Positions 1-64,000 of a stretch of DNA of 64,000 nt are shown piece by piece (positions within the stretch are counted from its first letter, which is position 1; each line of letters starts with the position of its first letter). The position numbers and the translations under genes were made by a program. A model generated the notes under the pieces. The model was not told the DNA's origin and did no database searches. It was given only the letters and a program-made list of their open reading frames with translations. The stretch covers positions 372,001 to 436,000 of the forward strand of contig NZ_JALHKS010000002.1 of the NCBI RefSeq assembly GCF_022968825.1, in the 5' to 3' direction. The DNA is from Chryseobacterium salipaludis. GTDB lineage: Bacteria > Bacteroidota > Bacteroidia > Flavobacteriales > Weeksellaceae.

Positions 1-351
1 ACTTGTACCGTTTTTATCTGTAAGCAGGCCGGCTTTTCCTTCCTGTGTCATTTCCCAGAGATATTCCCCGTTTGAAAAAACCGGATTCCCGCTGGTGCTG
101 GTGCCTTTGGCGGAAAGTGTCTGTTCCGGCATATCAGCGTTTTGCAGTTTCACGGCTACTTCATCGCCCTGGGCAAAATAGGTAACATTTATTTCTGTTC
201 CGGTATCAGATGTTAGCTTTCGTGGTTCCATCACCTGGCTGATTTCCTGTGAAGAGGCTGCCTCAGTGGCGGTATCCGTTGTATCAGTTTCTGTTTTGGA
301 GCATGAGGTCAGCAAACATAAAGTGACCAATGCAATTCCTGTATATTTCAT
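1..351 (-). CDS. MliC-like lysozyme-inhibitor lipoprotein (3' end outside window)
   Basis: Partial gene: 117 codons are visible and the frame is still open at the window edge. The N-terminus is a lipoprotein signal ending in a lipobox (LLTSC), so the product should be lipid-anchored. After a Thr/Ser/Glu-rich linker comes a segment with the pattern of the MliC family of C-type lysozyme inhibitors (FAQGDEVAVKLQ, then SGNPVFSNGEYLWEMTQEG and a following KAGLL). MliC proteins protect peptidoglycan by blocking lysozyme. The start lies 11 bases after the TauE/SafE stop, so the two are probably co-transcribed. The family assignment rests on motif resemblance and is moderate; the lipoprotein call is firm. 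Confidence 0.65.
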   Translation of the reverse strand, partial: MKYTGIALVTLCLLTSCSKTETDTTDTATEAASSQEISQVMEPRKLTSDTGTEINVTYFAQGDEVAVKLQNADMPEQTLSAKGTSTSGNPVFSNGEYLWEMTQEGKAGLLTDKNGTS

Positions 352-362
352 GAAGTTTAAAT

Positions 363-1154
363 TTAAAATGAAAATAATTCTTTAATTATAATAAAAATAC
401 CCATTGCTAAGACGATATAGCCAAAAAGAGGTTTAAGTTTTTTACTGTCCATCTTTCGGGCGAGCGCCAGGCCGATGAATATTCCGATCACAGAGAGAAA
501 ACTAAATAATATTAAAAAAGACCAATCGTGTTTTACGTATTCCAGGGTACTAAGAAAACCCAGCAGCGAGTTCATGCTGATAATCACCAATGAAGTGGCC
601 ACCGCTTTTTTCATTTTCACGCCCAGTAACATAACCAGTGCCGGTACAATCAGAAAGCCGCCGCCGGCACCGATCAGCCCAGTAATAATACCAACCAGCA
701 ATCCTTGCGAAACGAGAAGTGTATAGTTCGGTGAATCATCTTTGCGGATGCGCACTCTTTCCGTCTTGCGGATCATTTTAACCGAGGCAATCACCATTAA
801 AATTGCAAAAAGCAACAGCAGGAACATTTCCTTTGTCAGCGTAATGCCCCAACGGTTAATAATAAAATGAGGTAAATGCGGCAATACTAGCCGCCGTGAA
901 AACAATACACCCAGAATAGAAGGAATCCCAAATATAAATGCAGTTGCGAAATCTACCTGCTTCTGCCGAATCAGCCCTACGGAACCTACCAGACTTGTGA
1001 TACCTACGACGAATAAAGACAATGCCGTGGCGGTCACCGCATCAAAGCCGAAAATATAAACGAAAACCGGTACACTCAGGATGCTGCCGCCACCGCCAAT
1101 CAGTCCCATAACCAGTCCGATAATCAGCGCCGCGAAGTAACCCAGTATTTCCAT
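363..1154 (-). CDS. TauE/SafE (DUF81) family sulfite/anion exporter
   Basis: 263-residue polytopic membrane protein with the two-half architecture of the TauE/SafE family. The family signature GLxGGGGS appears near the N-terminus (GLIGGGGSILSVP) and its second-half counterpart as GLIGAGGGFLIVPAL, implying an internally duplicated transporter of about eight helices. Characterised members export sulfite, sulfoacetate or related organic anions; the substrate here is unknown. An upstream in-frame ATG at 1259 would add 35 residues, but it lies upstream of a TACATTTG promoter box at 1211-1218, and the hydrophobic core starts at MEILGYF, so 1154 is preferred. It follows the copper-receptor gene but has its own promoter. 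Confidence 0.88.
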   Translation of the reverse strand: MEILGYFAALIIGLVMGLIGGGGSILSVPVFVYIFGFDAVTATALSLFVVGITSLVGSVGLIRQKQVDFATAFIFGIPSILGVLFSRRLVLPHLPHFIINRWGITLTKEMFLLLLFAILMVIASVKMIRKTERVRIRKDDSPNYTLLVSQGLLVGIITGLIGAGGGFLIVPALVMLLGVKMKKAVATSLVIISMNSLLGFLSTLEYVKHDWSFLILFSFLSVIGIFIGLALARKMDSKKLKPLFGYIVLAMGIFIIIKELFSF

Positions 1155-1210
1155 CTGCTTCCTTTTTAGATATGATGTTCCCTGCGGCAAAAACCCTTGC
1201 CGGCAGAGAA

Positions 1211-1218
1211 CAAATGTA
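1211..1218 (-). promoter_or_regulatory. Bacteroidota -7 promoter box (TACATTTG) for TauE gene
   Basis: Read on the minus strand, TACATTTG matches the TAnnTTTG consensus exactly and lies 56 bases before the ATG at 1154. It also decides the start choice, because the longer reading frame begins upstream of it. Confidence 0.55.
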
Positions 1219-1267
1219 GCTAAAAATCCTGTATTCACTGGTTGAAAAGGTTGGTGCAACGGAAGCT

Positions 1268-3256
1268 CTAAAGGTTGAAAGTGAGGTTCAGATACAGATT
1301 CCGGCCGGGACGCAGGATTTTATTCCAGTCCGAAAAAGTGGTGTACTGTGTATCCAGTATATTCTCTACGCCGCCACGAAGCAGAAGCTTGTAATTATTA
1401 AAGTTAAAGGTATATCCTGCGCCTGCATTCACAATGCAATAGGCTGCCGTGCCTGTTTCACCATAAGCCGTTGCGAAACGGGTTTGCCGGCTGTTTCCAA
1501 TGATGTTCACATCGGCAGAAAAGCGCTGCTTTTCATAACGTAGTGAGGCCTGGTACGTAAACGGACTCATAAACGGAAGGTTGTTGCCCTCATCGTCGCG
1601 GCCATGCATATAGCCTGCCTGTGCTGAAAGCTGCAAATTTTCGGTGAGAGGTGCTTCGGCTGTCGCGGTAATATTTAAAACATCGGCATACGGAAGCGAG
1701 CGGTACACCTTAACTCCGTTCGCACCGATGGTCATCGGTAAAAGACCCTCTGCGGGCAGGCCGGCGATATAGTTTTGGATGTGAAAATAAGTTGAACTTA
1801 ACCTGAGCTTGGTATTCCGAACCTGTGTGCCTACAAAAGCATTTGCTTCCCAGGAGTTTTCATTGCGCAGCTCAGGGTTTCCGATATAGTCATACTTGTC
1901 TGAACTGTTGAAAAGGTAAAAGCCATATCCTTCCGAGACCGAGGGCGCCCGGTCGCCGTAGCCCGCACCTGCGCCAGCCTGCCAGCGTCCGTCATCATAC
2001 TGGTAGTTAGCCGAAAAACTTTTTAAAAACCGGTTTTTAGATTCCGGCATTTCCGGGTAAAAAATTCGGAGGCTGTTCAGGCCCATTTCACTGGTGATTT
2101 TGTTTTGCTGAAGGGCAGCAGCAGCAGAGAGCCGTACGCCGGAGCGGTCTGAAATGTGAATCAGATCTTCCATCTGAATGGTTTGCGATAGGGTGCGCAC
2201 ATCTGGCCAGGTCAGCATATACATGAGTTTCTCGCCGGAGTCTGCCGGATACATCGTCATTTCCGCCGAAGCCAGATTATAAAAACCATTCAGATTCAGG
2301 GTAAGCTGCTGATGCGGGATATTGGCTTTCAGACGGGAATAATAGCCATAGGTCGTATTCCAGCCGGGCATGTCCATGTGGATGGGAACATCAGGCCGTT
2401 CTGTGTCATCCATGCGGTGGGTAATGGTATTGTAATACATTTTGGTTTCCCAGTCGTGAACAAAAGTGTTAACTGGCTGCACCCGCAGTTTTGCTGATAT
2501 AATGAGTGCTTCAGCAAGCGAAACATCCATCGGAAGCGCGGGATATCCGACATCTGTTGCCTTGTCATAAATTACAGAGGCTTCGGCAATGGTTTGCTCA
2601 GAGAGTTTTGCACCCGCCAATCCTGAAATATTAATTTTTTTAAACTGAGAATATGGGATTTCAATATTTCCGCCGGCTTTATAATTTTCTGCGTCGCGCG
2701 ACATGAAGTTCACATCGGTGTAAAATTTCTCATTGCGGTACTGGGCATCCGCGCCGAAAATCTTCTGCTGGTTTACACTTTCGAAACCGGTATTCACCGT
2801 AGCATTAAACCTTTCGGGGCCAAACTGCAGGCGGCTGCGTTTTAAATCAATGGCACCGCCAATGGTGCTGCCATGGCTGTTACCCTGCTGGCCGGAACTG
2901 ATGGTGGCTTCCTGCAGATTAGATACTTCGAGGTAAGATGTGATGGGGTCCATCTTGTCTGTACACGCCCCGAAGATGCGCATCCCGTCAATAGTAATCA
3001 CCGTGCGTTCAGACGGCAGACCGTTGATGAGCGGTTCCCAGGCGTACGCGCCGCGCTTCACCATTTCTACGCGTGCTGCTTTCTGCAGGTATTCATCAAT
3101 GGCAGCCAGCGGTTTACTTTCGCGCTGGGTTATTTTTTTAGTTTTAAAAACTACTACTTCACGGATGTCCTGGGACTGGAGGGAATCATTAAGATGTTGT
3201 GCGGCAATATTCCCGGCTGCTAACAACAGGGCCGGAAGAAGAAACAAGCGTTTCAT
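1268..3256 (-). CDS. TonB-dependent copper receptor (OprC/NosA-like)
   Basis: 662 residues: signal peptide (to about A19), plug domain (about 30-140), then a beta barrel ending in the aromatic-rich strand NLYLNLTFNL. The plug contains C98-x-x-x-M102 in GACTDKMDP and the barrel contains H280-x-M282 in ITHRMDD. These are the two half-motifs (CxxxM and HxM) that bind copper in Pseudomonas OprC, so copper import across the outer membrane is a well-supported inference. No carboxypeptidase-like N-terminal domain or STN domain is seen, unlike SusC-type receptors. Upstream on the same strand are a Met/His-rich YtkA-like lipoprotein and a Cys-rich small protein that fit a copper role. A terminator hairpin lies between it and the lipoprotein gene, so it may be partly uncoupled. 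Confidence 0.88.
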   Translation of the reverse strand: MKRLFLLPALLLAAGNIAAQHLNDSLQSQDIREVVVFKTKKITQRESKPLAAIDEYLQKAARVEMVKRGAYAWEPLINGLPSERTVITIDGMRIFGACTDKMDPITSYLEVSNLQEATISSGQQGNSHGSTIGGAIDLKRSRLQFGPERFNATVNTGFESVNQQKIFGADAQYRNEKFYTDVNFMSRDAENYKAGGNIEIPYSQFKKINISGLAGAKLSEQTIAEASVIYDKATDVGYPALPMDVSLAEALIISAKLRVQPVNTFVHDWETKMYYNTITHRMDDTERPDVPIHMDMPGWNTTYGYYSRLKANIPHQQLTLNLNGFYNLASAEMTMYPADSGEKLMYMLTWPDVRTLSQTIQMEDLIHISDRSGVRLSAAAALQQNKITSEMGLNSLRIFYPEMPESKNRFLKSFSANYQYDDGRWQAGAGAGYGDRAPSVSEGYGFYLFNSSDKYDYIGNPELRNENSWEANAFVGTQVRNTKLRLSSTYFHIQNYIAGLPAEGLLPMTIGANGVKVYRSLPYADVLNITATAEAPLTENLQLSAQAGYMHGRDDEGNNLPFMSPFTYQASLRYEKQRFSADVNIIGNSRQTRFATAYGETGTAAYCIVNAGAGYTFNFNNYKLLLRGGVENILDTQYTTFSDWNKILRPGRNLYLNLTFNL

Positions 3257-3295
3257 GTTTTCTGTTTTTTAAGAGTGCCCGCTAAAGGCAGTGGA

Positions 3296-3331
3296 GAAAA
3301 AAGGAAGCCGGCACGGCAATACAGTGCCGGC
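3296..3331 (-). terminator. Intrinsic terminator after the YtkA-like lipoprotein gene
   Basis: A perfect 8-bp stem (3307-3314 with 3324-3331, GCCGGCAC/GTGCCGGC) with a 9-base loop. On the minus strand it is followed by TTCCTTTTTT. It sits just after the stop at 3341 and before the receptor gene. Confidence 0.7.
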
Positions 3332-3340
3332 ATTCAGTCA

Positions 3341-4192
3341 TTAAAATTCAACTTCGAAGTACAGGCTGCTGGCCGGATTTTCAGCGGTTACCGGTTTACC
3401 TTTGATGACTGTTTTTTCAGCATTCAGCATTTCAAGGTTGATTTTCCAGTAACCCGTCATGGTAAAGTTGATTGTACCCTGATAAAATCCGCCCGCCTGC
3501 GGCTGTGCAGCTGCTACATTATTCGGTGAGCCGTGATTGTCCATGCCCGGCATGCGCGGGTCCAGCTGGATTGTATAACCATTCACGACCGGGAAAGTCA
3601 TCATATCCTGCATTTTCCAGATGCCCAGTGTGATGTTCTGCGCGGCTACCTTTGGCGTTGCCGGCGCAATGTAAGCCACAACATATTTAGCACCGTCCGT
3701 TCCTACAAAAGAAGTAACGGTTTTTTTAGCCTGAGAACCGACGCGCAACGGAACAGTTACGTTATAAGCGGAACCATTAATTGTGTAGGTAATTCCCAGA
3801 GACCAGCGTTCTGTTTCATTTTCGGGCATTTGGAAAACAAGATAGCCGCTGTAGAGCGAGGAGCCGGCCTCTTTTTTTGTTACTTCAGAGTGCGGGCAGG
3901 CGTGCGCCATGCTGGTCATTTGCATCTTGGGCATCCATTGTATGGTTGCATTTTTCTCGTATTCACCGGTCGCTTTGTTTTTAATACGAAGGATAATATC
4001 ATTATATCCTAATTTCGTTTGGCCGGAAGCGGAATAAAGTTCAATCGTATGCGAGTCATTGGCTGCTTCGGTAATTTTCAGCAGGCCGTCGGTTTCAGTA
4101 GCAGGCGTAATGGCTTCGTCGGAAGTACGGCAGGAAGTTAGAGTGAAAGCCAATAAAATAAGGCTTACGATATATAAATAAGAACGTTTCAT
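3341..4192 (-). CDS. YtkA-like Met/His-rich lipoprotein, probable copper binding
   Basis: 283-residue lipoprotein (lipobox TLTSC, acylated Cys near 21). Two similar beta-sandwich-like halves are visible. The first ends in W86-MPKM-QMTSMAHACPH (Met 87, 90, 92, 95; His 97, 101; Cys 99) and the second carries LDPRMPGMDNHG (Met 214, 217; His 220). This pattern, a tryptophan followed by a Met/His cluster, resembles YtkA/FixH-type domains seen in copper-handling proteins. It may hold copper in the periplasm or at the outer membrane for the neighbouring OprC-like receptor. Domain naming is by resemblance only; the clustering of Met, His and Cys is directly visible. Confidence 0.72.
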   Translation of the reverse strand: MKRSYLYIVSLILLAFTLTSCRTSDEAITPATETDGLLKITEAANDSHTIELYSASGQTKLGYNDIILRIKNKATGEYEKNATIQWMPKMQMTSMAHACPHSEVTKKEAGSSLYSGYLVFQMPENETERWSLGITYTINGSAYNVTVPLRVGSQAKKTVTSFVGTDGAKYVVAYIAPATPKVAAQNITLGIWKMQDMMTFPVVNGYTIQLDPRMPGMDNHGSPNNVAAAQPQAGGFYQGTINFTMTGYWKINLEMLNAEKTVIKGKPVTAENPASSLYFEVEF

Positions 4193-4297
4193 TTTGGTTG
4201 CGTTTAAGTTGATTTGTTTTTATGAGGGATAGCCACGCGCGGTGTCTTCAGCAGCTGTTATGGGCTGAGAATCAAGCGGGCAAACGGAGAAAACAAA

Positions 4298-4660
4298 TCA
4301 TATACGCGGAGGAGGAACCACAATGCCGGTAATCACGTCAGCGTAAGAAGTGCTGAGGTGATCAGGATTCAGGTAGTGATCGCTGTCAGCAGGCTGCGCC
4401 GGAATTTCCAGGGCGAAAGAAGCGGTTGGCATCAGGTTGAATTCAAATGCATACTTAACCACATTGGCCAAAGACGTTGCTTCATCAGCATTTTTCTTGA
4501 GCTGGCATTTTCCGTGGCATTCCATATCAGGCACATCCCGGTTCACGCAGTGGGTTTCATAAAATTCGCGGTTCACCTGATAATCGACCAGGAAAAGTGA
4601 ATTCTGAAAACTAGCGCAGAAAACGAGCAGGGATAATATGAAGACCAGACAGCGTTTCAT
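4298..4660 (-). CDS. Small Cys-rich exported/membrane protein of copper cluster
   Basis: 120 residues with one hydrophobic N-terminal segment followed by a Cys-containing stretch: THCVNRD, then MECHGKCQLKK. The block C-x(3)-D-x(5)-CxGKCxLKK is a recurrent Bacteroidota small-protein signature found beside TonB receptors, in my recollection. A CxGKC site could coordinate a thiophilic metal. The C-terminus is predicted to be soluble and ends in VVPPPRI. It is the first gene of the minus-strand cluster, directly behind a TAAATTTG promoter box. No enzymatic domain is recognised; the function is inferred from context. Confidence 0.65.
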   Translation of the reverse strand: MKRCLVFILSLLVFCASFQNSLFLVDYQVNREFYETHCVNRDVPDMECHGKCQLKKNADEATSLANVVKYAFEFNLMPTASFALEIPAQPADSDHYLNPDHLSTSYADVITGIVVPPPRI

Positions 4661-4670
4661 TTTGACAGAA

Positions 4671-4678
4671 CAAATTTA
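4671..4678 (-). promoter_or_regulatory. -7 promoter box (TAAATTTG) of copper cluster
   Basis: Exact TAnnTTTG match on the minus strand, only 10 bases from the ATG at 4660, so the mRNA leader would be very short. No obvious palindromic metal-regulator operator is seen nearby. Confidence 0.55.
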
Positions 4679-4890
4679 AGATAAAATCATCTGAATAGGA
4701 AGATGATAAGCGTCACCCTTTTTAATCATGTTTTTATGCAGTGTAAGATGCTTCGTCCATTGTTTTTACCGGACACTCTGCATTATTCTTTTTCAAAAAC
4801 TGACAATCCGTATCTTGCAGGCTCGAAATTTGCGGGTTTTAATCCGCCGTACGTCTGCGGTGATGATACTCCTTTAAAAAAAATATTCTT

Positions 4891-6111
4891 TTGTATTCGG
4901 TTATTGATATAGAAAGCAACGGGGCCGGCTTCCGGCAGGAAAGCATTATAGAAATTGCTATTTATAAATATGATGGGCACAAAATCGTGGACCAGTTTAT
5001 CTCGCTGGTCAATCCCCTGGCAGATATCACGCCGTTCGTACAAAAACTCACCAGCATCACACCGAAGATGGTACGCACCGCGCCCAAATTTCCTGAAATC
5101 GCAAGACGTGTCGTGGAAATAACGCAAAACACCACGCTGGTGGGACACAATATTGATTTCGATTACCGCATGCTCCGGCAAGAGTTCGGCAGACTGGGGT
5201 ATGAATTTAAAATCAATACGCTCGATACCATTCCTTTAGCACAGAAATTAATTCCCGAGGCCGAAAGTTATTCATTAGGCAAGCTGGTTAAATCTCTGGG
5301 CATCCCGCTCACCGATGCGCACCGGGCGGCCGGTGATGCGCGTGCCACGCTGGAACTTTTTAAGCTGTTGATGATCAAGGACAAGAATTCCGAGATTATC
5401 CGCCAGCATCACGAAGCGGTTAATGCAAAAACCTACGTGAACAAAGTACGCGACCTGACACGGGATTTGCCGGGAAAACCGGGAATTCTTTATTTCCAGG
5501 ATGAGAACGGAAATATCCTGCACTCCGACTTTGTGGAAGACCTGCAGCGCTACGCCCGCAACCTTTTCAGTTCTCAGGCAAAAAAATGGGAAAAAGTTCA
5601 GCAGCAAACCGAACAGGTAAAATTTGAACTCACCGGAAATCAGATACTGGCGCAACTCATGATGCGGCTGAAAGGCATCCGGAAACGGCAAATGTTGCCT
5701 TTCGGACTGTATTTCCTGAACAACCGCTATGTGGTGGAGCGTACTTCGCTCCATCCTAAAGAGAAAAGCCTGCTGCGGTTCCGCTCACAATCGCAGGGAA
5801 AAAAAGTGCTTTCCTTTATTTTATCTGAAAAACTACAGGATCCGGCCGACCTGAAAAAAAGAATACAAATTCCGAAACAGGATGCACTCTGCCTGAGCAC
5901 CGGTCGTGTATTGGGCGAACGGTCTTTTCTGCTTTTCGAAAAAGGGAAACTCAACGGCTTTGGTTTTTATGAGTTGTACAGCCAGATTGAAACCCGCGCG
6001 CGGCTCAACAGTTTAAAGATTGACATTGATTTCCCGGTTAAGGATTTACAAAACGAACTGAAACTGGCACTGCTGCGAAAAGATTTTGAAATAATTTCGC
6101 TTCCGCAGTAA
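4891..6111 (+). CDS. DnaQ-like 3'-5' exonuclease with decayed GIY-YIG domain
   Basis: 406 residues. Residues 1-165 are a DEDDh exonuclease of the DNA polymerase III epsilon type: D6 and E8 in VIDIES, the D89/D91 region in HNIDFDYRML, H144 and D149 in DAHRAAGDA. Residues about 193-230 (LPGKPGILYFQDENGNIL) align with the start of a UvrC-type GIY-YIG nuclease domain, the arrangement of Bacteroidota DnaQ-UvrC-like fusions, but the second Tyr, the Gly and the aligned catalytic Arg look lost. The C-terminal about 170 residues are uncharacterised. The frame has a stop at 4864 and the first plausible initiator is TTG at 4891, immediately before the conserved VIDIE strand. It probably acts in DNA repair or nucleotide-end trimming. 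Confidence 0.82.
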   Translation: MYSVIDIESNGAGFRQESIIEIAIYKYDGHKIVDQFISLVNPLADITPFVQKLTSITPKMVRTAPKFPEIARRVVEITQNTTLVGHNIDFDYRMLRQEFGRLGYEFKINTLDTIPLAQKLIPEAESYSLGKLVKSLGIPLTDAHRAAGDARATLELFKLLMIKDKNSEIIRQHHEAVNAKTYVNKVRDLTRDLPGKPGILYFQDENGNILHSDFVEDLQRYARNLFSSQAKKWEKVQQQTEQVKFELTGNQILAQLMMRLKGIRKRQMLPFGLYFLNNRYVVERTSLHPKEKSLLRFRSQSQGKKVLSFILSEKLQDPADLKKRIQIPKQDALCLSTGRVLGERSFLLFEKGKLNGFGFYELYSQIETRARLNSLKIDIDFPVKDLQNELKLALLRKDFEIISLPQ

Positions 6112-6141
6112 ATTTCCGGCGGTGATTTTGCAAATATACAG

Positions 6142-6149
6142 TACATTTG
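6142..6149 (+). promoter_or_regulatory. -7 promoter box (TACATTTG) for lysA leader transcript
   Basis: Exact TAnnTTTG match. Transcription would begin near 6155, about 20 bases before the small leader reading frame at 6175 and well before the terminator at 6281-6312. Confidence 0.6.
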
Positions 6150-6174
6150 TGCCGCAAATTTTATTAAAGTTTAA

Positions 6175-6252
6175 ATGAACCGCAGCTCAGCAGCTCCCAT
6201 GATCTCTCTGGCAGGAAAGAAATTTTCTTCCAAGAAACCTGGTGCGAACTAA
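6175..6252 (+). CDS. Putative lysine-rich leader peptide upstream of lysA
   Basis: An ATG-initiated frame of 25 codons ending in TAA, located between a promoter box and a strong terminator. The peptide has two Lys-Lys pairs (residues 15-16 and 20-21, each encoded AAG AAA) inside GKKFSSKKPGAN. Placed directly before the terminator that precedes the lysine-biosynthesis gene lysA, it has the layout of an amino-acid attenuation leader: ribosomes stalling at lysine codons when charged tRNA-Lys is scarce would favour readthrough. I did not find a convincing antiterminator pairing, so the regulatory role is a hypothesis. It could also be a chance frame. Confidence 0.45.
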   Translation: MNRSSAAPMISLAGKKFSSKKPGAN

Positions 6253-6280
6253 GGGCTGAATCTTCATATTGATATTTGAC

Positions 6281-6312
6281 GGGCAGGCTCTTGGTGAGTC
6301 TGCTCTTTTTTT
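6281..6312 (+). terminator. Intrinsic terminator/attenuator upstream of lysA
   Basis: A 10-bp stem (6281-6290 with 6296-6305, allowing two G-U pairs), a 5-base loop and a run of seven T at 6306-6312. It lies 18 bases before the lysA ATG and downstream of the TACATTTG promoter, so transcripts for lysA must pass it. It is too far from the exonuclease stop (170 bases) to be an ordinary terminator for that gene alone. Confidence 0.75.
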
Positions 6313-6330
6313 GTTTAAAAATTAAAATTA

Positions 6331-7530
6331 ATGACAAACAGCGATTTACTCAGCATTGCCGCACAGTACGGCACGCCCACTTATGTTTATGACACCGAAA
6401 GTATCCGTTTTCGTTATGAAAAACTGACGGGTGCTTTCAGTTCCGGTACCCGCTTTTTCTATGCCGCGAAGGCACTCACGAATATTAATATTTTAAAATA
6501 CATCCGCAGCCTGGGCGCGGGGTTGGACTGCGTTTCCGTGTATGAAGTGCAGCTCGGCCTGCGAGCCGGTTTTGAACCGGAAAATATTCTGTTTACACCC
6601 AATTGCGTGGATTTGCGCGAGATTGAAGAAGCCATGCAGCTGGGTGTTCATATTAACATCGATAATATTTCGCTGCTGGAGCAGTTCGGCACGCGCTACG
6701 GAAATTCGTATCCCATCTTCATTCGGATCAACCCGCATATTTATGCCGGCGGGAACCATAAAATATCGACGGGCCATATCGATTCCAAGTTTGGAATTTC
6801 CATCCACCAGCTGCGTCATATCGAGCGTGTGATGAAATCCACCGATCTACGCGTCGAAGGTTTACACATGCACACCGGTAGTGAGATTAAGGATGCGGAT
6901 GTGTTTCTGCAGGGGCTGGATATCATGTTTGAGTTGGCCGAACATTTCCCTGATTTAAAATACATCGATATGGGAAGTGGTTTTAAGGTTCCGTATCAAC
7001 CTGGCGACCTGGAAACGGATGTGGAAACCCTGGGCCGCAAAGTAGAAAAAGCAGTAAAAACTTTCCGGAAAGAATCCGGGCGCGACCTGCAGCTTTGGTT
7101 TGAGCCGGGCAAATACCTTGTAAGCGAAAGCGGAACTTTTTTGGTCAAAGCCAATGTCATCAAGCAAACCACAGCGACCGTGTTTGTCGGTATTAATTCA
7201 GGATTCAATCATTTGATTCGTCCCATGTTCTATGATTCGTACCACATCATTGAAAACCTGAGTAATCCTTCGGGCGCTGAACGGATTTATACCGTAGTAG
7301 GCAACATCTGCGAAACCGATACGTTTGCATGGGACCGCCGGCTGAATGAAGTGCGCGAAGGCGATATCCTGGCTTTCCGGAATGCGGGTGCTTACGGATT
7401 TGAAATGAGTTCCAATTTTAATTCACGGTTGCGGCCGGCGGAAGTCTTATTAACAGACGGTACGCCGCATCTCATTCGGAAGCGTGAGCAGCTGGAGGAC
7501 CTGTTGCGTAACCAGATTGAAGTGTTATAA
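6331..7530 (+). CDS. lysA: Diaminopimelate decarboxylase
   Basis: 399 residues, a fold-III PLP enzyme (alanine-racemase-like barrel plus beta domain). It converts meso-diaminopimelate to L-lysine, the last step of lysine synthesis. Visible features are the PLP-binding Lys47 in FFYAAKALTN, GLHMHTGSEI for phosphate/PLP contacts, the EPGKYLV motif, and the second-subunit active-site loop GNICETDTFAW with its conserved Cys. The length is typical for the family. The start at 6331 follows an A-rich leader directly after the terminator. The upstream small frame and terminator suggest lysine-dependent attenuation. It appears to be a single-gene transcript. Confidence 0.96.
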   Translation: MTNSDLLSIAAQYGTPTYVYDTESIRFRYEKLTGAFSSGTRFFYAAKALTNINILKYIRSLGAGLDCVSVYEVQLGLRAGFEPENILFTPNCVDLREIEEAMQLGVHINIDNISLLEQFGTRYGNSYPIFIRINPHIYAGGNHKISTGHIDSKFGISIHQLRHIERVMKSTDLRVEGLHMHTGSEIKDADVFLQGLDIMFELAEHFPDLKYIDMGSGFKVPYQPGDLETDVETLGRKVEKAVKTFRKESGRDLQLWFEPGKYLVSESGTFLVKANVIKQTTATVFVGINSGFNHLIRPMFYDSYHIIENLSNPSGAERIYTVVGNICETDTFAWDRRLNEVREGDILAFRNAGAYGFEMSSNFNSRLRPAEVLLTDGTPHLIRKREQLEDLLRNQIEVL

Positions 7531-7558
7531 GTCATGAAAATGATACAGCCGTATTTCG

Positions 7559-7566
7559 TAATTTTG
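7559..7566 (+). promoter_or_regulatory. -7 promoter box (TAATTTTG)
   Basis: Exact TAnnTTTG match 17 bases before the ATG at 7584. Confidence 0.5.
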
Positions 7567-7583
7567 CGCCTATATTACTTATA

Positions 7584-8075
7584 ATGAAAAGATTATTTTT
7601 CCTATTGCTGCTGGTTTCCGGATTGGGTGCGGCGCAGGACCTGGAAAACATGCAGGAAGGACTGATGACTGCGGAAAATACCCGAAATTTCTTTGTGGTG
7701 GATATTCCCAAACCGTTTGATTATTATCAGGTGCCATCCTGCGGTGAGGGTTCAGTGTTCACACGTGCACAGTTCGAGCTGGGAGATGCTGCCTTTGCAG
7801 ATGAACTGATGAAGAACATTTCTGCGTATGTTGACAGGGAGCTGTATGTGGTAAATGGTGTTTTCTTCGCCCGGTTGTCTGTGAGCCGTACGGGTCAGGT
7901 AACCGATATTGAGATTGTTCCCAAAGTAGAAAACAGCGAGCAACTACGCCGTGAGCTTCGTTATTCCCTGCGGAAAATTAAAGGCCAGTGGTCGCCCTCG
8001 AAGTGCAACAATACACCCATAGATTCTAAAATCCGTATTACACTGAATTTTGAAACAGAAAGCATCGAGGTGTAA
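7584..8075 (+). CDS. Secreted protein with TonB C-terminal-like domain
   Basis: 163 residues with a clean Sec signal peptide (LLLLVSGLGAAQ). Residues about 85-160 (VNGVFFARLSVSRTGQVTDIEI followed by LRRELRYSLRKIKGQWSPSK) match the C-terminal domain pattern of TonB-family proteins: a beta strand, conserved G-x-V/I, helix and W-x-P. There is no N-terminal membrane anchor or proline-rich spacer, so it is not a full TonB energy transducer. Such stand-alone domains are common in Flavobacteriia and their role is unknown. Two Cys residues (about 52 and 148) could form a disulfide in the periplasm. Single gene with its own promoter and terminator. Confidence 0.75.
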   Translation: MKRLFFLLLLVSGLGAAQDLENMQEGLMTAENTRNFFVVDIPKPFDYYQVPSCGEGSVFTRAQFELGDAAFADELMKNISAYVDRELYVVNGVFFARLSVSRTGQVTDIEIVPKVENSEQLRRELRYSLRKIKGQWSPSKCNNTPIDSKIRITLNFETESIEV

Positions 8076-8096
8076 ACATTCTAATAAGACTGCTGA

Positions 8097-8133
8097 AAGC
8101 TTCGCAATGATTGCGGAGCTTCTTCTTTTTTTT
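8097..8133 (+). terminator. Intrinsic terminator
   Basis: An 11-bp stem (8097-8107 with 8111-8121, one G-T pair) closed by a 3-base loop and followed by CTTC and eight T. It ends the 7584-8075 gene. Confidence 0.85.
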
Positions 8134-8255
8134 ATATTTAATGTATTGTGGCTCATCTGTTTGTGAGCAAGAAGAACTCTTTTATTTTAATTAAATTTTA
8201 TAAAATCCTTAACGGTAGACCGCGTGCAAAACTGCCATTCTGTCATCAAAAAGTG

Positions 8256-8263
8256 TATCTTTG
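8256..8263 (+). promoter_or_regulatory. -7 promoter box (TATCTTTG) for miaB operon
   Basis: Exact TAnnTTTG match about 50 bases before the GTG start of miaB. The remaining intergenic sequence (8134-8255) is AT-rich and shows nothing else recognisable. Confidence 0.55.
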
Positions 8264-8312
8264 CAGCAGATTCCTATAGGAAGCCAGTCTTCCTCTTTAA
8301 ATAAAAATTCCC

Positions 8313-9773
8313 GTGCAAGAAAAATATATAGACGAAACAAAACAGGGCGAAGCCTTCGCAATTCCGGCCAAAGCACAAAATTCCAAAAAACTTTTTCTGG
8401 AAAGTTATGGCTGCCAGATGAATTTTTCGGATTCCGAAATTGTAGCTTCTATCCTGAATGAAGAAGGATATAACACCACGCTAAACCAGGAAGAAGCCGA
8501 TCTTATCCTGCTGAATACCTGCTCTATTCGCGAAAAGGCTGAGCAAACTGTTCGTATGCGTTTGTCTCAGTTTAAAAACTTAAAAAGAGAAAAACCGCAT
8601 CTGACTGTGGGTGTATTGGGTTGCATGGCCGAACGCCTGAAAACCAAGTTTCTAGAAGAAGAACATCTGGTAGATTTGGTGGTGGGCCCGGATGCCTATC
8701 GTGATTTGCCTAATCTGTTGAAAGAAACGGAAGGCGGCCGCGATGCCATCAATGTTATTTTATCCAAAGAAGAAACCTACGCTGATATCAGCCCCGTTCG
8801 GTTAGGCGGAAACGGTGTGACGGCTTTTGTGACCATCACGCGGGGTTGCGACAATATGTGTACGTTCTGCGTTGTACCTTTTACGCGCGGACGCGAACGC
8901 AGCCGCGATCCGCATTCGATCATAGCGGAGTGCCGGGAACTGTGGGAAAACGGATACAAGGAAGTAACATTGCTGGGCCAGAATGTCGATTCCTATTTAT
9001 GGTTTGGTGGCGGTGCCAAAAAAGATTTTCACAAAGCCAGCGAAATGCAGCGGGCAACGGCCATTAACTTTGCAAAGCTGATGGATATGGTAGCGACGGC
9101 TGTGCCCGAAATGCGCATCCGTTTCTCAACCAGCAACCCGCATGATATGACGGCCGATGTTTTCCGCGTGATGGCAAAACATAACAATATTTGCAAATAT
9201 GTGCACCTGCCGGTACAAAGCGGTAGTGACCGGATGCTGGAAAAAATGAACCGCCAGCACACCCGTGAGGAATACCTCACGCTGATTCGTGAAGCAAAAC
9301 AAATTGTGCCGGATATCGCTTTTTCCCAGGATATGATTGTTGGCTTCTGCGATGAAACGGAGGAAGACCACCAGTTGACGCTCAGCCTGATGCGCGAGGT
9401 GGAATACGATTATGGCTACATGTTTGCCTATTCCGAAAGACCGGGTACGCCGGCCCATAAAAAAATGGAGGACAATGTGCCTGCCGACGTGAAACAGCGC
9501 CGTCTGGCAGAGGTTATTGCCCTGCAGGGAGAACTTTCGCGCGAGCGCATGAAATCCTACGTCGGGAAAATGCATGAAGTCCTGATCGAGGGAACTTCTA
9601 AAAAAGATGAAAACCAGTGGAAGGGAAGAACTTCCCAGAACGCAGTTTGTGTATTTGATAAGCTGCCGGGCCAGCAATTAGGAGACCTGGTGCTGGTCGA
9701 TGTTTTTGGAAACACCCAGGGAACCTTGTTAGGAAAAACGGTACAGCCGGAACTGATAACAGAAACACTATGA
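8313..9773 (+). CDS. miaB: tRNA-2-methylthio-N6-dimethylallyladenosine synthase
   Basis: 486 residues. MiaB is a radical-SAM methylthiotransferase that adds the 2-methylthio group to i6A37 of tRNAs. The N-terminal UPF0004 domain holds three cluster ligands: C34 ([10 protein letters not shown]), C70 ([10 protein letters not shown]) and C104 (VLGCMAERL). The radical-SAM motif C179-xxx-C183-xx-C186 is in [22 protein letters not shown]-binding domain closes the C-terminus. The start is GTG at 8313; an in-frame stop at 8298 rules out a longer form. It overlaps the next gene by four bases (ATGA), indicating translational coupling in the miaB-sigma54 activator-lptE operon. Confidence 0.96.
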
Positions 9774-11053
9774 TGACAGACCTTCAATCCATAAAAACAC
9801 GATTTGGGATTATCGGGAATTATCCCGCCCTGAACCGTGCCTTGCAGAAAGCAGTGCAGGTGGCACCTACTGGTATTTCGGTACTTGTGATCGGGGAAAG
9901 TGGTGCGGGAAAGGAGTTTATTCCTAAAATTATTCATGCAGAATCCCGCCGCAAGCACCAGCCTTATATTGTGGTGAACTGCGGGGCCATTCCGGAGGGA
10001 ACCATTGATTCTGAATTATTCGGGCATGAAAAAGGAGCCTTCACCGGTGCGACTTCCACCCGGAAAGGATATTTTGAGGTGGCAGATGGCGGAACCATCT
10101 TCCTGGATGAAGTGGGAGAACTGCCGCTGCAGACGCAGGTTCGTTTGCTGCGTGTGCTGGAGAGCGGTGAATTTATGAAAGTAGGTTCCTCGCAGATTCA
10201 GAAAACCGATGTGCGCATTGTGGCTGCCACCAATGTAAATATGCTCAAAGCCATTCGCGATGGCCGCTTCCGCGAGGATTTATATTATCGTTTAAATACC
10301 GTGCAGATTGACATGCCGGCCTTGCGCGAGCGTAAGGGCGATATTCATTTGCTGTTCCGCAAGTTTGCCGTGGATTTTGCCGAGAAATACCGGATGCCGG
10401 AACTCTCCCTGTCCGAAGATGCAGTACAATACCTGGAGAATTATGCATTCCCGGGCAACGTCCGCCAGCTTCGGAATCTGGTGGAGCAAATGACGGTCGT
10501 TGAGAAAGACCGTGTCATCAGCGGCGCAAAACTCGCCGAGTATATTCCGGCCCAATCGCAGTTGCCGGCTGTAATCCAGAAAGAGGGCGGCATCTCCTCC
10601 AATGAGTTTCACAGTGAGCGCGAGATTATGTATAAGATTCTGTTCGACATGCGTAATGACATTAATGATTTAAAGTCACTGACCTCGGAACTGATCAAGA
10701 ATCGCGGCAACAGTGATTTAAGCCATCAGGAGAAAAATCTTATCAACCGTGTTTTCACTGGTGACGGACATGTGCAGAATCCAAATTCCCTGCTGTATTT
10801 TGAAAATCAGGCAGCGCATCCGTATCAGAATCCGACCATTATTTCAAAGGAAGCAGATGAGTATGATAATGTGGAAGACATCGAAGCAGAAGAAACACAG
10901 GCTGCTTCCCTGTCCCTGCAGACTAATGAGCGCGACCTGATCGTGAAAGCTTTGGAAAAACACAACGGCCGCCGGAATAAAGCAGCCGATGAACTCGGTA
11001 TTTCACAGCGGACATTGTACCGTAAAATCAAGCAATATAACCTGGAAGACTGA
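9770..11053 (+). CDS. Sigma-54-dependent transcriptional activator without receiver domain
   Basis: 427 residues, an enhancer-binding AAA+ protein. Walker A is GESGAGKE (42-49), the sigma-54 contact loop GAFTGA is at 89-94, Walker B is [11 protein letters not shown] (about 108-118), and a Fis-type helix-turn-helix ([19 protein letters not shown]) forms the C-terminus. It lacks an N-terminal response-regulator or GAF domain, so its activity cannot be controlled by phosphorylation. A roughly 120-residue acidic, low-complexity linker separates AAA+ and DNA-binding parts. It is coupled to miaB by a four-base overlap and lies 2 bases before lptE, so an envelope-related regulon is plausible but unproven. 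Confidence 0.93.
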
Positions 11054-11055
11054 TA

Positions 11056-11586
11056 ATGAAAGAATTAAGTAAAGGTTTTAAAGTTTCATTTGTTGTTGCT
11101 CTTTTGTTATGGTTAGGTAGCTGTTACTCATTTTCAGGTTCCAGCCTGAGCCCGGAAACCAAAACCATCAACATCCGTGAGTTTCCGAATAATGCACCAC
11201 TGATGAACCCCACGCTGTCGCAGGAGTTCAGTATTGCCTTGCAAAACCGTTTTTTGCAGCGTACTTCCTTAAAAGGAACCAAAACCGACCCGGATATTTT
11301 GCTTGAAGGCGAGATCACAGATTATTCCATTACGCCTACCACCATTTCCAGCAGCGTTAATGCACCGGGCGGTACCATACAGGCAGCGCAGAATAAGCTG
11401 ACGATCGCCGTGAAAGTGCATTACGAAAACAAACAGGAACCGGAAAAGAATTTTGACCGTACGTATTCCGATGAAGCCGTTTTCAGCAGCGATCTGGATA
11501 TTAACGCCATCGAAGCTTCGCAGGTAAAACTGGTGAACGAGCGCATCATCAATAAAATATTTAACGACATTGTAGCAAACTGGTAA
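11056..11586 (+). CDS. lptE: LptE family LPS-assembly lipoprotein
   Basis: 176 residues with a lipobox (LWLGSC) and the compact beta-sandwich pattern of the LptE/RlpB family: a short N-terminal strand with INIREFPNNAP, SLSQEF-like helix (TLSQEFSIALQNRFLQRT), then strands around LLEGEITDYSI and a C-terminal helix ending NDIVANW. LptE plugs the LptD barrel that inserts lipopolysaccharide in the outer membrane. It starts two bases after the activator stop and is followed one base later by a large acidic protein gene, so the whole set is one operon. Family membership is by overall pattern and conserved synteny. Confidence 0.85.
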   Translation: MKELSKGFKVSFVVALLLWLGSCYSFSGSSLSPETKTINIREFPNNAPLMNPTLSQEFSIALQNRFLQRTSLKGTKTDPDILLEGEITDYSITPTTISSSVNAPGGTIQAAQNKLTIAVKVHYENKQEPEKNFDRTYSDEAVFSSDLDINAIEASQVKLVNERIINKIFNDIVANW

Positions 11587-11587
11587 T

Positions 11588-13606
11588 ATGAATGTAAGAA
11601 CTATTGAACTGCTGAAAAATCCCGCTTTGCTACAACAGGCAGATCTGGCTTTGCTGCAGAAAGAAATACAGAAATATCCCTATGTACAAAGCGTCCGCGC
11701 TTTGCATTTGCTGGCAACACACGAACTGCAACCGGACTTGTATGCGGCAACTTTAGCAGAAACAGCCGCGTACACAACCGATAAAAAAATCCTGTACCAG
11801 CTGATTAATAAACCACAGGAAACTGATATTAAAAGTAATAAAGTCGTATCTGAAATTCAGTCAGCTCCTGAAACGCGGGCAGTAGATGAAACTACGCCGG
11901 AAACTATCGCGGAAGGCACAGTCCAAAATAAAAAAAACGATATCGCTGAACCGGGAGTAGCGGCCGCTGCCAAAGGGACGGAACAGAGTGATGCTGAAGA
12001 TGAAAATATTTCTGCACTCACAAAAGATGCCTCAGCTTATACTGCAATAGCTCCCGAGCAGAAGCAGCCTTTGCAAGCGGTGGTCACCAATGGTGAGCGC
12101 AACCGGATTCTGTTCCCCGGTGAAGAAGATTTTGATTCCAAGGAAACAGCGCGCATTGATCTGGATGCTACTTTGGAAGCCGGCAAAATTGTGCTCGAAG
12201 AACCGGAGCAAGCCTCAGAACCTTTACAGGAATTGGCGGCCAATGACATTCCTGCCGAAGAACGTGCGACTGCAGATTCAGTTGAATTAACAGAACAAAA
12301 AACTGAAAAGACAGCGCCCTCCACGCCCGGAGAAACTACACCGGATCTGCCGACAGAAGAACAGCCGTTGCCGGAAGAGGAACAATCCGACGTAGCGCGC
12401 GAACCCCAGCCAGTCGTGCCGGCAGAGGAAAAACAGCAGCCTTCTGAAGAGGAACCAAAGCAAACACCGGAAACAGACTTGCCGCCGGAGGAACAACCTA
12501 CCCCGGAGGAGGATAATCCGGATATCGAACAAAATCCTAAACCGGAACTTCCGCCGGAAGAACAGCCAACGGAAAATGCCGCAGCAGCAAGCGTGGCTGT
12601 GGAGAAAGAAAACGGTGCAGACGCACGGGCTCAGGAATCAACTTTCGAAGGTTCTGAAGAAACCACTACGGATCAGATAAGTGGCCGGCCGGTTTCCACG
12701 GTGGAGCCAAACAGCTCGAACGAAGCAGCAGATGCGGAAAATTTCACCCGCGAGGCGGTCATTCAGGAAGATACAATTAAACAGGAAGAACCTGTGGTAG
12801 AAGATCATTCGGAACTCAGCTTTCATGGTTTGCAGGAGTTTATGCCCGACGTACAAGTGGCGCGCACAGCACCGGCAAAAGATGCCGTACCGCAAGCCCC
12901 TGTGCAGCAACCCAATCGCCACGAAGAGGAAATGAAACGACTGGTGGCCGAAGTGGAAGCCAAAATGCGCGCGGCACGCTCGAAAAAGAAGGCAACAGCA
13001 GAGCCGGAAATCGAGTCTCATGAAGTAAACTTCAGTGAAAGTGCTGATTTCTCTGTGCACACAGAAAAGCCGGAGAAATCTGAAAGCGAAGAACCGGTTC
13101 AGCAAGAAACTGCATCCTCTGCGGGTGAATGGAAACCGATGAATTTAGCTATACAAACGCAGGAGTCACAGCATTCAGAACCAAATGTAGAAGATTCAAA
13201 TATTCACTCGGAAGAAGTTGCCAAAGATACAGCGGAGCCACGCAGCAATGTCCCTCATTTCGTCAATACCTGGCAAAACTGGCTGAAAATTGATCGTGAC
13301 GAAAATGTACATCCGGCGCAGGAAACGATCTCCATTACCGAAATTAAAAATCGCGTGATTGATAGTTTTATTGAAAACGAACCCAAGATTTCCAAACTGA
13401 AAGAAGATGCGGATTTTATTCTGCGGGAGCGCAGCGATGATATTTCGCACCTGATGACCGAAACGCTGGCCAATCTTTATGTAGAACAAAAGCTGTATGC
13501 GAAAGCCATTTGGGCTTTTATGATTCTCGAAGAAAAATTTCCCGAGAAGAAAAAGTATTTCAGAGAACGCGCCAATGAAATGCGCACACTGCGTCCTAAT
13601 AAATAA
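11588..13606 (+). CDS. Large acidic Glu/Pro-rich conserved protein of the lptE operon
   Basis: 672 residues, function unknown. The N-terminal about 75 residues (MNVRTIELLKNPALLQQADL) form a helical, conserved-looking module. The centre (about 90-520) is a low-complexity, highly acidic Glu/Pro/Thr region with degenerate repeats such as LPPEEQPTPEEDNPD. The last about 120 residues (HFVNTWQNWLKIDRDENVHP, followed by helices and ANLYVEQKLYAKAIWAFMIL) look like a TPR-type helical domain. No signal peptide is visible, so it may be a cytoplasmic scaffold with two folded ends joined by a disordered tether. It starts one base after lptE and ends at a strong terminator. Confidence 0.8.
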   Translation: MNVRTIELLKNPALLQQADLALLQKEIQKYPYVQSVRALHLLATHELQPDLYAATLAETAAYTTDKKILYQLINKPQETDIKSNKVVSEIQSAPETRAVDETTPETIAEGTVQNKKNDIAEPGVAAAAKGTEQSDAEDENISALTKDASAYTAIAPEQKQPLQAVVTNGERNRILFPGEEDFDSKETARIDLDATLEAGKIVLEEPEQASEPLQELAANDIPAEERATADSVELTEQKTEKTAPSTPGETTPDLPTEEQPLPEEEQSDVAREPQPVVPAEEKQQPSEEEPKQTPETDLPPEEQPTPEEDNPDIEQNPKPELPPEEQPTENAAAASVAVEKENGADARAQESTFEGSEETTTDQISGRPVSTVEPNSSNEAADAENFTREAVIQEDTIKQEEPVVEDHSELSFHGLQEFMPDVQVARTAPAKDAVPQAPVQQPNRHEEEMKRLVAEVEAKMRAARSKKKATAEPEIESHEVNFSESADFSVHTEKPEKSESEEPVQQETASSAGEWKPMNLAIQTQESQHSEPNVEDSNIHSEEVAKDTAEPRSNVPHFVNTWQNWLKIDRDENVHPAQETISITEIKNRVIDSFIENEPKISKLKEDADFILRERSDDISHLMTETLANLYVEQKLYAKAIWAFMILEEKFPEKKKYFRERANEMRTLRPNK

Positions 13607-13609
13607 ACC

Positions 13610-13634
13610 AAAAGCCTGTTGTTTGCAGGCTTTT
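13610..13634. terminator. Shared bidirectional terminator between acidic-protein gene and rnpA
   Basis: A perfect 9-bp stem (13610-13618 with 13626-13634, AAAAGCCTG/CAGGCTTTT), 7-base loop, with A-run on one side and T-run on the other so it can work on both strands. Its right arm overlaps the rnpA stop codon (13633-13635). Confidence 0.85.
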
Positions 13635-14025
13635 ATATTTCTTTGGAACTGTTTTGTTTCGCGGTACGGCACAGGATTTCAAATTGTGCCTGTACTTCCT
13701 GCAGGCCGGCAGGTTTCTCTTTGGAAGCCCAGAACAGCATAGCGATAACAGGCTGCCCGAATTTGTCGGCGAAACGTTCTTTATTCAGACGATAGCATTC
13801 ACGCAGGAGTCGCTTAATACGGTTGCGGTCCGTGGCTTTTTTGAAATACCGTTTCGAAACGGAAACGCCTACTTTGGAATAGGCCTTCTGCTCGTTATCT
13901 TTTGCTAAAGGCAATGAAATTACCCGCAAAGCACCCACGGTTTTCCATTTGCCCTTGCTGAAGAGCATATCAATTTCTTTTTTCTGTTTTAGTTTTTCAC
14001 CGGTCCGGTAGCGCTGGTCGGTCAT
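13633..14025 (-). CDS. rnpA: Ribonuclease P protein component
   Basis: 130 residues. This basic protein cofactor of RNase P matures the 5' ends of tRNAs. The diagnostic RNR motif is present (RNRIKRLLRE, residues 67-76), with the preceding VGVSVSKRYFKKATDR strand-helix segment typical of the family. In many bacteria rnpA follows rpmH near the origin; here it instead lies downstream of tcdA, overlapping it by four bases, at the end of a tatD-tcdA-rnpA minus-strand operon. Two tRNA-related genes (tcdA, rnpA) are thus coupled. Confidence 0.95.
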   Translation of the reverse strand: MTDQRYRTGEKLKQKKEIDMLFSKGKWKTVGALRVISLPLAKDNEQKAYSKVGVSVSKRYFKKATDRNRIKRLLRECYRLNKERFADKFGQPVIAMLFWASKEKPAGLQEVQAQFEILCRTAKQNSSKEI

Positions 14026-14747
14026 TGCTTCTTAATTAAATAGTTTATGACTTCTGCCGCGGCGTACAGGCCAAACAAGGCGGGAATATAACTGATGGTG
14101 CCGTAAAAGGATTTTTTAAAATTACTGCCGTCAGTAAGTTTCAGGCTGGACTCATCCTGGATCTCGGTAGAAAAAACACAGCGAAAGCCTTTGTGAATAT
14201 TTTCTTTTTTAAGGCGCTTTCGGATTTGCCGGGCCAGGTGGCAGTTATGTGTTTTGTGAATATCGCGGACCATTACTTTGGCGGGATCAGTTTTGCCGCC
14301 CGCACCCATGCAGCTAACGATTTTTATCTTTCGTTTTTTTGCCGCCTGAATGAGATGCAGTTTTGGTGAAACGCTGTCAATGCAATCCAGAATGTAATCA
14401 AACGTGTTATTTTCCAGTAAATTTTCCATGTCTTCCGGAAGCAAAAATTGCTGCAGCGGCGTTAAATCCAGTTCAGGATTAATATCGAGTAAGCGCTGCG
14501 CCACCAGTTCCACTTTTGGCTGGCCTACGGTAGAACGCAAGGCAGGAAGCTGCCGGTTGATATTGGTGACATCAACGGTATCACCGTCAACAATCGTTAA
14601 TTTGCCCACACCGGCTCTGGCCAGAAATTCCGCCGCAAAGGAACCGACCCCGCCCAATCCTACCACGAGCAAATGAGCTTGCTGTAGTTTTGTGATTCCC
14701 TCTTCGTGGATAAGTAATTCTGTTCTTTCGAGCCAGTCTGTATTCAT
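14022..14747 (-). CDS. tcdA: tRNA threonylcarbamoyladenosine dehydratase (CsdL/TcdA)
   Basis: 241 residues, E1/ThiF-like fold. The ATP-binding GxGGxG motif (VVGLGGVGSFAAEFLARAG) is near residues 29-40, followed by the acidic IVDGDTVDVTNINRQ motif that contacts nucleotide, and a CIDSVSPK segment. TcdA dehydrates t6A37 in tRNA to the cyclic ct6A form. The length is slightly shorter than the E. coli protein (268) but all core motifs are present. It overlaps rnpA by four bases and lies four bases after the tatD stop. Confidence 0.93.
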   Translation of the reverse strand: MNTDWLERTELLIHEEGITKLQQAHLLVVGLGGVGSFAAEFLARAGVGKLTIVDGDTVDVTNINRQLPALRSTVGQPKVELVAQRLLDINPELDLTPLQQFLLPEDMENLLENNTFDYILDCIDSVSPKLHLIQAAKKRKIKIVSCMGAGGKTDPAKVMVRDIHKTHNCHLARQIRKRLKKENIHKGFRCVFSTEIQDESSLKLTDGSNFKKSFYGTISYIPALFGLYAAAEVINYLIKKQ

Positions 14748-14751
14748 AAGA

Positions 14752-15381
14752 TTAATGGATATTAAAAATGGTCAGATTCTGCCTGATCTGTTCCTGCAGT
14801 TCAGTTACCGAAACACCGCGCAACTGTGCAACCTTCTGGTAAATTGCTTTTATATCTGTTTCCGACGCATCTGTTTCCAGAAAGAAACGTCCGGCCGGAA
14901 TTGTCCGGATGACCTCCTGCAAATGTACATGATACAAAACGCTTTTTCCAAAACTTAAATAAAATCCTTTGTCAAGTAAGGCGTCTGCTACCGTTTTCCG
15001 GCGGTTGAATCCGTGGATAATCGCCGGCACTTTTATCTTAGCGGCCAACTGTTGCAGTTGTGCATCACATTTCACCGCGTGCAGAATCATGGGTTTTTGT
15101 AATTGACTGGCAAGTTCTATCTGGCGTTTGAAGAGAAACAATTGTAATTCTGCTGTTTCCGGGTTTCGCCCGTCCAGGCCGCATTCTCCAAGAGCCACGC
15201 AGCGCGAATGGGTGGCTATCTTTTTGAGCCACTGCCAGCTTTTTGCTGTGATAGTGCCGGTTTCCAGCGGGTGCAGCCCTGCCGAAAAGAAGCCTGAAGC
15301 GGGTGGCTTCTCATGGAGTTTGAGATTATAAATTCCCGTCCGTCCGTCCGTATGGTGATGGTGTACATCGAAATAATCCAT
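14752..15381 (-). CDS. TatD family metal-dependent hydrolase/deoxyribonuclease (short form)
   Basis: 209 residues, shorter than the usual 255-265 of TatD. The metal-binding positions are recognisable: VHHHH at the start, GLHPLE, the conserved LGECGLDG glutamate, ILHAVK, IIHGF and ETDAS with the final Asp. TatD proteins hydrolyse DNA ends and have been linked to 3' exonuclease activity and quality control. The reduced length reflects shorter loops rather than a broken gene, since all ligand positions remain. First gene of the tatD-tcdA-rnpA operon. Confidence 0.9.
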   Translation of the reverse strand: MDYFDVHHHHTDGRTGIYNLKLHEKPPASGFFSAGLHPLETGTITAKSWQWLKKIATHSRCVALGECGLDGRNPETAELQLFLFKRQIELASQLQKPMILHAVKCDAQLQQLAAKIKVPAIIHGFNRRKTVADALLDKGFYLSFGKSVLYHVHLQEVIRTIPAGRFFLETDASETDIKAIYQKVAQLRGVSVTELQEQIRQNLTIFNIH

Positions 15382-15444
15382 ACCCGAATGTAGGAAAACA
15401 ACGTTACTTTTTTATAATATTGGTTGATTTTTCAGGAATATTAA

Positions 15445-15452
15445 TAACTTTA
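15445..15452 (+). promoter_or_regulatory. Near-consensus -7 box (TAACTTTA) for tetR gene
   Basis: Differs from TAnnTTTG only in the last base. It lies 16 bases before the TTG start. The same variant (TAACTTTA) occurs upstream of the second OsmC gene and the mutase gene. Confidence 0.35.
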
Positions 15453-15468
15453 CGTAAAAAGCAACATC

Positions 15469-16098
15469 TTGGTCAACAAGAAATTTACAGAAAAACAAAT
15501 CCACATTCTGAATGTAGCCGAAAAACTCATCGCCAAAAAAGGCTTTGAGGGAACCTCTGTTCGTGACATTTGCAGCGAGGCGCACATCAATGTGGCCATG
15601 ATTTCATACTACTTTGGCTCGAAGGAAAAAATGATGTCCTACCTGTACCGCTACCGCGTGCAGAAAACCTGCGAGAGTTTTGCTGAATTTGCAGAACAAA
15701 TCAGTGGGGGCACGCCGGAGATGCAGATGAAGGAACTCATTAAATATGTAGTTACCCAACTTTTCCATTACAGCTATTTCCACGGTTTCGTCACCCAGGA
15801 GCTCCGGCATACGGAACATCTGAAGCAGGAACTGCTGGATTTTTATAATACCTTCACCGAGAAGATTGATGATGTGACCAAAAAGGGAGTCGCAACCAGG
15901 GTTTTTGCGGATGCACCGCCACCGGAAGACATCCTGACCTTATTGCTGGGTTCCGTTCTGTTCGTCATCCGAAACCGGAATTTTTATGAACACTACGTTA
16001 AAGCGGATGATACCTCGTATATGAACGAAGCGGAGAAAAAAGTCCTGGCCAATTTGCTCGTTACCGTCTTTTCTTTACTGGGATACCGCGCACCCTGA
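15469..16098 (+). CDS. TetR/AcrR family transcriptional regulator
   Basis: 209 residues. The N-terminal helix-turn-helix is clear (KGFEGTSVRDICSEAHINV, then AMISYYFGSKEKMMSYLY, about residues 24-60), followed by an all-helical ligand/dimer domain. The initiator is TTG at 15469: an in-frame TAA at 15445 limits extension and no ATG precedes the conserved DNA-binding domain. The ligand and targets are unknown. Flavobacterial relatives often sit before TolC/RND efflux genes, but here the next gene is bamD, so this may be an orphan regulator. Confidence 0.9.
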   Translation: MVNKKFTEKQIHILNVAEKLIAKKGFEGTSVRDICSEAHINVAMISYYFGSKEKMMSYLYRYRVQKTCESFAEFAEQISGGTPEMQMKELIKYVVTQLFHYSYFHGFVTQELRHTEHLKQELLDFYNTFTEKIDDVTKKGVATRVFADAPPPEDILTLLLGSVLFVIRNRNFYEHYVKADDTSYMNEAEKKVLANLLVTVFSLLGYRAP

Positions 16099-16147
16099 GC
16101 AAAACCGTTAAATAATCATAAAAAAAAAGCTATTGGCAAAAAAGTTA

Positions 16148-16155
16148 TATTTTTG
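16148..16155 (+). promoter_or_regulatory. -7 promoter box (TATTTTTG) for bamD
   Basis: Exact TAnnTTTG match 48 bases before the bamD ATG. It overlaps an alternative upstream ATG, arguing against that longer start. Confidence 0.55.
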
Positions 16156-16203
16156 CACCCTAAACCGCAGAAAATCTTTACCCTCCGCGGCAATACTGAT
16201 TAT

Positions 16204-17178
16204 ATGAAAAGAAACTGGATAGTGCTGTTTGCGGTGCTCACACTTGCAGCATGTAACAAACAGCAGGAGAAGGCAATGAAAAGTGCTGATAAAGAATTTA
16301 TTCTGAAGGTGGCCAATGAAAATTTCCAGAAGAAAAAATGGAAGGATGCGCTGGCACTGTATGAAAGACTTTCCAATCTGGTGGCGGGTACCGATGACGC
16401 AGCAGATGTGGTTTATAACTCAGCCTATGCCAACTATTTCGAAAGAGCATATAAACTGGCAGGACATCAGTTCAAAAACTTCTCGGTAACTTTCCCGCAG
16501 GACCCGCGCGCAGAAGATGCAGCTTATATGTCGGCGCTGTGTTACTATGAAGGCAGCATGGATTATAACCTGGACCAATCCAGTACTGAACTGGCGATTA
16601 ATGAACTGCAGAACTTCCTAAACAAATATCCGGATTCCGAACGTTCTAAGAACATTAATGAACTGATTGATGAACTGACGTACAAACTGGAATTTAAGGC
16701 TTATGAGAACGCACGCCAGTATTTTAAAATGGCGGAATATAAAGCTGCCAGCACAGCCTTTGAAAATGTATTGGAAGATTTTCCGGCGACAAAACTGCGC
16801 CTGAAGATTTATGATTATATTCTTCGTTCCAAGTATGAGCTCGCTGTGAATTCCATATATTCTCTGAAAAAAGACCGCCTGGAAGAAGCCGTAGCGTACA
16901 CCAAAATGCTGGAACGCGAAGTACCGGGAACTGATGTAGCGAAATTAGCGACGGAACTGCAGCAGAAACTGGTGCGTGAACAACAGGATTTTGCCGTGCT
17001 GGAAAAGAAAGTAGAAGCGCGCCAGAAAGAACTTCAGGATAAAATGAATGCGGAAGAAGCACGCCAGATGGCCGAAAAAGAACTGCGCGCCAACGACAGA
17101 AAAAACACCAAAATGCGCCGGGACAGTGCTGAGGCTGCGACGCCGCCGCCCGCTGCAACTTTTAAAATCCAAAAGTAA
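16204..17178 (+). CDS. bamD: Outer membrane assembly lipoprotein BamD
   Basis: 324 residues. Lipobox LAAC (Cys17) after a short signal, then a run of tetratricopeptide helices (ANENFQKKKWKDALALYERL and later AEDAAYMSALCYYEG, YPDSERSKNINELI). BamD is the essential TPR lipoprotein of the BAM complex that inserts beta-barrel proteins. The C-terminus is a charged coiled-coil (RQKELQDKMNAEEARQMAEK) and a Pro/Ala tail, an extension beyond the E. coli protein. The start at 16204 gives a proper signal peptide; the longer frame at 16153 would begin inside the promoter box. Followed by the omega-subunit gene as in other Bacteroidota. Confidence 0.93.
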   Translation: MKRNWIVLFAVLTLAACNKQQEKAMKSADKEFILKVANENFQKKKWKDALALYERLSNLVAGTDDAADVVYNSAYANYFERAYKLAGHQFKNFSVTFPQDPRAEDAAYMSALCYYEGSMDYNLDQSSTELAINELQNFLNKYPDSERSKNINELIDELTYKLEFKAYENARQYFKMAEYKAASTAFENVLEDFPATKLRLKIYDYILRSKYELAVNSIYSLKKDRLEEAVAYTKMLEREVPGTDVAKLATELQQKLVREQQDFAVLEKKVEARQKELQDKMNAEEARQMAEKELRANDRKNTKMRRDSAEAATPPPAATFKIQK

Positions 17179-17182
17179 TCCG

Positions 17183-17190
17183 TACATTTG
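17183..17190 (+). promoter_or_regulatory. -7 promoter box (TACATTTG) for omega gene
   Basis: Exact TAnnTTTG match, just after the bamD stop and 29 bases before the ATG at 17220. Confidence 0.55.
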
Positions 17191-17219
17191 CACCTTTCAT
17201 ATTTAATAATCCACTGACA

Positions 17220-17543
17220 ATGAGCGTGAAAGATTCTAAAGCAGAACTGAATACGATAACGTATGACCGAGACAAAATTGAACAGAATGTGAGCTCAATC
17301 TACGAGGCCATCGTAGTGATGGGGAAACGTGCGGAGCAGATCAATGCTGAAATCCGTGCGGAACTGCACAATAAACTTGATGAGTTTGCTGTTCATAATT
17401 CTACGCTTGAAGAGGTTTTCGAAAATAAAGAACAGATTGAAATTTCCAGACATTATGAGAAGTTGCCAAAGCCGACTTCCATCGCGATCCGCGAGTGGCT
17501 GGATGATGAAATCTATTACCGCAAAACCGACGAAAGAAACTAA
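17220..17543 (+). CDS. rpoZ: RNA polymerase omega subunit, Bacteroidota Rpb6 type
   Basis: 107 residues. The segment SSIYEAIVVMGKRAEQINAE matches the core helix motif of omega/Rpb6 (an alanine-rich helix with KRA-x-QI). Bacteroidota omega is divergent from the proteobacterial form and is longer at the C-terminus (REWLDDEIYYRK). It helps assemble RNA polymerase by holding beta-prime. It lies between bamD and coaBC, the conserved Bacteroidota arrangement, which supports the call. Confidence 0.9.
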   Translation: MSVKDSKAELNTITYDRDKIEQNVSSIYEAIVVMGKRAEQINAEIRAELHNKLDEFAVHNSTLEEVFENKEQIEISRHYEKLPKPTSIAIREWLDDEIYYRKTDERN

Positions 17544-17566
17544 TTATTTATTTCTTAATTATTATG

Positions 17567-17602
17567 AAGCTGCAGCAGCCTACGGGTTTCTGCGGCTTTT
17601 TT
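17567..17602 (+). terminator. Intrinsic terminator after omega gene
   Basis: A 9-bp stem (17567-17575 with 17590-17598, one G-T pair) with a 14-base loop and a run of T at 17597-17602. Confidence 0.75.
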
Positions 17603-17675
17603 ATTTTCTGTCAGCGTCCGGACATCGGAGGTCCCGCAAAATTTAAGTACATTCGTTGCGCAAAACTTTCATTTC

Positions 17676-18872
17676 ATGAGTCTTCAGGGTAAACACATCC
17701 TCATCGGCGTAACTGGCGGAATCGCCGCGTACAAAATCAATTATATGGTCCGGATGCTGATTCGCGCCGGTGCAGAAGTACAAGTGCTCATGACCCCGGA
17801 TGCCAAAGAGTTTGTGGCTCCCTTAACGCTGGCAACCTTATCCAAACGGCCCGTTTATTCAGATTTTTATGGAGCTAACGGAACCTGGAATAATCATGTG
17901 GAGCTGGCGCTGTGGGCAGATGTGCTGCTGATCGCGCCCTGCACCGCAAATACGCTCGGCAAAATGATGCACGGGCTGTGCGACAATCTGGTGATCGCTG
18001 CCTATCTTTCCGCCAAATGCCCGGTATTTATTGCACCTGCCATGGATCTGGATATGTATCAGCATCCTTCCACCAAACAAAATCTGGAGCTGGCTGCAGA
18101 CATCGGAAATCATATTATTCCGGCAGAAGAAGGAGAGCTGGCCAGCGGCCTTTCCGGACAAGGACGAATGGCCGAACCGGAGCATATTCTTGCCGTTTTA
18201 TCTGGATATTTTTCTCAAACCGATAGCCTGGCCGGTAAAACAGTAGTCATCACCGCCGGACCGACCTATGAAGCGATTGATCCGGTGCGGTTTATCGGGA
18301 ATCATTCCTCGGGAAAAATGGGCTTTGCACTGGCAGAAGAAGCCGCGAGCCGCGGCGCAGAGGTTATTTTAATTTCCGGTCCTTCCTCAGAGGTGATCAC
18401 TCATCCAAAAGTGCAGGTCCACAGGGTAACCAATGCGCGGGAAATGTACGACGAAGTTTTTCGTCATTATGAAAAGGCAGATATTGCAATTGCCAGTGCC
18501 GCCGTTGCAGATTACGCGCCCGCCGAAGCTGCCCCCGAAAAAATAAAAAAGAAAGATGACGAACTGGTGATCAGGCTGGTGAAAAATCCGGACATTCTCC
18601 AGGAAATGGGAAGCCGAAAACAGAAGCAACTGCTGATCGGTTTCGCGCTGGAAACAGAAAATGAAGAGGAAAATGCGCGTGGCAAACTGCAGCGCAAAAA
18701 TCTGGACATGATTGTCCTCAACTCCCTGCGCGATGCAGGCGCCGGGTTTGGAACGAATACCAACAAAATCCGTATTTTAACAAAGGATGACACGGTTACT
18801 TTTGACCTTAAAAATAAAACAGAAGTGGCTCAAGATATTTTAAGCAAAGCCGAAGAATTTCTCACCAAATAA
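17676..18872 (+). CDS. coaBC: Bifunctional phosphopantothenoylcysteine decarboxylase/phosphopantothenate-cysteine ligase
   Basis: 398 residues. It carries out two steps of coenzyme A synthesis: joining cysteine to 4'-phosphopantothenate (CoaB, C-terminal) and decarboxylating the product with FMN (CoaC, N-terminal). CoaC features: GVTGGIAAYK, catalytic His74 in NNHVELALWAD, APCTANTLGKM and the PAMDLDMY motif. CoaB features: NHSSGKMGFALAEEA, the ASAAVADY strand and the KIKK lysine motif. The flexible flap reads ELASGLSGQGRM and has no cysteine where E. coli Dfp has Cys158, so the flap chemistry may differ. Sits in the bamD-omega-coaBC-DUF4835-recN block. Confidence 0.96.
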   Translation: MSLQGKHILIGVTGGIAAYKINYMVRMLIRAGAEVQVLMTPDAKEFVAPLTLATLSKRPVYSDFYGANGTWNNHVELALWADVLLIAPCTANTLGKMMHGLCDNLVIAAYLSAKCPVFIAPAMDLDMYQHPSTKQNLELAADIGNHIIPAEEGELASGLSGQGRMAEPEHILAVLSGYFSQTDSLAGKTVVITAGPTYEAIDPVRFIGNHSSGKMGFALAEEAASRGAEVILISGPSSEVITHPKVQVHRVTNAREMYDEVFRHYEKADIAIASAAVADYAPAEAAPEKIKKKDDELVIRLVKNPDILQEMGSRKQKQLLIGFALETENEEENARGKLQRKNLDMIVLNSLRDAGAGFGTNTNKIRILTKDDTVTFDLKNKTEVAQDILSKAEEFLTK

Positions 18873-18910
18873 TTTCAGCAAAACTGCGTTTCTGTATTTT
18901 ATTACTGCTT

Positions 18911-19813
18911 ATGAACAGATTATTTACTTTATTGCTTTTATGCTTTTTCCAGGCCGGTTTTTCTCAGGAGCTTCTGGCCAATGTGCAGGTGAATGCCCAG
19001 CAACTCGGCGGTTCCAATATGCAGGTCTATAAAACGCTGGAAAAAAACCTGCGGGATTTCATCAATAATACCAGCTGGACCGGAAAGAAACTGCAGAATT
19101 TTGAAAAAATCAAATGCAACTTCGCGATTGTTATTAATGAACGTGCGGGTAACAGTAATTTCAAAGGAAGCATTGTGGTGCAGGCCGTGCGCCCGGTGTA
19201 TAATACAAGCTATGAAAGCCCTTTGCTGAACCTGAATGATACCAGCTTTAACTTTGAATATACCGAAAACGAAAATCTGGTTTTCAACGAGCGCCAGTTT
19301 TCAGGTAAGAATCTGATTGATGTCATCAGCTTTTATGTCTATACCATTTTAGGTTATGATGCGGACAGCTTTCAGGTTCGTGGTGGACAGCCCTGGTTTG
19401 AAAAAGCTTTAAAGATTTCCAATAACGCCCAAAATCAAAATTATGCCGGCTGGTCTTTAGTTGAAGGCCCGCGTACGCGTGCTGCTTTGATTGATAATAT
19501 CCTGAAAACGGAACAGAACACCCTGCGCAGTGTGTTCTATACGTACCATCGTGCCGGGCTGGATAATCTGTCGCGTACCGATCAGGCAGGTGCCAAACGC
19601 ATTATCGCTGAATCTCTCTTGCAACTGCGGGCGTATGAAAATAATTTTCAGATGAATTACCCGGTGAATATTTTCATTGATACCAAGAAGCAGGAAATCT
19701 TTGATATTTTCAATTCGGGACCGACGGCCGGGGTGAATATGGCAGACCTGCGCGCGCTCTTTACCATTTTCTCCCCAAAGGATATCGAGACCAAATGGAA
19801 TAAGTGGAAATAA
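18911..19813 (+). CDS. DUF4835 family secreted protein
   Basis: 300 residues with a Sec signal peptide ending in AGFSQ. It matches the DUF4835 pattern of Bacteroidota: an N-terminal domain with NKNLRDFINN-like helix and W-x-G (SWTGKKLQNFEKI), the strand IVINERAG, SIVVQAVRPVYNTSY and the C-terminal MADLRALFTIFSPKDIETKW. Members have been linked to gliding/type IX secretion (PorD-like) in some species; here that is inferred from family only. It is located between coaBC and recN, the conserved position for this family. No catalytic motif is seen. Confidence 0.85.
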   Translation: MNRLFTLLLLCFFQAGFSQELLANVQVNAQQLGGSNMQVYKTLEKNLRDFINNTSWTGKKLQNFEKIKCNFAIVINERAGNSNFKGSIVVQAVRPVYNTSYESPLLNLNDTSFNFEYTENENLVFNERQFSGKNLIDVISFYVYTILGYDADSFQVRGGQPWFEKALKISNNAQNQNYAGWSLVEGPRTRAALIDNILKTEQNTLRSVFYTYHRAGLDNLSRTDQAGAKRIIAESLLQLRAYENNFQMNYPVNIFIDTKKQEIFDIFNSGPTAGVNMADLRALFTIFSPKDIETKWNKWK

Positions 19814-19897
19814 AAAATTTCCTTTTATTTGGTTTTAGATAATGGCATTGTTGTAGCTGTGCCTCAGTCTGCATCTGCAAGTCTTTGCTAAATGTTG

Positions 19898-19905
19898 TAA
19901 ATTTG
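19898..19905 (+). promoter_or_regulatory. -7 promoter box (TAAATTTG) for recN
   Basis: Exact TAnnTTTG match 42 bases before the recN ATG. Confidence 0.55.
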
Positions 19906-19947
19906 CACACGCATTCCGATTTACTTAATTAACGGCTAAAAACATCT

Positions 19948-21597
19948 ATGCTTTCACGGATTTTTATTCAAAATTTCGCTCTTATCGACTCTCTGGAAAT
20001 TACGCTGGACCGCGGTCTGCAGGTAATCACGGGGGAAACCGGTGCGGGTAAATCCATTATCCTCGGTGCACTGCGGCTCATTTTGGGCGGCCGTGCGGAT
20101 ACGAAAGCCATACAGCACAGTGAGAAGAAAAGCATTGTGGAAGCGGAGTTTGAACTCAGTCCCGATTTCGAATCTTTTTTTGAAGAAAACGATCTGGATT
20201 TCGAACTGCATACTGTAATACGGCGGGAATTGCTGCCATCGGGTAAATCGCGCGCCTTTGTGAATGATGTACCGGTAACGCTGGATACCTTGCGCACCCT
20301 TTCCGAACGCCTGATTGATATTCATTCCCAGTTTGAAACGTCTAATCTTTTCGATGAGGAATATCAATTCCGCATGCTGGACGGCCTTTCCGATAATAAA
20401 ACGCTGCTACCGCAGTACCAGCAGGATTATCAGAAATTCCGCCAGTTGCAAAGAGAACTGGAGCAGGCACAGGTGCAGCTGGAAGAAGGAAATAAGGAAA
20501 ATGACTATAAACAGTTTCTGCTGGAAGAACTGCAGGAAGTGAACCTGGATGAATTCGATCTTGAGGAAGTACAGGGCCAGGTGAACAAACAGGAAAATGC
20601 GGAAGCCATTGTAGAAAACCTGTCGCTGATTTTTTCCAAAATGGATCAGGAAGAAATTGGTATTCTGGATTCATTGCTGGGAGTAAAAGCAAGGCTGGGA
20701 AAAATTGCCGGTCTTTCGCATGAATTCAGCGAATTAAGCCAGCGTTTTGAGGAAAACTTTGTGGAGTTTAAAGACCTTGTTTTTGAACTTCAGAACGAGG
20801 CCGAGAAGATGGAAACCGATCCGGAGATTTTGTTTGAACTCAACTCCAAACTGAATAAAATTAATACTCTTTTTGTAAAACATAAAGTAAACACCGTTGC
20901 AGAGTTAAAAGAAATCCGCGACCGTATTTTAGGGGAGCAAACCGGCTTTGCCAATCTGGAATCCACCATTGAAAACCTGAAAGCGGAAATTGCAACACAG
21001 CAACAAAAATTAACCAAACTGGCAGCCACGCTTTCTGCCAACCGTAAAAAAGCAGCCAAGCCCTTTATTGCTAAAACCGAAAAACTGCTGCATCAGCTTG
21101 GGCTGGAGAAAGCGCGTATTGAAGTTAGCCTGACAGATGCACCACAGTTCAATATGCTGGGGAAAGAACAGGTGGCCTTACTGTTCCAGGCGAATTCCGG
21201 TTTTCCGCTGCGCCCGATCCAGACAGCGATTTCCGGCGGCGAGCGTTCCCGTGTGATGCTCGCCATTAAAAAACTAATGGCTGAAAACGCAGAACTTCCT
21301 ACGCTGATTCTGGATGAAATCGATACCGGCGTTTCCGGGAAAGTAGCTGAGGAAATCGGCAACGTGATGAAAGAAATGGCGGAAGATATGCAGCTGATCG
21401 TCATCTCTCACCTGGCACAGGTGGCAGCGAAAGGAAACAATAATTACAAAGTCATCAAACGCGACGTTTCCGGCAAAACCCAGTCCACCATTATTCCGCT
21501 GAATGCAGAAGAAAAGCTGCAGGAAATTGCACAGTTGCTCTCCGGTGCACAGATTACGGAAGCCGCTATTTCGCAGGCGCGGGAACTTATGAAATAA
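19948..21597 (+). CDS. recN: DNA repair ATPase RecN
   Basis: 549 residues, SMC-like double-strand-break repair protein. Walker A is GETGAGKS (29-36) at the N-terminus; the central part is a long coiled coil (for example QRELEQAQVQLEEGNKEND); the ABC signature ISGGERSRVMLAIK and Walker B PTLILDEIDTGVSG close the C-terminus. RecN tethers broken DNA ends ahead of RecA action. Length and motif order are normal for the family. It ends just before a hairpin at 21612-21635. Confidence 0.97.
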   Translation: MLSRIFIQNFALIDSLEITLDRGLQVITGETGAGKSIILGALRLILGGRADTKAIQHSEKKSIVEAEFELSPDFESFFEENDLDFELHTVIRRELLPSGKSRAFVNDVPVTLDTLRTLSERLIDIHSQFETSNLFDEEYQFRMLDGLSDNKTLLPQYQQDYQKFRQLQRELEQAQVQLEEGNKENDYKQFLLEELQEVNLDEFDLEEVQGQVNKQENAEAIVENLSLIFSKMDQEEIGILDSLLGVKARLGKIAGLSHEFSELSQRFEENFVEFKDLVFELQNEAEKMETDPEILFELNSKLNKINTLFVKHKVNTVAELKEIRDRILGEQTGFANLESTIENLKAEIATQQQKLTKLAATLSANRKKAAKPFIAKTEKLLHQLGLEKARIEVSLTDAPQFNMLGKEQVALLFQANSGFPLRPIQTAISGGERSRVMLAIKKLMAENAELPTLILDEIDTGVSGKVAEEIGNVMKEMAEDMQLIVISHLAQVAAKGNNNYKVIKRDVSGKTQSTIIPLNAEEKLQEIAQLLSGAQITEAAISQARELMK

Positions 21598-21611
21598 CAA
21601 TACACAAACAA

Positions 21612-21635
21612 AACAGCCGGAAAATTCCGGCTGTT
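21612..21635. terminator. Hairpin between recN and the broken T9SS gene
   Basis: A perfect 11-bp stem (21612-21622 with 21625-21635, AACAGCCGGAA/TTCCGGCTGTT) with a 2-base loop. The T-rich tract lies on the minus-strand side, so it is best as a terminator for the minus-strand pseudogene, and may block recN readthrough as a stem. Confidence 0.65.
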
Positions 21636-21659
21636 GATCATTAGTTATTATCGAAGAAA

Positions 21660-22949
21660 TTAATCCTTGAGGAATTTCACGGTTTGTGTTCCTGCGGCGG
21701 TTTGTACTTTCACGATATACATTTCTTTTGCCAGGGATTGTGCGTTGATTTTGTTGTCTGCAACTTTCGCAACAGAAGTGACCAATTGTCCGGCCATATT
21801 GTAAATCTCAGCAGAAAGTACTGCCTCCGTGCTTCGGAAATGAATCGTTTACTTTACCGGGTTCGGGTACACGGTCAGTGTGCCTTTCGGTGCCACTTCC
21901 TGCGAACCTAACACATGATCCGGAAACTGAATTAAGAATCCGGTTACGCCAAAATCGTTCATCGCCAGTCCAATCCCGCCCACATATTTTCCGTTGGGAG
22001 AAATCGCTGAAGCAACAGAAAGCGTAATGCCTTTGGTGTCAAAGCCTAATTCAGTCACGTATTCATCCAGAAACCTTTTCCCTTTTTCCTTAGTCCAGAC
22101 GAAGCCGCGTCCTTCCAAAATGTCTCGCATCGGATCGTAAGAAAGGCCGACCGCAATTTTGCCGTCATCCGCCAGAGCAGTCATCAGAATAACTGCATAG
22201 GATCATCTGCAGAAATTAGCGTAGTTCCGTCTGTTTCATTCCACACGTATTCTTTTCCGGTCGCATCGTTGGGGCCGGCAACCGTTTTTCCGTCTGCACT
22301 GATGGCTACCGCGCCTCCAAGGGTGTTGTCGTCATTATCTTTCAGAAACTGCAGTTCACCGTTCTTCCAGGTAACGCCCAGGCGTTCGCCCTTATCCGTG
22401 TCCTGATATCCGGCGATAACGGTTGCGTCTTCGTTCACTGCATCTGCACGGGAACTTCTTGAAGTGGAAGTGTTACCGAGCGCCTGGACGGCCGTACCCT
22501 TTTTCCACAGAACTGCTTCGCCACGTGAACTGCCGGTCCAGGAGAAGCCTACGATATTTTTCCCGTTAGAGGACATTCGCCAGGCTGATGAAGTATCATT
22601 GCTGGAAACCATACCTAAATTGCCCAGGAATTTAAGGCTTTCGGTGTCAACATTATACAGCACCGCTTCCTCGATATCCTAGTTTTCGGGATTAGGAAGT
22701 GCCATGGAAATCAGTTTCCCGTCAGCCGAAATATTAGCCGGACCGGATACTCCGTTTTCGCCGGCCATTCCGATAATAGAACCACTGGCTTCCTCACTCC
22801 ACAAGAAGTATCCTGCACCACCAATGTCGCCCACGGCCAAACCGTCGTTAGAAATATCTGAAACCTGTACCGGTCCACCGAGGTCGAGTACTTGTGCCTG
22901 GCCAAAAACCATTGCCCACCAGAGCAGCTAAAGTGTAAAGCTTATTCAT
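21660..22949 (-). pseudogene. Broken gene for T9SS-exported HAF-repeat/beta-propeller protein
   Basis: A former coding region of about 430 codons that keeps a complete domain plan but carries four lesions. It begins at ATG 22949 with a signal peptide, shifts frame near 22929 (one extra base), meets an in-frame TAG at 22679-22681, shifts frame again near 22194 (one base lost), and has an in-frame TAA at 21849-21851. After that last stop the same frame continues as a type IX secretion sorting domain (VYPNPVK before the stop; EIYNMAGQLV and MYIVKVQT after) to a natural TAA at 21660-21662. The body has HAF-type repeats (SNDGLAVGDIGGAGYFLW, SADGKTVAG, SPNGKYVGGIG). All flanking genes are intact, so decay rather than poor sequence is favoured. 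Confidence 0.88.
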
Positions 22950-23276
22950 AATTAAAAATTTTTGTCTTAAGAAGGGTGCAAGGTAACGGAGCGACAGTAT
23001 AAATAAAGAAAAAGGCTTGCAAAATTCATGAATGTTGCAAATGTTAAAATCATAAAAAGCTGATGTACAGTTTATTGTAAACTGATGTAAGTTTTGTTTT
23101 AAGGTTATCGAAATGCTTCAAAAGTGATTGTGAACGAATGTGTAATTGAGTGAAATGCAATGAGAATTAACTTTATTTATGATATATTTAATGAGTAATT
23201 GTGCTAGTTACAATCGATTTGGCCCTGTTTGTAACAATTGACAAATCAGCGATACTCATCTTTAAAATGCTTCACC
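22950..23276. other. 327-base AT-rich intergenic region with two inverted repeats
   Basis: No gene seen. It holds two perfect inverted repeats: CAGTTTA-ttg-TAAACTG at 23068-23084, flanked by direct repeats TGATGTA (23061-23067 and 23083-23089), and GTTACAA/TTGTAAC at 23207-23213 and 23229-23235. They could be operator sites or hairpins in the leader of the DUF5687-ABC operon. No perfect TAnnTTTG box was found here. Confidence 0.5.
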
Positions 23277-24743
23277 ATGTATCTGAAATTATTATCGTTT
23301 GAATTAAAAAGTTTCTTCCGGAATCCGCAGTTCGCCGGTAAGCTGGTACTGAAAATACTGATGGCATTTGGATTCATCTGGCTCGGACTAACCTTCGTTG
23401 GTCTGGCCGCGGGTTCATTTTACTTTATTAAAGATAAAATGCAGCAGGATCCGTTGCTGGTTTTCAGCAGTTTCTTTCTGTATTATGCAGTGCTGGATTT
23501 GCTGGTCCGCTACTTTATGCAGCCGATGCCCACCCAGAATATCAAGCCTTTTCTCACGCAGAATATTCGCCGTACCACGCTGGTGAACTACACCATTCTG
23601 AAAATATTCTTTCATTTTTTTAACTGGGGTTATCTGCTGTTTGTGATTCCTTTCGCTGTTCTACTGATTGCGGACGGAGGATATTCCATTCCGGGCGTCC
23701 TGATGTTTTCTGTGGGAATTATGTTTGTGTTCTATTTCAATAACTTCCTGAATATTCTTTTAAATAAAAAGGATAAGGTACTGTACGCCGTAGCAGCTGT
23801 TGTCATTGCGTTGGGTGCGGCAGATTATTACGGGTATATCCCACTTTCAACCTGGTCAGGTAAAATATTTTATGCGTTATATTCCGTGCCCGGTGCATTC
23901 CTGATTCCGGTTGTTTTAGCCGGCGTAGTAGCGTATCTGGCCTATCGTAATATTCTGGAAAACTTCTACCTCGATCGCGGGCTGGAGATGGAAAAAGAAG
24001 TAGGACGTACCGAAAATATTGCGTTCCTGAACCGTTTTGGCGTCTTGGGTACTTTTATTAATAATGATATCCGGCTGCTTCGCCGAAGTAAAGCTGCAAA
24101 GTCCACATTGTCCGCAGCGGCCATGTTTCTGCTCTACGGGTTGCTGATGTACACCAGTGAAATATATAATACCGATGCCATGCGGATGTTCATGGGCTTA
24201 TTCGTGACCGGCGGATTCCTGTTCATGTTTGGGCAGCGCGTGCCCGCCTGGGACAGCTCCTATTACCCGCTCATGATGACCCAGAATGTACCATACAATG
24301 AATACCTGAAGGCCAAATGGAGCCTTGTGGTAATTGTGGTTTTCGCCTCCATGATCCTGGCGGTTTTTTATGTTTTTATCAGCTGGGAATTATATGTGGC
24401 CATCTTTGCGGCGGGGCTGTACAACCTGGGTGTAAATTCTTACCTCACCTTGCTGGCCGGCGCCTACAACCGTCAGTCTATCGATTTGAATGCCCGCGCC
24501 AAGTCTTTCGGTGGCAGTAATAACATGAATATGAAAGCGTTGCTGATTATGATTCCGCAGTTATTGGTTCCCATGGCTGTCTATGGAATCGTAAAATATC
24601 TGGCAGGCATTTATGCGGCCGTTGCAGTGGTCGGTGTCCTTGGAATTTTAGGATTTCTGCTCCGCGATCGGATTTTCCGTTATATTGCAACACTTTATCA
24701 AACCCGTAAATACGGCACGCTGGAAGCTTTTAAAAAAATCTAA
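23277..24743 (+). CDS. DUF5687 family ABC-transporter membrane protein
   Basis: 488 residues with about ten to twelve hydrophobic segments and the DUF5687 N-terminus (MYLKLLSFELKSFFRNPQFA, an amphipathic helix with FRNP). It is followed 18 bases later by an ABC ATPase gene, so the pair most likely forms an ABC transporter; the substrate is unknown. A TTG at 23238 would add 13 residues, but MYLKLLSFELK is the natural beginning of this family. The final segment ends in a charged tail (RDRIFRYIATLYQTRKYGTL). Confidence 0.87.
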   Translation: MYLKLLSFELKSFFRNPQFAGKLVLKILMAFGFIWLGLTFVGLAAGSFYFIKDKMQQDPLLVFSSFFLYYAVLDLLVRYFMQPMPTQNIKPFLTQNIRRTTLVNYTILKIFFHFFNWGYLLFVIPFAVLLIADGGYSIPGVLMFSVGIMFVFYFNNFLNILLNKKDKVLYAVAAVVIALGAADYYGYIPLSTWSGKIFYALYSVPGAFLIPVVLAGVVAYLAYRNILENFYLDRGLEMEKEVGRTENIAFLNRFGVLGTFINNDIRLLRRSKAAKSTLSAAAMFLLYGLLMYTSEIYNTDAMRMFMGLFVTGGFLFMFGQRVPAWDSSYYPLMMTQNVPYNEYLKAKWSLVVIVVFASMILAVFYVFISWELYVAIFAAGLYNLGVNSYLTLLAGAYNRQSIDLNARAKSFGGSNNMNMKALLIMIPQLLVPMAVYGIVKYLAGIYAAVAVVGVLGILGFLLRDRIFRYIATLYQTRKYGTLEAFKKI

Positions 24744-24761
24744 CTGTTAAAAGAACGCATT

Positions 24762-25487
24762 ATGATAAGTATAGAAAACCTCTCAAAAGTATACGGCAGC
24801 AAGAAAGTTCTGCACATCGATCAGCTGGAAATCCCCCGCGGCGAAAGCTTTGGCCTGGTTGGGAATAACGGTGCCGGCAAAACCACCTTATTCAGTTTGT
24901 TGCTGGACTTGATTGAAGCTTCTTCCGGATCCGTAAAAATTGATGGAATCCGCGTAAACCAAAGCGAAGACTGGAAAAAGAAAGTATCTGCTTTTATCGA
25001 TGAATCCTTTCTGATTGGGTATCTCACGCCCGAGGAATACTTTAATTTTCTGGGAGAACTGCGCGGCCAGCATAGGCAGGCGGTTGCTGACTTCCTGAAA
25101 CAGTTTGCAGATTTCTTCAACGGTGAAATTTTAAATGCCGGTAAATACATTCGCGACTTGTCTAAAGGTAACCAGAAAAAAGTCGGAATTGTCGGAGCGC
25201 TGATCGGCTCGCCGGAAATTATTATTCTGGATGAACCTTTTGCCAACCTCGACCCCTCTACCCAGATTAAATTAAAAAAGATTATCCGCCGCTGGTCCGA
25301 AGATTCCGGCATTACCTTTTTGATCTCCAGCCATGATCTCGCCCATACCACCGAGGTCAGCGATCGTATTGTGCTGCTGAATAAAGGAACCATGGTAAAG
25401 GACATCCGCACCAGCCCGGAAACACTGCGCGAGCTTGAAGAGTTCTTTGCTACGGCTGTGGAAGCGTACGCAGAAGAAACCATTTAA
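24762..25487 (+). CDS. ABC transporter ATP-binding protein
   Basis: 241 residues with a complete nucleotide-binding domain: Walker A GNNGAGKTT (about 34-42), Q-loop region, signature LSKGNQKKVGI, Walker B IIILDEPFANLD and switch His in SSHDLAHT. It pairs with the DUF5687 membrane protein upstream, and the combined unit resembles Bacteroidota ABC-2-like exporters. No fused membrane domain is present. It ends five bases before a hairpin. Confidence 0.95.
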   Translation: MISIENLSKVYGSKKVLHIDQLEIPRGESFGLVGNNGAGKTTLFSLLLDLIEASSGSVKIDGIRVNQSEDWKKKVSAFIDESFLIGYLTPEEYFNFLGELRGQHRQAVADFLKQFADFFNGEILNAGKYIRDLSKGNQKKVGIVGALIGSPEIIILDEPFANLDPSTQIKLKKIIRRWSEDSGITFLISSHDLAHTTEVSDRIVLLNKGTMVKDIRTSPETLRELEEFFATAVEAYAEETI

Positions 25488-25491
25488 AAAA

Positions 25492-25512
25492 GGCCGGAAG
25501 CAAAATCCGGCC
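25492..25512. terminator. Hairpin after ABC ATPase gene, lacking a T-tract on the plus strand
   Basis: A 7-bp perfect stem (GGCCGGA at 25492-25498, TCCGGCC at 25506-25512), 7-base loop. The plus strand continues CTATCAGC with no T run, while the minus strand has a T-run after the stem, so as an intrinsic terminator it fits the minus direction better. Similar hairpins follow recN and the M48 gene. Confidence 0.5.
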
Positions 25513-25655
25513 CTATCAGCGCTTTCTGTTGCAGAACTTGTATTCTATTAAAAAAAAGAATTGCAGAGTTCTGCACTTTTTTTAAAAATAAAACACTTCA
25601 GTCTGTAACCTTTTGCAAAACCACTTGTCTTAAATACAGAAAAGAAAAAAAACGG

Positions 25656-26219
25656 ATGAAACTACTGTTCGGAAATAAAAATAATGACCTGCTCAGCCGC
25701 CTGCGCAAACAGGATCCGCTGGCGCAGAAGTTATTTTATGAGCAGCATGTAGGGAAATTTCTTTCAGTGAGCCGCAGTTATATTCCTGATGTGTATCAGG
25801 CAGAAGACTGCGTGATTAAAGCATTCTGCAAGATTTTCAAAAGCATTGACTCTTTCCGCGGCGAAGGCAGCATTTCGGCCTGGGGTCGCCGGATTGTGGT
25901 CAATGAATGCCTGAACTTCATTAGAAGCCATAAAACCGTTTTTTATCTCGACGAAATCCATCCGTCTTTCCTGGAACAGGAAGAGGAAGAAGTGATTCCG
26001 GCGACCTTTAACGCGCAGGAACTGCTGGATCAGCTGCCGGATGCGTACCGGCTGGTCTTCAATCTTTTTGTGCTCGAGGATTATTCTCATCAGGAGATTT
26101 CGGAGATGCTTCAGATTTCTGTGTCGGCCAGCAAAACCCAGCTGTTCCGTGCCAAGGATAAACTGAGAAAAATTTATTTTGAACAGCAAAAGAAAGTGAA
26201 TCATGAATATGCACGATAA
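25656..26219 (+). CDS. ECF-type RNA polymerase sigma factor
   Basis: 187 residues. Region 2 is visible (LAQKLFYEQHVGKFLSVSRS, the helix with YQAEDCVIKAFCKIFKSID, and FRGEGSISAWGRRIVVNECL), and region 4 as LPDAYRLVFNLFVLEDYSH followed by EISEMLQISVSASKTQLFRA, a helix-turn-helix. ECF factors direct polymerase to stress-response promoters. The stop overlaps the start of the next gene, a single-pass membrane protein that is probably its anti-sigma factor, by 17 bases. The following gene encodes an outer-membrane barrel, a possible target or sensor. Confidence 0.93.
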   Translation: MKLLFGNKNNDLLSRLRKQDPLAQKLFYEQHVGKFLSVSRSYIPDVYQAEDCVIKAFCKIFKSIDSFRGEGSISAWGRRIVVNECLNFIRSHKTVFYLDEIHPSFLEQEEEEVIPATFNAQELLDQLPDAYRLVFNLFVLEDYSHQEISEMLQISVSASKTQLFRAKDKLRKIYFEQQKKVNHEYAR

Positions 26220-26808
26220 CCAGCTGGAACAGCGAATCAAAGACAGCCTGGAGCAACGAAGCCTGACTCCTCAGCGAGACCTCTGGGCAGAAATCGAAGT
26301 GCAGACCGCCAACCAACGGACTGATTCCGGTTTCGGGAAATGGTGGCTGGCGGCAGCTTGTTTGCTTTTGTTTGGCCTCGGCGTGCTTTTTCTGAATCGG
26401 GAAAGAGAACCTGAAATCCGTGTGGTCACCAAAACCATTTCGGCACCCGATACAAAGCTGCAAGCCTCACAGCAAGTAATAGCAACTGAGCAATTATCAT
26501 CTAAAGAGCCGGGTGTACACGAGAACAAACCTCTTCTTCCCGTCACGGAGCCAACGCAAACACCGCCGCAGGCTCTCGCTGAAAAAACGCGGAAGCCTGA
26601 TTTAAAAGATCACCTCGCACCGGTCCTGCCGGAAGCTGTGAAAGCACCGAAAGTGCTCATCGCCACCGCAGATTCTGCGCAACATAAGCCCAAACGAAAA
26701 AAGTATGTGGATGCGTCCACGCTGCTTTTCTCTGTTGAGCATAAAGATGTTATTGAGAAAACCAAGGACGGCAGCAATGTCGCCACCATCGACCTGAACA
26801 CCAAATAA
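26203..26808 (+). CDS. Single-pass membrane protein, candidate anti-sigma factor
   Basis: 201 residues. A short charged N-terminal part (QLEQRIKDSLEQRSLTPQRD) precedes one membrane segment (KWWLAAACLLLFGLGVLFL, about residues 46-65); the rest is a Pro/Thr/Lys-rich periplasmic tail ending in TIDLNTK. There is no ZAS zinc motif. The position, overlapping the ECF sigma gene by 17 bases, is that of a membrane anti-sigma factor whose N-terminus binds the sigma factor. No family is recognised; an alternative start is ATG 26209. Confidence 0.7.
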   Translation: MNMHDNQLEQRIKDSLEQRSLTPQRDLWAEIEVQTANQRTDSGFGKWWLAAACLLLFGLGVLFLNREREPEIRVVTKTISAPDTKLQASQQVIATEQLSSKEPGVHENKPLLPVTEPTQTPPQALAEKTRKPDLKDHLAPVLPEAVKAPKVLIATADSAQHKPKRKKYVDASTLLFSVEHKDVIEKTKDGSNVATIDLNTK

Positions 26809-26834
26809 TCTGTAACCATAAAACTAGTATAAAT

Positions 26835-27872
26835 ATGATTAAGAAAATAATCATAGCAGGATGGGTCTGCCTGTTTGCTGCCTCCCTGCACGCTCAAAGG
26901 AAATTAAACATTAACCTGAATCAGAAAGATGATACCCAGGTAAGTCCGATTGTGCGCGAAAAGGTAGAGGAATATGCCGCAAAGATCAATACCATTATCC
27001 AGGAAGAAAAAAGAAAAATGGATCTGGAACTGCAGCTGCTTGCCGAAAAAAAACTGCCGGCGGAAACTGCAGACCGCGAGAAAGCAGCCATCGCGGATCG
27101 TTATTCAGAAAAAATTGATCAGCGTATCGAAGCACTCGGTTTTGATCTGGACGATGTGATTCAGAAACAGGTGCGCTATTCCCTGCTCAATACAGATGCC
27201 GCCTCGAATGAAGAACTCAAAGCCCAGCTCCTGAAAAAATTCCGGCCTACGCGCAATCTGACGGGTTACGCATCGTATGGTGTCATGGTGCTCACCAACG
27301 AACAGCCTGATAATACGCTTGATTCCAACATCGGCTACAACAGTAATCTCGAATTTGGATTTAAGTTTAATTACCAGCTGAGCCGCACCAGCCCCTGGAG
27401 TGTAATTTCGGGCCTTGGTTTTTCCTGGCGGACCGTGCGCCTGGATAATGATAAATACTTTACAAAAACCGAACAGTCCGGCGTTGCCATTGCCGACTAT
27501 ACCGGAAACCAGCGAAAAAATAAGCTGCGTACAGGATACCTTATGGTACCGTTCGGCTTCCAGTACAACTTTTCTAAACTGAGAAGTGCCGGCATGGATA
27601 TCCAGTACCGCCGGTATGACGACAGTTTTCGTGTGGGTGCCAATCTGTACGGTGGCGTGCGGATGTCTACTAATAATATTGTGCGCGGCAGCGGACCAAG
27701 CTTTCGCTCGAGAGAAAATTATTACGTAAATCCTTTTATTTACGGTGCGCAGGTCACATTTTCGTATAAAGATATCAGTCTTTTTGTGCGGCGCGATTTC
27801 AGCAACTATTTTGAAAAAGGCTATTTCCCCGATGATAAAGCATTGGTGGTGGGAATTGGAATTGGCTTATAA
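26835..27872 (+). CDS. Outer-membrane beta-barrel protein with N-terminal coiled coil
   Basis: 345 residues with a Sec signal peptide (to about SLHAQ). Residues about 45-120 are a Glu/Lys/Arg-rich coiled coil (KINTIIQEEKRKMDLELQLL). From about 140 on, alternating hydrophobic strands with aromatic ends (FRVGANLYGGVRMS, FIYGAQVTFSYKDISLFV) suggest a barrel ending in LVVGIGIGL. It is the third gene of the sigma/anti-sigma unit, 26 bases after the second. The coiled coil could hold cargo or contact peptidoglycan. No named family. Confidence 0.75.
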   Translation: MIKKIIIAGWVCLFAASLHAQRKLNINLNQKDDTQVSPIVREKVEEYAAKINTIIQEEKRKMDLELQLLAEKKLPAETADREKAAIADRYSEKIDQRIEALGFDLDDVIQKQVRYSLLNTDAASNEELKAQLLKKFRPTRNLTGYASYGVMVLTNEQPDNTLDSNIGYNSNLEFGFKFNYQLSRTSPWSVISGLGFSWRTVRLDNDKYFTKTEQSGVAIADYTGNQRKNKLRTGYLMVPFGFQYNFSKLRSAGMDIQYRRYDDSFRVGANLYGGVRMSTNNIVRGSGPSFRSRENYYVNPFIYGAQVTFSYKDISLFVRRDFSNYFEKGYFPDDKALVVGIGIGL

Positions 27873-27875
27873 AAC

Positions 27876-27907
27876 AAAGCTCCGAAACTAATTGTTCCGG
27901 AGCTTTT
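27876..27907. terminator. Bidirectional terminator between barrel gene and fumC
   Basis: A stem of nine pairs (27876-27884 with matching right arm ending near 27905), extended by an inner AAC/GTT pair, loop TAATT. T-rich tracts flank both sides, suiting convergent genes. Confidence 0.75.
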
Positions 27908-27926
27908 TCATTTATATGTCAATAGT

Positions 27927-29309
27927 TTACACCATATCTTCCGGCTTCACCCATTCATCAAACTGCTCCGGCGTCAGCAAACCGAGGTTCACCGCTTCTT
28001 CTTTCAGCGTAGTGCCATTGGCGTGCGCAGTCTTCGCAATTTTAGCGGCGTTTTCATAACCGATGTGCGTATTCAAAGCAGTCACCAGCATCAGCGATTT
28101 ATCAACCAGTTCTTTGATTCGCGCTTTATTCGGTTTAATACCCACAGCGCAATGTTCATCAAAGGAGATACACGCATCGCCCAGCAACTGTGCCGACTGC
28201 AGGAAATTGAACGCCATCACGGGCTTGAAAACATTCAGTTCATAATTTCCCTGCGTACCGGCAAAAGAAATCGTAGTATCATTTCCGAGTACCTGCGCGC
28301 ACACCATCGTTAGTGCTTCATTCTGGGTAGGGTTCACCTTTCCGGGCATGATGGAGGAGCCGGGTTCGTTTTCCGGAATATGGATCTCACCAATGCCGCT
28401 GCGCGGACCGGAGGCCAGCAAACGGATATCCTGTGCGATTTTGTATAGGGATACGGCCAGCTGCTTCAGCGCACCATGGCTTTCCACAATCGCGTCATGT
28501 GCGGCCAGCGCTTCAAACTTATTCGGGGCGGTAACAAAGGGCAATCCGGTGAACTCAGAAATATACTGGGCGACCAGCACATCATATCCTTTCGGTGTGT
28601 TCAGACCGGTTCCTACTGCGGTTCCGCCCAAAGCGATTTCCTGCAGGTGATCCAGTGTATTGGTCAGCGCTTTCAGGCCGTAGTCCAGTTGCGCCACATA
28701 GCCGGAGAATTCCTGGCCAAGCGTGAGCGGGGTGGCATCCATCAGGTGGGTGCGCCCGATTTTCACGATGTCCTTAAACTCTTCTGCTTTTTTATGAAGC
28801 GTATCGCGCAGCCTTTCTACCGCCGGCAGTGTGTGTTCCACCACTTTTTTGTAAGCAGCAATGTGCATCGCTGTCGGATAGGTATCGTTGGAGCTCTGTG
28901 ATTTGTTCACATCATCATTCGGGTGTACTTCCGATTTTTCACCGAGTTTGCCGCCTTGGTTCACATGTGCTTTATTGGAAATAACCTCATTTACATTCAT
29001 GTTGGACTGTGTGCCCGAGCCGGTTTGCCAGATCACCAGCGGAAACTGGTTGTTCAGTTTTCCCTCCAGAATTTCATCGCAGACGGCTGCAATCATATCG
29101 CGTTTTTCCGCAGGCAAAACGCCAAGCTCTGCGTTGGCATAGGCAGCTGCCTTTTTCAGGTAGGCAAACGCTTCGATGATTTCATGCGGCATGGAAGCTT
29201 CCGGCCCGATGCGGAAATTGTTGCGGGAGCGTTCCGTTTGTGCACCCCAGAATTTGTCGGCAGGTACCTGTACCTCGCCCATCGTGTCATGTTCGGTTCT
29301 GTAATTCAT
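27927..29309 (-). CDS. fumC: Class II fumarate hydratase
   Basis: 460 residues. FumC reversibly hydrates fumarate to L-malate in the TCA cycle without an iron-sulfur cluster, so it is oxygen-stable. The family signature [15 protein letters not shown], the substrate loop [17 protein letters not shown] and the [20 protein letters not shown] motif are all intact. Length is standard. It is divergent to a class I fumarase gene, with a GC-rich palindromic element between them; together they give the cell two biochemically different fumarases. Confidence 0.97.
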
Positions 29310-29337
29310 AGATTGGATTTGTTGTAATTATTTTTGG

Positions 29338-29485
29338 AGCGGGGCGGTGGGATTCCTTTTCGCGAGCCGTCGCGCTTTCCGCTGTATCTCGCGGCAGCGC
29401 ACCAGCGCTGCCGCGAGGATGCCGCTGCAATCGCGGCTATCAGGACGTTCCCCGACTCTCTTCCCGGCCCTGCGCCTTTTAAACT
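29338..29485. repeat. GC-rich palindromic element between the two fumarase genes
   Basis: About 150 bases, much more GC-rich than its surroundings. The core is a perfect inverted repeat of 13-bp arms, CTCGCGGCAGCGC at 29388-29400 and its complement at 29405-29417, with a 4-base ACCA loop. The arms are flanked by related direct repeats TTCCGCTGTATC and TGCCGCTGCAATC. The layout resembles REP-like intergenic elements I associate with Chryseobacterium genomes; no second copy was noticed in this window, so dispersed-repeat status is inference. Confidence 0.6.
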
Positions 29486-29559
29486 ATAAAATTACGGAAT
29501 TCCGCTCAAACTGTTTTTGTCTGCAGGGACCGGTAGTTTCTTTCGTGCATTAAATTGCC

Positions 29560-29567
29560 TATTTTTG
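29560..29567 (+). promoter_or_regulatory. -7 promoter box (TATTTTTG) for class I fumarase
   Basis: Exact TAnnTTTG match 26 bases before the ATG at 29594. A longer frame beginning at 29555 would start upstream of this box and is rejected. Confidence 0.55.
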
Positions 29568-29593
29568 CCGCCAGAAAAACAACCCTTTACTTT

Positions 29594-31204
29594 ATGGACT
29601 TTTTTTATCAGGAACCGTTTCCGGTTTTGCAGGATGACACCCAGTACAAGCAGCTGACTTCCGATTATGTAACCGTTGAAAAAGTTGGCGACCGCGAGAT
29701 TCTTACCGTGGATCCGCGCGGCCTGGAACTGCTTGCAGAAAATGCCCTGGCCGATGTTTCCTTTATGCTGCGCTCTTCGCACCTGCAGAAACTTCAGAAT
29801 ATTCTGAACGATCCTGAAGCCACAGATAATGACCGTTTCGTTGCCTACAACTTGTTGCAGAATGCAGCAGTCGCCATCGAGGGTGCGCTGCCTTCCTGCC
29901 AGGATACCGGCACGGCGATCTGCGTGGCGAAAAAAGGAGAAAATGTGTACACCGGCGCAGAGGATGCGGAATGGATTTCCAAAGGAATTTATAATACCTA
30001 TCAAAAAAGAAACCTGCGTTTCTCACAGATTGTACCGTTAACCATGTTCGAGGAGAAAAACTCGGGAACAAACCTGCCGGCGCAGATTGATATTTATGCC
30101 ACCCGCGGCAGTGAGTACCATTTCCTGTTTCTGGCAAAAGGAGGAGGTTCGGCCAATAAAACCTTCCTGTACCAAAAGACCAAGTCTCTGCTGAATGACG
30201 CGTCGCTGGAAGCGTTTGTGCGTGAGCGTATTATGGACCTGGGAACTGCCGCCTGTCCGCCATACCACTTGGCGTTGGTAATCGGCGGAACCTCTGCCGA
30301 AGCCAACCTTGCCGCGGTGAAAAAAGCCAGTGCCGGCTATTATGACCATTTGCCCACCGAAGGCAATATGGGCGGCCAAGCCTTCCGTGATCTGGAGTGG
30401 GAACAGCGCGTGCAGCAAATCTGCCAGGAAAGCGCCATCGGTGCTCAGTTCGGCGGTAAATATTTAACGCACGACGTTCGTGTGATTCGTCTGCCGCGTC
30501 ACGCCGCGAGTTGTCCGGTCGGGATGGGTGTTTCCTGTTCGGCCGACCGTAACATTAAAGGAAAAATCACCAGAGATGGCATCTTCCTGGAACAACTGGA
30601 GAGCAACCCGAAAAGATTTCTGCCACATACGCCGCCTCATCTCGAGGAACCGGTGACCATTGACCTAAACCGACCAATGGCGGAAGTGCTGGCGGAACTG
30701 TCGCAATATCCGATTAAAACACGGCTGATGCTGAACGGTACGCTTATCGTGGCACGGGATATTGCGCATGCGAAAATAAAAGAACTGCTGGACAGCGGAC
30801 AGCCGATGCCGGACTATTTCAAAAAGCATCCGGTATATTATGCCGGTCCCGCCAAAACCCCGGAAGGTTTGCCCTCCGGAAGTTTCGGCCCGACTACGGC
30901 CGGCCGTATGGATGTATACGTGGACGAATTCCAGTCGCATGGCGGCAGCATGATTATGCTCGCCAAAGGAAACCGCAGCGCCGAGGTGAAGAACGCCTGC
31001 CACAAATATGGTGGCTTCTATCTGGGCTCGATCGGCGGTCCTGCTGCAATCCTCGCCAAGGAAAATATCACGTCGGTAGAAGTGGTGGATTTCCCGGAGC
31101 TGGGCATGGAAGCCGTGCGCAAAATTGAAATCAAAAATTTCCCCGCCTTTATTATTACTGATGATAAAGGAAATGATTTCTTTGAGTCCATCGTTACATC
31201 TTAA
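29594..31204 (+). CDS. Class I (iron-sulfur) fumarate hydratase
   Basis: 536 residues of the FumA/FumB type, which uses an oxygen-labile 4Fe-4S cluster. Cluster cysteines are visible in PSCQDTGTA, then AACPPYH and [15 protein letters not shown]. The N-terminal alpha domain and C-terminal beta domain ([20 protein letters not shown]) are fused in one chain, as in E. coli FumA. It is divergent from fumC; pairing both classes next to each other would let the cell keep fumarase activity under iron limitation or oxidative stress while using the faster iron enzyme otherwise. The start at 29594 ([10 protein letters not shown]) fits family N-termini. Confidence 0.95.
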
Positions 31205-31268
31205 GTTTAGAACCGGCATAAATTATAAAAACACGCCGCTAAACTTTTGTACACATTAAAATTTATCC

Positions 31269-31276
31269 TATTTTTG
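31269..31276 (+). promoter_or_regulatory. -7 promoter box (TATTTTTG)
   Basis: Exact TAnnTTTG match 17 bases before the ATG at 31294. Confidence 0.55.
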
Positions 31277-31293
31277 CCTAAAATCTATTTGCA

Positions 31294-31563
31294 ATGATGA
31301 TGTTATCTGCATTCTTTCCGTTTTACCAGTTCCTGTGGACCGCATATTTCTTAGTGATGTTCCTGATTGGATTCTGGTGCATCTTTATGTTCTTCGGTTA
31401 TATTATCCCACTTTGGCTGACGGCTGGTCTGGCGGAATACCTGGGTAAAACCAAGCCTTTCGATCCGGAAGAAGTACGCAGAAAGACATTGCCGGAGCAG
31501 GGTGCGGAAGTGATCTTCAGCAATCCGAAAGGGCAGGGCCCGTTTCTTCACGGTCATCACTAA
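31294..31563 (+). CDS. Small membrane protein, unknown function
   Basis: 89 residues. The first half is very hydrophobic and aromatic (FFPFYQFLWTAYFLVMFLIG and IFMFFGYIIPLWLTAGLAEY), enough for two membrane helices; the second half is a soluble tail (DPEEVRRKTLPEQGAEVIF) ending in HGHH. Translation may start at any of the first three Met codons. It has its own promoter and is followed by a terminator before prfA. No family recognised; it looks like a real, independently transcribed gene. Confidence 0.65.
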   Translation: MMMLSAFFPFYQFLWTAYFLVMFLIGFWCIFMFFGYIIPLWLTAGLAEYLGKTKPFDPEEVRRKTLPEQGAEVIFSNPKGQGPFLHGHH

Positions 31564-31634
31564 GTGATGTCACTGCACTCCCACTTTAATTCCGGGAGTT
31601 GTGGTCACAAAGCAACAATATATATATACTTCAG

Positions 31635-31665
31635 TCAGTTCTTCTTCGGGAGAACTGATTTTTTT
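31635..31665 (+). terminator. Terminator whose T-run merges with the prfA promoter
   Basis: An 8-bp stem (TCAGTTCT at 31635-31642, AGAACTGA at 31651-31658) with an 8-base loop, then a T run at 31659-31665. The last T is the first base of the TATCTTTG promoter box for prfA. Confidence 0.8.
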
Positions 31666-31672
31666 ATCTTTG
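31665..31672 (+). promoter_or_regulatory. -7 promoter box (TATCTTTG) for prfA
   Basis: Exact TAnnTTTG match, 19 bases before the prfA ATG and fused to the preceding terminator tract. Confidence 0.55.
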
Positions 31673-31691
31673 CACCTACAAATAAATATCT

Positions 31692-32777
31692 ATGTCAAAG
31701 TCTCTTATTCCAAAACTTCAGGCGATCAAACAGCGTTATAATGAAGTAGCGGACCTGATTATTCAGCCCGATATCATTTCGGACCAGAAGAAATATTCTG
31801 CCCTGAACAAGGAATACAGCGACCTGGGCAAAATTGTAACTGTTTTCGATGAATATCAGCAAACCCTGAACACCATCGAAGAATCCGACGAAATCATTGC
31901 CGATGGCAGCGACCGTGAATTTGTAGAACTGGCCAAAATAGAGAAACAGGAAGCACTGGAAAAAGTTCCGGACCTGGAAGAACAGTTGAAAATCCTGCTC
32001 ATCCCGAAAGATCCGGCTGATGATAAAAACGTAATCGTCGAATTAAGAGCGGGTACCGGTGGTGATGAAGCAGCAATTTTTGTGGAAGATGTCTATCGTG
32101 CCTACGCCATGTACTTTAAATCCAAAGGCTGGAAACATGAAATCACCGATTCCAATGAAGCAGCAAAAGGGTACAAGGAACTGATCCTGAAAGTAGAAGG
32201 GGACGGCGTGTATGGAATTATGAAATTTGAATCTGGTGTGCACCGGGTGCAGCGCGTACCGGAAACCGAATCTCAGGGCCGCGTGCATACGTCTGCAATT
32301 ACCGTTGCTGTGCTTCCGGAAGCTGAAGAAATAGACTTTGAATTAAATCCGGCCGATATCGAAATGCAGACTTCCCGCTCCGGAGGTGCCGGCGGCCAGA
32401 ACGTAAACAAGGTTGAAACAAAAGTACAGCTGACCCATAAACCGACCGGTATGGTAGTAGTCTGTCAGCAGGCACGCTCGCAGTTGGCGAACCGTGAACT
32501 TGCGATGGAGATGCTTCGTACCAAACTATACGATATCGAATTGCAGAAAGCCGTAGGCGATGTAGCGGCACAACGAAAATCAATGGTTTCTACCGGTGAC
32601 CGCTCTGCGAAAATTAAAACCTATAATTATCCGCAGGGCAGGGTTACAGACCACCGTATCAACAAATCCATGTACAACCTGGATGCCTATATGAATGGTG
32701 ATCTTCAGGAAATGATTGATGCCGTAATCATGGCAGAAAATGCTGAAAAGATGAAAGGTGAAGAGGAAAACTATTAA
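31692..32777 (+). CDS. prfA: Peptide chain release factor 1
   Basis: 361 residues. RF1 recognises UAA and UAG codons and triggers peptide release. The GGQ catalytic motif is at 234-236 ([13 protein letters not shown]), and the stop-codon reading tripeptide corresponds to P190-E-T192 in [14 protein letters not shown] (PxT type, which distinguishes RF1 from RF2). Length and motif order are normal. It is preceded by its own promoter nested in the upstream terminator and is probably monocistronic. Confidence 0.97.
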
Positions 32778-32840
32778 GCGTTTTCAAAAAATTGTATATA
32801 TTCGTATAAACATTAATCCAAAACAACAAAACAAATTATT

Positions 32841-33146
32841 ATGAAAAAAAGCATTTTTATGCTGGGCGCTGCGAGTTTGTTCGCTCTGGCATCATGCAAG
32901 AAAACGGAAACAACTGCAACCGATGTAAACGCTGACTCTACGGAAACAGCAATCGTGGTAGATAATGATTCATTGCCAATTACCAATGATTCTACAATCA
33001 ACGCAATGGACAATGCTGCTGAAAATGCAGTGGATGCTACCGGCGACGCAATTAAAGATGGCGCGCAAAGCGTAAAAGAAGGTGCTGAAAACGTAGGAAA
33101 CGACGTTAAAGACGCAACTGATGGCGATGGAAACCCTCGCAAATAA
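32841..33146 (+). CDS. Small Asp/Asn-rich lipoprotein
   Basis: 101 residues with a lipobox (FALASC). The mature part is hydrophilic, rich in Asp, Asn, Ala and Thr, and its C-terminal half (NAAENAVDATGDAIKDGAQS) is an amphipathic, LEA/YtxH-like helix. A near-consensus promoter (TATATTCG at 32796-32803) precedes it and a strong terminator follows. A second lipoprotein of the same style (33236-33532) lies next to it, so the two are likely paralogues from a tandem duplication. Function unknown; such proteins are often stress-induced. Confidence 0.72.
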   Translation: MKKSIFMLGAASLFALASCKKTETTATDVNADSTETAIVVDNDSLPITNDSTINAMDNAAENAVDATGDAIKDGAQSVKEGAENVGNDVKDATDGDGNPRK

Positions 33147-33168
33147 TCAGTTTTTTATAAATTGTTTA

Positions 33169-33198
33169 AAACCTGCCAAGTACGGCAGGTTTTTTTCT
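33169..33198 (+). terminator. Intrinsic terminator
   Basis: A perfect 9-bp stem (AAACCTGCC at 33169-33177, GGCAGGTTT at 33184-33192), 6-base loop, followed by a long T tract. Confidence 0.85.
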
Positions 33199-33235
33199 TT
33201 CGGTATTTTCAGAGCATTATTAAATATCCTGAAAC

Positions 33236-33532
33236 ATGAAAAAGATTGTACTGGGCGCAGCTGTCGCCTCTTTATTCCTAACAGCCTGTGAAAAGAAAAC
33301 CACTGTAACGGTGGATGAAGCAGGGAATACCACCACGGTGGAAACGGTGGATTTTGATAAAGAACGCATTGATTCTACTGCTAAAAAAGTGGGAAACAAA
33401 ATTGAAATTGCCGCCGAGCAGACCGGTGATGCTTTAAAAGAAACCGGCCAGAACATTAAAGAAAAAGTAAATGATGCTGACTTAAAACTAAAAGAGCGCA
33501 AGGAAACCAAGCGAACCGATACAGTAAGGTAA
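33236..33532 (+). CDS. Small lipoprotein, paralogue of upstream lipoprotein
   Basis: 98 residues with a lipobox (FLTAC). The mature protein starts [20 protein letters not shown] and continues as an amphipathic, charged helix ([20 protein letters not shown], then [18 protein letters not shown]). The resemblance to the preceding lipoprotein is in layout (lipobox, short linker, one long helix with repeated N/K/E-rich heptad-like spacing) more than sequence. It sits after that gene's terminator and 58 bases before the mutase gene. Function unknown. Confidence 0.7.
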
Positions 33533-33558
33533 GCTGCTACCGGGTTTCGGGAAATTCG

Positions 33559-33566
33559 TAACTTTA
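33559..33566 (+). promoter_or_regulatory. Near-consensus -7 box (TAACTTTA) for mutase gene
   Basis: Differs from TAnnTTTG in the last base; same octamer as upstream of the tetR and second OsmC genes. 24 bases before the ATG. Confidence 0.35.
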
Positions 33567-33590
33567 CGGCTGATCAAATATTCCCCAGAA

Positions 33591-35714
33591 ATGCGCCTAC
33601 CCATTAAGCAAAAAACGCCTGATTTTACTGTTTCTGCTTCTTTCCCTGAACCGTATTATTTTGAGAAAGATGGTTTGGAGATGAAGTCTTTGTACACAGA
33701 AGAGGATGCTGTAGAATTAAAATCCAAAGGGTACAGCGCAGGAATGGCACCGTATCTCCGCGGGCCGTACACGACCATGTATGTGCAAAAGCCCTGGACC
33801 ATCCGGCAGTATGCTGGATTTTCTACTGCGGAGGAATCCAATGCTTTTTATCGCCGGAACCTGGCAGCCGGGCAGAAAGGATTGTCGGTAGCCTTTGACC
33901 TGGCGACCCACCGCGGGTATGACTCTGACCATCCGCGTGTGGTCGGCGATGTCGGGAAAGCAGGTGTTGCCATCGATTCGGTGGAAGACATGAAAATTCT
34001 GTTTGACCAGATTCCGCTCGACCAGATTTCAGTCTCGATGACGATGAACGGCGCTGTATTGCCGATCCTCGCGTTTTATATCGTAGCAGCTGAGGAACAA
34101 GGTGTAGCACAGCATCAGCTGTCGGGCACGATTCAAAACGACATCCTAAAGGAATTTATGGTGCGGAATACCTACATTTATCCGCCGGCTCCGTCCATGA
34201 AAATCATCGCTGATATCTTTGAATACACCTCTCAGCATATTCCGAAATTTAACTCCATTTCTATTTCCGGTTATCATATGCAAGAAGCAGGCGCCACGCC
34301 CGTTCTGGAAATGGCCTACACGCTGGCCGACGGACTGGAATATGTGCGCACCGGCATTCAGGCAGGGATGAAAGTAGATGACTTTGCACCGCGTCTCTCC
34401 TTTTTCTGGGCAGTCGGAATGAATCATTTTATGGAAATTGCCAAGATGCGCGCTGCACGTGTTATCTGGGCGCAGTTGCTGACGCAGTTTAACCCGCAAA
34501 ATCCGAAGTCCCTTGCACTCCGGACCCACTCGCAAACGTCGGGCTGGAGTCTGACAGAGCAGGAACCTTTTAATAATATTACCCGTACCGCCATCGAAGC
34601 GCTCTCCGCAGCACTGGGCGGAACCCAGTCTTTGCATACAAACGCGCTCGACGAAGCTATTGCGCTCCCAACCGATTACTCGGCTAAAATTGCCCGGAAC
34701 ACTCAGATTATCCTTCAGCAGGAAAGCGGCATCTGCGACGTGGTAGACCCAATGGGTGGCAGCCACGTGGTGGAAGCCCTCACGCAGCAAATGATTAGTG
34801 AAGCGATGAAGTACATTGATGAAGTGGAGCAGGAAGGCGGTATGACCAAAGCCATCGAAGCCGGCATTCCGAAAATGAGGATTGAAGAGGCCGCCGCACG
34901 AAAACAGGCAAAGATTGACAGCGGTGAAGAATTTATTATCGGTGTTAATTCCTTCAGATCAACCCAGTCTCAGGCGGAACTGGACATTCTGGATATTGAC
35001 AATACAGAAGTTCGCCGGAAACAAATTGAGAGGCTGCAGCACATTAAGCAAAACCGCGATGCCGCGGCTGCTGAACAAATTATTGCTCAACTCAGGGAAG
35101 CTGCGCGCACCGGAGAACAAAATTTACTGGAAATTTGTATTGAAGCTGCCCGCCGCCGGGTCACGCTCGGTGAAATGAGCGATGCCATGGAAGAAGTGTT
35201 CGGGCGTTATAAAGCTAATATTAAAACCATCCAGGGAGTCTATGCTATGAATGCAGATAAAAATGAATATTTCGCGCGTGCCTGCGCTTTAAGCGAACAG
35301 TTTGCTTCCGCAGCGGGCCGCCGGCCGCGGATTATTGTAGCCAAGATGGGCCAGGACGGCCATGACCGCGGCGCTAAAGTTGTAGCAACTGCGTTTGCCG
35401 ATATGGGCTTTGATGTGGATGTAGCACCCCTTTTCCAGACGCCGGAAGAAGTGGCCAAACAGGCCGTGGAGAATGATGTGCATATTCTCGGAATTTCCTC
35501 ACTGGCGGCCGGGCATAAAACGCTGGTACCTCAGGTTGTGGAAGAACTGCATAAATACGGCGCAGATGATATTACCATTGTGGTGGGTGGTGTAATTCCG
35601 CAGCAGGATTATGATTTTCTGTACAGCAATGGCGCAGATTATATTTTCGGGCCGGGAACCAATCTGCCAAAGTCAGCCTGCGATATTCTCCAGGGTTTTT
35701 TAAACGAAGAATAA
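33591..35714 (+). CDS. scpA: Methylmalonyl-CoA mutase, large subunit type
   Basis: 707 residues. An N-terminal substrate-binding barrel ([20 protein letters not shown]) is joined to a C-terminal cobalamin-binding domain with the DxHxxG motif ([16 protein letters not shown]) and the downstream VVGGVIP. It interconverts succinyl-CoA and (R)-methylmalonyl-CoA in propionate metabolism using adenosylcobalamin. Many Bacteroidota have a separate small subunit gene just upstream; here the upstream genes are lipoproteins, so the small subunit is absent from this locus, or the enzyme is a homodimer like E. coli Sbm. Its chaperone gene meaB is in the window at 40863. Confidence 0.95.
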
Positions 35715-35733
35715 CGTATAGTTATATAAGATA

Positions 35734-35767
35734 AAAGCCGCCTGGGAAATTTTTCTCAAGCGGCTTT
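35734..35767. terminator. Hairpin terminator between mutase and pepT
   Basis: An 8-bp perfect outer stem (AAAGCCGC at 35734-35741, GCGGCTTT at 35760-35767), extended inward by imperfect pairs. It separates convergent genes and can serve both. Confidence 0.7.
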
Positions 35768-35791
35768 CATATCAGCAAAACAACATAGATC

Positions 35792-37057
35792 TTACTGCTG
35801 TTTCTTTTTCGCCTGGGCAATATTAATAATAACCTGTACGGCTTTTTCCATGGATTCCAGCGCAACGTATTCGTACGGTCCGTGGAAGTTTAACCCGCCT
35901 GCAAAGATGTTCGGGCAGGGTAATCCCATGTAAGAAAGCTGTGCGCCATCGGTTCCGCCACGAATCGCTTTGATATTAGGCGTAATGCCTGCTTCCTTCA
36001 TCGCTGCTTCCGCAATATCCACGATGTGCATTTTGCCTTCAAACTGCTGCTTCATATTGCGGTACTGTTCCTTAATTTCAATTTCTGCTGTCCCGCTTCC
36101 GTATTTGTTGTTCATTTGTTCCACGCAGGAGGCAATCTGTTTCTTGCGCATTTCAAATTTCTCGCTGTCATGGTCGCGGATGATGTATTGCAGGCTGGCC
36201 TCGGAGACATCTGCTTTAATCTCCATCAGGTGGAAAAAGCCTTCAAATCCTTTGGTTGTTCCCGGCGTTTCCTTCTCCGGTAAGAGCTGGGCAAATTCAG
36301 CCGCCAGCAAGGCAGCATTCACCATTTTACCGTACGCATAGCCTGGGTGCACACTCAGTCCGTGAATTTTCACCACTGCGCCGGCTGCATTGAAGTTTTC
36401 GTATTCCAGTTCGCCCACCTCGCTGCCGTCCATGGTGTACGCCCACTCCGCACCGAATTTTTCCACATCGAATTTATGTGCTCCCCGGCCGATTTCTTCA
36501 TCAGGCGTAAATCCGATAGCAATTTTTCCATGTTTTATTTCCGGATGTGCCATCAGATACTCAGCAGCGGTTACGATTTCCGCCACACCGGCTTTGTCGT
36601 CGGCGCCGAGCAGCGTGGTGCCATCGGTGGTGATCAACGTCTGGCCGATATAGTCCTTAAGTGTTTCAAATTTATCCGGCGACAGCGTAAAACCGGTTTC
36701 TTTATTTAAAACCAAATCACCGCCGTCGTAATTTTTCCAAATTTGCGGGTTCACATTTTCACCGCTGAAATCCGGTGAGGTATCATAATGCGAGATGAAA
36801 CCCACGACAGGCTCATCTGCTCCTTCCGGAAGGTTAGACGGCACATAGGCATAGATATATCCATTGTCATCTATCGACACATCGCTCAGTCCCAAACCTT
36901 TTAATTCTTCAAAAAGATAATTTGCAATATCCCACTGCCGCGGTGTGGAAGGCGTAGCTTCACTGTCAGCATCACTGGTGGAATATATTTTTACATAGGT
37001 GAGGAAACGGTTGAGCAGTTTCTGGCTCCATTGTTCATCAAAGGATATTGTTGTCAT
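35792..37057 (-). CDS. pepT: Peptidase T (tripeptide aminopeptidase)
   Basis: 421 residues, M20 family zinc aminopeptidase that removes N-terminal residues from tripeptides in the cytoplasm. Metal-site motifs are visible: SHYDTSPDFSG (His/Asp), GADDKAGVAEI (Asp bridging, catalytic), PDEEIGRGAHKF (Glu-Glu) and a late His in GLNFHGPYEY. Length is normal. A TAACTTTG promoter box lies 18 bases before its ATG. Single gene, convergent with the mutase. Confidence 0.95.
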   Translation of the reverse strand: MTTISFDEQWSQKLLNRFLTYVKIYSTSDADSEATPSTPRQWDIANYLFEELKGLGLSDVSIDDNGYIYAYVPSNLPEGADEPVVGFISHYDTSPDFSGENVNPQIWKNYDGGDLVLNKETGFTLSPDKFETLKDYIGQTLITTDGTTLLGADDKAGVAEIVTAAEYLMAHPEIKHGKIAIGFTPDEEIGRGAHKFDVEKFGAEWAYTMDGSEVGELEYENFNAAGAVVKIHGLSVHPGYAYGKMVNAALLAAEFAQLLPEKETPGTTKGFEGFFHLMEIKADVSEASLQYIIRDHDSEKFEMRKKQIASCVEQMNNKYGSGTAEIEIKEQYRNMKQQFEGKMHIVDIAEAAMKEAGITPNIKAIRGGTDGAQLSYMGLPCPNIFAGGLNFHGPYEYVALESMEKAVQVIINIAQAKKKQQ

Positions 37058-37074
37058 AAAATGAATATTTGAAA

Positions 37075-37082
37075 CAAAGTTA
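37075..37082 (-). promoter_or_regulatory. -7 promoter box (TAACTTTG) for pepT
   Basis: Exact TAnnTTTG match on the minus strand, 17 bases from the ATG at 37057. Confidence 0.55.
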
Positions 37083-37214
37083 AAGTTTTTTTGTGGCAGG
37101 ATTCTGGCAGCTATTCTTCTTTTTAATATAAATTCCGGATAACTAAGCAGAAAATAGCGCAGCAGAACTCTTTTTTCAAAGTTTTGGTATATTTACGGAA
37201 AATGAAAAACACCC

Positions 37215-38063
37215 ATGTTTTTAACTGAATGTCCGCGCGATGCCATGCAAGGCTGGCCGGAACCCATCGCTACTTCACAAAAAATAGACTACCTGAATGC
37301 CCTGATGACGGTAGGTTTTGATGTGCTCGACTGCGGAAGTTTTGTATCGCCCCGAACTATTCCCCAAATGGCAGACAGCGCTACGGTGATCGAAGAGATT
37401 GATAAAGGTGTGTCGCGCACGCAGCTTTCCGTGATTGTAGCCAACGTGCGCGGTGCCGAAAAAGCACTGAAGCATCAGGCGGTGGATATTCTTGGTTTTC
37501 CGTTCTCGGTGTCCGAAACGTTTCAGCAGCGCAATACCAATAAAAGCCGCGAAGAAGCTTATCAGCATATCAATCACATCGCAGAAATGCTGAAAGAAGA
37601 CGGTCGCCAGCTGAATGTTTATTTTTCTATGGCTTTCGGAAATCCGTACGGCGACCATTGGGACGTGGAGGAGATTAAGGACTGGACGACGAAATTCAGT
37701 GATTTAGGCATTCGCCGGATCTTGCTGTCGGATACCACCGGTACCGGCACGCCGGAACAAATCAGTGAGTTGTTCACCGTGTTGCCGCAGCAGTTTCCGG
37801 AAGTTGAATTTGGCGCGCATTTCCACAACAGGTACGAGGATTCTTATATTAAATTAAAAAGCGCTTATGATGGCGGTTGCCGCAGATTTGATTCTGCTAT
37901 TAAAGGAATCGGGGGCTGCCCCATGGCGAAAGATGAGCTCGTGGGAAACATGCCTACTGAACAGGTTATCAATTTCATGGCCGCCGAAAAAATCGACCAC
38001 TCGCTGAACCTGCTGAATTTCGAGAGTGCTTACAATCAGGCAAAACGAATTTTTCATTTTTAA
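37215..38063 (+). CDS. Hydroxymethylglutaryl-CoA lyase
   Basis: 282 residues, DRE-TIM metallolyase. It splits HMG-CoA to acetyl-CoA and acetoacetate, the last step of leucine breakdown. Family features: TECPRDAMQGW (metal/substrate loop), DCGSFVSP, SDTTGTGTP, the two metal histidines in GAHFHNR, and the C-terminal catalytic-loop Cys in GIGGCPMAKDELVGNMPTE. Length is typical. A TATATTTA box precedes the start. An ATG 13 bases upstream reads out of frame and stops after eight codons, so the start at 37215 is preferred. An OsmC gene begins 20 bases after the stop. Confidence 0.93.
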   Translation: MFLTECPRDAMQGWPEPIATSQKIDYLNALMTVGFDVLDCGSFVSPRTIPQMADSATVIEEIDKGVSRTQLSVIVANVRGAEKALKHQAVDILGFPFSVSETFQQRNTNKSREEAYQHINHIAEMLKEDGRQLNVYFSMAFGNPYGDHWDVEEIKDWTTKFSDLGIRRILLSDTTGTGTPEQISELFTVLPQQFPEVEFGAHFHNRYEDSYIKLKSAYDGGCRRFDSAIKGIGGCPMAKDELVGNMPTEQVINFMAAEKIDHSLNLLNFESAYNQAKRIFHF

Positions 38064-38083
38064 TTTACATAAACTACACTATT

Positions 38084-38488
38084 ATGGCAACTTCTAAAGT
38101 AACATATCTGGGCGATTTCCGCTGCGAATCTGAACATCTGCAATCCGGTACAAAAATCCTGACCGATGCGCCTACTGATAATCATGGTAAGGGAGAAGTG
38201 TTTTCGCCCACAGACCTGTTTGCTACCTCGCTTGCGCAGTGTATGCTGACCACAATTGCGATCCACGGTAAACGCAAAGGTATTGTGATCGACGGTTCCT
38301 ACAGCGAAGTACAAAAAATTATGAACCCGAGCCCGCGCCGCATCGCGGAAGTAGTGTGCAATATTTACATTAAAGGAAATTTTACCGCGGAACAGAAAGA
38401 ATGGATTGAGGAAACCGGTAAAAACTGCCCGGTAGCATTGTCTTATGGCAGTGATGTGCAGCAAACCATTACTTTTATTTACGAATAA
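38084..38488 (+). CDS. OsmC family peroxiredoxin (both catalytic Cys present)
   Basis: 134 residues. OsmC/Ohr proteins reduce organic hydroperoxides through a cysteine pair. Both are present: Cys53 in TSLAQCMLTT and Cys115 in GKNCPVALSY, within the family core FSPTDLFATSLAQC. It starts 20 bases after the HMG-CoA lyase stop, so the two are probably co-transcribed. A paralogue lacking the first cysteine lies 117 bases downstream. The two share MT/ATS-TYLGDFR at the N-terminus, indicating duplication. Confidence 0.92.
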   Translation: MATSKVTYLGDFRCESEHLQSGTKILTDAPTDNHGKGEVFSPTDLFATSLAQCMLTTIAIHGKRKGIVIDGSYSEVQKIMNPSPRRIAEVVCNIYIKGNFTAEQKEWIEETGKNCPVALSYGSDVQQTITFIYE

Positions 38489-38575
38489 AAAGAATCGCTG
38501 CTGAAGGCGATAAGGTGTTATCACCCAATATTTTATTTAAACAGAAGACAGGAGTAAACGGCGGTTTTTTTTACG

Positions 38576-38583
38576 TAACTTTA
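38576..38583 (+). promoter_or_regulatory. Near-consensus -7 box (TAACTTTA) for second OsmC gene
   Basis: Same variant octamer as the tetR and mutase promoters, 22 bases before the ATG at 38606. Confidence 0.35.
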
Positions 38584-38605
38584 AGTAAACTAAAAAACCA
38601 GCATT

Positions 38606-39046
38606 ATGACTTCAACAATTACTTATTTGGGCGATTTCCGGATTGTCTCTGTACACGAAAAATCCGGCACCGAAATCATCACCTGCGCACCGGTGCGTGA
38701 GGGTGGCACGGCCGAAGCATTTTCACCTTCTGATCTGTTCGGTATTTCCTTCGGGCAGTCTATGCTAATGGCGGTGGCCGTACTTGGCAAGCCGCGCGGT
38801 ATCGACATTACGGGTGCGACGTGTGAACTCAAGAAATCCACCCACCCGAATCCGAAAAGGATCGGCACCATTTTCTGTATTATGCGGATCCCGGGTGCAT
38901 TTACAAACGAGGAAAAAAGATTCATCGAGGAAACCGCGCTGGGTTGTCCGGTAGCACTTTCGATGCACCCGAATATTCAGAAAACCGTACTTTTTGAATT
39001 TGAAAGGACACTGAACAGCGAACCGGAAACTTTAAGTTTTGCTTAA
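38606..39046 (+). CDS. OsmC family protein with Ser in place of the first catalytic Cys
   Basis: 146 residues, paralogue of the preceding OsmC protein: shared TYLGDFR start, FSPSDLF core and the second active-site motif CPVALS (Cys114). The position of the first cysteine is Ser52 (GISFGQSMLMAV, compared with AQC in the paralogue), so classical two-Cys peroxidase chemistry should not be possible. Cys27 (TCAPVRE) is another cysteine not shared with the paralogue. It may have a different substrate, a one-Cys mechanism or a non-enzymatic role. Separate promoter-like octamer upstream. Confidence 0.9.
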   Translation: MTSTITYLGDFRIVSVHEKSGTEIITCAPVREGGTAEAFSPSDLFGISFGQSMLMAVAVLGKPRGIDITGATCELKKSTHPNPKRIGTIFCIMRIPGAFTNEEKRFIEETALGCPVALSMHPNIQKTVLFEFERTLNSEPETLSFA

Positions 39047-39369
39047 AACATTCCCAGTTCGAAACGGGCTTCTTCGCTCATCATATCCTTATTCCAGGCA
39101 GGCTCGAAAGTGAGTTCCAGATCGACTTCGGAAACATTTTCCACTTCAGATACCTTCTCGCGGACCTCTGCGGGAAGGCTTTCTGCTACCGGGCAGTTGG
39201 GCGTGGTGAGGGTCATGATTACCTTCACGGCTCCCTCATCAGAAATTTGCACGTCGTAAATTAATCCCAGTTCGTAAATATCTACGGGAATCTCCGGGTC
39301 ATATACAGTTTTAAGGGCGGCTATTATATTTTCGCCAATGTCGGCGATCTGGTCATCTGTAAATTTCAT
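39043..39369 (-). CDS. SufT/MIP18-type (DUF59) iron-sulfur assembly protein
   Basis: 108 residues. DUF59 features: TVYDPEIPVDIYELGLIYDV, MTLTTPNCPVAESLPAEV with the conserved Cys before Pro, and a C-terminal hydrophobic FELGMF-like end. The family (SufT, PaaD, MIP18) helps insert or mature Fe-S clusters. It ends a minus-strand operon (cytochrome c, csaA-like, exonuclease, this gene) with a 15-base gap from the exonuclease. Its stop overlaps the OsmC paralogue's stop region, with the two genes convergent and four bases shared. Confidence 0.9.
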   Translation of the reverse strand: MKFTDDQIADIGENIIAALKTVYDPEIPVDIYELGLIYDVQISDEGAVKVIMTLTTPNCPVAESLPAEVREKVSEVENVSEVDLELTFEPAWNKDMMSEEARFELGMF

Positions 39370-39384
39370 AACTGAAAACAGCGT

Positions 39385-40086
39385 TTAGTTGGATTGTGTT
39401 GTGTCTAACAGTTCTTCCTGACGCATGCGCCGGAAAACATTTGCCAAAGTTAAGACATCTTTTTCACAGTATTGAACGATTCTAAATAAGTCTTTCTCTA
39501 TATGATACATAGAAGCTACCTGAGAGCCGTCAATATCATCCTTCGGACTGGGAACACCAAACAGATGCGCCAGCAGTTCCAGGGAAACATAGGATTTGTA
39601 ATCACCGAATTTCCAGAGCTCCATCGTATCGAGATGCGGAATTTCCCAGGGCTTTTTTCCATATGTCTGGAATGGTACCGGCGGCTGCATTCCATTGATC
39701 AGGAAACGCCGTGCGATCCACGGGAAATCGAATTCTTTTCCATTGTGGGCGCATAAAACGACATCTCTTAACTTCGGCCGGTTAAAGATCTGCCCGAATT
39801 CTTCCAGCAGTTTCTTTTCATCATGACCGTAAAAACTTTTTACCAGCAGCTTTTCGCCACCATCCAGAATCCCTACTGAGATGCACACTATTTTGCCAAA
39901 TTCTGCCATAATGCCGCCACGCTCCTGGTAGAATTCTTCGGCGGTAAATTCATCTTTGCGCTGATACTTTGTTTTCTTTTCCCAAAGTTCCTGTTCAGCC
40001 GTGCTCAGCTCGTTCCAGCCCGCTACCTGCCGAACGGTTTCTATGTCCAGAAATAAAACTTTCTCCAGTGGAATTTTGTGTATCAT
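39385..40086 (-). CDS. PolB-like 3'-5' exonuclease
   Basis: 233 residues of the ribonuclease-H-fold exonuclease group (Pfam DNA_pol_B_exo2-like). Catalytic motifs: FLDIET (D14, E16), AHNGKEFDFPWIARRFL (Asp of motif II) and VQYCEKDVLTLANVF (motif III with Tyr/Asp, a DEDDy pattern). No polymerase domain follows, so it is a stand-alone nuclease, possibly for RNA or DNA 3'-end trimming. It is embedded in the operon with csaA-like and SufT-like genes, gaps of 16 and 15 bases. Confidence 0.9.
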   Translation of the reverse strand: MIHKIPLEKVLFLDIETVRQVAGWNELSTAEQELWEKKTKYQRKDEFTAEEFYQERGGIMAEFGKIVCISVGILDGGEKLLVKSFYGHDEKKLLEEFGQIFNRPKLRDVVLCAHNGKEFDFPWIARRFLINGMQPPVPFQTYGKKPWEIPHLDTMELWKFGDYKSYVSLELLAHLFGVPSPKDDIDGSQVASMYHIEKDLFRIVQYCEKDVLTLANVFRRMRQEELLDTTQSN

Positions 40087-40102
40087 GCGATTAATTTAAA
40101 GG

Positions 40103-40441
40103 TTAGCTTACAGCGGCACCGTTGGGTACTTCCCGTTCAGGCTGGAGCAGAATAACTTTTCCCTCGGTATTATAAACACCCAGCACCAGGCACTGACTGA
40201 AAAAGTTAGCAATCTGCTTTTCCGGGAAATTAATAATGGCCGCCACCTGTTGTCCGATTAAAATTTCAGGTGTGTACAAATCCGTGATTTGAGCGGATGA
40301 ATTCAAGACGCCGGCTTCGCCAAAATCAATGGTCAGCTGATAGGCAGGCTTTTTGGCGCGCGGAAATTCCTTCGCGCTGAGGACCGTACCCATCCGGATA
40401 TCCAGCTTTTCGAAATCTTCCCAGTTAATCCAGGCTTTCAT
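40103..40441 (-). CDS. CsaA-like tRNA-binding/export chaperone protein
   Basis: 112 residues of the tRNA-binding (EMAP-like OB-fold) family: FEKLDIRMGTVLSAKEFPRA, then SAQITDLYTPEILIGQQVAA and a C-terminal CLVLGVYNTEG. Members include B. subtilis CsaA, a protein-export chaperone, and the tRNA-binding arm of MetRS; no MetRS catalytic domain is attached. A longer frame to 40498 is rejected because the conserved fold starts at MKAWINWEDFEKL. The start overlaps the cytochrome gene stop by 17 bases, implying coupling. Confidence 0.85.
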   Translation of the reverse strand: MKAWINWEDFEKLDIRMGTVLSAKEFPRAKKPAYQLTIDFGEAGVLNSSAQITDLYTPEILIGQQVAAIINFPEKQIANFFSQCLVLGVYNTEGKVILLQPEREVPNGAAVS

Positions 40442-40757
40442 CATTCTCTTTTTTGGCAGCAACGATATACTGGTACACCAGTTCATGCTGCTCGTCATTC
40501 AGTTTTGCTTTGGGTGCCATCGCATTCATAATACCAACCCAGTCGCGGCTGGAATAATCGTCAGGGTTTGGCAGATCGTGACATTTTCCGCAGGAATTAT
40601 TAAATAAGGTCATGCCCTGCTGATACTGTTCCGCCATCAGGGTTTTGTTTTTTGCGACCGGATTTGCCTTCGGGGAACAGGAAGTGATTACAAAAGAAAA
40701 TGCAGCGATTGCAAAGGAAGCAAGTGTATACGTATTAAGGGAATTTGTTTTTTGCAT
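40425..40757 (-). CDS. c-type cytochrome lipoprotein
   Basis: 110 residues with a lipobox (FVITSC) and one heme-binding CxxCH motif (NSCGKCHDLP), followed by a helical segment with a candidate axial Met in IMNAMAPKAKL. Such small lipid-anchored cytochromes shuttle electrons at the periplasmic face of the inner or outer membrane. It is the first gene of the minus operon and has a TATTTTTG promoter box 23 bases upstream. The partner oxidase or reductase is not in this window. Confidence 0.88.
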   Translation of the reverse strand: MQKTNSLNTYTLASFAIAAFSFVITSCSPKANPVAKNKTLMAEQYQQGMTLFNNSCGKCHDLPNPDDYSSRDWVGIMNAMAPKAKLNDEQHELVYQYIVAAKKENDESLD

Positions 40758-40780
40758 CAGTTTTATAGTAATGAATTACT

Positions 40781-40788
40781 CAAAAATA
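40781..40788 (-). promoter_or_regulatory. -7 promoter box (TATTTTTG) of cytochrome operon
   Basis: Exact TAnnTTTG match on the minus strand, 23 bases before the ATG at 40757. Confidence 0.55.
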
Positions 40789-40862
40789 CAGAATTTAAAT
40801 AAAAAGCAGTTAAAGCCTCTAATCTACACTTGTCGGGAAATAATAATTGTAATTTTACCTCT

Positions 40863-41849
40863 ATGAAAATGCTGTCTACGAAAGAACTGACGGAAGGATT
40901 GCGCCGCGGCGATAAACGGCTGCTCAGCAAGGCAATCACCCTGGTGGAAAGCACTTTGCCGATGCACCGGGAACAGGCGGATGAACTCCTGCAAATGCTG
41001 ATGCCGTTCACAGGAAAGTCTGTGCGGATAGGAATTACGGGAGTGCCCGGTGCCGGAAAATCTACCTTTATCGAAAGTTTCGGGCAGGTGGCTATTGCGC
41101 AAGGCCACAAAGTCGCGGTCCTGGCGATTGACCCGAGTTCCTCCCGGAACAAAGGTTCGATCCTGGGTGACAAAACGCGGATGGAAGAGCTTGCCAAATC
41201 TGAGCACGCCTTTATCCGGCCCAGTCCCAGCTCCGGTTTTCTGGGCGGTGTGGCAAACACTACTTTTGAAACAATGCTGCTCTGCGAAGCTGCCGGCTAC
41301 GATTATATTTTAATTGAAACAGTTGGCGTGGGGCAGAGTGAAGTGCTGGTGTCTGAAATTACGGATGTTTTTCTTTTCATTAAAATCATTGGCGGGGGTG
41401 ATGAACTTCAGGGAATCAAACGCGGCATCATGGAAATGGTGGATATTATTTTCATCAATAAAGTCAATGATACAAACCGCCTGCAGGCTAAAAATATGAA
41501 AGTGGAGCTGAAGCGGGCACTTCATTTCCTGCCGCATCAGGAAGCGGACTGGAAAGTTCCGGTTCTGCTCGGCGCGGCACTGGAAAAAGAGGGTCTAAAC
41601 GATGTCTATGAAGCCATACATGAATTTATTGACCGCAAGAAAAAATCCGGCAGGCTGGAAGTGATCCGTCAGCAACAGGCTGCCCGGAGGTTTGAGTTTT
41701 GGGTGCAAAATTATATTCTGCAAAGGACACGTCAGGAGGAAGAAGGCAGCAACAGTTACCAGCAGCATCTGGACCAGGTCAGCCAACTCCAGGCAAATCC
41801 CAGTACGGAAGCCTTGCGTTTTGTAAATGAATTATTTACGAAAGACTAA
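40863..41849 (+). CDS. meaB: MeaB/ArgK family GTPase (methylmalonyl-CoA mutase chaperone)
   Basis: 328 residues. G3E-family P-loop GTPase: Walker A GVPGAGKST, base-specificity NK-x-D region in FINKVND, and conserved IDPSSSRNKGSILGDKTRM and ETVGVGQSE. MeaB loads adenosylcobalamin onto, and protects, methylmalonyl-CoA mutase, whose gene is at 33591 in the same window. A GTG frame from 40830 would add eleven residues, but MKMLSTKELTEGL is a better start. It is divergent from the cytochrome operon and meets DUF4251 at its stop, with no base between the two stops. Confidence 0.95.
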   Translation: MKMLSTKELTEGLRRGDKRLLSKAITLVESTLPMHREQADELLQMLMPFTGKSVRIGITGVPGAGKSTFIESFGQVAIAQGHKVAVLAIDPSSSRNKGSILGDKTRMEELAKSEHAFIRPSPSSGFLGGVANTTFETMLLCEAAGYDYILIETVGVGQSEVLVSEITDVFLFIKIIGGGDELQGIKRGIMEMVDIIFINKVNDTNRLQAKNMKVELKRALHFLPHQEADWKVPVLLGAALEKEGLNDVYEAIHEFIDRKKKSGRLEVIRQQQAARRFEFWVQNYILQRTRQEEEGSNSYQQHLDQVSQLQANPSTEALRFVNELFTKD

Positions 41850-42389
41850 TTAAGGTTTGTCTGTTGGAACTGTATTCGCTGTAATGTAGCCATCATATGA
41901 AATTGCCTGGCGGTCATTGGAATCGATGGCAACGTAGGCTTTTCCATTGTTAAACACTTCGATAATCACCTTTTGGACGTGCGGCTGATCTTCTACTGCA
42001 ATGGTGAAAACAGTGCTCCCTTTCTTTTTCTGCTCCGGCATTACATTAAACTTTTTGGAGGTAAAGCGATACGAATTTTTATCGGGATCCATTGAAGGTG
42101 CATACATACGCCCAAAGTAGGGCAGTGTAACTTCCATCTCATCGCGTTTCAGGACAATGCTGTAGCCATAATCCAGTTCCAACAGGCGTCCCGCACTTCC
42201 GTTGCGCAGCGCATACATAGAATTGATGACATCCATACCAGTAGGGTGCGCGCGCTCCGCCATAAAAGTGAACTCCTGTCGTTCCGTAAGTGTATTCACC
42301 TGCGCCGGGCTGATGGAAGACCGCGAACTGCAGGAAAACAGGAAAAACAGGGAACAAATAAGCGTAAAAGGAACTAGTATATATTTCAT
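41850..42389 (-). CDS. DUF4251 lipoprotein
   Basis: 179 residues with a lipobox (LFFLFSC). The DUF4251 core is visible: RQEFTFMAERAHPTGM, LDYGYSIVLKRDEMEVTLPYFGRMY and a PDKNSYRFTSKKFNV beta strand. Function unknown; the family is common in Bacteroidota. Its promoter box TATTTTTG lies 24 bases upstream, and its stop abuts that of meaB with no intervening bases. Monocistronic. Confidence 0.85.
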   Translation of the reverse strand: MKYILVPFTLICSLFFLFSCSSRSSISPAQVNTLTERQEFTFMAERAHPTGMDVINSMYALRNGSAGRLLELDYGYSIVLKRDEMEVTLPYFGRMYAPSMDPDKNSYRFTSKKFNVMPEQKKKGSTVFTIAVEDQPHVQKVIIEVFNNGKAYVAIDSNDRQAISYDGYITANTVPTDKP

Positions 42390-42412
42390 GACTTTTTTTA
42401 TTTATAGAACAG

Positions 42413-42420
42413 CAAAAATA
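42413..42420 (-). promoter_or_regulatory. -7 promoter box (TATTTTTG) for DUF4251 gene
   Basis: Exact TAnnTTTG match on the minus strand, 23 bases before the ATG at 42389. Confidence 0.55.
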
Positions 42421-42493
42421 GTGCTGTAGTATCTGACCTGCCGCAATTGGAATAAAAATTGTTTAACCCCAATCCAGAACTAAACGAAAAATT

Positions 42494-43303
42494 ATGAAAA
42501 AGGTAAATAAGTTTTTGGGTTTCAGTGCGGTAGCGCTGCTGGCGGTGGCCTGTACCACGAACCCTATTACAGGAAGGAAGTCGCTTCATCTGGCCAATGA
42601 TCAGGAGATCAGCGCCATGGCTTTGCAGCAATACCGGGAAACACTTTCTAAAGCCAAAGTAGTAAAAGGAACCAGCGCCGCAAAAAGCGTGAATAATGTG
42701 GGAATCCGAATAAAGAATGCCGCAAATAATTACTATCGCAATATTGGCCGGGAAGCAGATCTTGCCAACTATCAATGGGAATTTAATTTAATTGATGATA
42801 AACAGATCAACGCCTGGTGTATGCCCGGCGGCAAAGTTGCCGTGTATAGCGGAATTCTTCCGGTAACGAAGAATGACACCGGTTTGGCTGTGGTTCTTGG
42901 CCACGAAGTTTCCCATGCGTTGGCCGGACATGGAAATGAAAGAATTTCGCAGGCAATGGTTGCACAGTACGGCGGCGCCATTCTCGGAAGTACGATCTCC
43001 AACGGACAGATGGCTGCTATTTTCCAACAGGCCTACCCACTCGGTGCGCAGGTAGCACTCTTGAAATACGGCAGAAGCCAGGAGCTGGAGGCTGATGAAA
43101 TGGGTTTATATTTAATGGCGATGGCAGGTTACGATCCGCGTGAAGCGCAACCGTTCTGGCAAAGAATGGAAGCGCAGTCATCCGGAAACCGACCGCCAGA
43201 ATTCCTCTCTACCCACCCGAATCCGGCAACGCGTCGTGCAGATTTAGACAGGCATTTACCGAAGGCGCTGGAATATTATGCCGCCGCAACTGGTAAAAAA
43301 TAA
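42494..43303 (+). CDS. M48 family metallopeptidase lipoprotein
   Basis: 269 residues, lipobox LAVAC. Zinc-metalloprotease motif HEVSH in LGHEVSHALAGHGNE, and the third-ligand segment SQELEADEMGLYLM. The NAWCMPGGKVAVYSGIL block is characteristic of the M48 Loip/BepA-like group, outer-membrane quality-control proteases. As a lipoprotein facing the periplasm it probably degrades misfolded outer-membrane proteins. It is followed by a perfect hairpin and a small membrane protein gene. Confidence 0.93.
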   Translation: MKKVNKFLGFSAVALLAVACTTNPITGRKSLHLANDQEISAMALQQYRETLSKAKVVKGTSAAKSVNNVGIRIKNAANNYYRNIGREADLANYQWEFNLIDDKQINAWCMPGGKVAVYSGILPVTKNDTGLAVVLGHEVSHALAGHGNERISQAMVAQYGGAILGSTISNGQMAAIFQQAYPLGAQVALLKYGRSQELEADEMGLYLMAMAGYDPREAQPFWQRMEAQSSGNRPPEFLSTHPNPATRRADLDRHLPKALEYYAAATGKK

Positions 43304-43325
43304 CCATCTTTGTAGATAATAAAAC

Positions 43326-43354
43326 CTTTCCGGACCCGATCGCTGTCCGGAAAG
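43326..43354. terminator. Hairpin after M48 gene (10-bp stem, no T-tract)
   Basis: A perfect 10-bp stem (CTTTCCGGAC at 43326-43335, GTCCGGAAAG at 43345-43354) with a 9-base loop. The plus strand continues ATTGCTTAAAA with no T run. Same type as the hairpins after recN and the ABC ATPase. Confidence 0.5.
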
Positions 43355-43375
43355 ATTGCTTAAAATCACATCGTC

Positions 43376-43702
43376 ATGAAAAATCTTTCTTTTATCGGCT
43401 TGCTTTTATTGGGGCTTGCCTTTCTTTTATACTGGCTGCTGCCTGAATTTTCAGTGGTCCGCCTTTTTGAACCCATCAGTCTGATGGGAATTCTGGCCGG
43501 CATCGGTATTGGGTTAATCATCGGCGGAATAGTAGGATATATCAGTAAAGGGACAGCCGTGAAAGAAGAACAAAAACGACGGGAATTAAAAGAACTGCGT
43601 AAGGAAAAAGAGAGGCTGGAGCAACAGACTGCTGAACTTAATAAGCAACAAACGGTAACTTATGTGCCGGATGATCACAAAAATCCCCCGGATTATTACT
43701 AA
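43376..43702 (+). CDS. Two-helix membrane protein with coiled-coil tail
   Basis: 108 residues. Two membrane helices (IGLLLLGLAFLLYWLL and GILAGIGIGLIIGGIVGYI) with a short loop, then a cytoplasmic coiled coil (KRRELKELRKEKERLEQQ) and a Pro/Tyr tail. The Gly-rich second helix suggests tight packing or oligomerisation. Function unknown. The last codons form half of a hairpin that probably ends transcription. Confidence 0.7.
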   Translation: MKNLSFIGLLLLGLAFLLYWLLPEFSVVRLFEPISLMGILAGIGIGLIIGGIVGYISKGTAVKEEQKRRELKELRKEKERLEQQTAELNKQQTVTYVPDDHKNPPDYY

Positions 43703-43713
43703 TCGGGGGATTT
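43681..43713 (+). terminator. Hairpin overlapping the end of the coiled-coil protein gene
   Basis: A perfect 10-bp stem (AAATCCCCCG at 43681-43690, CGGGGGATTT at 43704-43713) whose left arm lies in the final codons and whose loop contains the stop codon (43700-43702). Confidence 0.6.
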
Positions 43714-43735
43714 ATGAATCTAATTAAACTTTTAG

Positions 43736-44365
43736 TTAAAGTTCATAACCAATTCCTACCATAAACAAGCTCGGACGGCTGTCGTAGCGGATTTCTCTGG
43801 CAGTTGCGTCTGAAGTATTGTTGTTTATGAAGGTACGCTGATCTTTGGAGAATGCACCCTCATACTTCGCATTCAGAATCAACTTCTGCAGCTGAACCTG
43901 CGCACCAAACTGATAGCCGACGGTAAATTCTTTCATTGCATTTTCCTTAAAATCCTTGAACTGCTCATTGGCAGCCAGGTTATAGGAAGCAACAGGCCCG
44001 GCGAAAATTCCCAGATTATCCCCAAGAATGTTGTATCCCAACAGTACCGGCACATCTACACGATTGCTCTTTGCTTCCAGTGTAGTACCTGTAACTGGTT
44101 CTGTGAACTCAGACTTAAAAGTCGTGTAGTAAATTTCCGGCATTACAAATAACGATGCGGGAAGTCCCACCTTGGCAGAGAGTCCAACATTAAACCCGAC
44201 ATTGTTTTTGCCAGATTCATCGTATGCATTATTTGCCGATGCTTTAATGCTGCTCCAACTCGGAGAATCCGTTTTAAACAACAAATTGGCTTTACCAGCA
44301 AATTTAATCTGCGCGGTTCCCAGTAAACTGGCGCTCACAAGCGCTGCACTAAGAAGTTTCTTCAT
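43736..44365 (-). CDS. Outer-membrane beta-barrel protein (porin-family/PorT-like)
   Basis: 209 residues with a Sec signal (to about GTAQ), then alternating amphipathic strands and a C-terminal FMVGIGYEL typical of barrels. The strands (GFNVGLSAKVGLPASLFVMP, FTVGYQFGAQVQLQKLILNA) fit a PorT/OprD-like outer-membrane-beta-barrel domain. It starts 17 bases before the stop of mlaF, so it is the last gene of the folD-queE-sugar transferase-mlaEF operon, and could be an outer-membrane partner of the lipid transporter. That link is inference. Confidence 0.8.
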   Translation of the reverse strand: MKKLLSAALVSASLLGTAQIKFAGKANLLFKTDSPSWSSIKASANNAYDESGKNNVGFNVGLSAKVGLPASLFVMPEIYYTTFKSEFTEPVTGTTLEAKSNRVDVPVLLGYNILGDNLGIFAGPVASYNLAANEQFKDFKENAMKEFTVGYQFGAQVQLQKLILNAKYEGAFSKDQRTFINNNTSDATAREIRYDSRPSLFMVGIGYEL

Positions 44366-45167
44366 TACCTTGAGGTTTAGTTATAATATTTTCTATTGAA
44401 GTTTTATTCGTCTCCAGGAAGTACTCCCGAAGCTCTTTGAATAGTTCTGAGGAATAAACGAAATCAATCAGATTTTTATTGCCTGCATTAATAACATTGT
44501 CTTTGGTGCCTTCCCACTCTTTCAGGCCCATTCGCAGATAGACGATCTTTTCGCCAATGGTCATCACCGAATTCATATCGTGGGTGTTGATGATGGTGGT
44601 TGTCTTATATTCTTTGGTAATTTCCAACAGCAAATCATCAATTACATTAGATGTGTAAGGATCCAGCCCGGAGTTGGGTTCATCGCAAAACAGATACTTC
44701 GGATTGTTCACGATGGCTCTGGCAATAGCCACACGCTTCTGCATTCCACCGGATATTTCGGAAGGAAACTTCCGGTTGGCTTTCTCCAGATGCACACGCC
44801 CAATCACCTCAAAGACCCGGCGCTTTTTTTCCCGGAAAGTGAGATTGGTAAACATATCGAGCGGAAACATAATATTTTCCTCGACCGTCATGGAATCGAA
44901 CAAAGCACTGCCCTGAAAAACGGTGCCTATTTCGGCACGAAGATGCTGCTTTTCATCGCGGCCCATTTTATTAATGTCCTTACCGTCGAACAGGATTTCA
45001 CCGGATGTCGGCTGATAAACGTTCAGCAGGCTTTTCAGGAATACTGTTTTTCCCGATCCACTCTGACCGATAATTAGATTGACTTTGCCGGTATCAAAAT
45101 TGGTTGAAATGCCCTTCAAAACCTGCACCTCATCAAAGCTTTTCTTTAAATCTTTAACCTCTATCAT
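44349..45167 (-). CDS. MlaF-like ABC ATPase of a phospholipid transport system
   Basis: 272 residues. Walker A GQSGSGKTVF, ABC signature ISGGMQKRVAIARA and Walker B YLFCDEPNSGLDP identify an MlaF-type nucleotide-binding domain. With MlaE upstream (shared base at 45167) it makes an MCE-associated ABC transporter that moves lipids between the membranes. A C-terminal extension past the core holds a lysine/glutamate-rich tail. The cognate MCE protein may be the one encoded at 57200. Confidence 0.93.
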   Translation of the reverse strand: MIEVKDLKKSFDEVQVLKGISTNFDTGKVNLIIGQSGSGKTVFLKSLLNVYQPTSGEILFDGKDINKMGRDEKQHLRAEIGTVFQGSALFDSMTVEENIMFPLDMFTNLTFREKKRRVFEVIGRVHLEKANRKFPSEISGGMQKRVAIARAIVNNPKYLFCDEPNSGLDPYTSNVIDDLLLEITKEYKTTTIINTHDMNSVMTIGEKIVYLRMGLKEWEGTKDNVINAGNKNLIDFVYSSELFKELREYFLETNKTSIENIITKPQGNEETS

Positions 45168-45919
45168 TAGCTAAGAAACATTTGGGTGAGAATTAAGTTC
45201 ATTACGATAATGGCCACAATGGTCCAGACCACAGCCTGCGTACTCGCGCGGCCTACTTCCAGCGAGCCTCCTTTCACATTATAACCGAAATAAGCAGGAA
45301 TGGTAGCAATTAAAAAAGCAAAGGCGGCCGTCTTAAAGAAAGCATACCAGATGAAATAAGCCGGCATATACATCTGAATCCCGGTAATATAATCTGCCTT
45401 GCTCCAGCTTCCTGTTGCAATCCCGGCCAGATATCCGCCCCAGATGCCAAATACAATGCTGATCGCAATTAAAAGTGGGTTAAAAATAACACTCGCCAGA
45501 ATTTTGGGAAGAATCAGGAAGTTAGGTGAATTTACACCCATGATATCAAGAGCGTCAATTTGTTCTGTAACGCGCATGGTCCCGATACTGGAGGCAATAT
45601 AAGAGCCTACTTTTCCGGCAAGAATTACTGAAATAATCGTTGGGGAAAATTCAAGGATCAACACGACCTTAGTAGCGTAGCCAATAAATGAATTCGGAAT
45701 TGGAAAGGAGGAGGCACTGAAGTTATTAAACATCTGAATGGCTACCACCGCACCCACAAAGATGGACGTGAATAATACAAGTCCAAAGGAATTCACTCCA
45801 AGGTCATGAATTTCGCGCATGAACAGTTTAAAGAAAACAGAGGATTTCTGAGGCCGCTTCATCGTTTTGCCCAGGAGCAGAAAATAAGCGCCCACCTGGC
45901 TCAGAAGATTTTTTACCAT
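45167..45919 (-). CDS. MlaE-like permease
   Basis: 250 residues with about five membrane segments and the MlaE signature GSYIASSIGTMRVTEQIDAL (E-x-D-A-L contact helix) in the middle. It is the permease subunit that couples with MlaF. The MlaE stop and MlaF start share a base, ensuring co-translation. MlaC and MlaA homologues are not seen in the window, so the machine here is either minimal or split across loci. Confidence 0.93.
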   Translation of the reverse strand: MVKNLLSQVGAYFLLLGKTMKRPQKSSVFFKLFMREIHDLGVNSFGLVLFTSIFVGAVVAIQMFNNFSASSFPIPNSFIGYATKVVLILEFSPTIISVILAGKVGSYIASSIGTMRVTEQIDALDIMGVNSPNFLILPKILASVIFNPLLIAISIVFGIWGGYLAGIATGSWSKADYITGIQMYMPAYFIWYAFFKTAAFAFLIATIPAYFGYNVKGGSLEVGRASTQAVVWTIVAIIVMNLILTQMFLS

Positions 45920-45959
45920 GCTGCTAAATTACTATTTTTTTATGTTTTGTCTGCCGGTT

Positions 45960-47333
45960 TTATTGCGCGTTCCGGTCGCCGCTAATCATTAAATATACCG
46001 TTTTCAGGATGATAATCAGGTCGAGCGTGAGTGTCCAGTTTTTCACGTAGAAGGCATCGGCCAGTATTCTTTTGTGCATCTGCAGATCCATATCACCGCG
46101 GTCGCCGCGTAAACCATTCACCTGAGCCAGCCCGGTGATGCCCGGTTGAACCAAACTGCGCACTGCATACCTGCCAATTTTCACCTTGTACAAATCATCG
46201 ACCAAAAGCATATGCGGTCTTGGGCCCACCACAGACATATCGCCTTTCAGCACATTGATGAACTGCGGAAATTCATCCAAACTTGTTTTTCGCAGAAACT
46301 TCCCGAAGCGGGTAATGCGCTTATCATTGGTTTCTGTGGTTTTCAGAGCGGACTCATCGTTGACCTGCATGGTGCGGAATTTCAGGCAATTGAACACGCG
46401 CTCATGATACCCATATCTTTTTTGAATGAAAAATACCGGTCCGCGGCTGTCCAGCTTAATCAGCAAGGCGAGGAGCGGAAACAACCAGCTGCCGATGAGT
46501 AGCAATATCAGTACCGAAAAGGCCAGATCAAAGGTCCGTTTTACCACCATATTGAAAACATCGTCCAGTGGGAAGCGCGACCGTACCAGGATCGGATGGG
46601 TTTCAATGTATCCCAGTTCATATTGGAAAAAGCTGTTCCGCACCATACTTGGTACCAGAGAAACGCGCACTTTATTCTGCTCTGCCAAACGATAAATTTC
46701 ATATTCCTTCGCTTTGGGTACAATGCCAGCGTCGGTGCTCAGGAACATGGTGTGAATTCCGTATTCTTTCCAGAAAGAAACCAGTTTATCGGCATCGCTA
46801 ATATCTTCCGGTGCATATTCATAAACTTTAAACCCATAGTCGCGCCTTTCGTTAAAAATAGTACGCAGCAAATCCATCGAGGGGTCACCGGAAAAAAACA
46901 TCACATTCCGGAAGTTAATGCCACGGCTGCGGATATATTTTAAAGTAAAGAAAAGAAGTGATTTCGTTAAGAATAAAAAAAGGAAAAGCCAGAAGGAAAG
47001 AAGCGTTCTGTCCTGTTGCAAAAACGTTTGCGTACTCACTTTCGCCAGCAGTATAATCCCGAAAACAAAAATAAAGATGTGCGTAATGAGCCGTTCCAGG
47101 TAAACGGTGTAGGTGATGTTTCTGGCAATTGAATATAATTTTGTGCGTCCGCTCAGCAGTATCCAGATAAAGGAAAGCAGGGCCACCAGCAAACCGAACT
47201 GTTCCCAGGCTTCAGAAGTGATTTGTGTTTCCTGTGAGCGTACGAAAAACCGCGTAAGAACAGCAGTAATTACGGCAACATCCAGTAAGATAAAAATAGT
47301 TTTAAAATATCGGGAATACCGCAGGCGTTGCAT
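45960..47333 (-). CDS. Polyprenyl-phosphate glycosyl-1-phosphate transferase (sugar transferase)
   Basis: 457 residues. N-terminal four-or-five-helix membrane region, a CoA-binding-like middle domain, and a C-terminal bacterial sugar transferase domain (KRTFDLAFSVLILLLIGSWL, GPVFFIQKRYGYHERVFNCL, then KFRTMQ and PQFINVLKGDMSVVGPRPHM). Such WcaJ-type enzymes load the first sugar phosphate onto undecaprenyl phosphate to begin exopolysaccharide or capsule synthesis. It follows queE by 34 bases and precedes mlaE by 40, so it lies in the middle of a six-gene operon. Confidence 0.92.
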   Translation of the reverse strand: MQRLRYSRYFKTIFILLDVAVITAVLTRFFVRSQETQITSEAWEQFGLLVALLSFIWILLSGRTKLYSIARNITYTVYLERLITHIFIFVFGIILLAKVSTQTFLQQDRTLLSFWLFLFLFLTKSLLFFTLKYIRSRGINFRNVMFFSGDPSMDLLRTIFNERRDYGFKVYEYAPEDISDADKLVSFWKEYGIHTMFLSTDAGIVPKAKEYEIYRLAEQNKVRVSLVPSMVRNSFFQYELGYIETHPILVRSRFPLDDVFNMVVKRTFDLAFSVLILLLIGSWLFPLLALLIKLDSRGPVFFIQKRYGYHERVFNCLKFRTMQVNDESALKTTETNDKRITRFGKFLRKTSLDEFPQFINVLKGDMSVVGPRPHMLLVDDLYKVKIGRYAVRSLVQPGITGLAQVNGLRGDRGDMDLQMHKRILADAFYVKNWTLTLDLIIILKTVYLMISGDRNAQ

Positions 47334-47367
47334 AGAGCGGGTTTAATCACCGTAAATCTACTTTAAT

Positions 47368-48000
47368 TTATGGAATATCCAAATATTTGTGGGTCTGAAC
47401 AGAGGCGCGCCACTGTGGATTTGCCATAATGAAGTTGGTAATCTTCGGGTACATTTCCGCACGCTTGCTCCATTCGCTCTGCAGATAGCGCACGCATTCC
47501 GGCGATACCTTCTCCGCCTGTTCCTGGGCAAATGTAAAGTCATTGTTATTATAAACAATCACTTTCAGTTCATTCGCTTTCTGATAAATTTCGGGTAAGG
47601 GTAGCGCTGTTTTTTTGGGGGACAGGGTGATCCAGTCCAGTTGGCCGCTCATCGGGTACGCTCCCGAAGTTTCAATATGAATCCGGCAGCCAAGTTCTTT
47701 CAGCCTGCCAGTTAGTACATCGAGGTTCCACATCAGCGGTTCACCGCCGGTTAACACAACGGTCTTACAATGCTTAGCGGCAGTTTCAGCAATTTCCAGG
47801 GCACTGTATGCCGGATGCAGATCTGCATTCCAGCTTTCCTTCACGTCGCACCAGTGGCAGCCAACGTCACAACCGCCCAAGCGAATGAAATACGCTGCCG
47901 CGCCGGTGTAGGCACCTTCGCCCTGCAGCGTATAAAAATGTTCCATCACGGGCAGCAACATGCCGCGCTTCATTAATATCTCCTGTTCTTCTTTAGTCAT
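47368..48000 (-). CDS. queE: 7-carboxy-7-deazaguanine synthase (QueE)
   Basis: 210 residues, radical-SAM enzyme of queuosine biosynthesis. The CxxxCxxC cluster motif is in LGGCDVGCHWCDVKESW, and GGEPLMW is the SAM-binding GGE motif. QueE converts 6-carboxytetrahydropterin to 7-carboxy-7-deazaguanine. Only queE, not queD/C/F, is in this window. It overlaps folD by eight bases, tying queuosine and folate genes into one transcript. Confidence 0.95.
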   Translation of the reverse strand: MTKEEQEILMKRGMLLPVMEHFYTLQGEGAYTGAAAYFIRLGGCDVGCHWCDVKESWNADLHPAYSALEIAETAAKHCKTVVLTGGEPLMWNLDVLTGRLKELGCRIHIETSGAYPMSGQLDWITLSPKKTALPLPEIYQKANELKVIVYNNNDFTFAQEQAEKVSPECVRYLQSEWSKRAEMYPKITNFIMANPQWRASVQTHKYLDIP

Positions 48001-48877
48001 TATAAACGGATGTTTTGTACGCCAGCAACGTGTTTTTCATAAGCATGGCGCGTGTCATCGGACCGACGCCGCCCGGCACCGGCGTAATCCAGCTGGCTTT
48101 ATCGCGGCAGCTCTCAAAATCTACATCGCCCAGCAACATGTATCCTTTTTCGTTATCAGCATCCACACGGGTAATGCCCACATCAATGATGATGGCGCCT
48201 TCCTTAATCATATCAGCTTTCAGGAAGTTAGGGTCGCCCAGCGCCGTAATCACGATGTCTGCGTTTCGAGTAAAGTTTTCAATATGCGGCGTGTAGGAAT
48301 GCGTGAGCGTCACGGTAGAATTGCCGGGGAAATCTTTTCGGCCCATCAGAATACTCATGGGTTTCCCGACGATACGGCTTCTGCCAATGATCACGCAATG
48401 TTTGCCCTGTGTATCAATCTGATATCGTTCCAGTAACGTGAGAATTCCAAACGGCGTGGCCGGCAGGAAAGTGTCCATCTCCAGCGCCATTTTTCCAAAG
48501 TTTTCCGGGTGGAAACCATCCACATCTTTTCGTGGATCAATCGCCATGATAATTTTTTCCTGGTCGATTTGTTTTGGGAGTGGCAGCTGAACAATGAAAC
48601 CATCCACTTCCTTAGACTTATTCAGTTCTTCAATCTTTTCCAGCAGTTCTGCTTCGGAAACTGTGCTTGGGAACTTAACCAGGGAGGAGCGGAAGCCTAC
48701 CTGCTTGCAGTCTGTTATTTTATTATTGACGTACGTGGTGCTTGCCCCGTTATTTCCAACGAGAATAGCCACCAAATGTGGCGCACGACGTTTCGATTCA
48801 AGGATTTTATCTACTTCTGCGCGGATCTCCTGTTTGATGTCTTTGGAGGTTTGCAGCCCGTCAAGAATTTTTGCCAT
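47993..48877 (-). CDS. folD: Bifunctional methylenetetrahydrofolate dehydrogenase/cyclohydrolase
   Basis: 294 residues. FolD oxidises 5,10-methylene-THF to 10-formyl-THF via methenyl-THF, supplying one-carbon units. Signatures are intact: TTYVNNKITDCKQVGF (YVxxK with the catalytic Lys), GFIVQLPLP, and VIIGRSRIVGKPMSILM plus TPVPGGVGPMT. First gene of the minus-strand operon; a TAATTTTG promoter box lies 101 bases upstream. Confidence 0.96.
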   Translation of the reverse strand: MAKILDGLQTSKDIKQEIRAEVDKILESKRRAPHLVAILVGNNGASTTYVNNKITDCKQVGFRSSLVKFPSTVSEAELLEKIEELNKSKEVDGFIVQLPLPKQIDQEKIIMAIDPRKDVDGFHPENFGKMALEMDTFLPATPFGILTLLERYQIDTQGKHCVIIGRSRIVGKPMSILMGRKDFPGNSTVTLTHSYTPHIENFTRNADIVITALGDPNFLKADMIKEGAIIIDVGITRVDADNEKGYMLLGDVDFESCRDKASWITPVPGGVGPMTRAMLMKNTLLAYKTSVYND

Positions 48878-48978
48878 TTTATTTTTACTTTAGATTTATT
48901 CCGGAAGGAACGCGGCCGCTGCTGCAACTCTTACCTTACTCCCTAAATCTTCTGCTGCGCGCGTTTGCTTTCGCTGTG

Positions 48979-48986
48979 CAAAATTA
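48979..48986 (-). promoter_or_regulatory. -7 promoter box (TAATTTTG) for folD operon
   Basis: Exact TAnnTTTG match on the minus strand, 101 bases before the ATG at 48877, giving an unusually long leader for this genome. Confidence 0.5.
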
Positions 48987-49011
48987 CTTAAAAAATACGG
49001 GGACTCAATCC

Positions 49012-50652
49012 TTAACGCTGTGTTTTGTAGTAATTGATAAGGCCGTTGGTGCTGCTGTCGTGCGAGCTTACTTCTGCTGTCTCCTCTAATTCCGGGAGGA
49101 TGGTGCCGGCCAGTTTTTTGCCGAGTTCCACGCCGTACTGGTCGAAACTGAAAACATTCCAGATGATCCCCTGCACAAAAATCTTGTGTTCATACAAAGC
49201 AATGAGCTGGCCGAGTGTATGCGGCGTAAGTTCTTTAAACAAAAAGGAATTAGTAGGTGTGTTGCCGGCAAATACCTTAAAACTTACTGGTGGTTCCTGC
49301 GCCTGCTTTTCTGCAGTAAGCATATCTATTTCGGCTTCCACCTCTTCCTCTGTCTTTCCGAAAGCTAAAGCTTCGGTTTGTGCAAAAAAGTTGGCGAGCA
49401 GTTTTTGATGTTGATCACGTGAGCCCGACAACGGTTTCGCATACGCAATAAAGTCTGCCGGAATCAATTCCGTTCCCTGATGAATAAGCTGATAAAAAGC
49501 GTGCTGCCCATTGGTGCCCGGTTCTCCCCAAATGACTGGGCCGGTTTCATAAGTAACAAAATCACCATTGCGGTCCACAGACTTTCCGTTACTTTCCATA
49601 TCTCCCTGTTGCAGGTAAGCTGCAAAGCGATTCAGGTATTGCGAGTACGGTAAAATCGCATAGGTGGCAGATCCCATGAAGTTGCGGTACCAAATGCCCA
49701 GCAAGGCCATCAGCACCGGCATGTTTTCCTTATGATCTGCAGTTCTGAAATGCCGGTCTGTCTCATGCGCACCCCGAAGCAGTTGTTCGAAATTTTCGTA
49801 GCCCACGGCCAGGACAATGCTCAGTCCGATCGCACTCCATAAAGAATACCGGCCGCCTACCCAATCCCAGAATTCGAAGATGTTTTCCCGGGAAATACCA
49901 AATTCCATAACCGACTGAATGTTGGTGGAAAGTGCCACGAAATGTTTTGCGACATCATCTTCACTGCCATTCTCCAGGAACCATATTTTTGCCGCGGCTG
50001 CATTGGCCATGGTTTCCTGCGTGGTAAATGTTTTACTGGCAATAATGAACAAAGTGCTTTCTGGCTGCAGGTCTTTCAAGGTTTCGGCTAGGTGGCAGCC
50101 ATCGACGTTGGAAACAAAATGCACATTCAGGCGCGTGCGGTAATGTTTCAGGGCAGAAGAAACCATCGCCGGTCCCAGATCTGAGCCGCCAATACCGATA
50201 TTAACAACATCCGTAATCTGCTTTCCGCTAAAACCTGTATGCGCTCCAGAAATAACAGCGGAGGAAAAAGATTTCATCTGGCTGAGGACTTTTTTGACAT
50301 CAGGCTTAATATTATTGCCGTCTACGAAAACCGGATCCTCGCTGAAATCCCGCAGAGCAGTATGGAGCACAGCGCGACCTTCGTTTTCATTTATTTTTTC
50401 ACCGCGGAACATCGCTTCAATTGCTTGAGGCAAGCCACATTCTTCTGCTAATGCTAACAAGAGTTCCAGTGTTTCCTGGGTGATTAAATTTTTGGAGTAA
50501 TCAAAAAGATAATCCGGTGCAGTTACAGAGAACTGATCGAACCGTTGCGGATTTTCATTAAAAAGCTGGCGCAGATCAAAGTCATTATCAGCAAAATGTT
50601 GCTGAAGTTTTTGCCAGGCCAATGTGTGCGTAGGATTAACTTTAGGAAGCAT
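49012..50652 (-). CDS. pgi: Glucose-6-phosphate isomerase
   Basis: 546 residues. It interconverts glucose-6-phosphate and fructose-6-phosphate in glycolysis. Signature 1 is the [20 protein letters not shown] block and signature 2 is [22 protein letters not shown] and [13 protein letters not shown] bind the sugar phosphate. Length is standard. Monocistronic by spacing. Confidence 0.97.
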
Positions 50653-50720
50653 TGGTGTTTTTCTTAAATTAAGCTAAAAAAAATGTCATTCTGCAATGTA
50701 CAAAGAATTTGTTCAGGCTA

Positions 50721-51074
50721 TCATTTGCCGACCGGCTCATTTTTGATGTAAGCCGGGAGCAGTACTGCCACGGCAATTACGCCGGCGGTGAGCAGAAGTG
50801 TTTTGCCTGTGTGAGTTTTTTTCACGGTAGAGATGTTGTTTTTATCAATGGTAAAACGTTGTTCATCGCTGTTACTACCGGTGATTTTATCTTGTGTAAT
50901 GGATTCCACTTTGAAATTGTATCTCTGTCCGGTATTGTCCCTAAAGGTATATGTTTTACCGGTTTTTACTGAGTTTTCAACTGTGTCGTCTTTCTGAGAG
51001 GAGACTAATGTGGTTGTACAGGAATTCAGTGAAATTAAAAGGCTAAACCCCGAGGCAAATAGAAACTTTCGCAT
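50721..51074 (-). CDS. Lipoprotein with C-terminal membrane segment, unknown function
   Basis: 117 residues. Lipobox (LISLNSC) followed by a small beta-rich domain (GKTYTFRDNTGQRYNFKVES and the RFTIDKNNISTVKKTHT strand) and a hydrophobic helix near the C-terminus (TLLLTAGVIAVAVLLPAYI). The conserved order of strand elements resembles short Bacteroidota lipoproteins that follow stress promoters, but no family name is certain. A TACTTTTG promoter box lies 16 bases upstream. Confidence 0.68.
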   Translation of the reverse strand: MRKFLFASGFSLLISLNSCTTTLVSSQKDDTVENSVKTGKTYTFRDNTGQRYNFKVESITQDKITGSNSDEQRFTIDKNNISTVKKTHTGKTLLLTAGVIAVAVLLPAYIKNEPVGK

Positions 51075-51089
51075 GTTTTAAAGTTACCG

Positions 51090-51097
51090 CAAAAGTA
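51090..51097 (-). promoter_or_regulatory. -7 promoter box (TACTTTTG)
   Basis: Exact TAnnTTTG match on the minus strand, 15 bases before the ATG at 51074. Confidence 0.5.
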
Positions 51098-51109
51098 TTG
51101 TTTTCGCTT

Positions 51110-52216
51110 TTATTCCTTTTCCTCCAGTGTAATATTTTTGGTGATTTTATATTTACGCCGCCGCTTCACTCTCTGCTCCTCGCCCAATACCCGACCCCAG
51201 GGTTCCAGACCCTGCACTCTTTCAAATATAATTTTAAGAATAGCCAGAAAAGGGATACTCAAAAACATTCCGCTGATGCCCCACAATTCTTCACCGATTA
51301 ATAAGCCGATGAACGTAAACAATGCATTGATTTTTACTTTGGAACCCACCACTAAAGGCAGGGTGATATTGGCATCGATGGCGTGAATAACAATAAATCC
51401 GGCCACCAGCAATAATAAATGGTCGCCGCCGGTAGCAAATGAAATCAGGCTTGCCAGCAGGATAGAAACGGCAATGCCGATATACGGAATCACATTCAGC
51501 AAACCGGTCAGAACGGCCAGCAGGATTGCATATTTCACGCCCAAAACGGAAAGTAAAATACCTGTCAGAATACTGACGATAATAATCTGAATGAAAAGTC
51601 CGGAGATATAATCTTTAATAATCTTCTGAATTTCATGAATTCCCTCATTCACTTTTTCAAAATGTTCTTTCCTGAAAATTGAAATAATGAACTGATACAG
51701 CAGCCGGCGGTAGTTTAAGATAAAGATAAAAAACAGCGCACTGAAGGCGAAAAAAGCCATCGTTGAGGAAAACATGGTCACGGTGAAGCCCAAAATCAGT
51801 GCGGTGGAAGACAGCAGTTTTTCGAGTCCCTGATTGATGTAACTCATCTGCTTATGAATGTTCAGTCCGAAAGTTTTTGAAACCCAGCGTTGTAAATCTG
51901 CAAAGGATTTGGTGACCTGTTCCTGCAGCATCGGGTAATCCTGCGCGAAATCACTCAGTTGTACGGAGAAAAAATAAATCAGTCCCGACAGTACTGCAGC
52001 CATCAGCAGTAACGCAGTAAAAGTGGACAGCGGCCGAGAGAACCTGATTTTTCTTTCCAGAAAATTGGCAAACGGCACAAACAGCAGCGCCATCAGCACG
52101 GCAAAAAACAAGGGAGCCAAAACCGTTTTTCCGATTTTGGCTAAGAATCCCAGGAGTATAATGCTGATAAGAACCAGGGTCAGCCTGGCAACGAAGGGCA
52201 ACTGCACCTGTTTCAT
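51110..52216 (-). CDS. AI-2E family transporter (YdiK/TqsA type)
   Basis: 368 residues with eight or so membrane helices. Family hallmarks: the N-terminal LPFVARLTLVLISIILLGFL helix pair, a soluble loop (QEQVTKSFADLQRWVSK), and the C-terminal PYIGIAVSILLASLISFATG and PLVVGSKVKINALFTFIGLL blocks. Members export autoinducer-2 or other small solutes, or support Na+/H+ exchange; the substrate here is unknown. The C-terminus is basic (EEQRVKRRRKYKI). Confidence 0.92.
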   Translation of the reverse strand: MKQVQLPFVARLTLVLISIILLGFLAKIGKTVLAPLFFAVLMALLFVPFANFLERKIRFSRPLSTFTALLLMAAVLSGLIYFFSVQLSDFAQDYPMLQEQVTKSFADLQRWVSKTFGLNIHKQMSYINQGLEKLLSSTALILGFTVTMFSSTMAFFAFSALFFIFILNYRRLLYQFIISIFRKEHFEKVNEGIHEIQKIIKDYISGLFIQIIIVSILTGILLSVLGVKYAILLAVLTGLLNVIPYIGIAVSILLASLISFATGGDHLLLLVAGFIVIHAIDANITLPLVVGSKVKINALFTFIGLLIGEELWGISGMFLSIPFLAILKIIFERVQGLEPWGRVLGEEQRVKRRRKYKITKNITLEEKE

Positions 52217-52283
52217 GCGTTCAGTGAATTTTAAGGTAAGATAGGCAAATTAAGGCAACGTCCTGCTATTTCCGGACCAAATT

Positions 52284-54689
52284 TCAGGAGCCGAGCGCTA
52301 GCTCAATTACCTGGCTCATTCGGTCCACGTAATGGATCTGCAAATCTTTCAGGTAATCCTTTTTAATTTCCTCCACGTCGCGGCGGTTGGCTTCGCACAG
52401 AATAATTTCCTTAATGCCGGCGCGGGCAGCAGCCAGCAGTTTTTCTTTAATGCCACCCACTGGCAGCACTTTTCCACGTAGCGTGATTTCGCCGGTCATG
52501 GCCAAATGCGGTTTCACTTTTTGGTTCCGGAAACTGGAAACGATCGAGGTGAGCATCGCGATACCTGCCGACGGTCCATCTTTCGGCGTCGCACCTTCCG
52601 GTACGTGTACATGAATATTTTTTTCTTTTAAATCTTCTTCGGAAATGCCCAGTTCTGCGTGTTTGGCTTTAATATATTCCAGCGCAATGGTCGCTGATTC
52701 CTTCATTACATTCCCCAGGTTTCCGGTCATGGTTAGATTGCCTTTACCAAAACTCAGAATACTTTCTATAAACAGAATGTCGCCGCCCACCTGGGTCCAA
52801 GCGAGCCCTGTTACAACGCCGGGCGCATCGGTTATTTCCGACAGGCTGCGCGGTCGCGGCACACCCAGGATTTCATCAATTTTTTCGATGGTTAATTTAG
52901 ACGAATAATCTTTCTCCAAAGCAGTCTGCAGCGCAACCCAGCGCGCAATGGAAGCAATTTGCTTTTCTAGGCGACGCACTCCGCTTTCGGAGGTATGGGC
53001 ATCAATAATATGTTTTAATTCTGCCGTGCCCAGTTTAAAGGATTTGGCCGTAAGTCCGTTTTCCTCCTGCTGCTTTTTAATAAGGTGTCGCTTGGCAATT
53101 TCAGTTTTTTCTTCAAGTGTATAGCCCGCAATTTCAATGACCTCCATACGATCCAGGAGCGGTCGCTGAACGGTAGACAGCGAGTTGGCGGTGGCAATGA
53201 ACATGACTTTGGAAAGGTCGTAACCAATCTCCAGGAAGTTGTCATAAAAACTGTTGTTCTGCTCGGGATCCAGCACTTCCAGCAAAGCAGAACTTGGGTC
53301 GCCGTGCGTGCCCTGCCCGAGTTTGTCGATCTCGTCCAGCACAATCACAGGATTAGAAGTTCCGGCTTTTTTAATGGATTGCAGAATTCGCCCAGCCATC
53401 GCGCCGATATAGGTTTTACGGTGTCCGCGGATTTCCGATTCATCATGCAGCCCGCCTAAGGACAAGCGAACGTATTTTCTCCCCAACGCATCTGCCACGG
53501 ATTTTCCCAAGGACGTTTTACCGACACCCGGAGGCCCCACGAGGCACAGGATCGGCGATTTCATATTATTTTTAAGCTTAAGCACGGCCATGTGTTCCAG
53601 GATGCGCTTTTTAATATCATCCAGGCCGTAATGTGCTTTGTCCAAAACCTTTTCGGCTTTGGCAATATCAAAAACATCCTTGGAATATTTCTGCCAGGGC
53701 AGATCAGTGAAGAAATCCAGATAATTACGCTGAACATTGTAATCCGGCGCATTTGGGTTTTGGCGCTGCAGGCGGTGAATTTCCTTCTGAAAATGCTCTT
53801 CCACTACCTCGCTCCATTTCAGTTTGGCTGCTTTTTCCTGCAGTTCTTCCACGTCGGATTCGGGGCCGCCGCCCAGTTCCTCCTGAATGGTCCGGATCTG
53901 CTGATTCAGGAAATATTCCCGTTGTTGTTTATCGAGGTCTTTACTGGTTTTCTGATGAATCTGGCTGCGCAGTTCCAGTTTTCGGTATTCATCATGCATC
54001 AGCGCGTAGCATTTTTCGGCCCGGCTGATGAGGCTTTTTTCTTCCAGTAGCTTTTGTTTCTGAGCCGGCAGGAAACTGGCGTTGGCGCAGATGAAGTTCA
54101 GCAAATCATCATTATCGCTGATGTTCTTAATCGCAAAACTGGCCGCGGAGGGAATATTCGGGTCCAGCTCGATCATTTTCAAGGCGAGATCTTTAATGTT
54201 TTCCAGCAGTGCGTCGTATTCGTCTTTTTTACGTGTGGAAGCGTCTTTGAGCGTGGTGATTTCTGCTTTAAAAAACGGCTTCTCTGCGGTGATCCGGTCA
54301 ATGCGGAAACGCTGGTATCCTTTGGTAATTGCTGTGATGTTCCCTTCGGGAAGCTGAATGATTTTAATAATGCGCGCCAAGGTGCCAATTGCATGCAGGT
54401 CTTCAGCTTCGGGGTTTTCCACACTGCTGTTTTTCTGGCTTACGATGCCGATGAGTTCATTATTTTGCTGGGCTTCCTGCAGGAGTTTAATGCTCATTTC
54501 GCGTCCGGCGGTAATGGGCATAATTACTTTCGGAAACATCACCATATTGCGCACGGGAAGAATGGGAAATACCTTTTGGTCGCTGTTCTCGGCAGCGTTT
54601 TCCAGGTCAGCCAGATTGATTTCTTCCGTTACAATGCTAAAACTGTCATCCAGAATATTTTCCAGATTAAGATCGTTTATATCAGTCAT
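52284..54689 (-). CDS. lon: ATP-dependent protease La
   Basis: 801 residues. N-terminal substrate-binding domain ([15 protein letters not shown]), AAA+ module with Walker [14 protein letters not shown] and Walker [11 protein letters not shown], and the serine-lysine protease domain with the catalytic Ser in [10 protein letters not shown] and Lys in [10 protein letters not shown]. Lon degrades misfolded and regulatory proteins. A perfect palindrome lies 11 bases upstream, a candidate regulatory site. Length and motifs are normal. Confidence 0.98.
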
Positions 54690-54699
54690 AATTTATAAT

Positions 54700-54716
54700 A
54701 ATGACATAATGTCATT
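54700..54716. promoter_or_regulatory. Perfect 17-bp palindrome upstream of lon
   Basis: AATGACATAATGTCATT: arms of eight bases around one central A, located 11 bases before the lon ATG (54689) and about 210 bases before the divergent foldase gene. Symmetric and isolated, it looks like a dimeric repressor operator. No matching half-sites were noticed elsewhere in the window. Confidence 0.5.
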
Positions 54717-54928
54717 GGAGTTAATGTAATTTTAAGACAAATGCAGCTAAAAAGCGCTGCATGGTCGGTTTTGAAAACAGTAGATTTAATGGCTCAAGCA
54801 GTATGCCAGCCGGAAAGAGCGCCAAAATTTCCTGAGCAGTGCCGCATTGCCTAAATTAGTTTTCTGATTTTTTTCTAATCTCTTAAAAATGTGTATTTTC
54901 GCACACTGATAAAATTTATACATAAACA

Positions 54929-57073
54929 ATGGCAATTTTAGGAGAAATTAGAAACAGGCCTTGGCTTTTGATGGGGATAATTGCAGTAGCAATGCTGGCT
55001 TTCGTAGTCAACCCGGACAGCCTGGAAAAACTCTTCGGCGCCGAACCCGGTGTATATGGGGAAGTAAACGGTGAGAAAATCACCAAGGAAGAGTTTGATG
55101 ATCAGCTCTTTATCCTGCAACAGCAGGCGCAGCAGCAGGGACAGCCTGCGCGCGGTCTGGAAGAGCAGGCCTGGCAGATGCTGGTGCAGTCCAAGCTGAT
55201 CAAGCAGCAGTTTGAGAAAATGGGCTTCACCCTGACCGATGATATGTTCTGGAACCAGTTGCAGTTCGATCCTATGTTTGCCCAGAATCCTGAGAACTTT
55301 GATGCCAAAGGAAACTTTAAAATTCAGGAAATTAAAAAGCAGGTGGAGGAATTAAAAACCACCAACGCAGAATTCTATAACAACTGGTTAAAAACCCGCC
55401 GCGCAATCGAATACAGAATGATGGCGCGCCAGCTTTTTGCAAATGTTTCCACCGGAATTACCGTGAGCAAAAAAGAAGCAGAGCAGGTGATGAAAGAGCG
55501 CGATCAGCTGGCGGAAATTGATTTCATTAAAGTGGATTACGACGCGTACGCTCAGAAAAATCCGGTGAAAGTAACGACCAGCGATCTGAAAGATTATATC
55601 AGCAAGCACCCGGTCATGTTCAAAAGAGATGCAAGCCGCAACCTGGGTGTTGTTTTGTTCCCGGCACAGCCAAGTGCAGAGGACGATGCAGCGGTACTGG
55701 CAGAAATTAATAAGCTGTATACCGAAGGAAGCGACATGAGTGGCGGAAAGGAAAATTTCCAGAACACCACGAATGATTCCATGTTTGTGGCACTGAATTC
55801 TGATATGCCGTTCAATCCACAGTATTTCCCTGCAAGCCAGTTGCCGGCTGCGATTAAGGATAAAGTTGCTTCCGCGCCGATCGGGGCAACATTCGGTCCG
55901 TACAAAGAGCAAAACCTGTATGTGGTTTCTAAACTGGTTGACAAGAAACCGGCAGATTCTACATTATCAAGACATATCCTGGTGACGTACAAAGGAAATC
56001 AGGCGGCCGGCGCTGAAACCCGTTCGAAGGAACAAGCAAAGAAACTGGCTGATTCCATTGCAGCCGTCGTAAAAGCGGATCCGTCTAAATTTGCAGAAAT
56101 GCTGAAGTATTCTGCGGATCCGGGCTCTGCCCAACAAGGCGGAAGCGTGGGCTGGACCACACCGGAAACGCCGTTTGTGCCGGAGTATCTGGACTTCCTG
56201 GCGAACAACGGAAAAGGAGCTACCTCAGTCGTGGAAACTATGTACGGATACCATGTCATCAACATTGAAGACAAAAAATCCGGCGCCATGGGATACAAAA
56301 TTGCGAACTTGATCAAAGCCATCAAACCGTCTGATAAAACAGAAAACGAGGTGTACACCAAAGCAACCAAGTTCATTCAGCAGGTACAGGGCAAGAGTTT
56401 CAATGACTTCGCCAATATTGCCAGGAAAGCAAACTATAACTTTAATAATCCACGCGAAGTAGGCCGTTTCCAGGGTCAGATTATGGGACTGGGGACTGAT
56501 AAAGATGAGGAAATCATTGCCTGGGCTTTTGATAAGAAAAGAAAGAAAGGAGATACTGATATTTTCACAGTGGACGGTACCGGTGATCGCGTAGTAGTAT
56601 ATGTAAACGGAATCCAGGATGCCGGCACGGCAGATCCGGAAGCAGTTCGTGATCAGATCGAGCCTATCGTCCGTAATCAGATGCTGGCTAAGCAGATCAG
56701 CGATAAAATCAATTCTGCAAAGGCTTCCACTTTGGATCAGCTGGCAAAAACTTTCGGTACCCGCAAAGAATCTACACAGGTGAATATGCTGTCGCCGATG
56801 GTGAACGGTGCCATGGAACCTAAAGTTGCCGGAGCTGCGTTTGGCGTTGCTAAAAACAAGCTATCTAAGCCGGTGGAAGGAATGACCGGTGTGTATGTAG
56901 TGCTGAAGAAAAACGAAATCGTGAACAAACAACCAGGCGATGTGAAACAAATGGTACAAGCGATTGCCGGACAAACTTCACAGCAGTTCGGCCAGGCCTT
57001 GCTGAAGAGCCTGCAGGATAACGCGAAAATCAAAGATTACCGCATCGAGCTGTACAATCGCAGCGCACAGTAA
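54929..57073 (+). CDS. PpiD-like periplasmic foldase/peptidyl-prolyl isomerase
   Basis: 714 residues. One N-terminal membrane anchor (PWLLMGIIAVAMLAFVV), a SurA-N-like chaperone segment (YGEVNGEKITKEEFDDQLFI), a parvulin-type PPIase domain in the middle (SRHILVTYKGNQ, GSVGWTTPETPFVPEYLDFL, YGYHVINIEDKK) and a helical C-terminus. Anchored in the inner membrane, it folds proteins crossing the periplasm and helps outer-membrane protein biogenesis, consistent with bamD and lptE elsewhere in the window. Followed by a strong terminator. A TATTTTCG box (54894-54901), one mismatch from consensus, precedes it. Confidence 0.92.
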   Translation: MAILGEIRNRPWLLMGIIAVAMLAFVVNPDSLEKLFGAEPGVYGEVNGEKITKEEFDDQLFILQQQAQQQGQPARGLEEQAWQMLVQSKLIKQQFEKMGFTLTDDMFWNQLQFDPMFAQNPENFDAKGNFKIQEIKKQVEELKTTNAEFYNNWLKTRRAIEYRMMARQLFANVSTGITVSKKEAEQVMKERDQLAEIDFIKVDYDAYAQKNPVKVTTSDLKDYISKHPVMFKRDASRNLGVVLFPAQPSAEDDAAVLAEINKLYTEGSDMSGGKENFQNTTNDSMFVALNSDMPFNPQYFPASQLPAAIKDKVASAPIGATFGPYKEQNLYVVSKLVDKKPADSTLSRHILVTYKGNQAAGAETRSKEQAKKLADSIAAVVKADPSKFAEMLKYSADPGSAQQGGSVGWTTPETPFVPEYLDFLANNGKGATSVVETMYGYHVINIEDKKSGAMGYKIANLIKAIKPSDKTENEVYTKATKFIQQVQGKSFNDFANIARKANYNFNNPREVGRFQGQIMGLGTDKDEEIIAWAFDKKRKKGDTDIFTVDGTGDRVVVYVNGIQDAGTADPEAVRDQIEPIVRNQMLAKQISDKINSAKASTLDQLAKTFGTRKESTQVNMLSPMVNGAMEPKVAGAAFGVAKNKLSKPVEGMTGVYVVLKKNEIVNKQPGDVKQMVQAIAGQTSQQFGQALLKSLQDNAKIKDYRIELYNRSAQ

Positions 57074-57097
57074 TTTTTTGTTAAGATTATATGATGG

Positions 57098-57123
57098 AAA
57101 GCGACCCGTTTGGGTCGCTTTTT
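57098..57123 (+). terminator. Intrinsic terminator after foldase gene
   Basis: A perfect 10-bp stem (AAAGCGACCC at 57098-57107, GGGTCGCTTT at 57112-57121), 4-base loop, then T run. Confidence 0.9.
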
Positions 57124-57170
57124 GTATGGCGTGGAAGGGCTGTTGCAGCCAGTGTTTATGTAAAATGTAT

Positions 57171-57178
57171 TATATTTG
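57171..57178 (+). promoter_or_regulatory. -7 promoter box (TATATTTG) of MCE operon
   Basis: Exact TAnnTTTG match, 21 bases before the GTG start at 57200. Confidence 0.6.
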
Positions 57179-57199
57179 TTTCCTTAAATTTACCCCAAA

Positions 57200-58150
57200 G
57201 TGAAATTCACCAAAGAGATAAAAGCAGGGCTGATTGCGCTTCTTGCCATAGTAGGTTTCGTGTTTCTGTTCCAGTTTATGAAAGGCAAAAGCCTTTTTAC
57301 TACCGATAATATTTTCTACGCAAAATTTGATAACGTGGAAGGGCTGGAACCTTCCAATCCTGTCTCTATCAACGGACTTAAGGTCGGGCAGGTAGATAAG
57401 ATTATCCCTATCGTAGAACCCGACGGCAAGCTGCATTTTGTGATTAAAGTTATTATCGATAACAGTTTCCATTTCTCCAAAAAGTCTACGCTCGAAATCT
57501 TTGAACCGGGAATTATGTCCGGTAAGGAAATGCGGGTGAATCTGGCCTACGGTGGCGAAATAGCCAAAGACGGTGATACGCTGGACGGCGCTTTTAAACT
57601 TTCAATGCTTAATAATATATCTTCGCAGGTGGGACCGGTGAAAGATCAACTGCAGGTAGTACTGAAGCGCGTGGATTCTTTAACCAACAATGCCAATAAA
57701 ATTTTCGATGATCAGAACCGGACAGAAATCCGTGCTTTGCTGGCCAATCTGAACCGTACGGTAGGTTCCTTTGAAGCTGCCTCGCGCCAGACCAATGCTT
57801 TGCTTAGAAATAATGATCCGCGTATTCAGCAAATGCTGGAGAATGCGAACCTGGCCACCATCAGCGCACGTACGGCGATTGATAAATATGGCCGCGTTGC
57901 CGAGCAGGTGGATGTTCAGAAATTAAATAATACCATCGATAAGTTAAGCACGACTGCAGATAAATTAAACGGTGTAATTTCAGGAATTCAAAACGGTGAA
58001 GGCAGCCTCGGGAAGCTTACGCAGGATGAAGAATTATACCAAAACCTGAATATGACGGCAGAAAACCTTAATAAACTGGTAGAAGATCTGAAAGCCAATC
58101 CGAAACGCTACCTGAACTTCTCTGTCTTCGGCAAAAATACTAAAGACTAA
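57200..58150 (+). CDS. MCE/MlaD domain protein
   Basis: 316 residues with GTG start, one N-terminal membrane helix (AGLIALLAIVGFVFLFQFM) and an MCE/MlaD domain: FDNVEGLEPSNPVSINGLKV is the family signature, followed by helical coiled coil that probably lines a lipid tunnel (RTEIRALLANLNRTVGSF). It is anchored in the inner membrane and carries lipids with an MlaEF pump; mlaE and mlaF are at 44349-45919. Its stop is ten bases before the membrane Fe-S protein gene, giving an MCE-redox operon. Confidence 0.92.
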   Translation: MKFTKEIKAGLIALLAIVGFVFLFQFMKGKSLFTTDNIFYAKFDNVEGLEPSNPVSINGLKVGQVDKIIPIVEPDGKLHFVIKVIIDNSFHFSKKSTLEIFEPGIMSGKEMRVNLAYGGEIAKDGDTLDGAFKLSMLNNISSQVGPVKDQLQVVLKRVDSLTNNANKIFDDQNRTEIRALLANLNRTVGSFEAASRQTNALLRNNDPRIQQMLENANLATISARTAIDKYGRVAEQVDVQKLNNTIDKLSTTADKLNGVISGIQNGEGSLGKLTQDEELYQNLNMTAENLNKLVEDLKANPKRYLNFSVFGKNTKD

Positions 58151-58160
58151 ATCCTACACT

Positions 58161-59492
58161 ATGCAGTATCTTCCTAGTATCATTTTTGTGATTGCCCTCC
58201 TGGCAGGGTTTGGGCTTTTTGCCAAAAGTCTGCGGGAAATTTACCGCAATATCCGCCTCGGGAAAGCAATTGACCGGAGCGACCATCCGGCAGAACGCTG
58301 GCAGGTGATGGGCCGCGTGGCGCTGGGCCAAAGTAAGATGACCAAGCGCCCGATTGCGGGAATTCTGCATATCATCGTATATGTAGGTTTTGTTATTATC
58401 AATATCGAACTGCTGGAAATTATTGTTGACGGGATTTTCGGAACACATCGTTTTCTGGCAAGCATCTTTGGTAATGCTTTTTATAATGTATTTACCGCAA
58501 CACTGGAAGTGCTGGCACTGCTAGTAATTGTAGCGGTAGTTTTATTCTTTATCAGAAGAAACTTTTATGGTATTCGAAGATTCCAGATGAAGGAATTGTT
58601 TGGCTGGCCCAAGGAAGATGCCAACTGGATTCTGATTATTGAGTTTGCGCTTATGGTGGCGTTTTTCACCATGAATGCAGCCGATTCTGTTTTGCAGCAA
58701 CAGTATGTGTACGCAGTGCACGGCAGTTTCCCTATTTCATCTAATATTCTTGCTCCTCTTTTCCAAAACCTCAGCGAAAATTCTTTGGTTTTAATCGAAC
58801 GCGGTGCGTGGTGGTTCCATTTTATCGGGATTCTTTTCTTTATGAATTACCTGTATTATTCCAAGCACCTGCATATTATCCTGGCGTTCCCGAATACATG
58901 GTTTGCAAAGCTGACTCCAAAAGGACATTTTAACAATTTGGCGTCGGTTACAAAAGAAATCAAGCTGATGATGGACCCGAATGCTGATCCGTACGCAGCG
59001 CCGGCGGAAACCGAGACATCGACAGAACCGGAAAAGTTTGGTGCTGATGATATCTTTGATCTGAATCAGGTACAATTGCTGAATGCATATTCCTGCACAG
59101 AATGCGGACGCTGTACTGCGGTGTGTCCCGCCAATATTACGGGCAAGAAACTTTCGCCAAGAAAGATTATGATGGATACCCGCGACCGTATCGAAGAAGT
59201 TGGCAAGAATATCAATAAAAACGGAAAGTTCGTGGATGATGGGAAAAAGCTGATAGATGACCATATCGAGCGGGAGGAAATTTGGGCCTGTACGACCTGC
59301 AACGCCTGCGTGGAAGCCTGCCCGGTTTTGATTGATCCGCTTTCCATTATTATGGAACTCCGCCGTTTCCTGGTAATGGAACAGTCCGCGGCACCGCAGG
59401 AATTAAATCAAATGATGACCAATGTGGAAAACAACGCGGCACCGTGGCAATACAACCAGGCGGACCGCTTGAACTGGGCGTCCGATAATTAA
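58161..59492 (+). CDS. Membrane iron-sulfur protein (HdrD/DsrK-NarI-like)
   Basis: 443 residues. N-terminal membrane region with five or six helices (YLPSIIFVIALLAGFGLF and later LIIEFALMVAFFTMNAAD, with candidate heme histidines), then a cytoplasmic domain with two 4Fe-4S motifs: CTECGRCTAVCP and CTTCNACVEACP. This matches the membrane electron-carrier subunits that pair with CCG-domain proteins. It probably passes electrons between quinone and its downstream partner. It lies ten bases after the MCE gene and 47 bases before the CCG gene. Confidence 0.9.
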   Translation: MQYLPSIIFVIALLAGFGLFAKSLREIYRNIRLGKAIDRSDHPAERWQVMGRVALGQSKMTKRPIAGILHIIVYVGFVIINIELLEIIVDGIFGTHRFLASIFGNAFYNVFTATLEVLALLVIVAVVLFFIRRNFYGIRRFQMKELFGWPKEDANWILIIEFALMVAFFTMNAADSVLQQQYVYAVHGSFPISSNILAPLFQNLSENSLVLIERGAWWFHFIGILFFMNYLYYSKHLHIILAFPNTWFAKLTPKGHFNNLASVTKEIKLMMDPNADPYAAPAETETSTEPEKFGADDIFDLNQVQLLNAYSCTECGRCTAVCPANITGKKLSPRKIMMDTRDRIEEVGKNINKNGKFVDDGKKLIDDHIEREEIWACTTCNACVEACPVLIDPLSIIMELRRFLVMEQSAAPQELNQMMTNVENNAAPWQYNQADRLNWASDN

Positions 59493-59539
59493 AACACCTG
59501 TTCTTTTTAAAAACAGTTTTATTCAAAGGAATTTAAATA

Positions 59540-60325
59540 ATGGAATTCAAGATAAAAACAATGGCAGAATATGCTGCCGAGGGCAAAATGCCGGAAGTAC
59601 TTTTTTTTGTAGGGTGCGCCGGCAGTTTTGATGATAGAGCCAAAAAAATCACCAAAGCTTTCTGTAAAATATTACACAAAGTGGGCGTGGAGTTTGCGGT
59701 GCTCGGGCAGGAAGAATCCTGCAATGGCGATCCTGCTAAACGTGCCGGTAACGAGTTTATTTTCCAAATGATGGCGCTCACCAATATCGAAATTATGAAC
59801 GGCTACGGAATCAAGAGAATTGTGACTTCCTGCCCGCATTGTTTTAATATTTTAAAAAATGAATATCCCGGTTTGGGCGGTAACTATGAAGTAATGCACC
59901 ACACACAGTTTCTTAAAAAACTGATGCAGGAAGGCCGTTTAAAAATTGAAGGCGGCTCTTTCAGCGGTCGGAAGATTACTTTCCACGATCCGTGTTATCT
60001 TGGGCGCGGGAACGGGGAATATGAAGCACCACGCCAGTTGCTCGAGAAACTCGATGCCGAACTCGTGGAGATGAAACGCTGTAAATCTAACGGACTTTGT
60101 TGCGGTGCCGGCGGTGCACAGATGTTTAAAGAACCGGAGCCGGGCAATAAAGACATTAACATTGAGAGAACCGAGGAGGCGCTGGCATTTAAACCCAATG
60201 TTATCGCAACCGGTTGCCCGTTCTGCATGACGATGATGACCGATGGTGTGAAGCATTTCGACCAGAATAACAATGTAGAAGTAAAGGATATTGCGGAACT
60301 GCTGGCCGAGGCAGAAGATTTATAA
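59540..60325 (+). CDS. CCG-domain (HdrB/GlpC/LutA-like) iron-sulfur protein
   Basis: 261 residues. Cysteine-rich CCG-type domain: SCNGDPAKRAGNE, TSCPHCFN, the diagnostic CCGAGGAQMF and TGCPFCMTM. Such domains bind an unusual cluster and act with membrane Fe-S proteins of the type encoded just upstream. The substrate could be a disulfide, lactate or another two-electron donor; nothing in the sequence selects among them. It is probably co-transcribed with the MCE and Fe-S genes. Confidence 0.9.
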   Translation: MEFKIKTMAEYAAEGKMPEVLFFVGCAGSFDDRAKKITKAFCKILHKVGVEFAVLGQEESCNGDPAKRAGNEFIFQMMALTNIEIMNGYGIKRIVTSCPHCFNILKNEYPGLGGNYEVMHHTQFLKKLMQEGRLKIEGGSFSGRKITFHDPCYLGRGNGEYEAPRQLLEKLDAELVEMKRCKSNGLCCGAGGAQMFKEPEPGNKDINIERTEEALAFKPNVIATGCPFCMTMMTDGVKHFDQNNNVEVKDIAELLAEAEDL

Positions 60326-60358
60326 ACTTGTTGCCGGTTCACTTTAAAATTTATCCAA

Positions 60359-60850
60359 ATGAAAATTGAAGAATCACATATTGTAGAAACCAACGATTAC
60401 CGGGTGATTATTTATCCGGCCTCGCGACCTTTTTCGCCGCGCGAAAGCAAGGACATTACGGAGAAGTTATTTGATTTCCTGGCAACGTGGGCAGCACACG
60501 GAAAACCGCTTTCTGCATCGTTTAAGATTGAAAAGAACCAGTTTATCGTCATCTGTGTAGATGAGGAAAAGGAACAGGCTTCCGGTTGTTCTATTGATGA
60601 ACTGGGCCGCCTGATGAAAGCAGTCGATGCCGAGTACCAATTAGGCTTATTCGATCGCATGAAAGCGAGCTTCGTGGAAGACGGACAGATCAAAACGATG
60701 AAGCTGCAGGATTTCCGGAAAGGCCTCAAGGAAGGAACCATTCCGCAAAACATCGAGGTCTTCGATTTTTCCAAGAATACCTACGTCTCCTTTCTGAGTG
60801 ATTTCCTGTTGCCGCTGCGCCGCAGCTGGGCGGGTGTGTATGTGGATTAA
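60359..60850 (+). CDS. Conserved protein of unknown function (no ATPase motifs)
   Basis: 163 residues. I recognise it as a conserved flavobacterial gene that databases often label ABC transporter ATPase, but no Walker A, signature or Walker B motif is visible. It has an N-terminal alpha-beta part (YRVIIYPASRPFSPRESKDI, FIVICVDEEKEQ) and a C-terminal segment with aromatic residues (SDFLLPLRRSWAGVYVD). It is the last gene of the MCE-Fe-S-CCG operon, 33 bases after the CCG gene, and a terminator follows. A redox partner role is a guess from context. Confidence 0.75.
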   Translation: MKIEESHIVETNDYRVIIYPASRPFSPRESKDITEKLFDFLATWAAHGKPLSASFKIEKNQFIVICVDEEKEQASGCSIDELGRLMKAVDAEYQLGLFDRMKASFVEDGQIKTMKLQDFRKGLKEGTIPQNIEVFDFSKNTYVSFLSDFLLPLRRSWAGVYVD

Positions 60851-60876
60851 GAGGCACATAAAATGAAAAGTAGTAG

Positions 60877-60908
60877 CCCTTCAGTTTTTGAACTGAGGGG
60901 TCTTTTTT
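60877..60908 (+). terminator. Intrinsic terminator of the MCE-redox operon
   Basis: A nine-pair stem with one bulged T (CCCT-CAGTT with AACTG-AGGG) around 60877-60899, followed by TCTTTTTT. Confidence 0.75.
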
Positions 60909-60925
60909 GCAAATAGCCGAATGGC

Positions 60926-60933
60926 TATATTTG
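60926..60933 (+). promoter_or_regulatory. -7 promoter box (TATATTTG) for glycosyltransferase
   Basis: Exact TAnnTTTG match, 13 bases before the ATG at 60947. Confidence 0.55.
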
Positions 60934-60946
60934 AGGACAATTGTGT

Positions 60947-62077
60947 ATGAAAAAAGTTTTATTTCTTACGACTGCCCACCACCACGATGATGACAGGGTA
61001 TTTCATCATCAGGCAAAAAGTCTGCGGGATGCCGGATATCATGTGAAGGTAACCAGCCTGTCCTCTACATTTTCGGGTATTCTGGATTGTATAGAAATAG
61101 AAGCTATTGACGCTTTGCACAAGTCCATCCGGGAAAAAGCTGCAATTATGAGCGATGTCTGCGAACAATTTGCACCTGATATTATAATCTGTTCCGAACC
61201 TTTAGCCGTACTTGCAGCAAAGCGCTACAAAAGGAAACGTTCCATCGCAATTGTGTACGATGTTACTGAATGGTACCCCTCACTGCGCATGATCCACCAC
61301 ACACATTTCTTAGGAAAAGTTGGTAAATTTTTCAAATATTCTTTTATTCAGCTATTGGCAGGGAAGGCAGCCACCCATTTTATTTTTGGAGAGGAAAGCA
61401 AACAGTTTCCACTGAATTATTTTTTTCCACGCAAGCCGAACCTATTGCTGCCCTATTATCCTGACCTGGAATTCATTTCCACCCATATCAGGACCTTTGA
61501 TAGAAGTAAGATAACATTGTGTTACACCGGCAGAATATCAGAAAAAGATGGGATTGATAATTTTTTTCAGGTAGCAAATTTGTTACAAAGAAGAAATCCG
61601 GGTTCTTTAATTAAATTGCTCATTATCGGTAAGGCTCAAAGTACTTCTGATCAGGAAAAATTACAGGAATGCATTAATGCATTTGGGAAAGAAAAAGTTA
61701 CTTTTAAAGATCCCGTTCCGCTGAAGGAATTTACAGCTGCTCTTAAAGATGCTGACTTCTGCTTCGACCTCCGGAAGAAAAATTTTGAATCCACGCATTG
61801 TCTGCCCATCAAAATATTTTATTATGCTGGAGCCGGGAAACCGGTTATGTATTCGAACATGAAAGCCACACGGCGACATCTAAATGTTTCTCGCTTTGGT
61901 CATCTGGTTGAACCTGAAGATATTGAACAGATTGTGTTTTACCTGGAAGAGTATATGCAAGACGAATCAAAGTATCAGTCTCATGCAGAAAATGCTGTTG
62001 CTGTTGTTTTGGAACAGTATAACTGGCAGGCGATTGCGCCCTCCTTTCTTCAATTCATCCGTGACGCTGTTAGGTAA
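60947..62077 (+). CDS. Glycosyltransferase (GT4-like)
   Basis: 376 residues with two Rossmann halves. The N-terminus MKKVLFLTTAHHHDDDRVFH resembles family-4 glycosyltransferases, and the C-terminal half has YTGRISEKDGIDNF, LLIIGKA and the KIFYYAGAGKPVM donor-binding region (E/G-rich loop). The start is ATG at 60947, since the six bases of upstream frame are non-coding by promoter position. The gene is followed after one base by a flippase gene, so they likely belong to a polysaccharide or glycoconjugate pathway, as does the sugar transferase at 45960. Confidence 0.87.
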   Translation: MKKVLFLTTAHHHDDDRVFHHQAKSLRDAGYHVKVTSLSSTFSGILDCIEIEAIDALHKSIREKAAIMSDVCEQFAPDIIICSEPLAVLAAKRYKRKRSIAIVYDVTEWYPSLRMIHHTHFLGKVGKFFKYSFIQLLAGKAATHFIFGEESKQFPLNYFFPRKPNLLLPYYPDLEFISTHIRTFDRSKITLCYTGRISEKDGIDNFFQVANLLQRRNPGSLIKLLIIGKAQSTSDQEKLQECINAFGKEKVTFKDPVPLKEFTAALKDADFCFDLRKKNFESTHCLPIKIFYYAGAGKPVMYSNMKATRRHLNVSRFGHLVEPEDIEQIVFYLEEYMQDESKYQSHAENAVAVVLEQYNWQAIAPSFLQFIRDAVR

Positions 62078-62078
62078 C

Positions 62079-63329
62079 ATGAAACTAAGTTCTACCATAC
62101 AAACAATACTTTCGCGCTTTCTGATGTTAGGGCTTAACTTTGGGCTGATCGTGCTCACGACGAACATCTGGGGAAGTGAGGGCAGAGGGGTTATTGCTTT
62201 GCTGCTGGCAGATCTTGCTATTGTAATTTTTGCTACGAACATCTTTGCCGGTAGTGCGGTTTCCTATTTCTCTACGAAATTTTCCACTACAGCGATACTG
62301 AAATATTCCTACCTGTGGTCATTGCTGGCGGGAATGCTGGTTCCTCTTTTCCTGAGCGTCTTCCATAAGATTGACTACCTGTTATATCTGCTGGTTTTAT
62401 CTGTTCTGTCCTCCCTGCTTTCTGCCAATACAAATATGTTTATCGGGTTGCGGAAAATTAAGTCGTTTAATGTTTACACGATTCTTCAGTTTGCGCTTCA
62501 TGTGTTGTTTGTGCTCATATTTGTATTTATCCTCGACTTAAAAAACATTGGTGTTTATTTTATAGCACAGATTGCCGCGCTTGCCCTGTTAACAATAACC
62601 AGCACGGCCCAAATCTTAAACAATAAATCAACAGTCTTTGATACCAAGTTAAAAGCATTACCTTTTTTAATGTTTCAGTACGGCTGGAAAACCCAGCTGA
62701 GTGGCTTTATTCAGTTTTTAAATAACAGATTGTCTTTTTATTTTCTTGAATCAATCCGCGGTCTATCCAGTGTCGGGGTATTTTCGGTAGGAATTGCTTT
62801 TTCAGAAGCAATCTGGGCTGTCAGCCGCAGTTTGGCCGTAGTTTTATATTCTGATCTGGTTAATAGTACAGATGAAGTGCAGAACATTTACCAGACAAAA
62901 GTTTCTCTAAAACTATGCTTTCTATTAACCATCTTTTTCATTGTGTTAATTATCATGATTCCGGATCATTTTTACAGTGTCGTATTCGGAAAAGATTTTA
63001 GCCGCACAAGAGAGATTGTCTGCTGGCTTGCGCCCGGCATCTTAGCCGTTGCTGTGAGTAATATCATGGGGCATTATTTTTCTGCCGTGAATAAACTGAG
63101 GATTCTGAATGTAAAATCTTTGCTGGGGCTCGTGGTAATCGTACCGGCATGTTTGTACGCGATTCCGCGATGGGGACTGCAGGGAGCTGCCGTGGCCACA
63201 ACCTTTTCCTATTGTTTGTCTTCAGCAGTGCTCATCTGGAGTTTTTACCGGATCACGGATTTTAAGTTATCAGATTATCTTATTACGCGCGCAGATGTTC
63301 AGTTGCTTACAAGTAAGTTTCGAAAATAA
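62079..63329 (+). CDS. Polysaccharide flippase (MOP/Wzx-like)
   Basis: 416 residues with twelve or so membrane helices and no soluble domains; the pattern (LSRFLMLGLNFGLIVLTTNI, GSEGRGVIALLLADLAIVIF) is that of MOP-family polysaccharide exporters (Wzx, MurJ). It moves lipid-linked sugars across the inner membrane. A frame open from 61884 adds 65 residues that overlap the glycosyltransferase gene and lack a membrane start; ATG 62079, one base after that gene's stop, is chosen. Coupled translation with the glycosyltransferase is likely. Confidence 0.88.
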   Translation: MKLSSTIQTILSRFLMLGLNFGLIVLTTNIWGSEGRGVIALLLADLAIVIFATNIFAGSAVSYFSTKFSTTAILKYSYLWSLLAGMLVPLFLSVFHKIDYLLYLLVLSVLSSLLSANTNMFIGLRKIKSFNVYTILQFALHVLFVLIFVFILDLKNIGVYFIAQIAALALLTITSTAQILNNKSTVFDTKLKALPFLMFQYGWKTQLSGFIQFLNNRLSFYFLESIRGLSSVGVFSVGIAFSEAIWAVSRSLAVVLYSDLVNSTDEVQNIYQTKVSLKLCFLLTIFFIVLIIMIPDHFYSVVFGKDFSRTREIVCWLAPGILAVAVSNIMGHYFSAVNKLRILNVKSLLGLVVIVPACLYAIPRWGLQGAAVATTFSYCLSSAVLIWSFYRITDFKLSDYLITRADVQLLTSKFRK

Positions 63330-63394
63330 AAGGCAAATACGTTTTCTCTTCTAAAGAAATTAATGTCAGCATCATTAAAGCCCGCTGATATCCT

Positions 63395-63402
63395 TATCTT
63401 TG
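63395..63402 (+). promoter_or_regulatory. -7 promoter box (TATCTTTG), possibly leaderless
   Basis: Exact TAnnTTTG match ending only four bases before the ATG at 63407; transcription would start at or next to the start codon. Confidence 0.5.
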
Positions 63403-63406
63403 ACTT

Positions 63407-63904
63407 ATGAAAAATGCTGCGGCTTTATTCTTTTTTGCCTTCGTGATATTGCTGTCCTGCCGGCCGGATGAGGGAGGGTTGCAACAGATTGACCAGGTGT
63501 TGCATATCTACCTTGATTCTGCCAAAACTGATATGCTGAATAATAACATTCCCGGCGCGTACCGGAGTTTTCAGGTAAATGATGTGTACGGCATTACGGA
63601 TAATGCACCGGTTTCTTTGTCTTTAAAAAAAGATGCAGATACCATCAGTTATCTGGAATATGTGGCCGGTGCCAAACGGATGATTATCGATTCCTCCGCG
63701 CTGCGGCGAACCTATGAATCCAAACTGGCGTTTGCTTTCATTAAAAAAAAGAATGACTCCACGAATGTTACCATTAATGACACCATGCGTATCCGTTACT
63801 ACTGGACACCGGAGTTGTTCCGCGTGGAAACGGTTTATTACAATAATCAGTTGAAGTATACCAACGCCGGTGAGACGCCTCATATCGTGCGCATCACCAA
63901 ATAA
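63407..63904 (+). CDS. Small lipoprotein, unknown function
   Basis: 165 residues with a lipobox (ILLSC). The mature part is mixed alpha-beta: an N-terminal helix (LQQIDQVLHIYLDSAKTDML), then strands with TISYLEYVAGAKRMI and FIKKKNDSTNVTINDTMRIR. The C-terminus carries YYWTPELFRVETVYYNNQLK, giving an overall charged, tyrosine-rich surface. No family recognised. It has a promoter box ending four bases before the start, so its mRNA may be leaderless. Confidence 0.72.
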   Translation: MKNAAALFFFAFVILLSCRPDEGGLQQIDQVLHIYLDSAKTDMLNNNIPGAYRSFQVNDVYGITDNAPVSLSLKKDADTISYLEYVAGAKRMIIDSSALRRTYESKLAFAFIKKKNDSTNVTINDTMRIRYYWTPELFRVETVYYNNQLKYTNAGETPHIVRITK

Positions 63905-63908
63905 TTCT

Positions 63909-63916
63909 TACATTTG
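63909..63916 (+). promoter_or_regulatory. -7 promoter box (TACATTTG) for serS
   Basis: Exact TAnnTTTG match, four bases after the lipoprotein stop and 43 bases before the serS ATG. Confidence 0.6.
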
Positions 63917-63920
63917 CTTT

Positions 63921-63938
63921 CCTGCTGAAAAAAGCAGG
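63921..63938 (+). other. Hairpin in the serS leader
   Basis: A perfect 6-bp stem (CCTGCT at 63921-63926, AGCAGG at 63933-63938) with loop GAAAAA and no clear T-tract. It starts near the predicted transcription start of serS, so it could also act as a 5' mRNA stabiliser or a weak terminator for the lipoprotein gene. Confidence 0.4.
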
Positions 63939-63959
63939 TTCTATTATTAAAATCTGACT

Positions 63960-64000
63960 ATGTTACAGGTACATTTCCTCCGTGAAAACAAAGAGCGCGT
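63960..64000 (+). CDS. serS: Seryl-tRNA synthetase, N-terminal fragment (cut by window edge)
   Basis: Only 13 codons are visible, but MLQVHFLRENKERV is the characteristic start of bacterial seryl-tRNA synthetases (the tRNA-binding coiled-coil arm begins here). The ATG lies 43 bases after a TACATTTG promoter box and just after a leader hairpin. The rest of the gene is outside the window. Confidence 0.7.
   Translation, partial: MLQVHFLRENKER

Follow-up and report, generated by a model that had tools for sequence, protein, structure and literature searches.

The window analysed here is a stretch of 64,000 nucleotides of the Chryseobacterium salipaludis genome (family Weeksellaceae). It contains lysA, whose product, diaminopimelate decarboxylase, makes lysine from diaminopimelate in the last step of lysine synthesis. 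The gene is located at 6331..7530 on the forward strand and was identified by TIGR01048 (375 bits, cut-off 298). All elements of the leader described below lie upstream of it on the same strand. A promoter-like box of the Bacteroidota-type form TAnnTTTG (TACATTTG, 6142..6149) is, as a sequence match, the putative promoter of a common leader-lysA transcript; it is accompanied by no good -33 element, the nearest TTG lying just 11 nt upstream. The box is followed by a leader peptide frame of 25 codons running from ATG to TAA (6175..6252; MNRSSAAPMISLAGKKFSSKKPGAN and stop), with homologous frames in 62 distinct leaders. This peptide contains four lysines, arranged in two Lys-Lys pairs that constitute the putative regulatory codons, Lys15-Lys16 (AAG AAA, 6217..6222) and Lys20-Lys21 (AAG AAA, 6232..6237). 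Between the frame and lysA is an intrinsic terminator (6281..6312) with a 10-bp stem (6281-6290/6296-6305), a 5-nt loop and a tail of seven T. An earlier note on this DNA had described the box, the 25-codon frame with its two Lys-Lys pairs, the 10-bp stem with its tail, and lysA, and all of these were confirmed at the coordinates given above.

A convincing antiterminator, which the earlier note had been unable to draw, exists at 6249-6257/6286-6294 and recurs in nearly every relative. Its 5' arm (CUAAGGGCU, 6249..6257) lies over the leader stop codon (UAA) and forms nine pairs, worth -13.5 to -14 kcal/mol, with the 3' arm (GGCUCUUGG, 6286..6294). The 3' arm draws on the loop of the terminator as well as on half of its 5' arm, and the terminator and antiterminator are therefore mutually exclusive. 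The terminator fold of the window has an energy of -17.5 kcal/mol (z -4.3), which was equalled by none of 200 shuffles. The antiterminator complementarity of the window is better than only about 95% of shuffles, and for this reason it is the relatives, not the window alone, that exclude chance.

Leaders were collected from the lysA loci of named genomes and of 148 genomes of the family Weeksellaceae. In total, 62 distinct leader versions were found directly upstream of lysA, distributed amongst Kaistella, Chryseobacterium, Epilithonimonas, Halpernia, Cloacibacterium and related lineages. Leaders of the Kaistella type (K-type) have the consensus M...SIKKVASKGKKFFSKxNSVD, those of the Chryseobacterium/Epilithonimonas type (C-type) read MQNFKQNKTGKKGAVKFSKVWNI, and the Cloacibacterium leader reads MNAILKIKSTSSKGKKYFSKAKKWSYSEELQ; a further divergent leader, MPTLSSKQIKISKKGIKPFSKDFVLS (L143), stands ahead of a lysA cut by the contig end. 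The leader of the window is among the most divergent of the 62; two lysines of its relatives, Lys8 and Lys13, have been lost from it. The ratio pN/pS is 0.53 among the K-type frames (n=17, that of the window included) and 0.29 among the C-type frames (n=42), compared with 0.9 to 2.4 in the other two reading frames, and none of 200 column shuffles of the alignments reached values as low as those observed. By this pattern of substitution the leader frame is a translated one that evolves as a protein. Lys15, Lys16 and Lys20 are present in all 17 K-type leaders, with codons alternating between AAA and AAG, and Lys5, Lys11, Lys12 and Lys19 in all 42 C-type leaders. In K-type leaders variation is far greater in the N-terminal portion and in the last five residues than at the lysines.

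The terminator is conserved in the relatives by both folding and covariation. Compensatory changes in its stem were reached by none of 500 shuffles, and the stem is fully paired across the C-type group. Terminators in relatives were scored by folding; a simple stem scan finds just 17 of the 62, an under-count explained by the internal mismatch contained in Chryseobacterium stems. In nearly all relatives, the terminator 5' arm pairs best with the region of the leader stop codon. Mean duplex energy of the antiterminator is -11.6 kcal/mol against -7.7 kcal/mol with shuffled upstream sequence (standard deviation of the mean 0.3). Its pairs are retained in 88% and 94% of cells, whereas slid versions of the pairing reach no more than 69% and 54%. 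Column shuffling gave no significant covariation for the antiterminator pairing in relatives. This is expected of a 3' arm that is shared with the terminator and so has little freedom to change, but the covariation signal is still weak on its own.

The spacing between the lysine codons and the antiterminator is also retained. In the window 12 nt separate the end of the last Lys codon from the antiterminator core, and this gap measures 12-15 nt in 59 of the 61 leaders measured. The two exceptions in the gap scan, L051 and L089, have gaps of 17 and about 12 nt by duplex fold. The position of the leader stop codon is less fixed: in Cloacibacterium it has moved, leaving the arm inside the frame with a gap that is still 12 nt, and in L045 it lies past the arm with the Lys-to-arm gap retained. 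The footprint of a ribosome extends about 12 nt past the codon being read (PMC4833913). With a gap of 12-15 nt, the arm would therefore stay just clear of a ribosome at the last Lys codon and be covered by a ribosome at the stop codon. Stalling and masking are inferred from this geometry and from established attenuation theory (PMC1183508); termination in vivo and the response to lysine are likewise deduced parts of the attenuator model. Apart from the terminator, the consensus fold contains only one short helix, located within the frame, and no conserved 1:2 pause hairpin. Such hairpins are typical of trp and his leaders and are not universal in this class of attenuators.

Taken as a whole, the leader is in all likelihood a lysine-responsive, ribosome-mediated transcription attenuator of lysA that acts through the supply of lysyl-tRNA. 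One promoter upstream of the leader would serve both leader and lysA. When lysyl-tRNA is ample, the ribosome would reach the leader stop codon and cover the antiterminator 5' arm lying just after it; with the arm masked, the terminator (6281-6305 and its seven T) would fold and transcription would end before lysA. Under a shortage of lysyl-tRNA the ribosome would instead wait on the Lys-Lys codons, at least 12 nt upstream of the arm, and the free arm would pair with 6286-6294, breaking the terminator and allowing lysA to be transcribed. The amino acid presumed to be sensed fits the gene, as lysA produces lysine from diaminopimelate. Peptide-leader attenuation was also the reading of the earlier note, and it gains support from the conserved frame, Lys codons, box, terminator and antiterminator; the alignment of relatives that had been proposed there was run and did not refute it, the small frame and its Lys codons being conserved with synonymous variation. 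Some features run against a simple attenuator: the leader of the window has only four lysines, Chryseobacterium peptides are conserved at other residues too, which mere counting of codons would not require, and many relatives are without the element.

Every one of the 62 leaders has the promoter box, 18-29 nt before its start codon, compared with 10 of 186 control blocks. No TAnnTTTG occurs between the leader stop codon and lysA in any of the 62, and 26 of 31 leaderless lysA genes have TAnnTTTG within 130 nt of their start. Since the box stands only before the leader and most leaderless genes have boxes of their own, lysA expression appears to require reading through the leader terminator. A covariance model of the element matches 93 of 197 genomes of the family, each of them once, a few of these being weak chance matches. 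The strong matches with known lysA position all lie 13-28 nt upstream of lysA, and the five matches located elsewhere are all weak (E 3e-4 to 9e-3). It is very unlikely in the light of these data that the frame is a separate gene for a small functional protein, with a terminator of its own, and that lysA is served by a separate promoter further downstream. The terminator does follow the frame, and the Chryseobacterium/Epilithonimonas peptide (GKKGAVKFSKVWN) is conserved beyond its lysines, as would suit such a protein; however, only 13-28 nt lie between the model match and lysA, none of the 62 leaders has the box between its stop codon and lysA, a conserved antiterminator would have no point, the N-terminal part varies freely in K-type leaders, and the element is found only before lysA.

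The conservation of the C-type peptide extends to the silent sites of codons 19-22 (AAG GTT TGG AAT), which are identical in all 42 C-type leaders (e.g., L016 and L034). This exceeds the need of codon sensing and could reflect an additional role of the RNA or of the nascent peptide. Together with the GKK and FSK motifs, the invariance would be compatible with a sequence-specific arrest peptide, in which the nascent chain, and not a lack of lysyl-tRNA, halts the ribosome in response to lysine or another signal and then operates the same terminator/antiterminator switch. This is nevertheless a very unlikely account, as it is mainly the lysines that hold their position across lineages, the window, Cloacibacterium and L089 differ in the surrounding residues, and the quantity conserved is the spacing from Lys codon to arm.

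The leader is not universal in the family. Of the genera singled out in the earlier note, it is conserved in Chryseobacterium and Kaistella, though not in all species, and is absent in Elizabethkingia; it is also missing from Riemerella and from some Kaistella, Chryseobacterium and Cloacibacterium relatives. In 20 genomes belonging to other families of the order, inspection by eye of the sequence ahead of lysA found no such element. On a LysA tree, itself weakly supported and with some labels taken from a crude motif rule, the distribution of the leader is patchy, with about 15 changes of which at least seven are forced.

Five Chryseobacterium loci without the leader (L043, L047, L052, L055 and L063) have a different conserved block ahead of lysA, TTGATTTTAAATTATAAACAATTTCT...TACCTTTG, which is perhaps the site of another regulator, and recurrent AACAAAATGTTATAT-like repeats, possibly an operator, are found upstream of lysA in L122, L124, L125, L127 and L136 from other families of the order. 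LysA of Edaphocola (Chitinophagaceae; L035 and L036) is 79% identical to that of the Weeksellaceae genome of the window, which suggests horizontal transfer. The genome of the window contains lysA, dapA and aspartate kinase; hisG is absent and there is no full-length ilvB match. Judged by this gene content, the organism is likely auxotrophic for histidine and branched-chain amino acids while retaining the path to lysine and diaminopimelate. The regions upstream of its dapA and lysC contain no such leader.

Control of lysine synthesis at the RNA level is usually ascribed to the L-box riboswitch. Scans with Rfam found no family that fits the leader region in the window and six relatives, and thus no other known leader class. 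The L-box (RF00168) has no match in the window at gathering or E<=1 and none in the six relatives at E<=0.5, and the T-box (RF00230) has none in the window or the six relatives. A hit to L20_leader in the window scored below half its gathering score and was rejected, as it was not repeated in relatives. Elsewhere in the window, Flavo-1 RNA (RF01705) was found at 29364-29442 on the reverse strand (55.2 bits, gathering score 42). Lysine genes of other bacteria are under L-box control (PMC12925634), and the leader could by analogy be a lysine-binding aptamer or a protein-controlled attenuator with a fortuitous frame; this is extremely improbable given that no Rfam family reaches threshold in the window region or the six relatives, that the only other helix of the consensus fold is short, and that the frame is under codon constraint.

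For the ribosome-mediated attenuator, the open-access literature yielded no earlier report of a leader peptide for lysine alone and none of an amino-acid attenuator in Bacteroidota; with the search confined to that literature, the claim of a first is provisional. A survey of Actinobacteria reports no RNA element for lysine and names only the L-box elsewhere (PMC1262725), and unvalidated frames in long 5' UTRs have been described in Bacteroides thetaiotaomicron (PMC7366714). The leader is probably the first attenuator for lysine alone and the first amino-acid attenuator in Bacteroidota, with its antiterminator placed on the leader stop codon, throttling lysA and sparing diaminopimelate for the cell wall. 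If so, a lysine leader peptide would fill a gap in the list of amino-acid attenuators, and transcription-translation coupling in Bacteroidota, with their unusual initiation signals, would be tight enough for a ribosome-timed switch. With control placed at the last step, lysA, a cell well supplied with lysine could reserve diaminopimelate for peptidoglycan. The leader would also provide a ready reporter of lysyl-tRNA charging in these bacteria.

Several known systems share part of this design. The L-box riboswitch (RF00168) likewise controls lysine biosynthesis at the RNA level, whereas the lysA leader has no match to its aptamer and would sense through the ribosome. SEP5 of Sinorhizobium (PMC10117765) is a frame with lysine codons that has been suggested as a possible leader; it differs in having six Thr and three Lys codons, in preceding an aspartate dehydrogenase gene, and in belonging to alphaproteobacteria. 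The tetQ leader of Bacteroides (reviewed in PMC5418344) is a ribosome-sensing leader of the same phylum, but it exerts translational control of a resistance gene by tetracycline, not transcriptional control by an amino acid. The ilvB-II leader of Corynebacterium (PMC10272879) is also a clade-restricted short frame with terminator and antiterminator, one per genome, before a pathway gene; it differs in responding to branched-chain amino acids, in its occurrence in Actinobacteria, and in its sequence and structure. Finally, the classical trp, his, thr, leu, ilv and phe attenuators of proteobacteria share the short reading frame that contains codons for the end product, the terminator, the mutually exclusive antiterminator and the biosynthetic gene. 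The lysA leader differs from these in its presumed sensing of lysine, its occurrence in Bacteroidota, its antiterminator arm on the stop codon and the lack of a detected conserved 1:2 pause hairpin. The mechanism is classical, and the amino acid, the gene and the phylum appear to be new.
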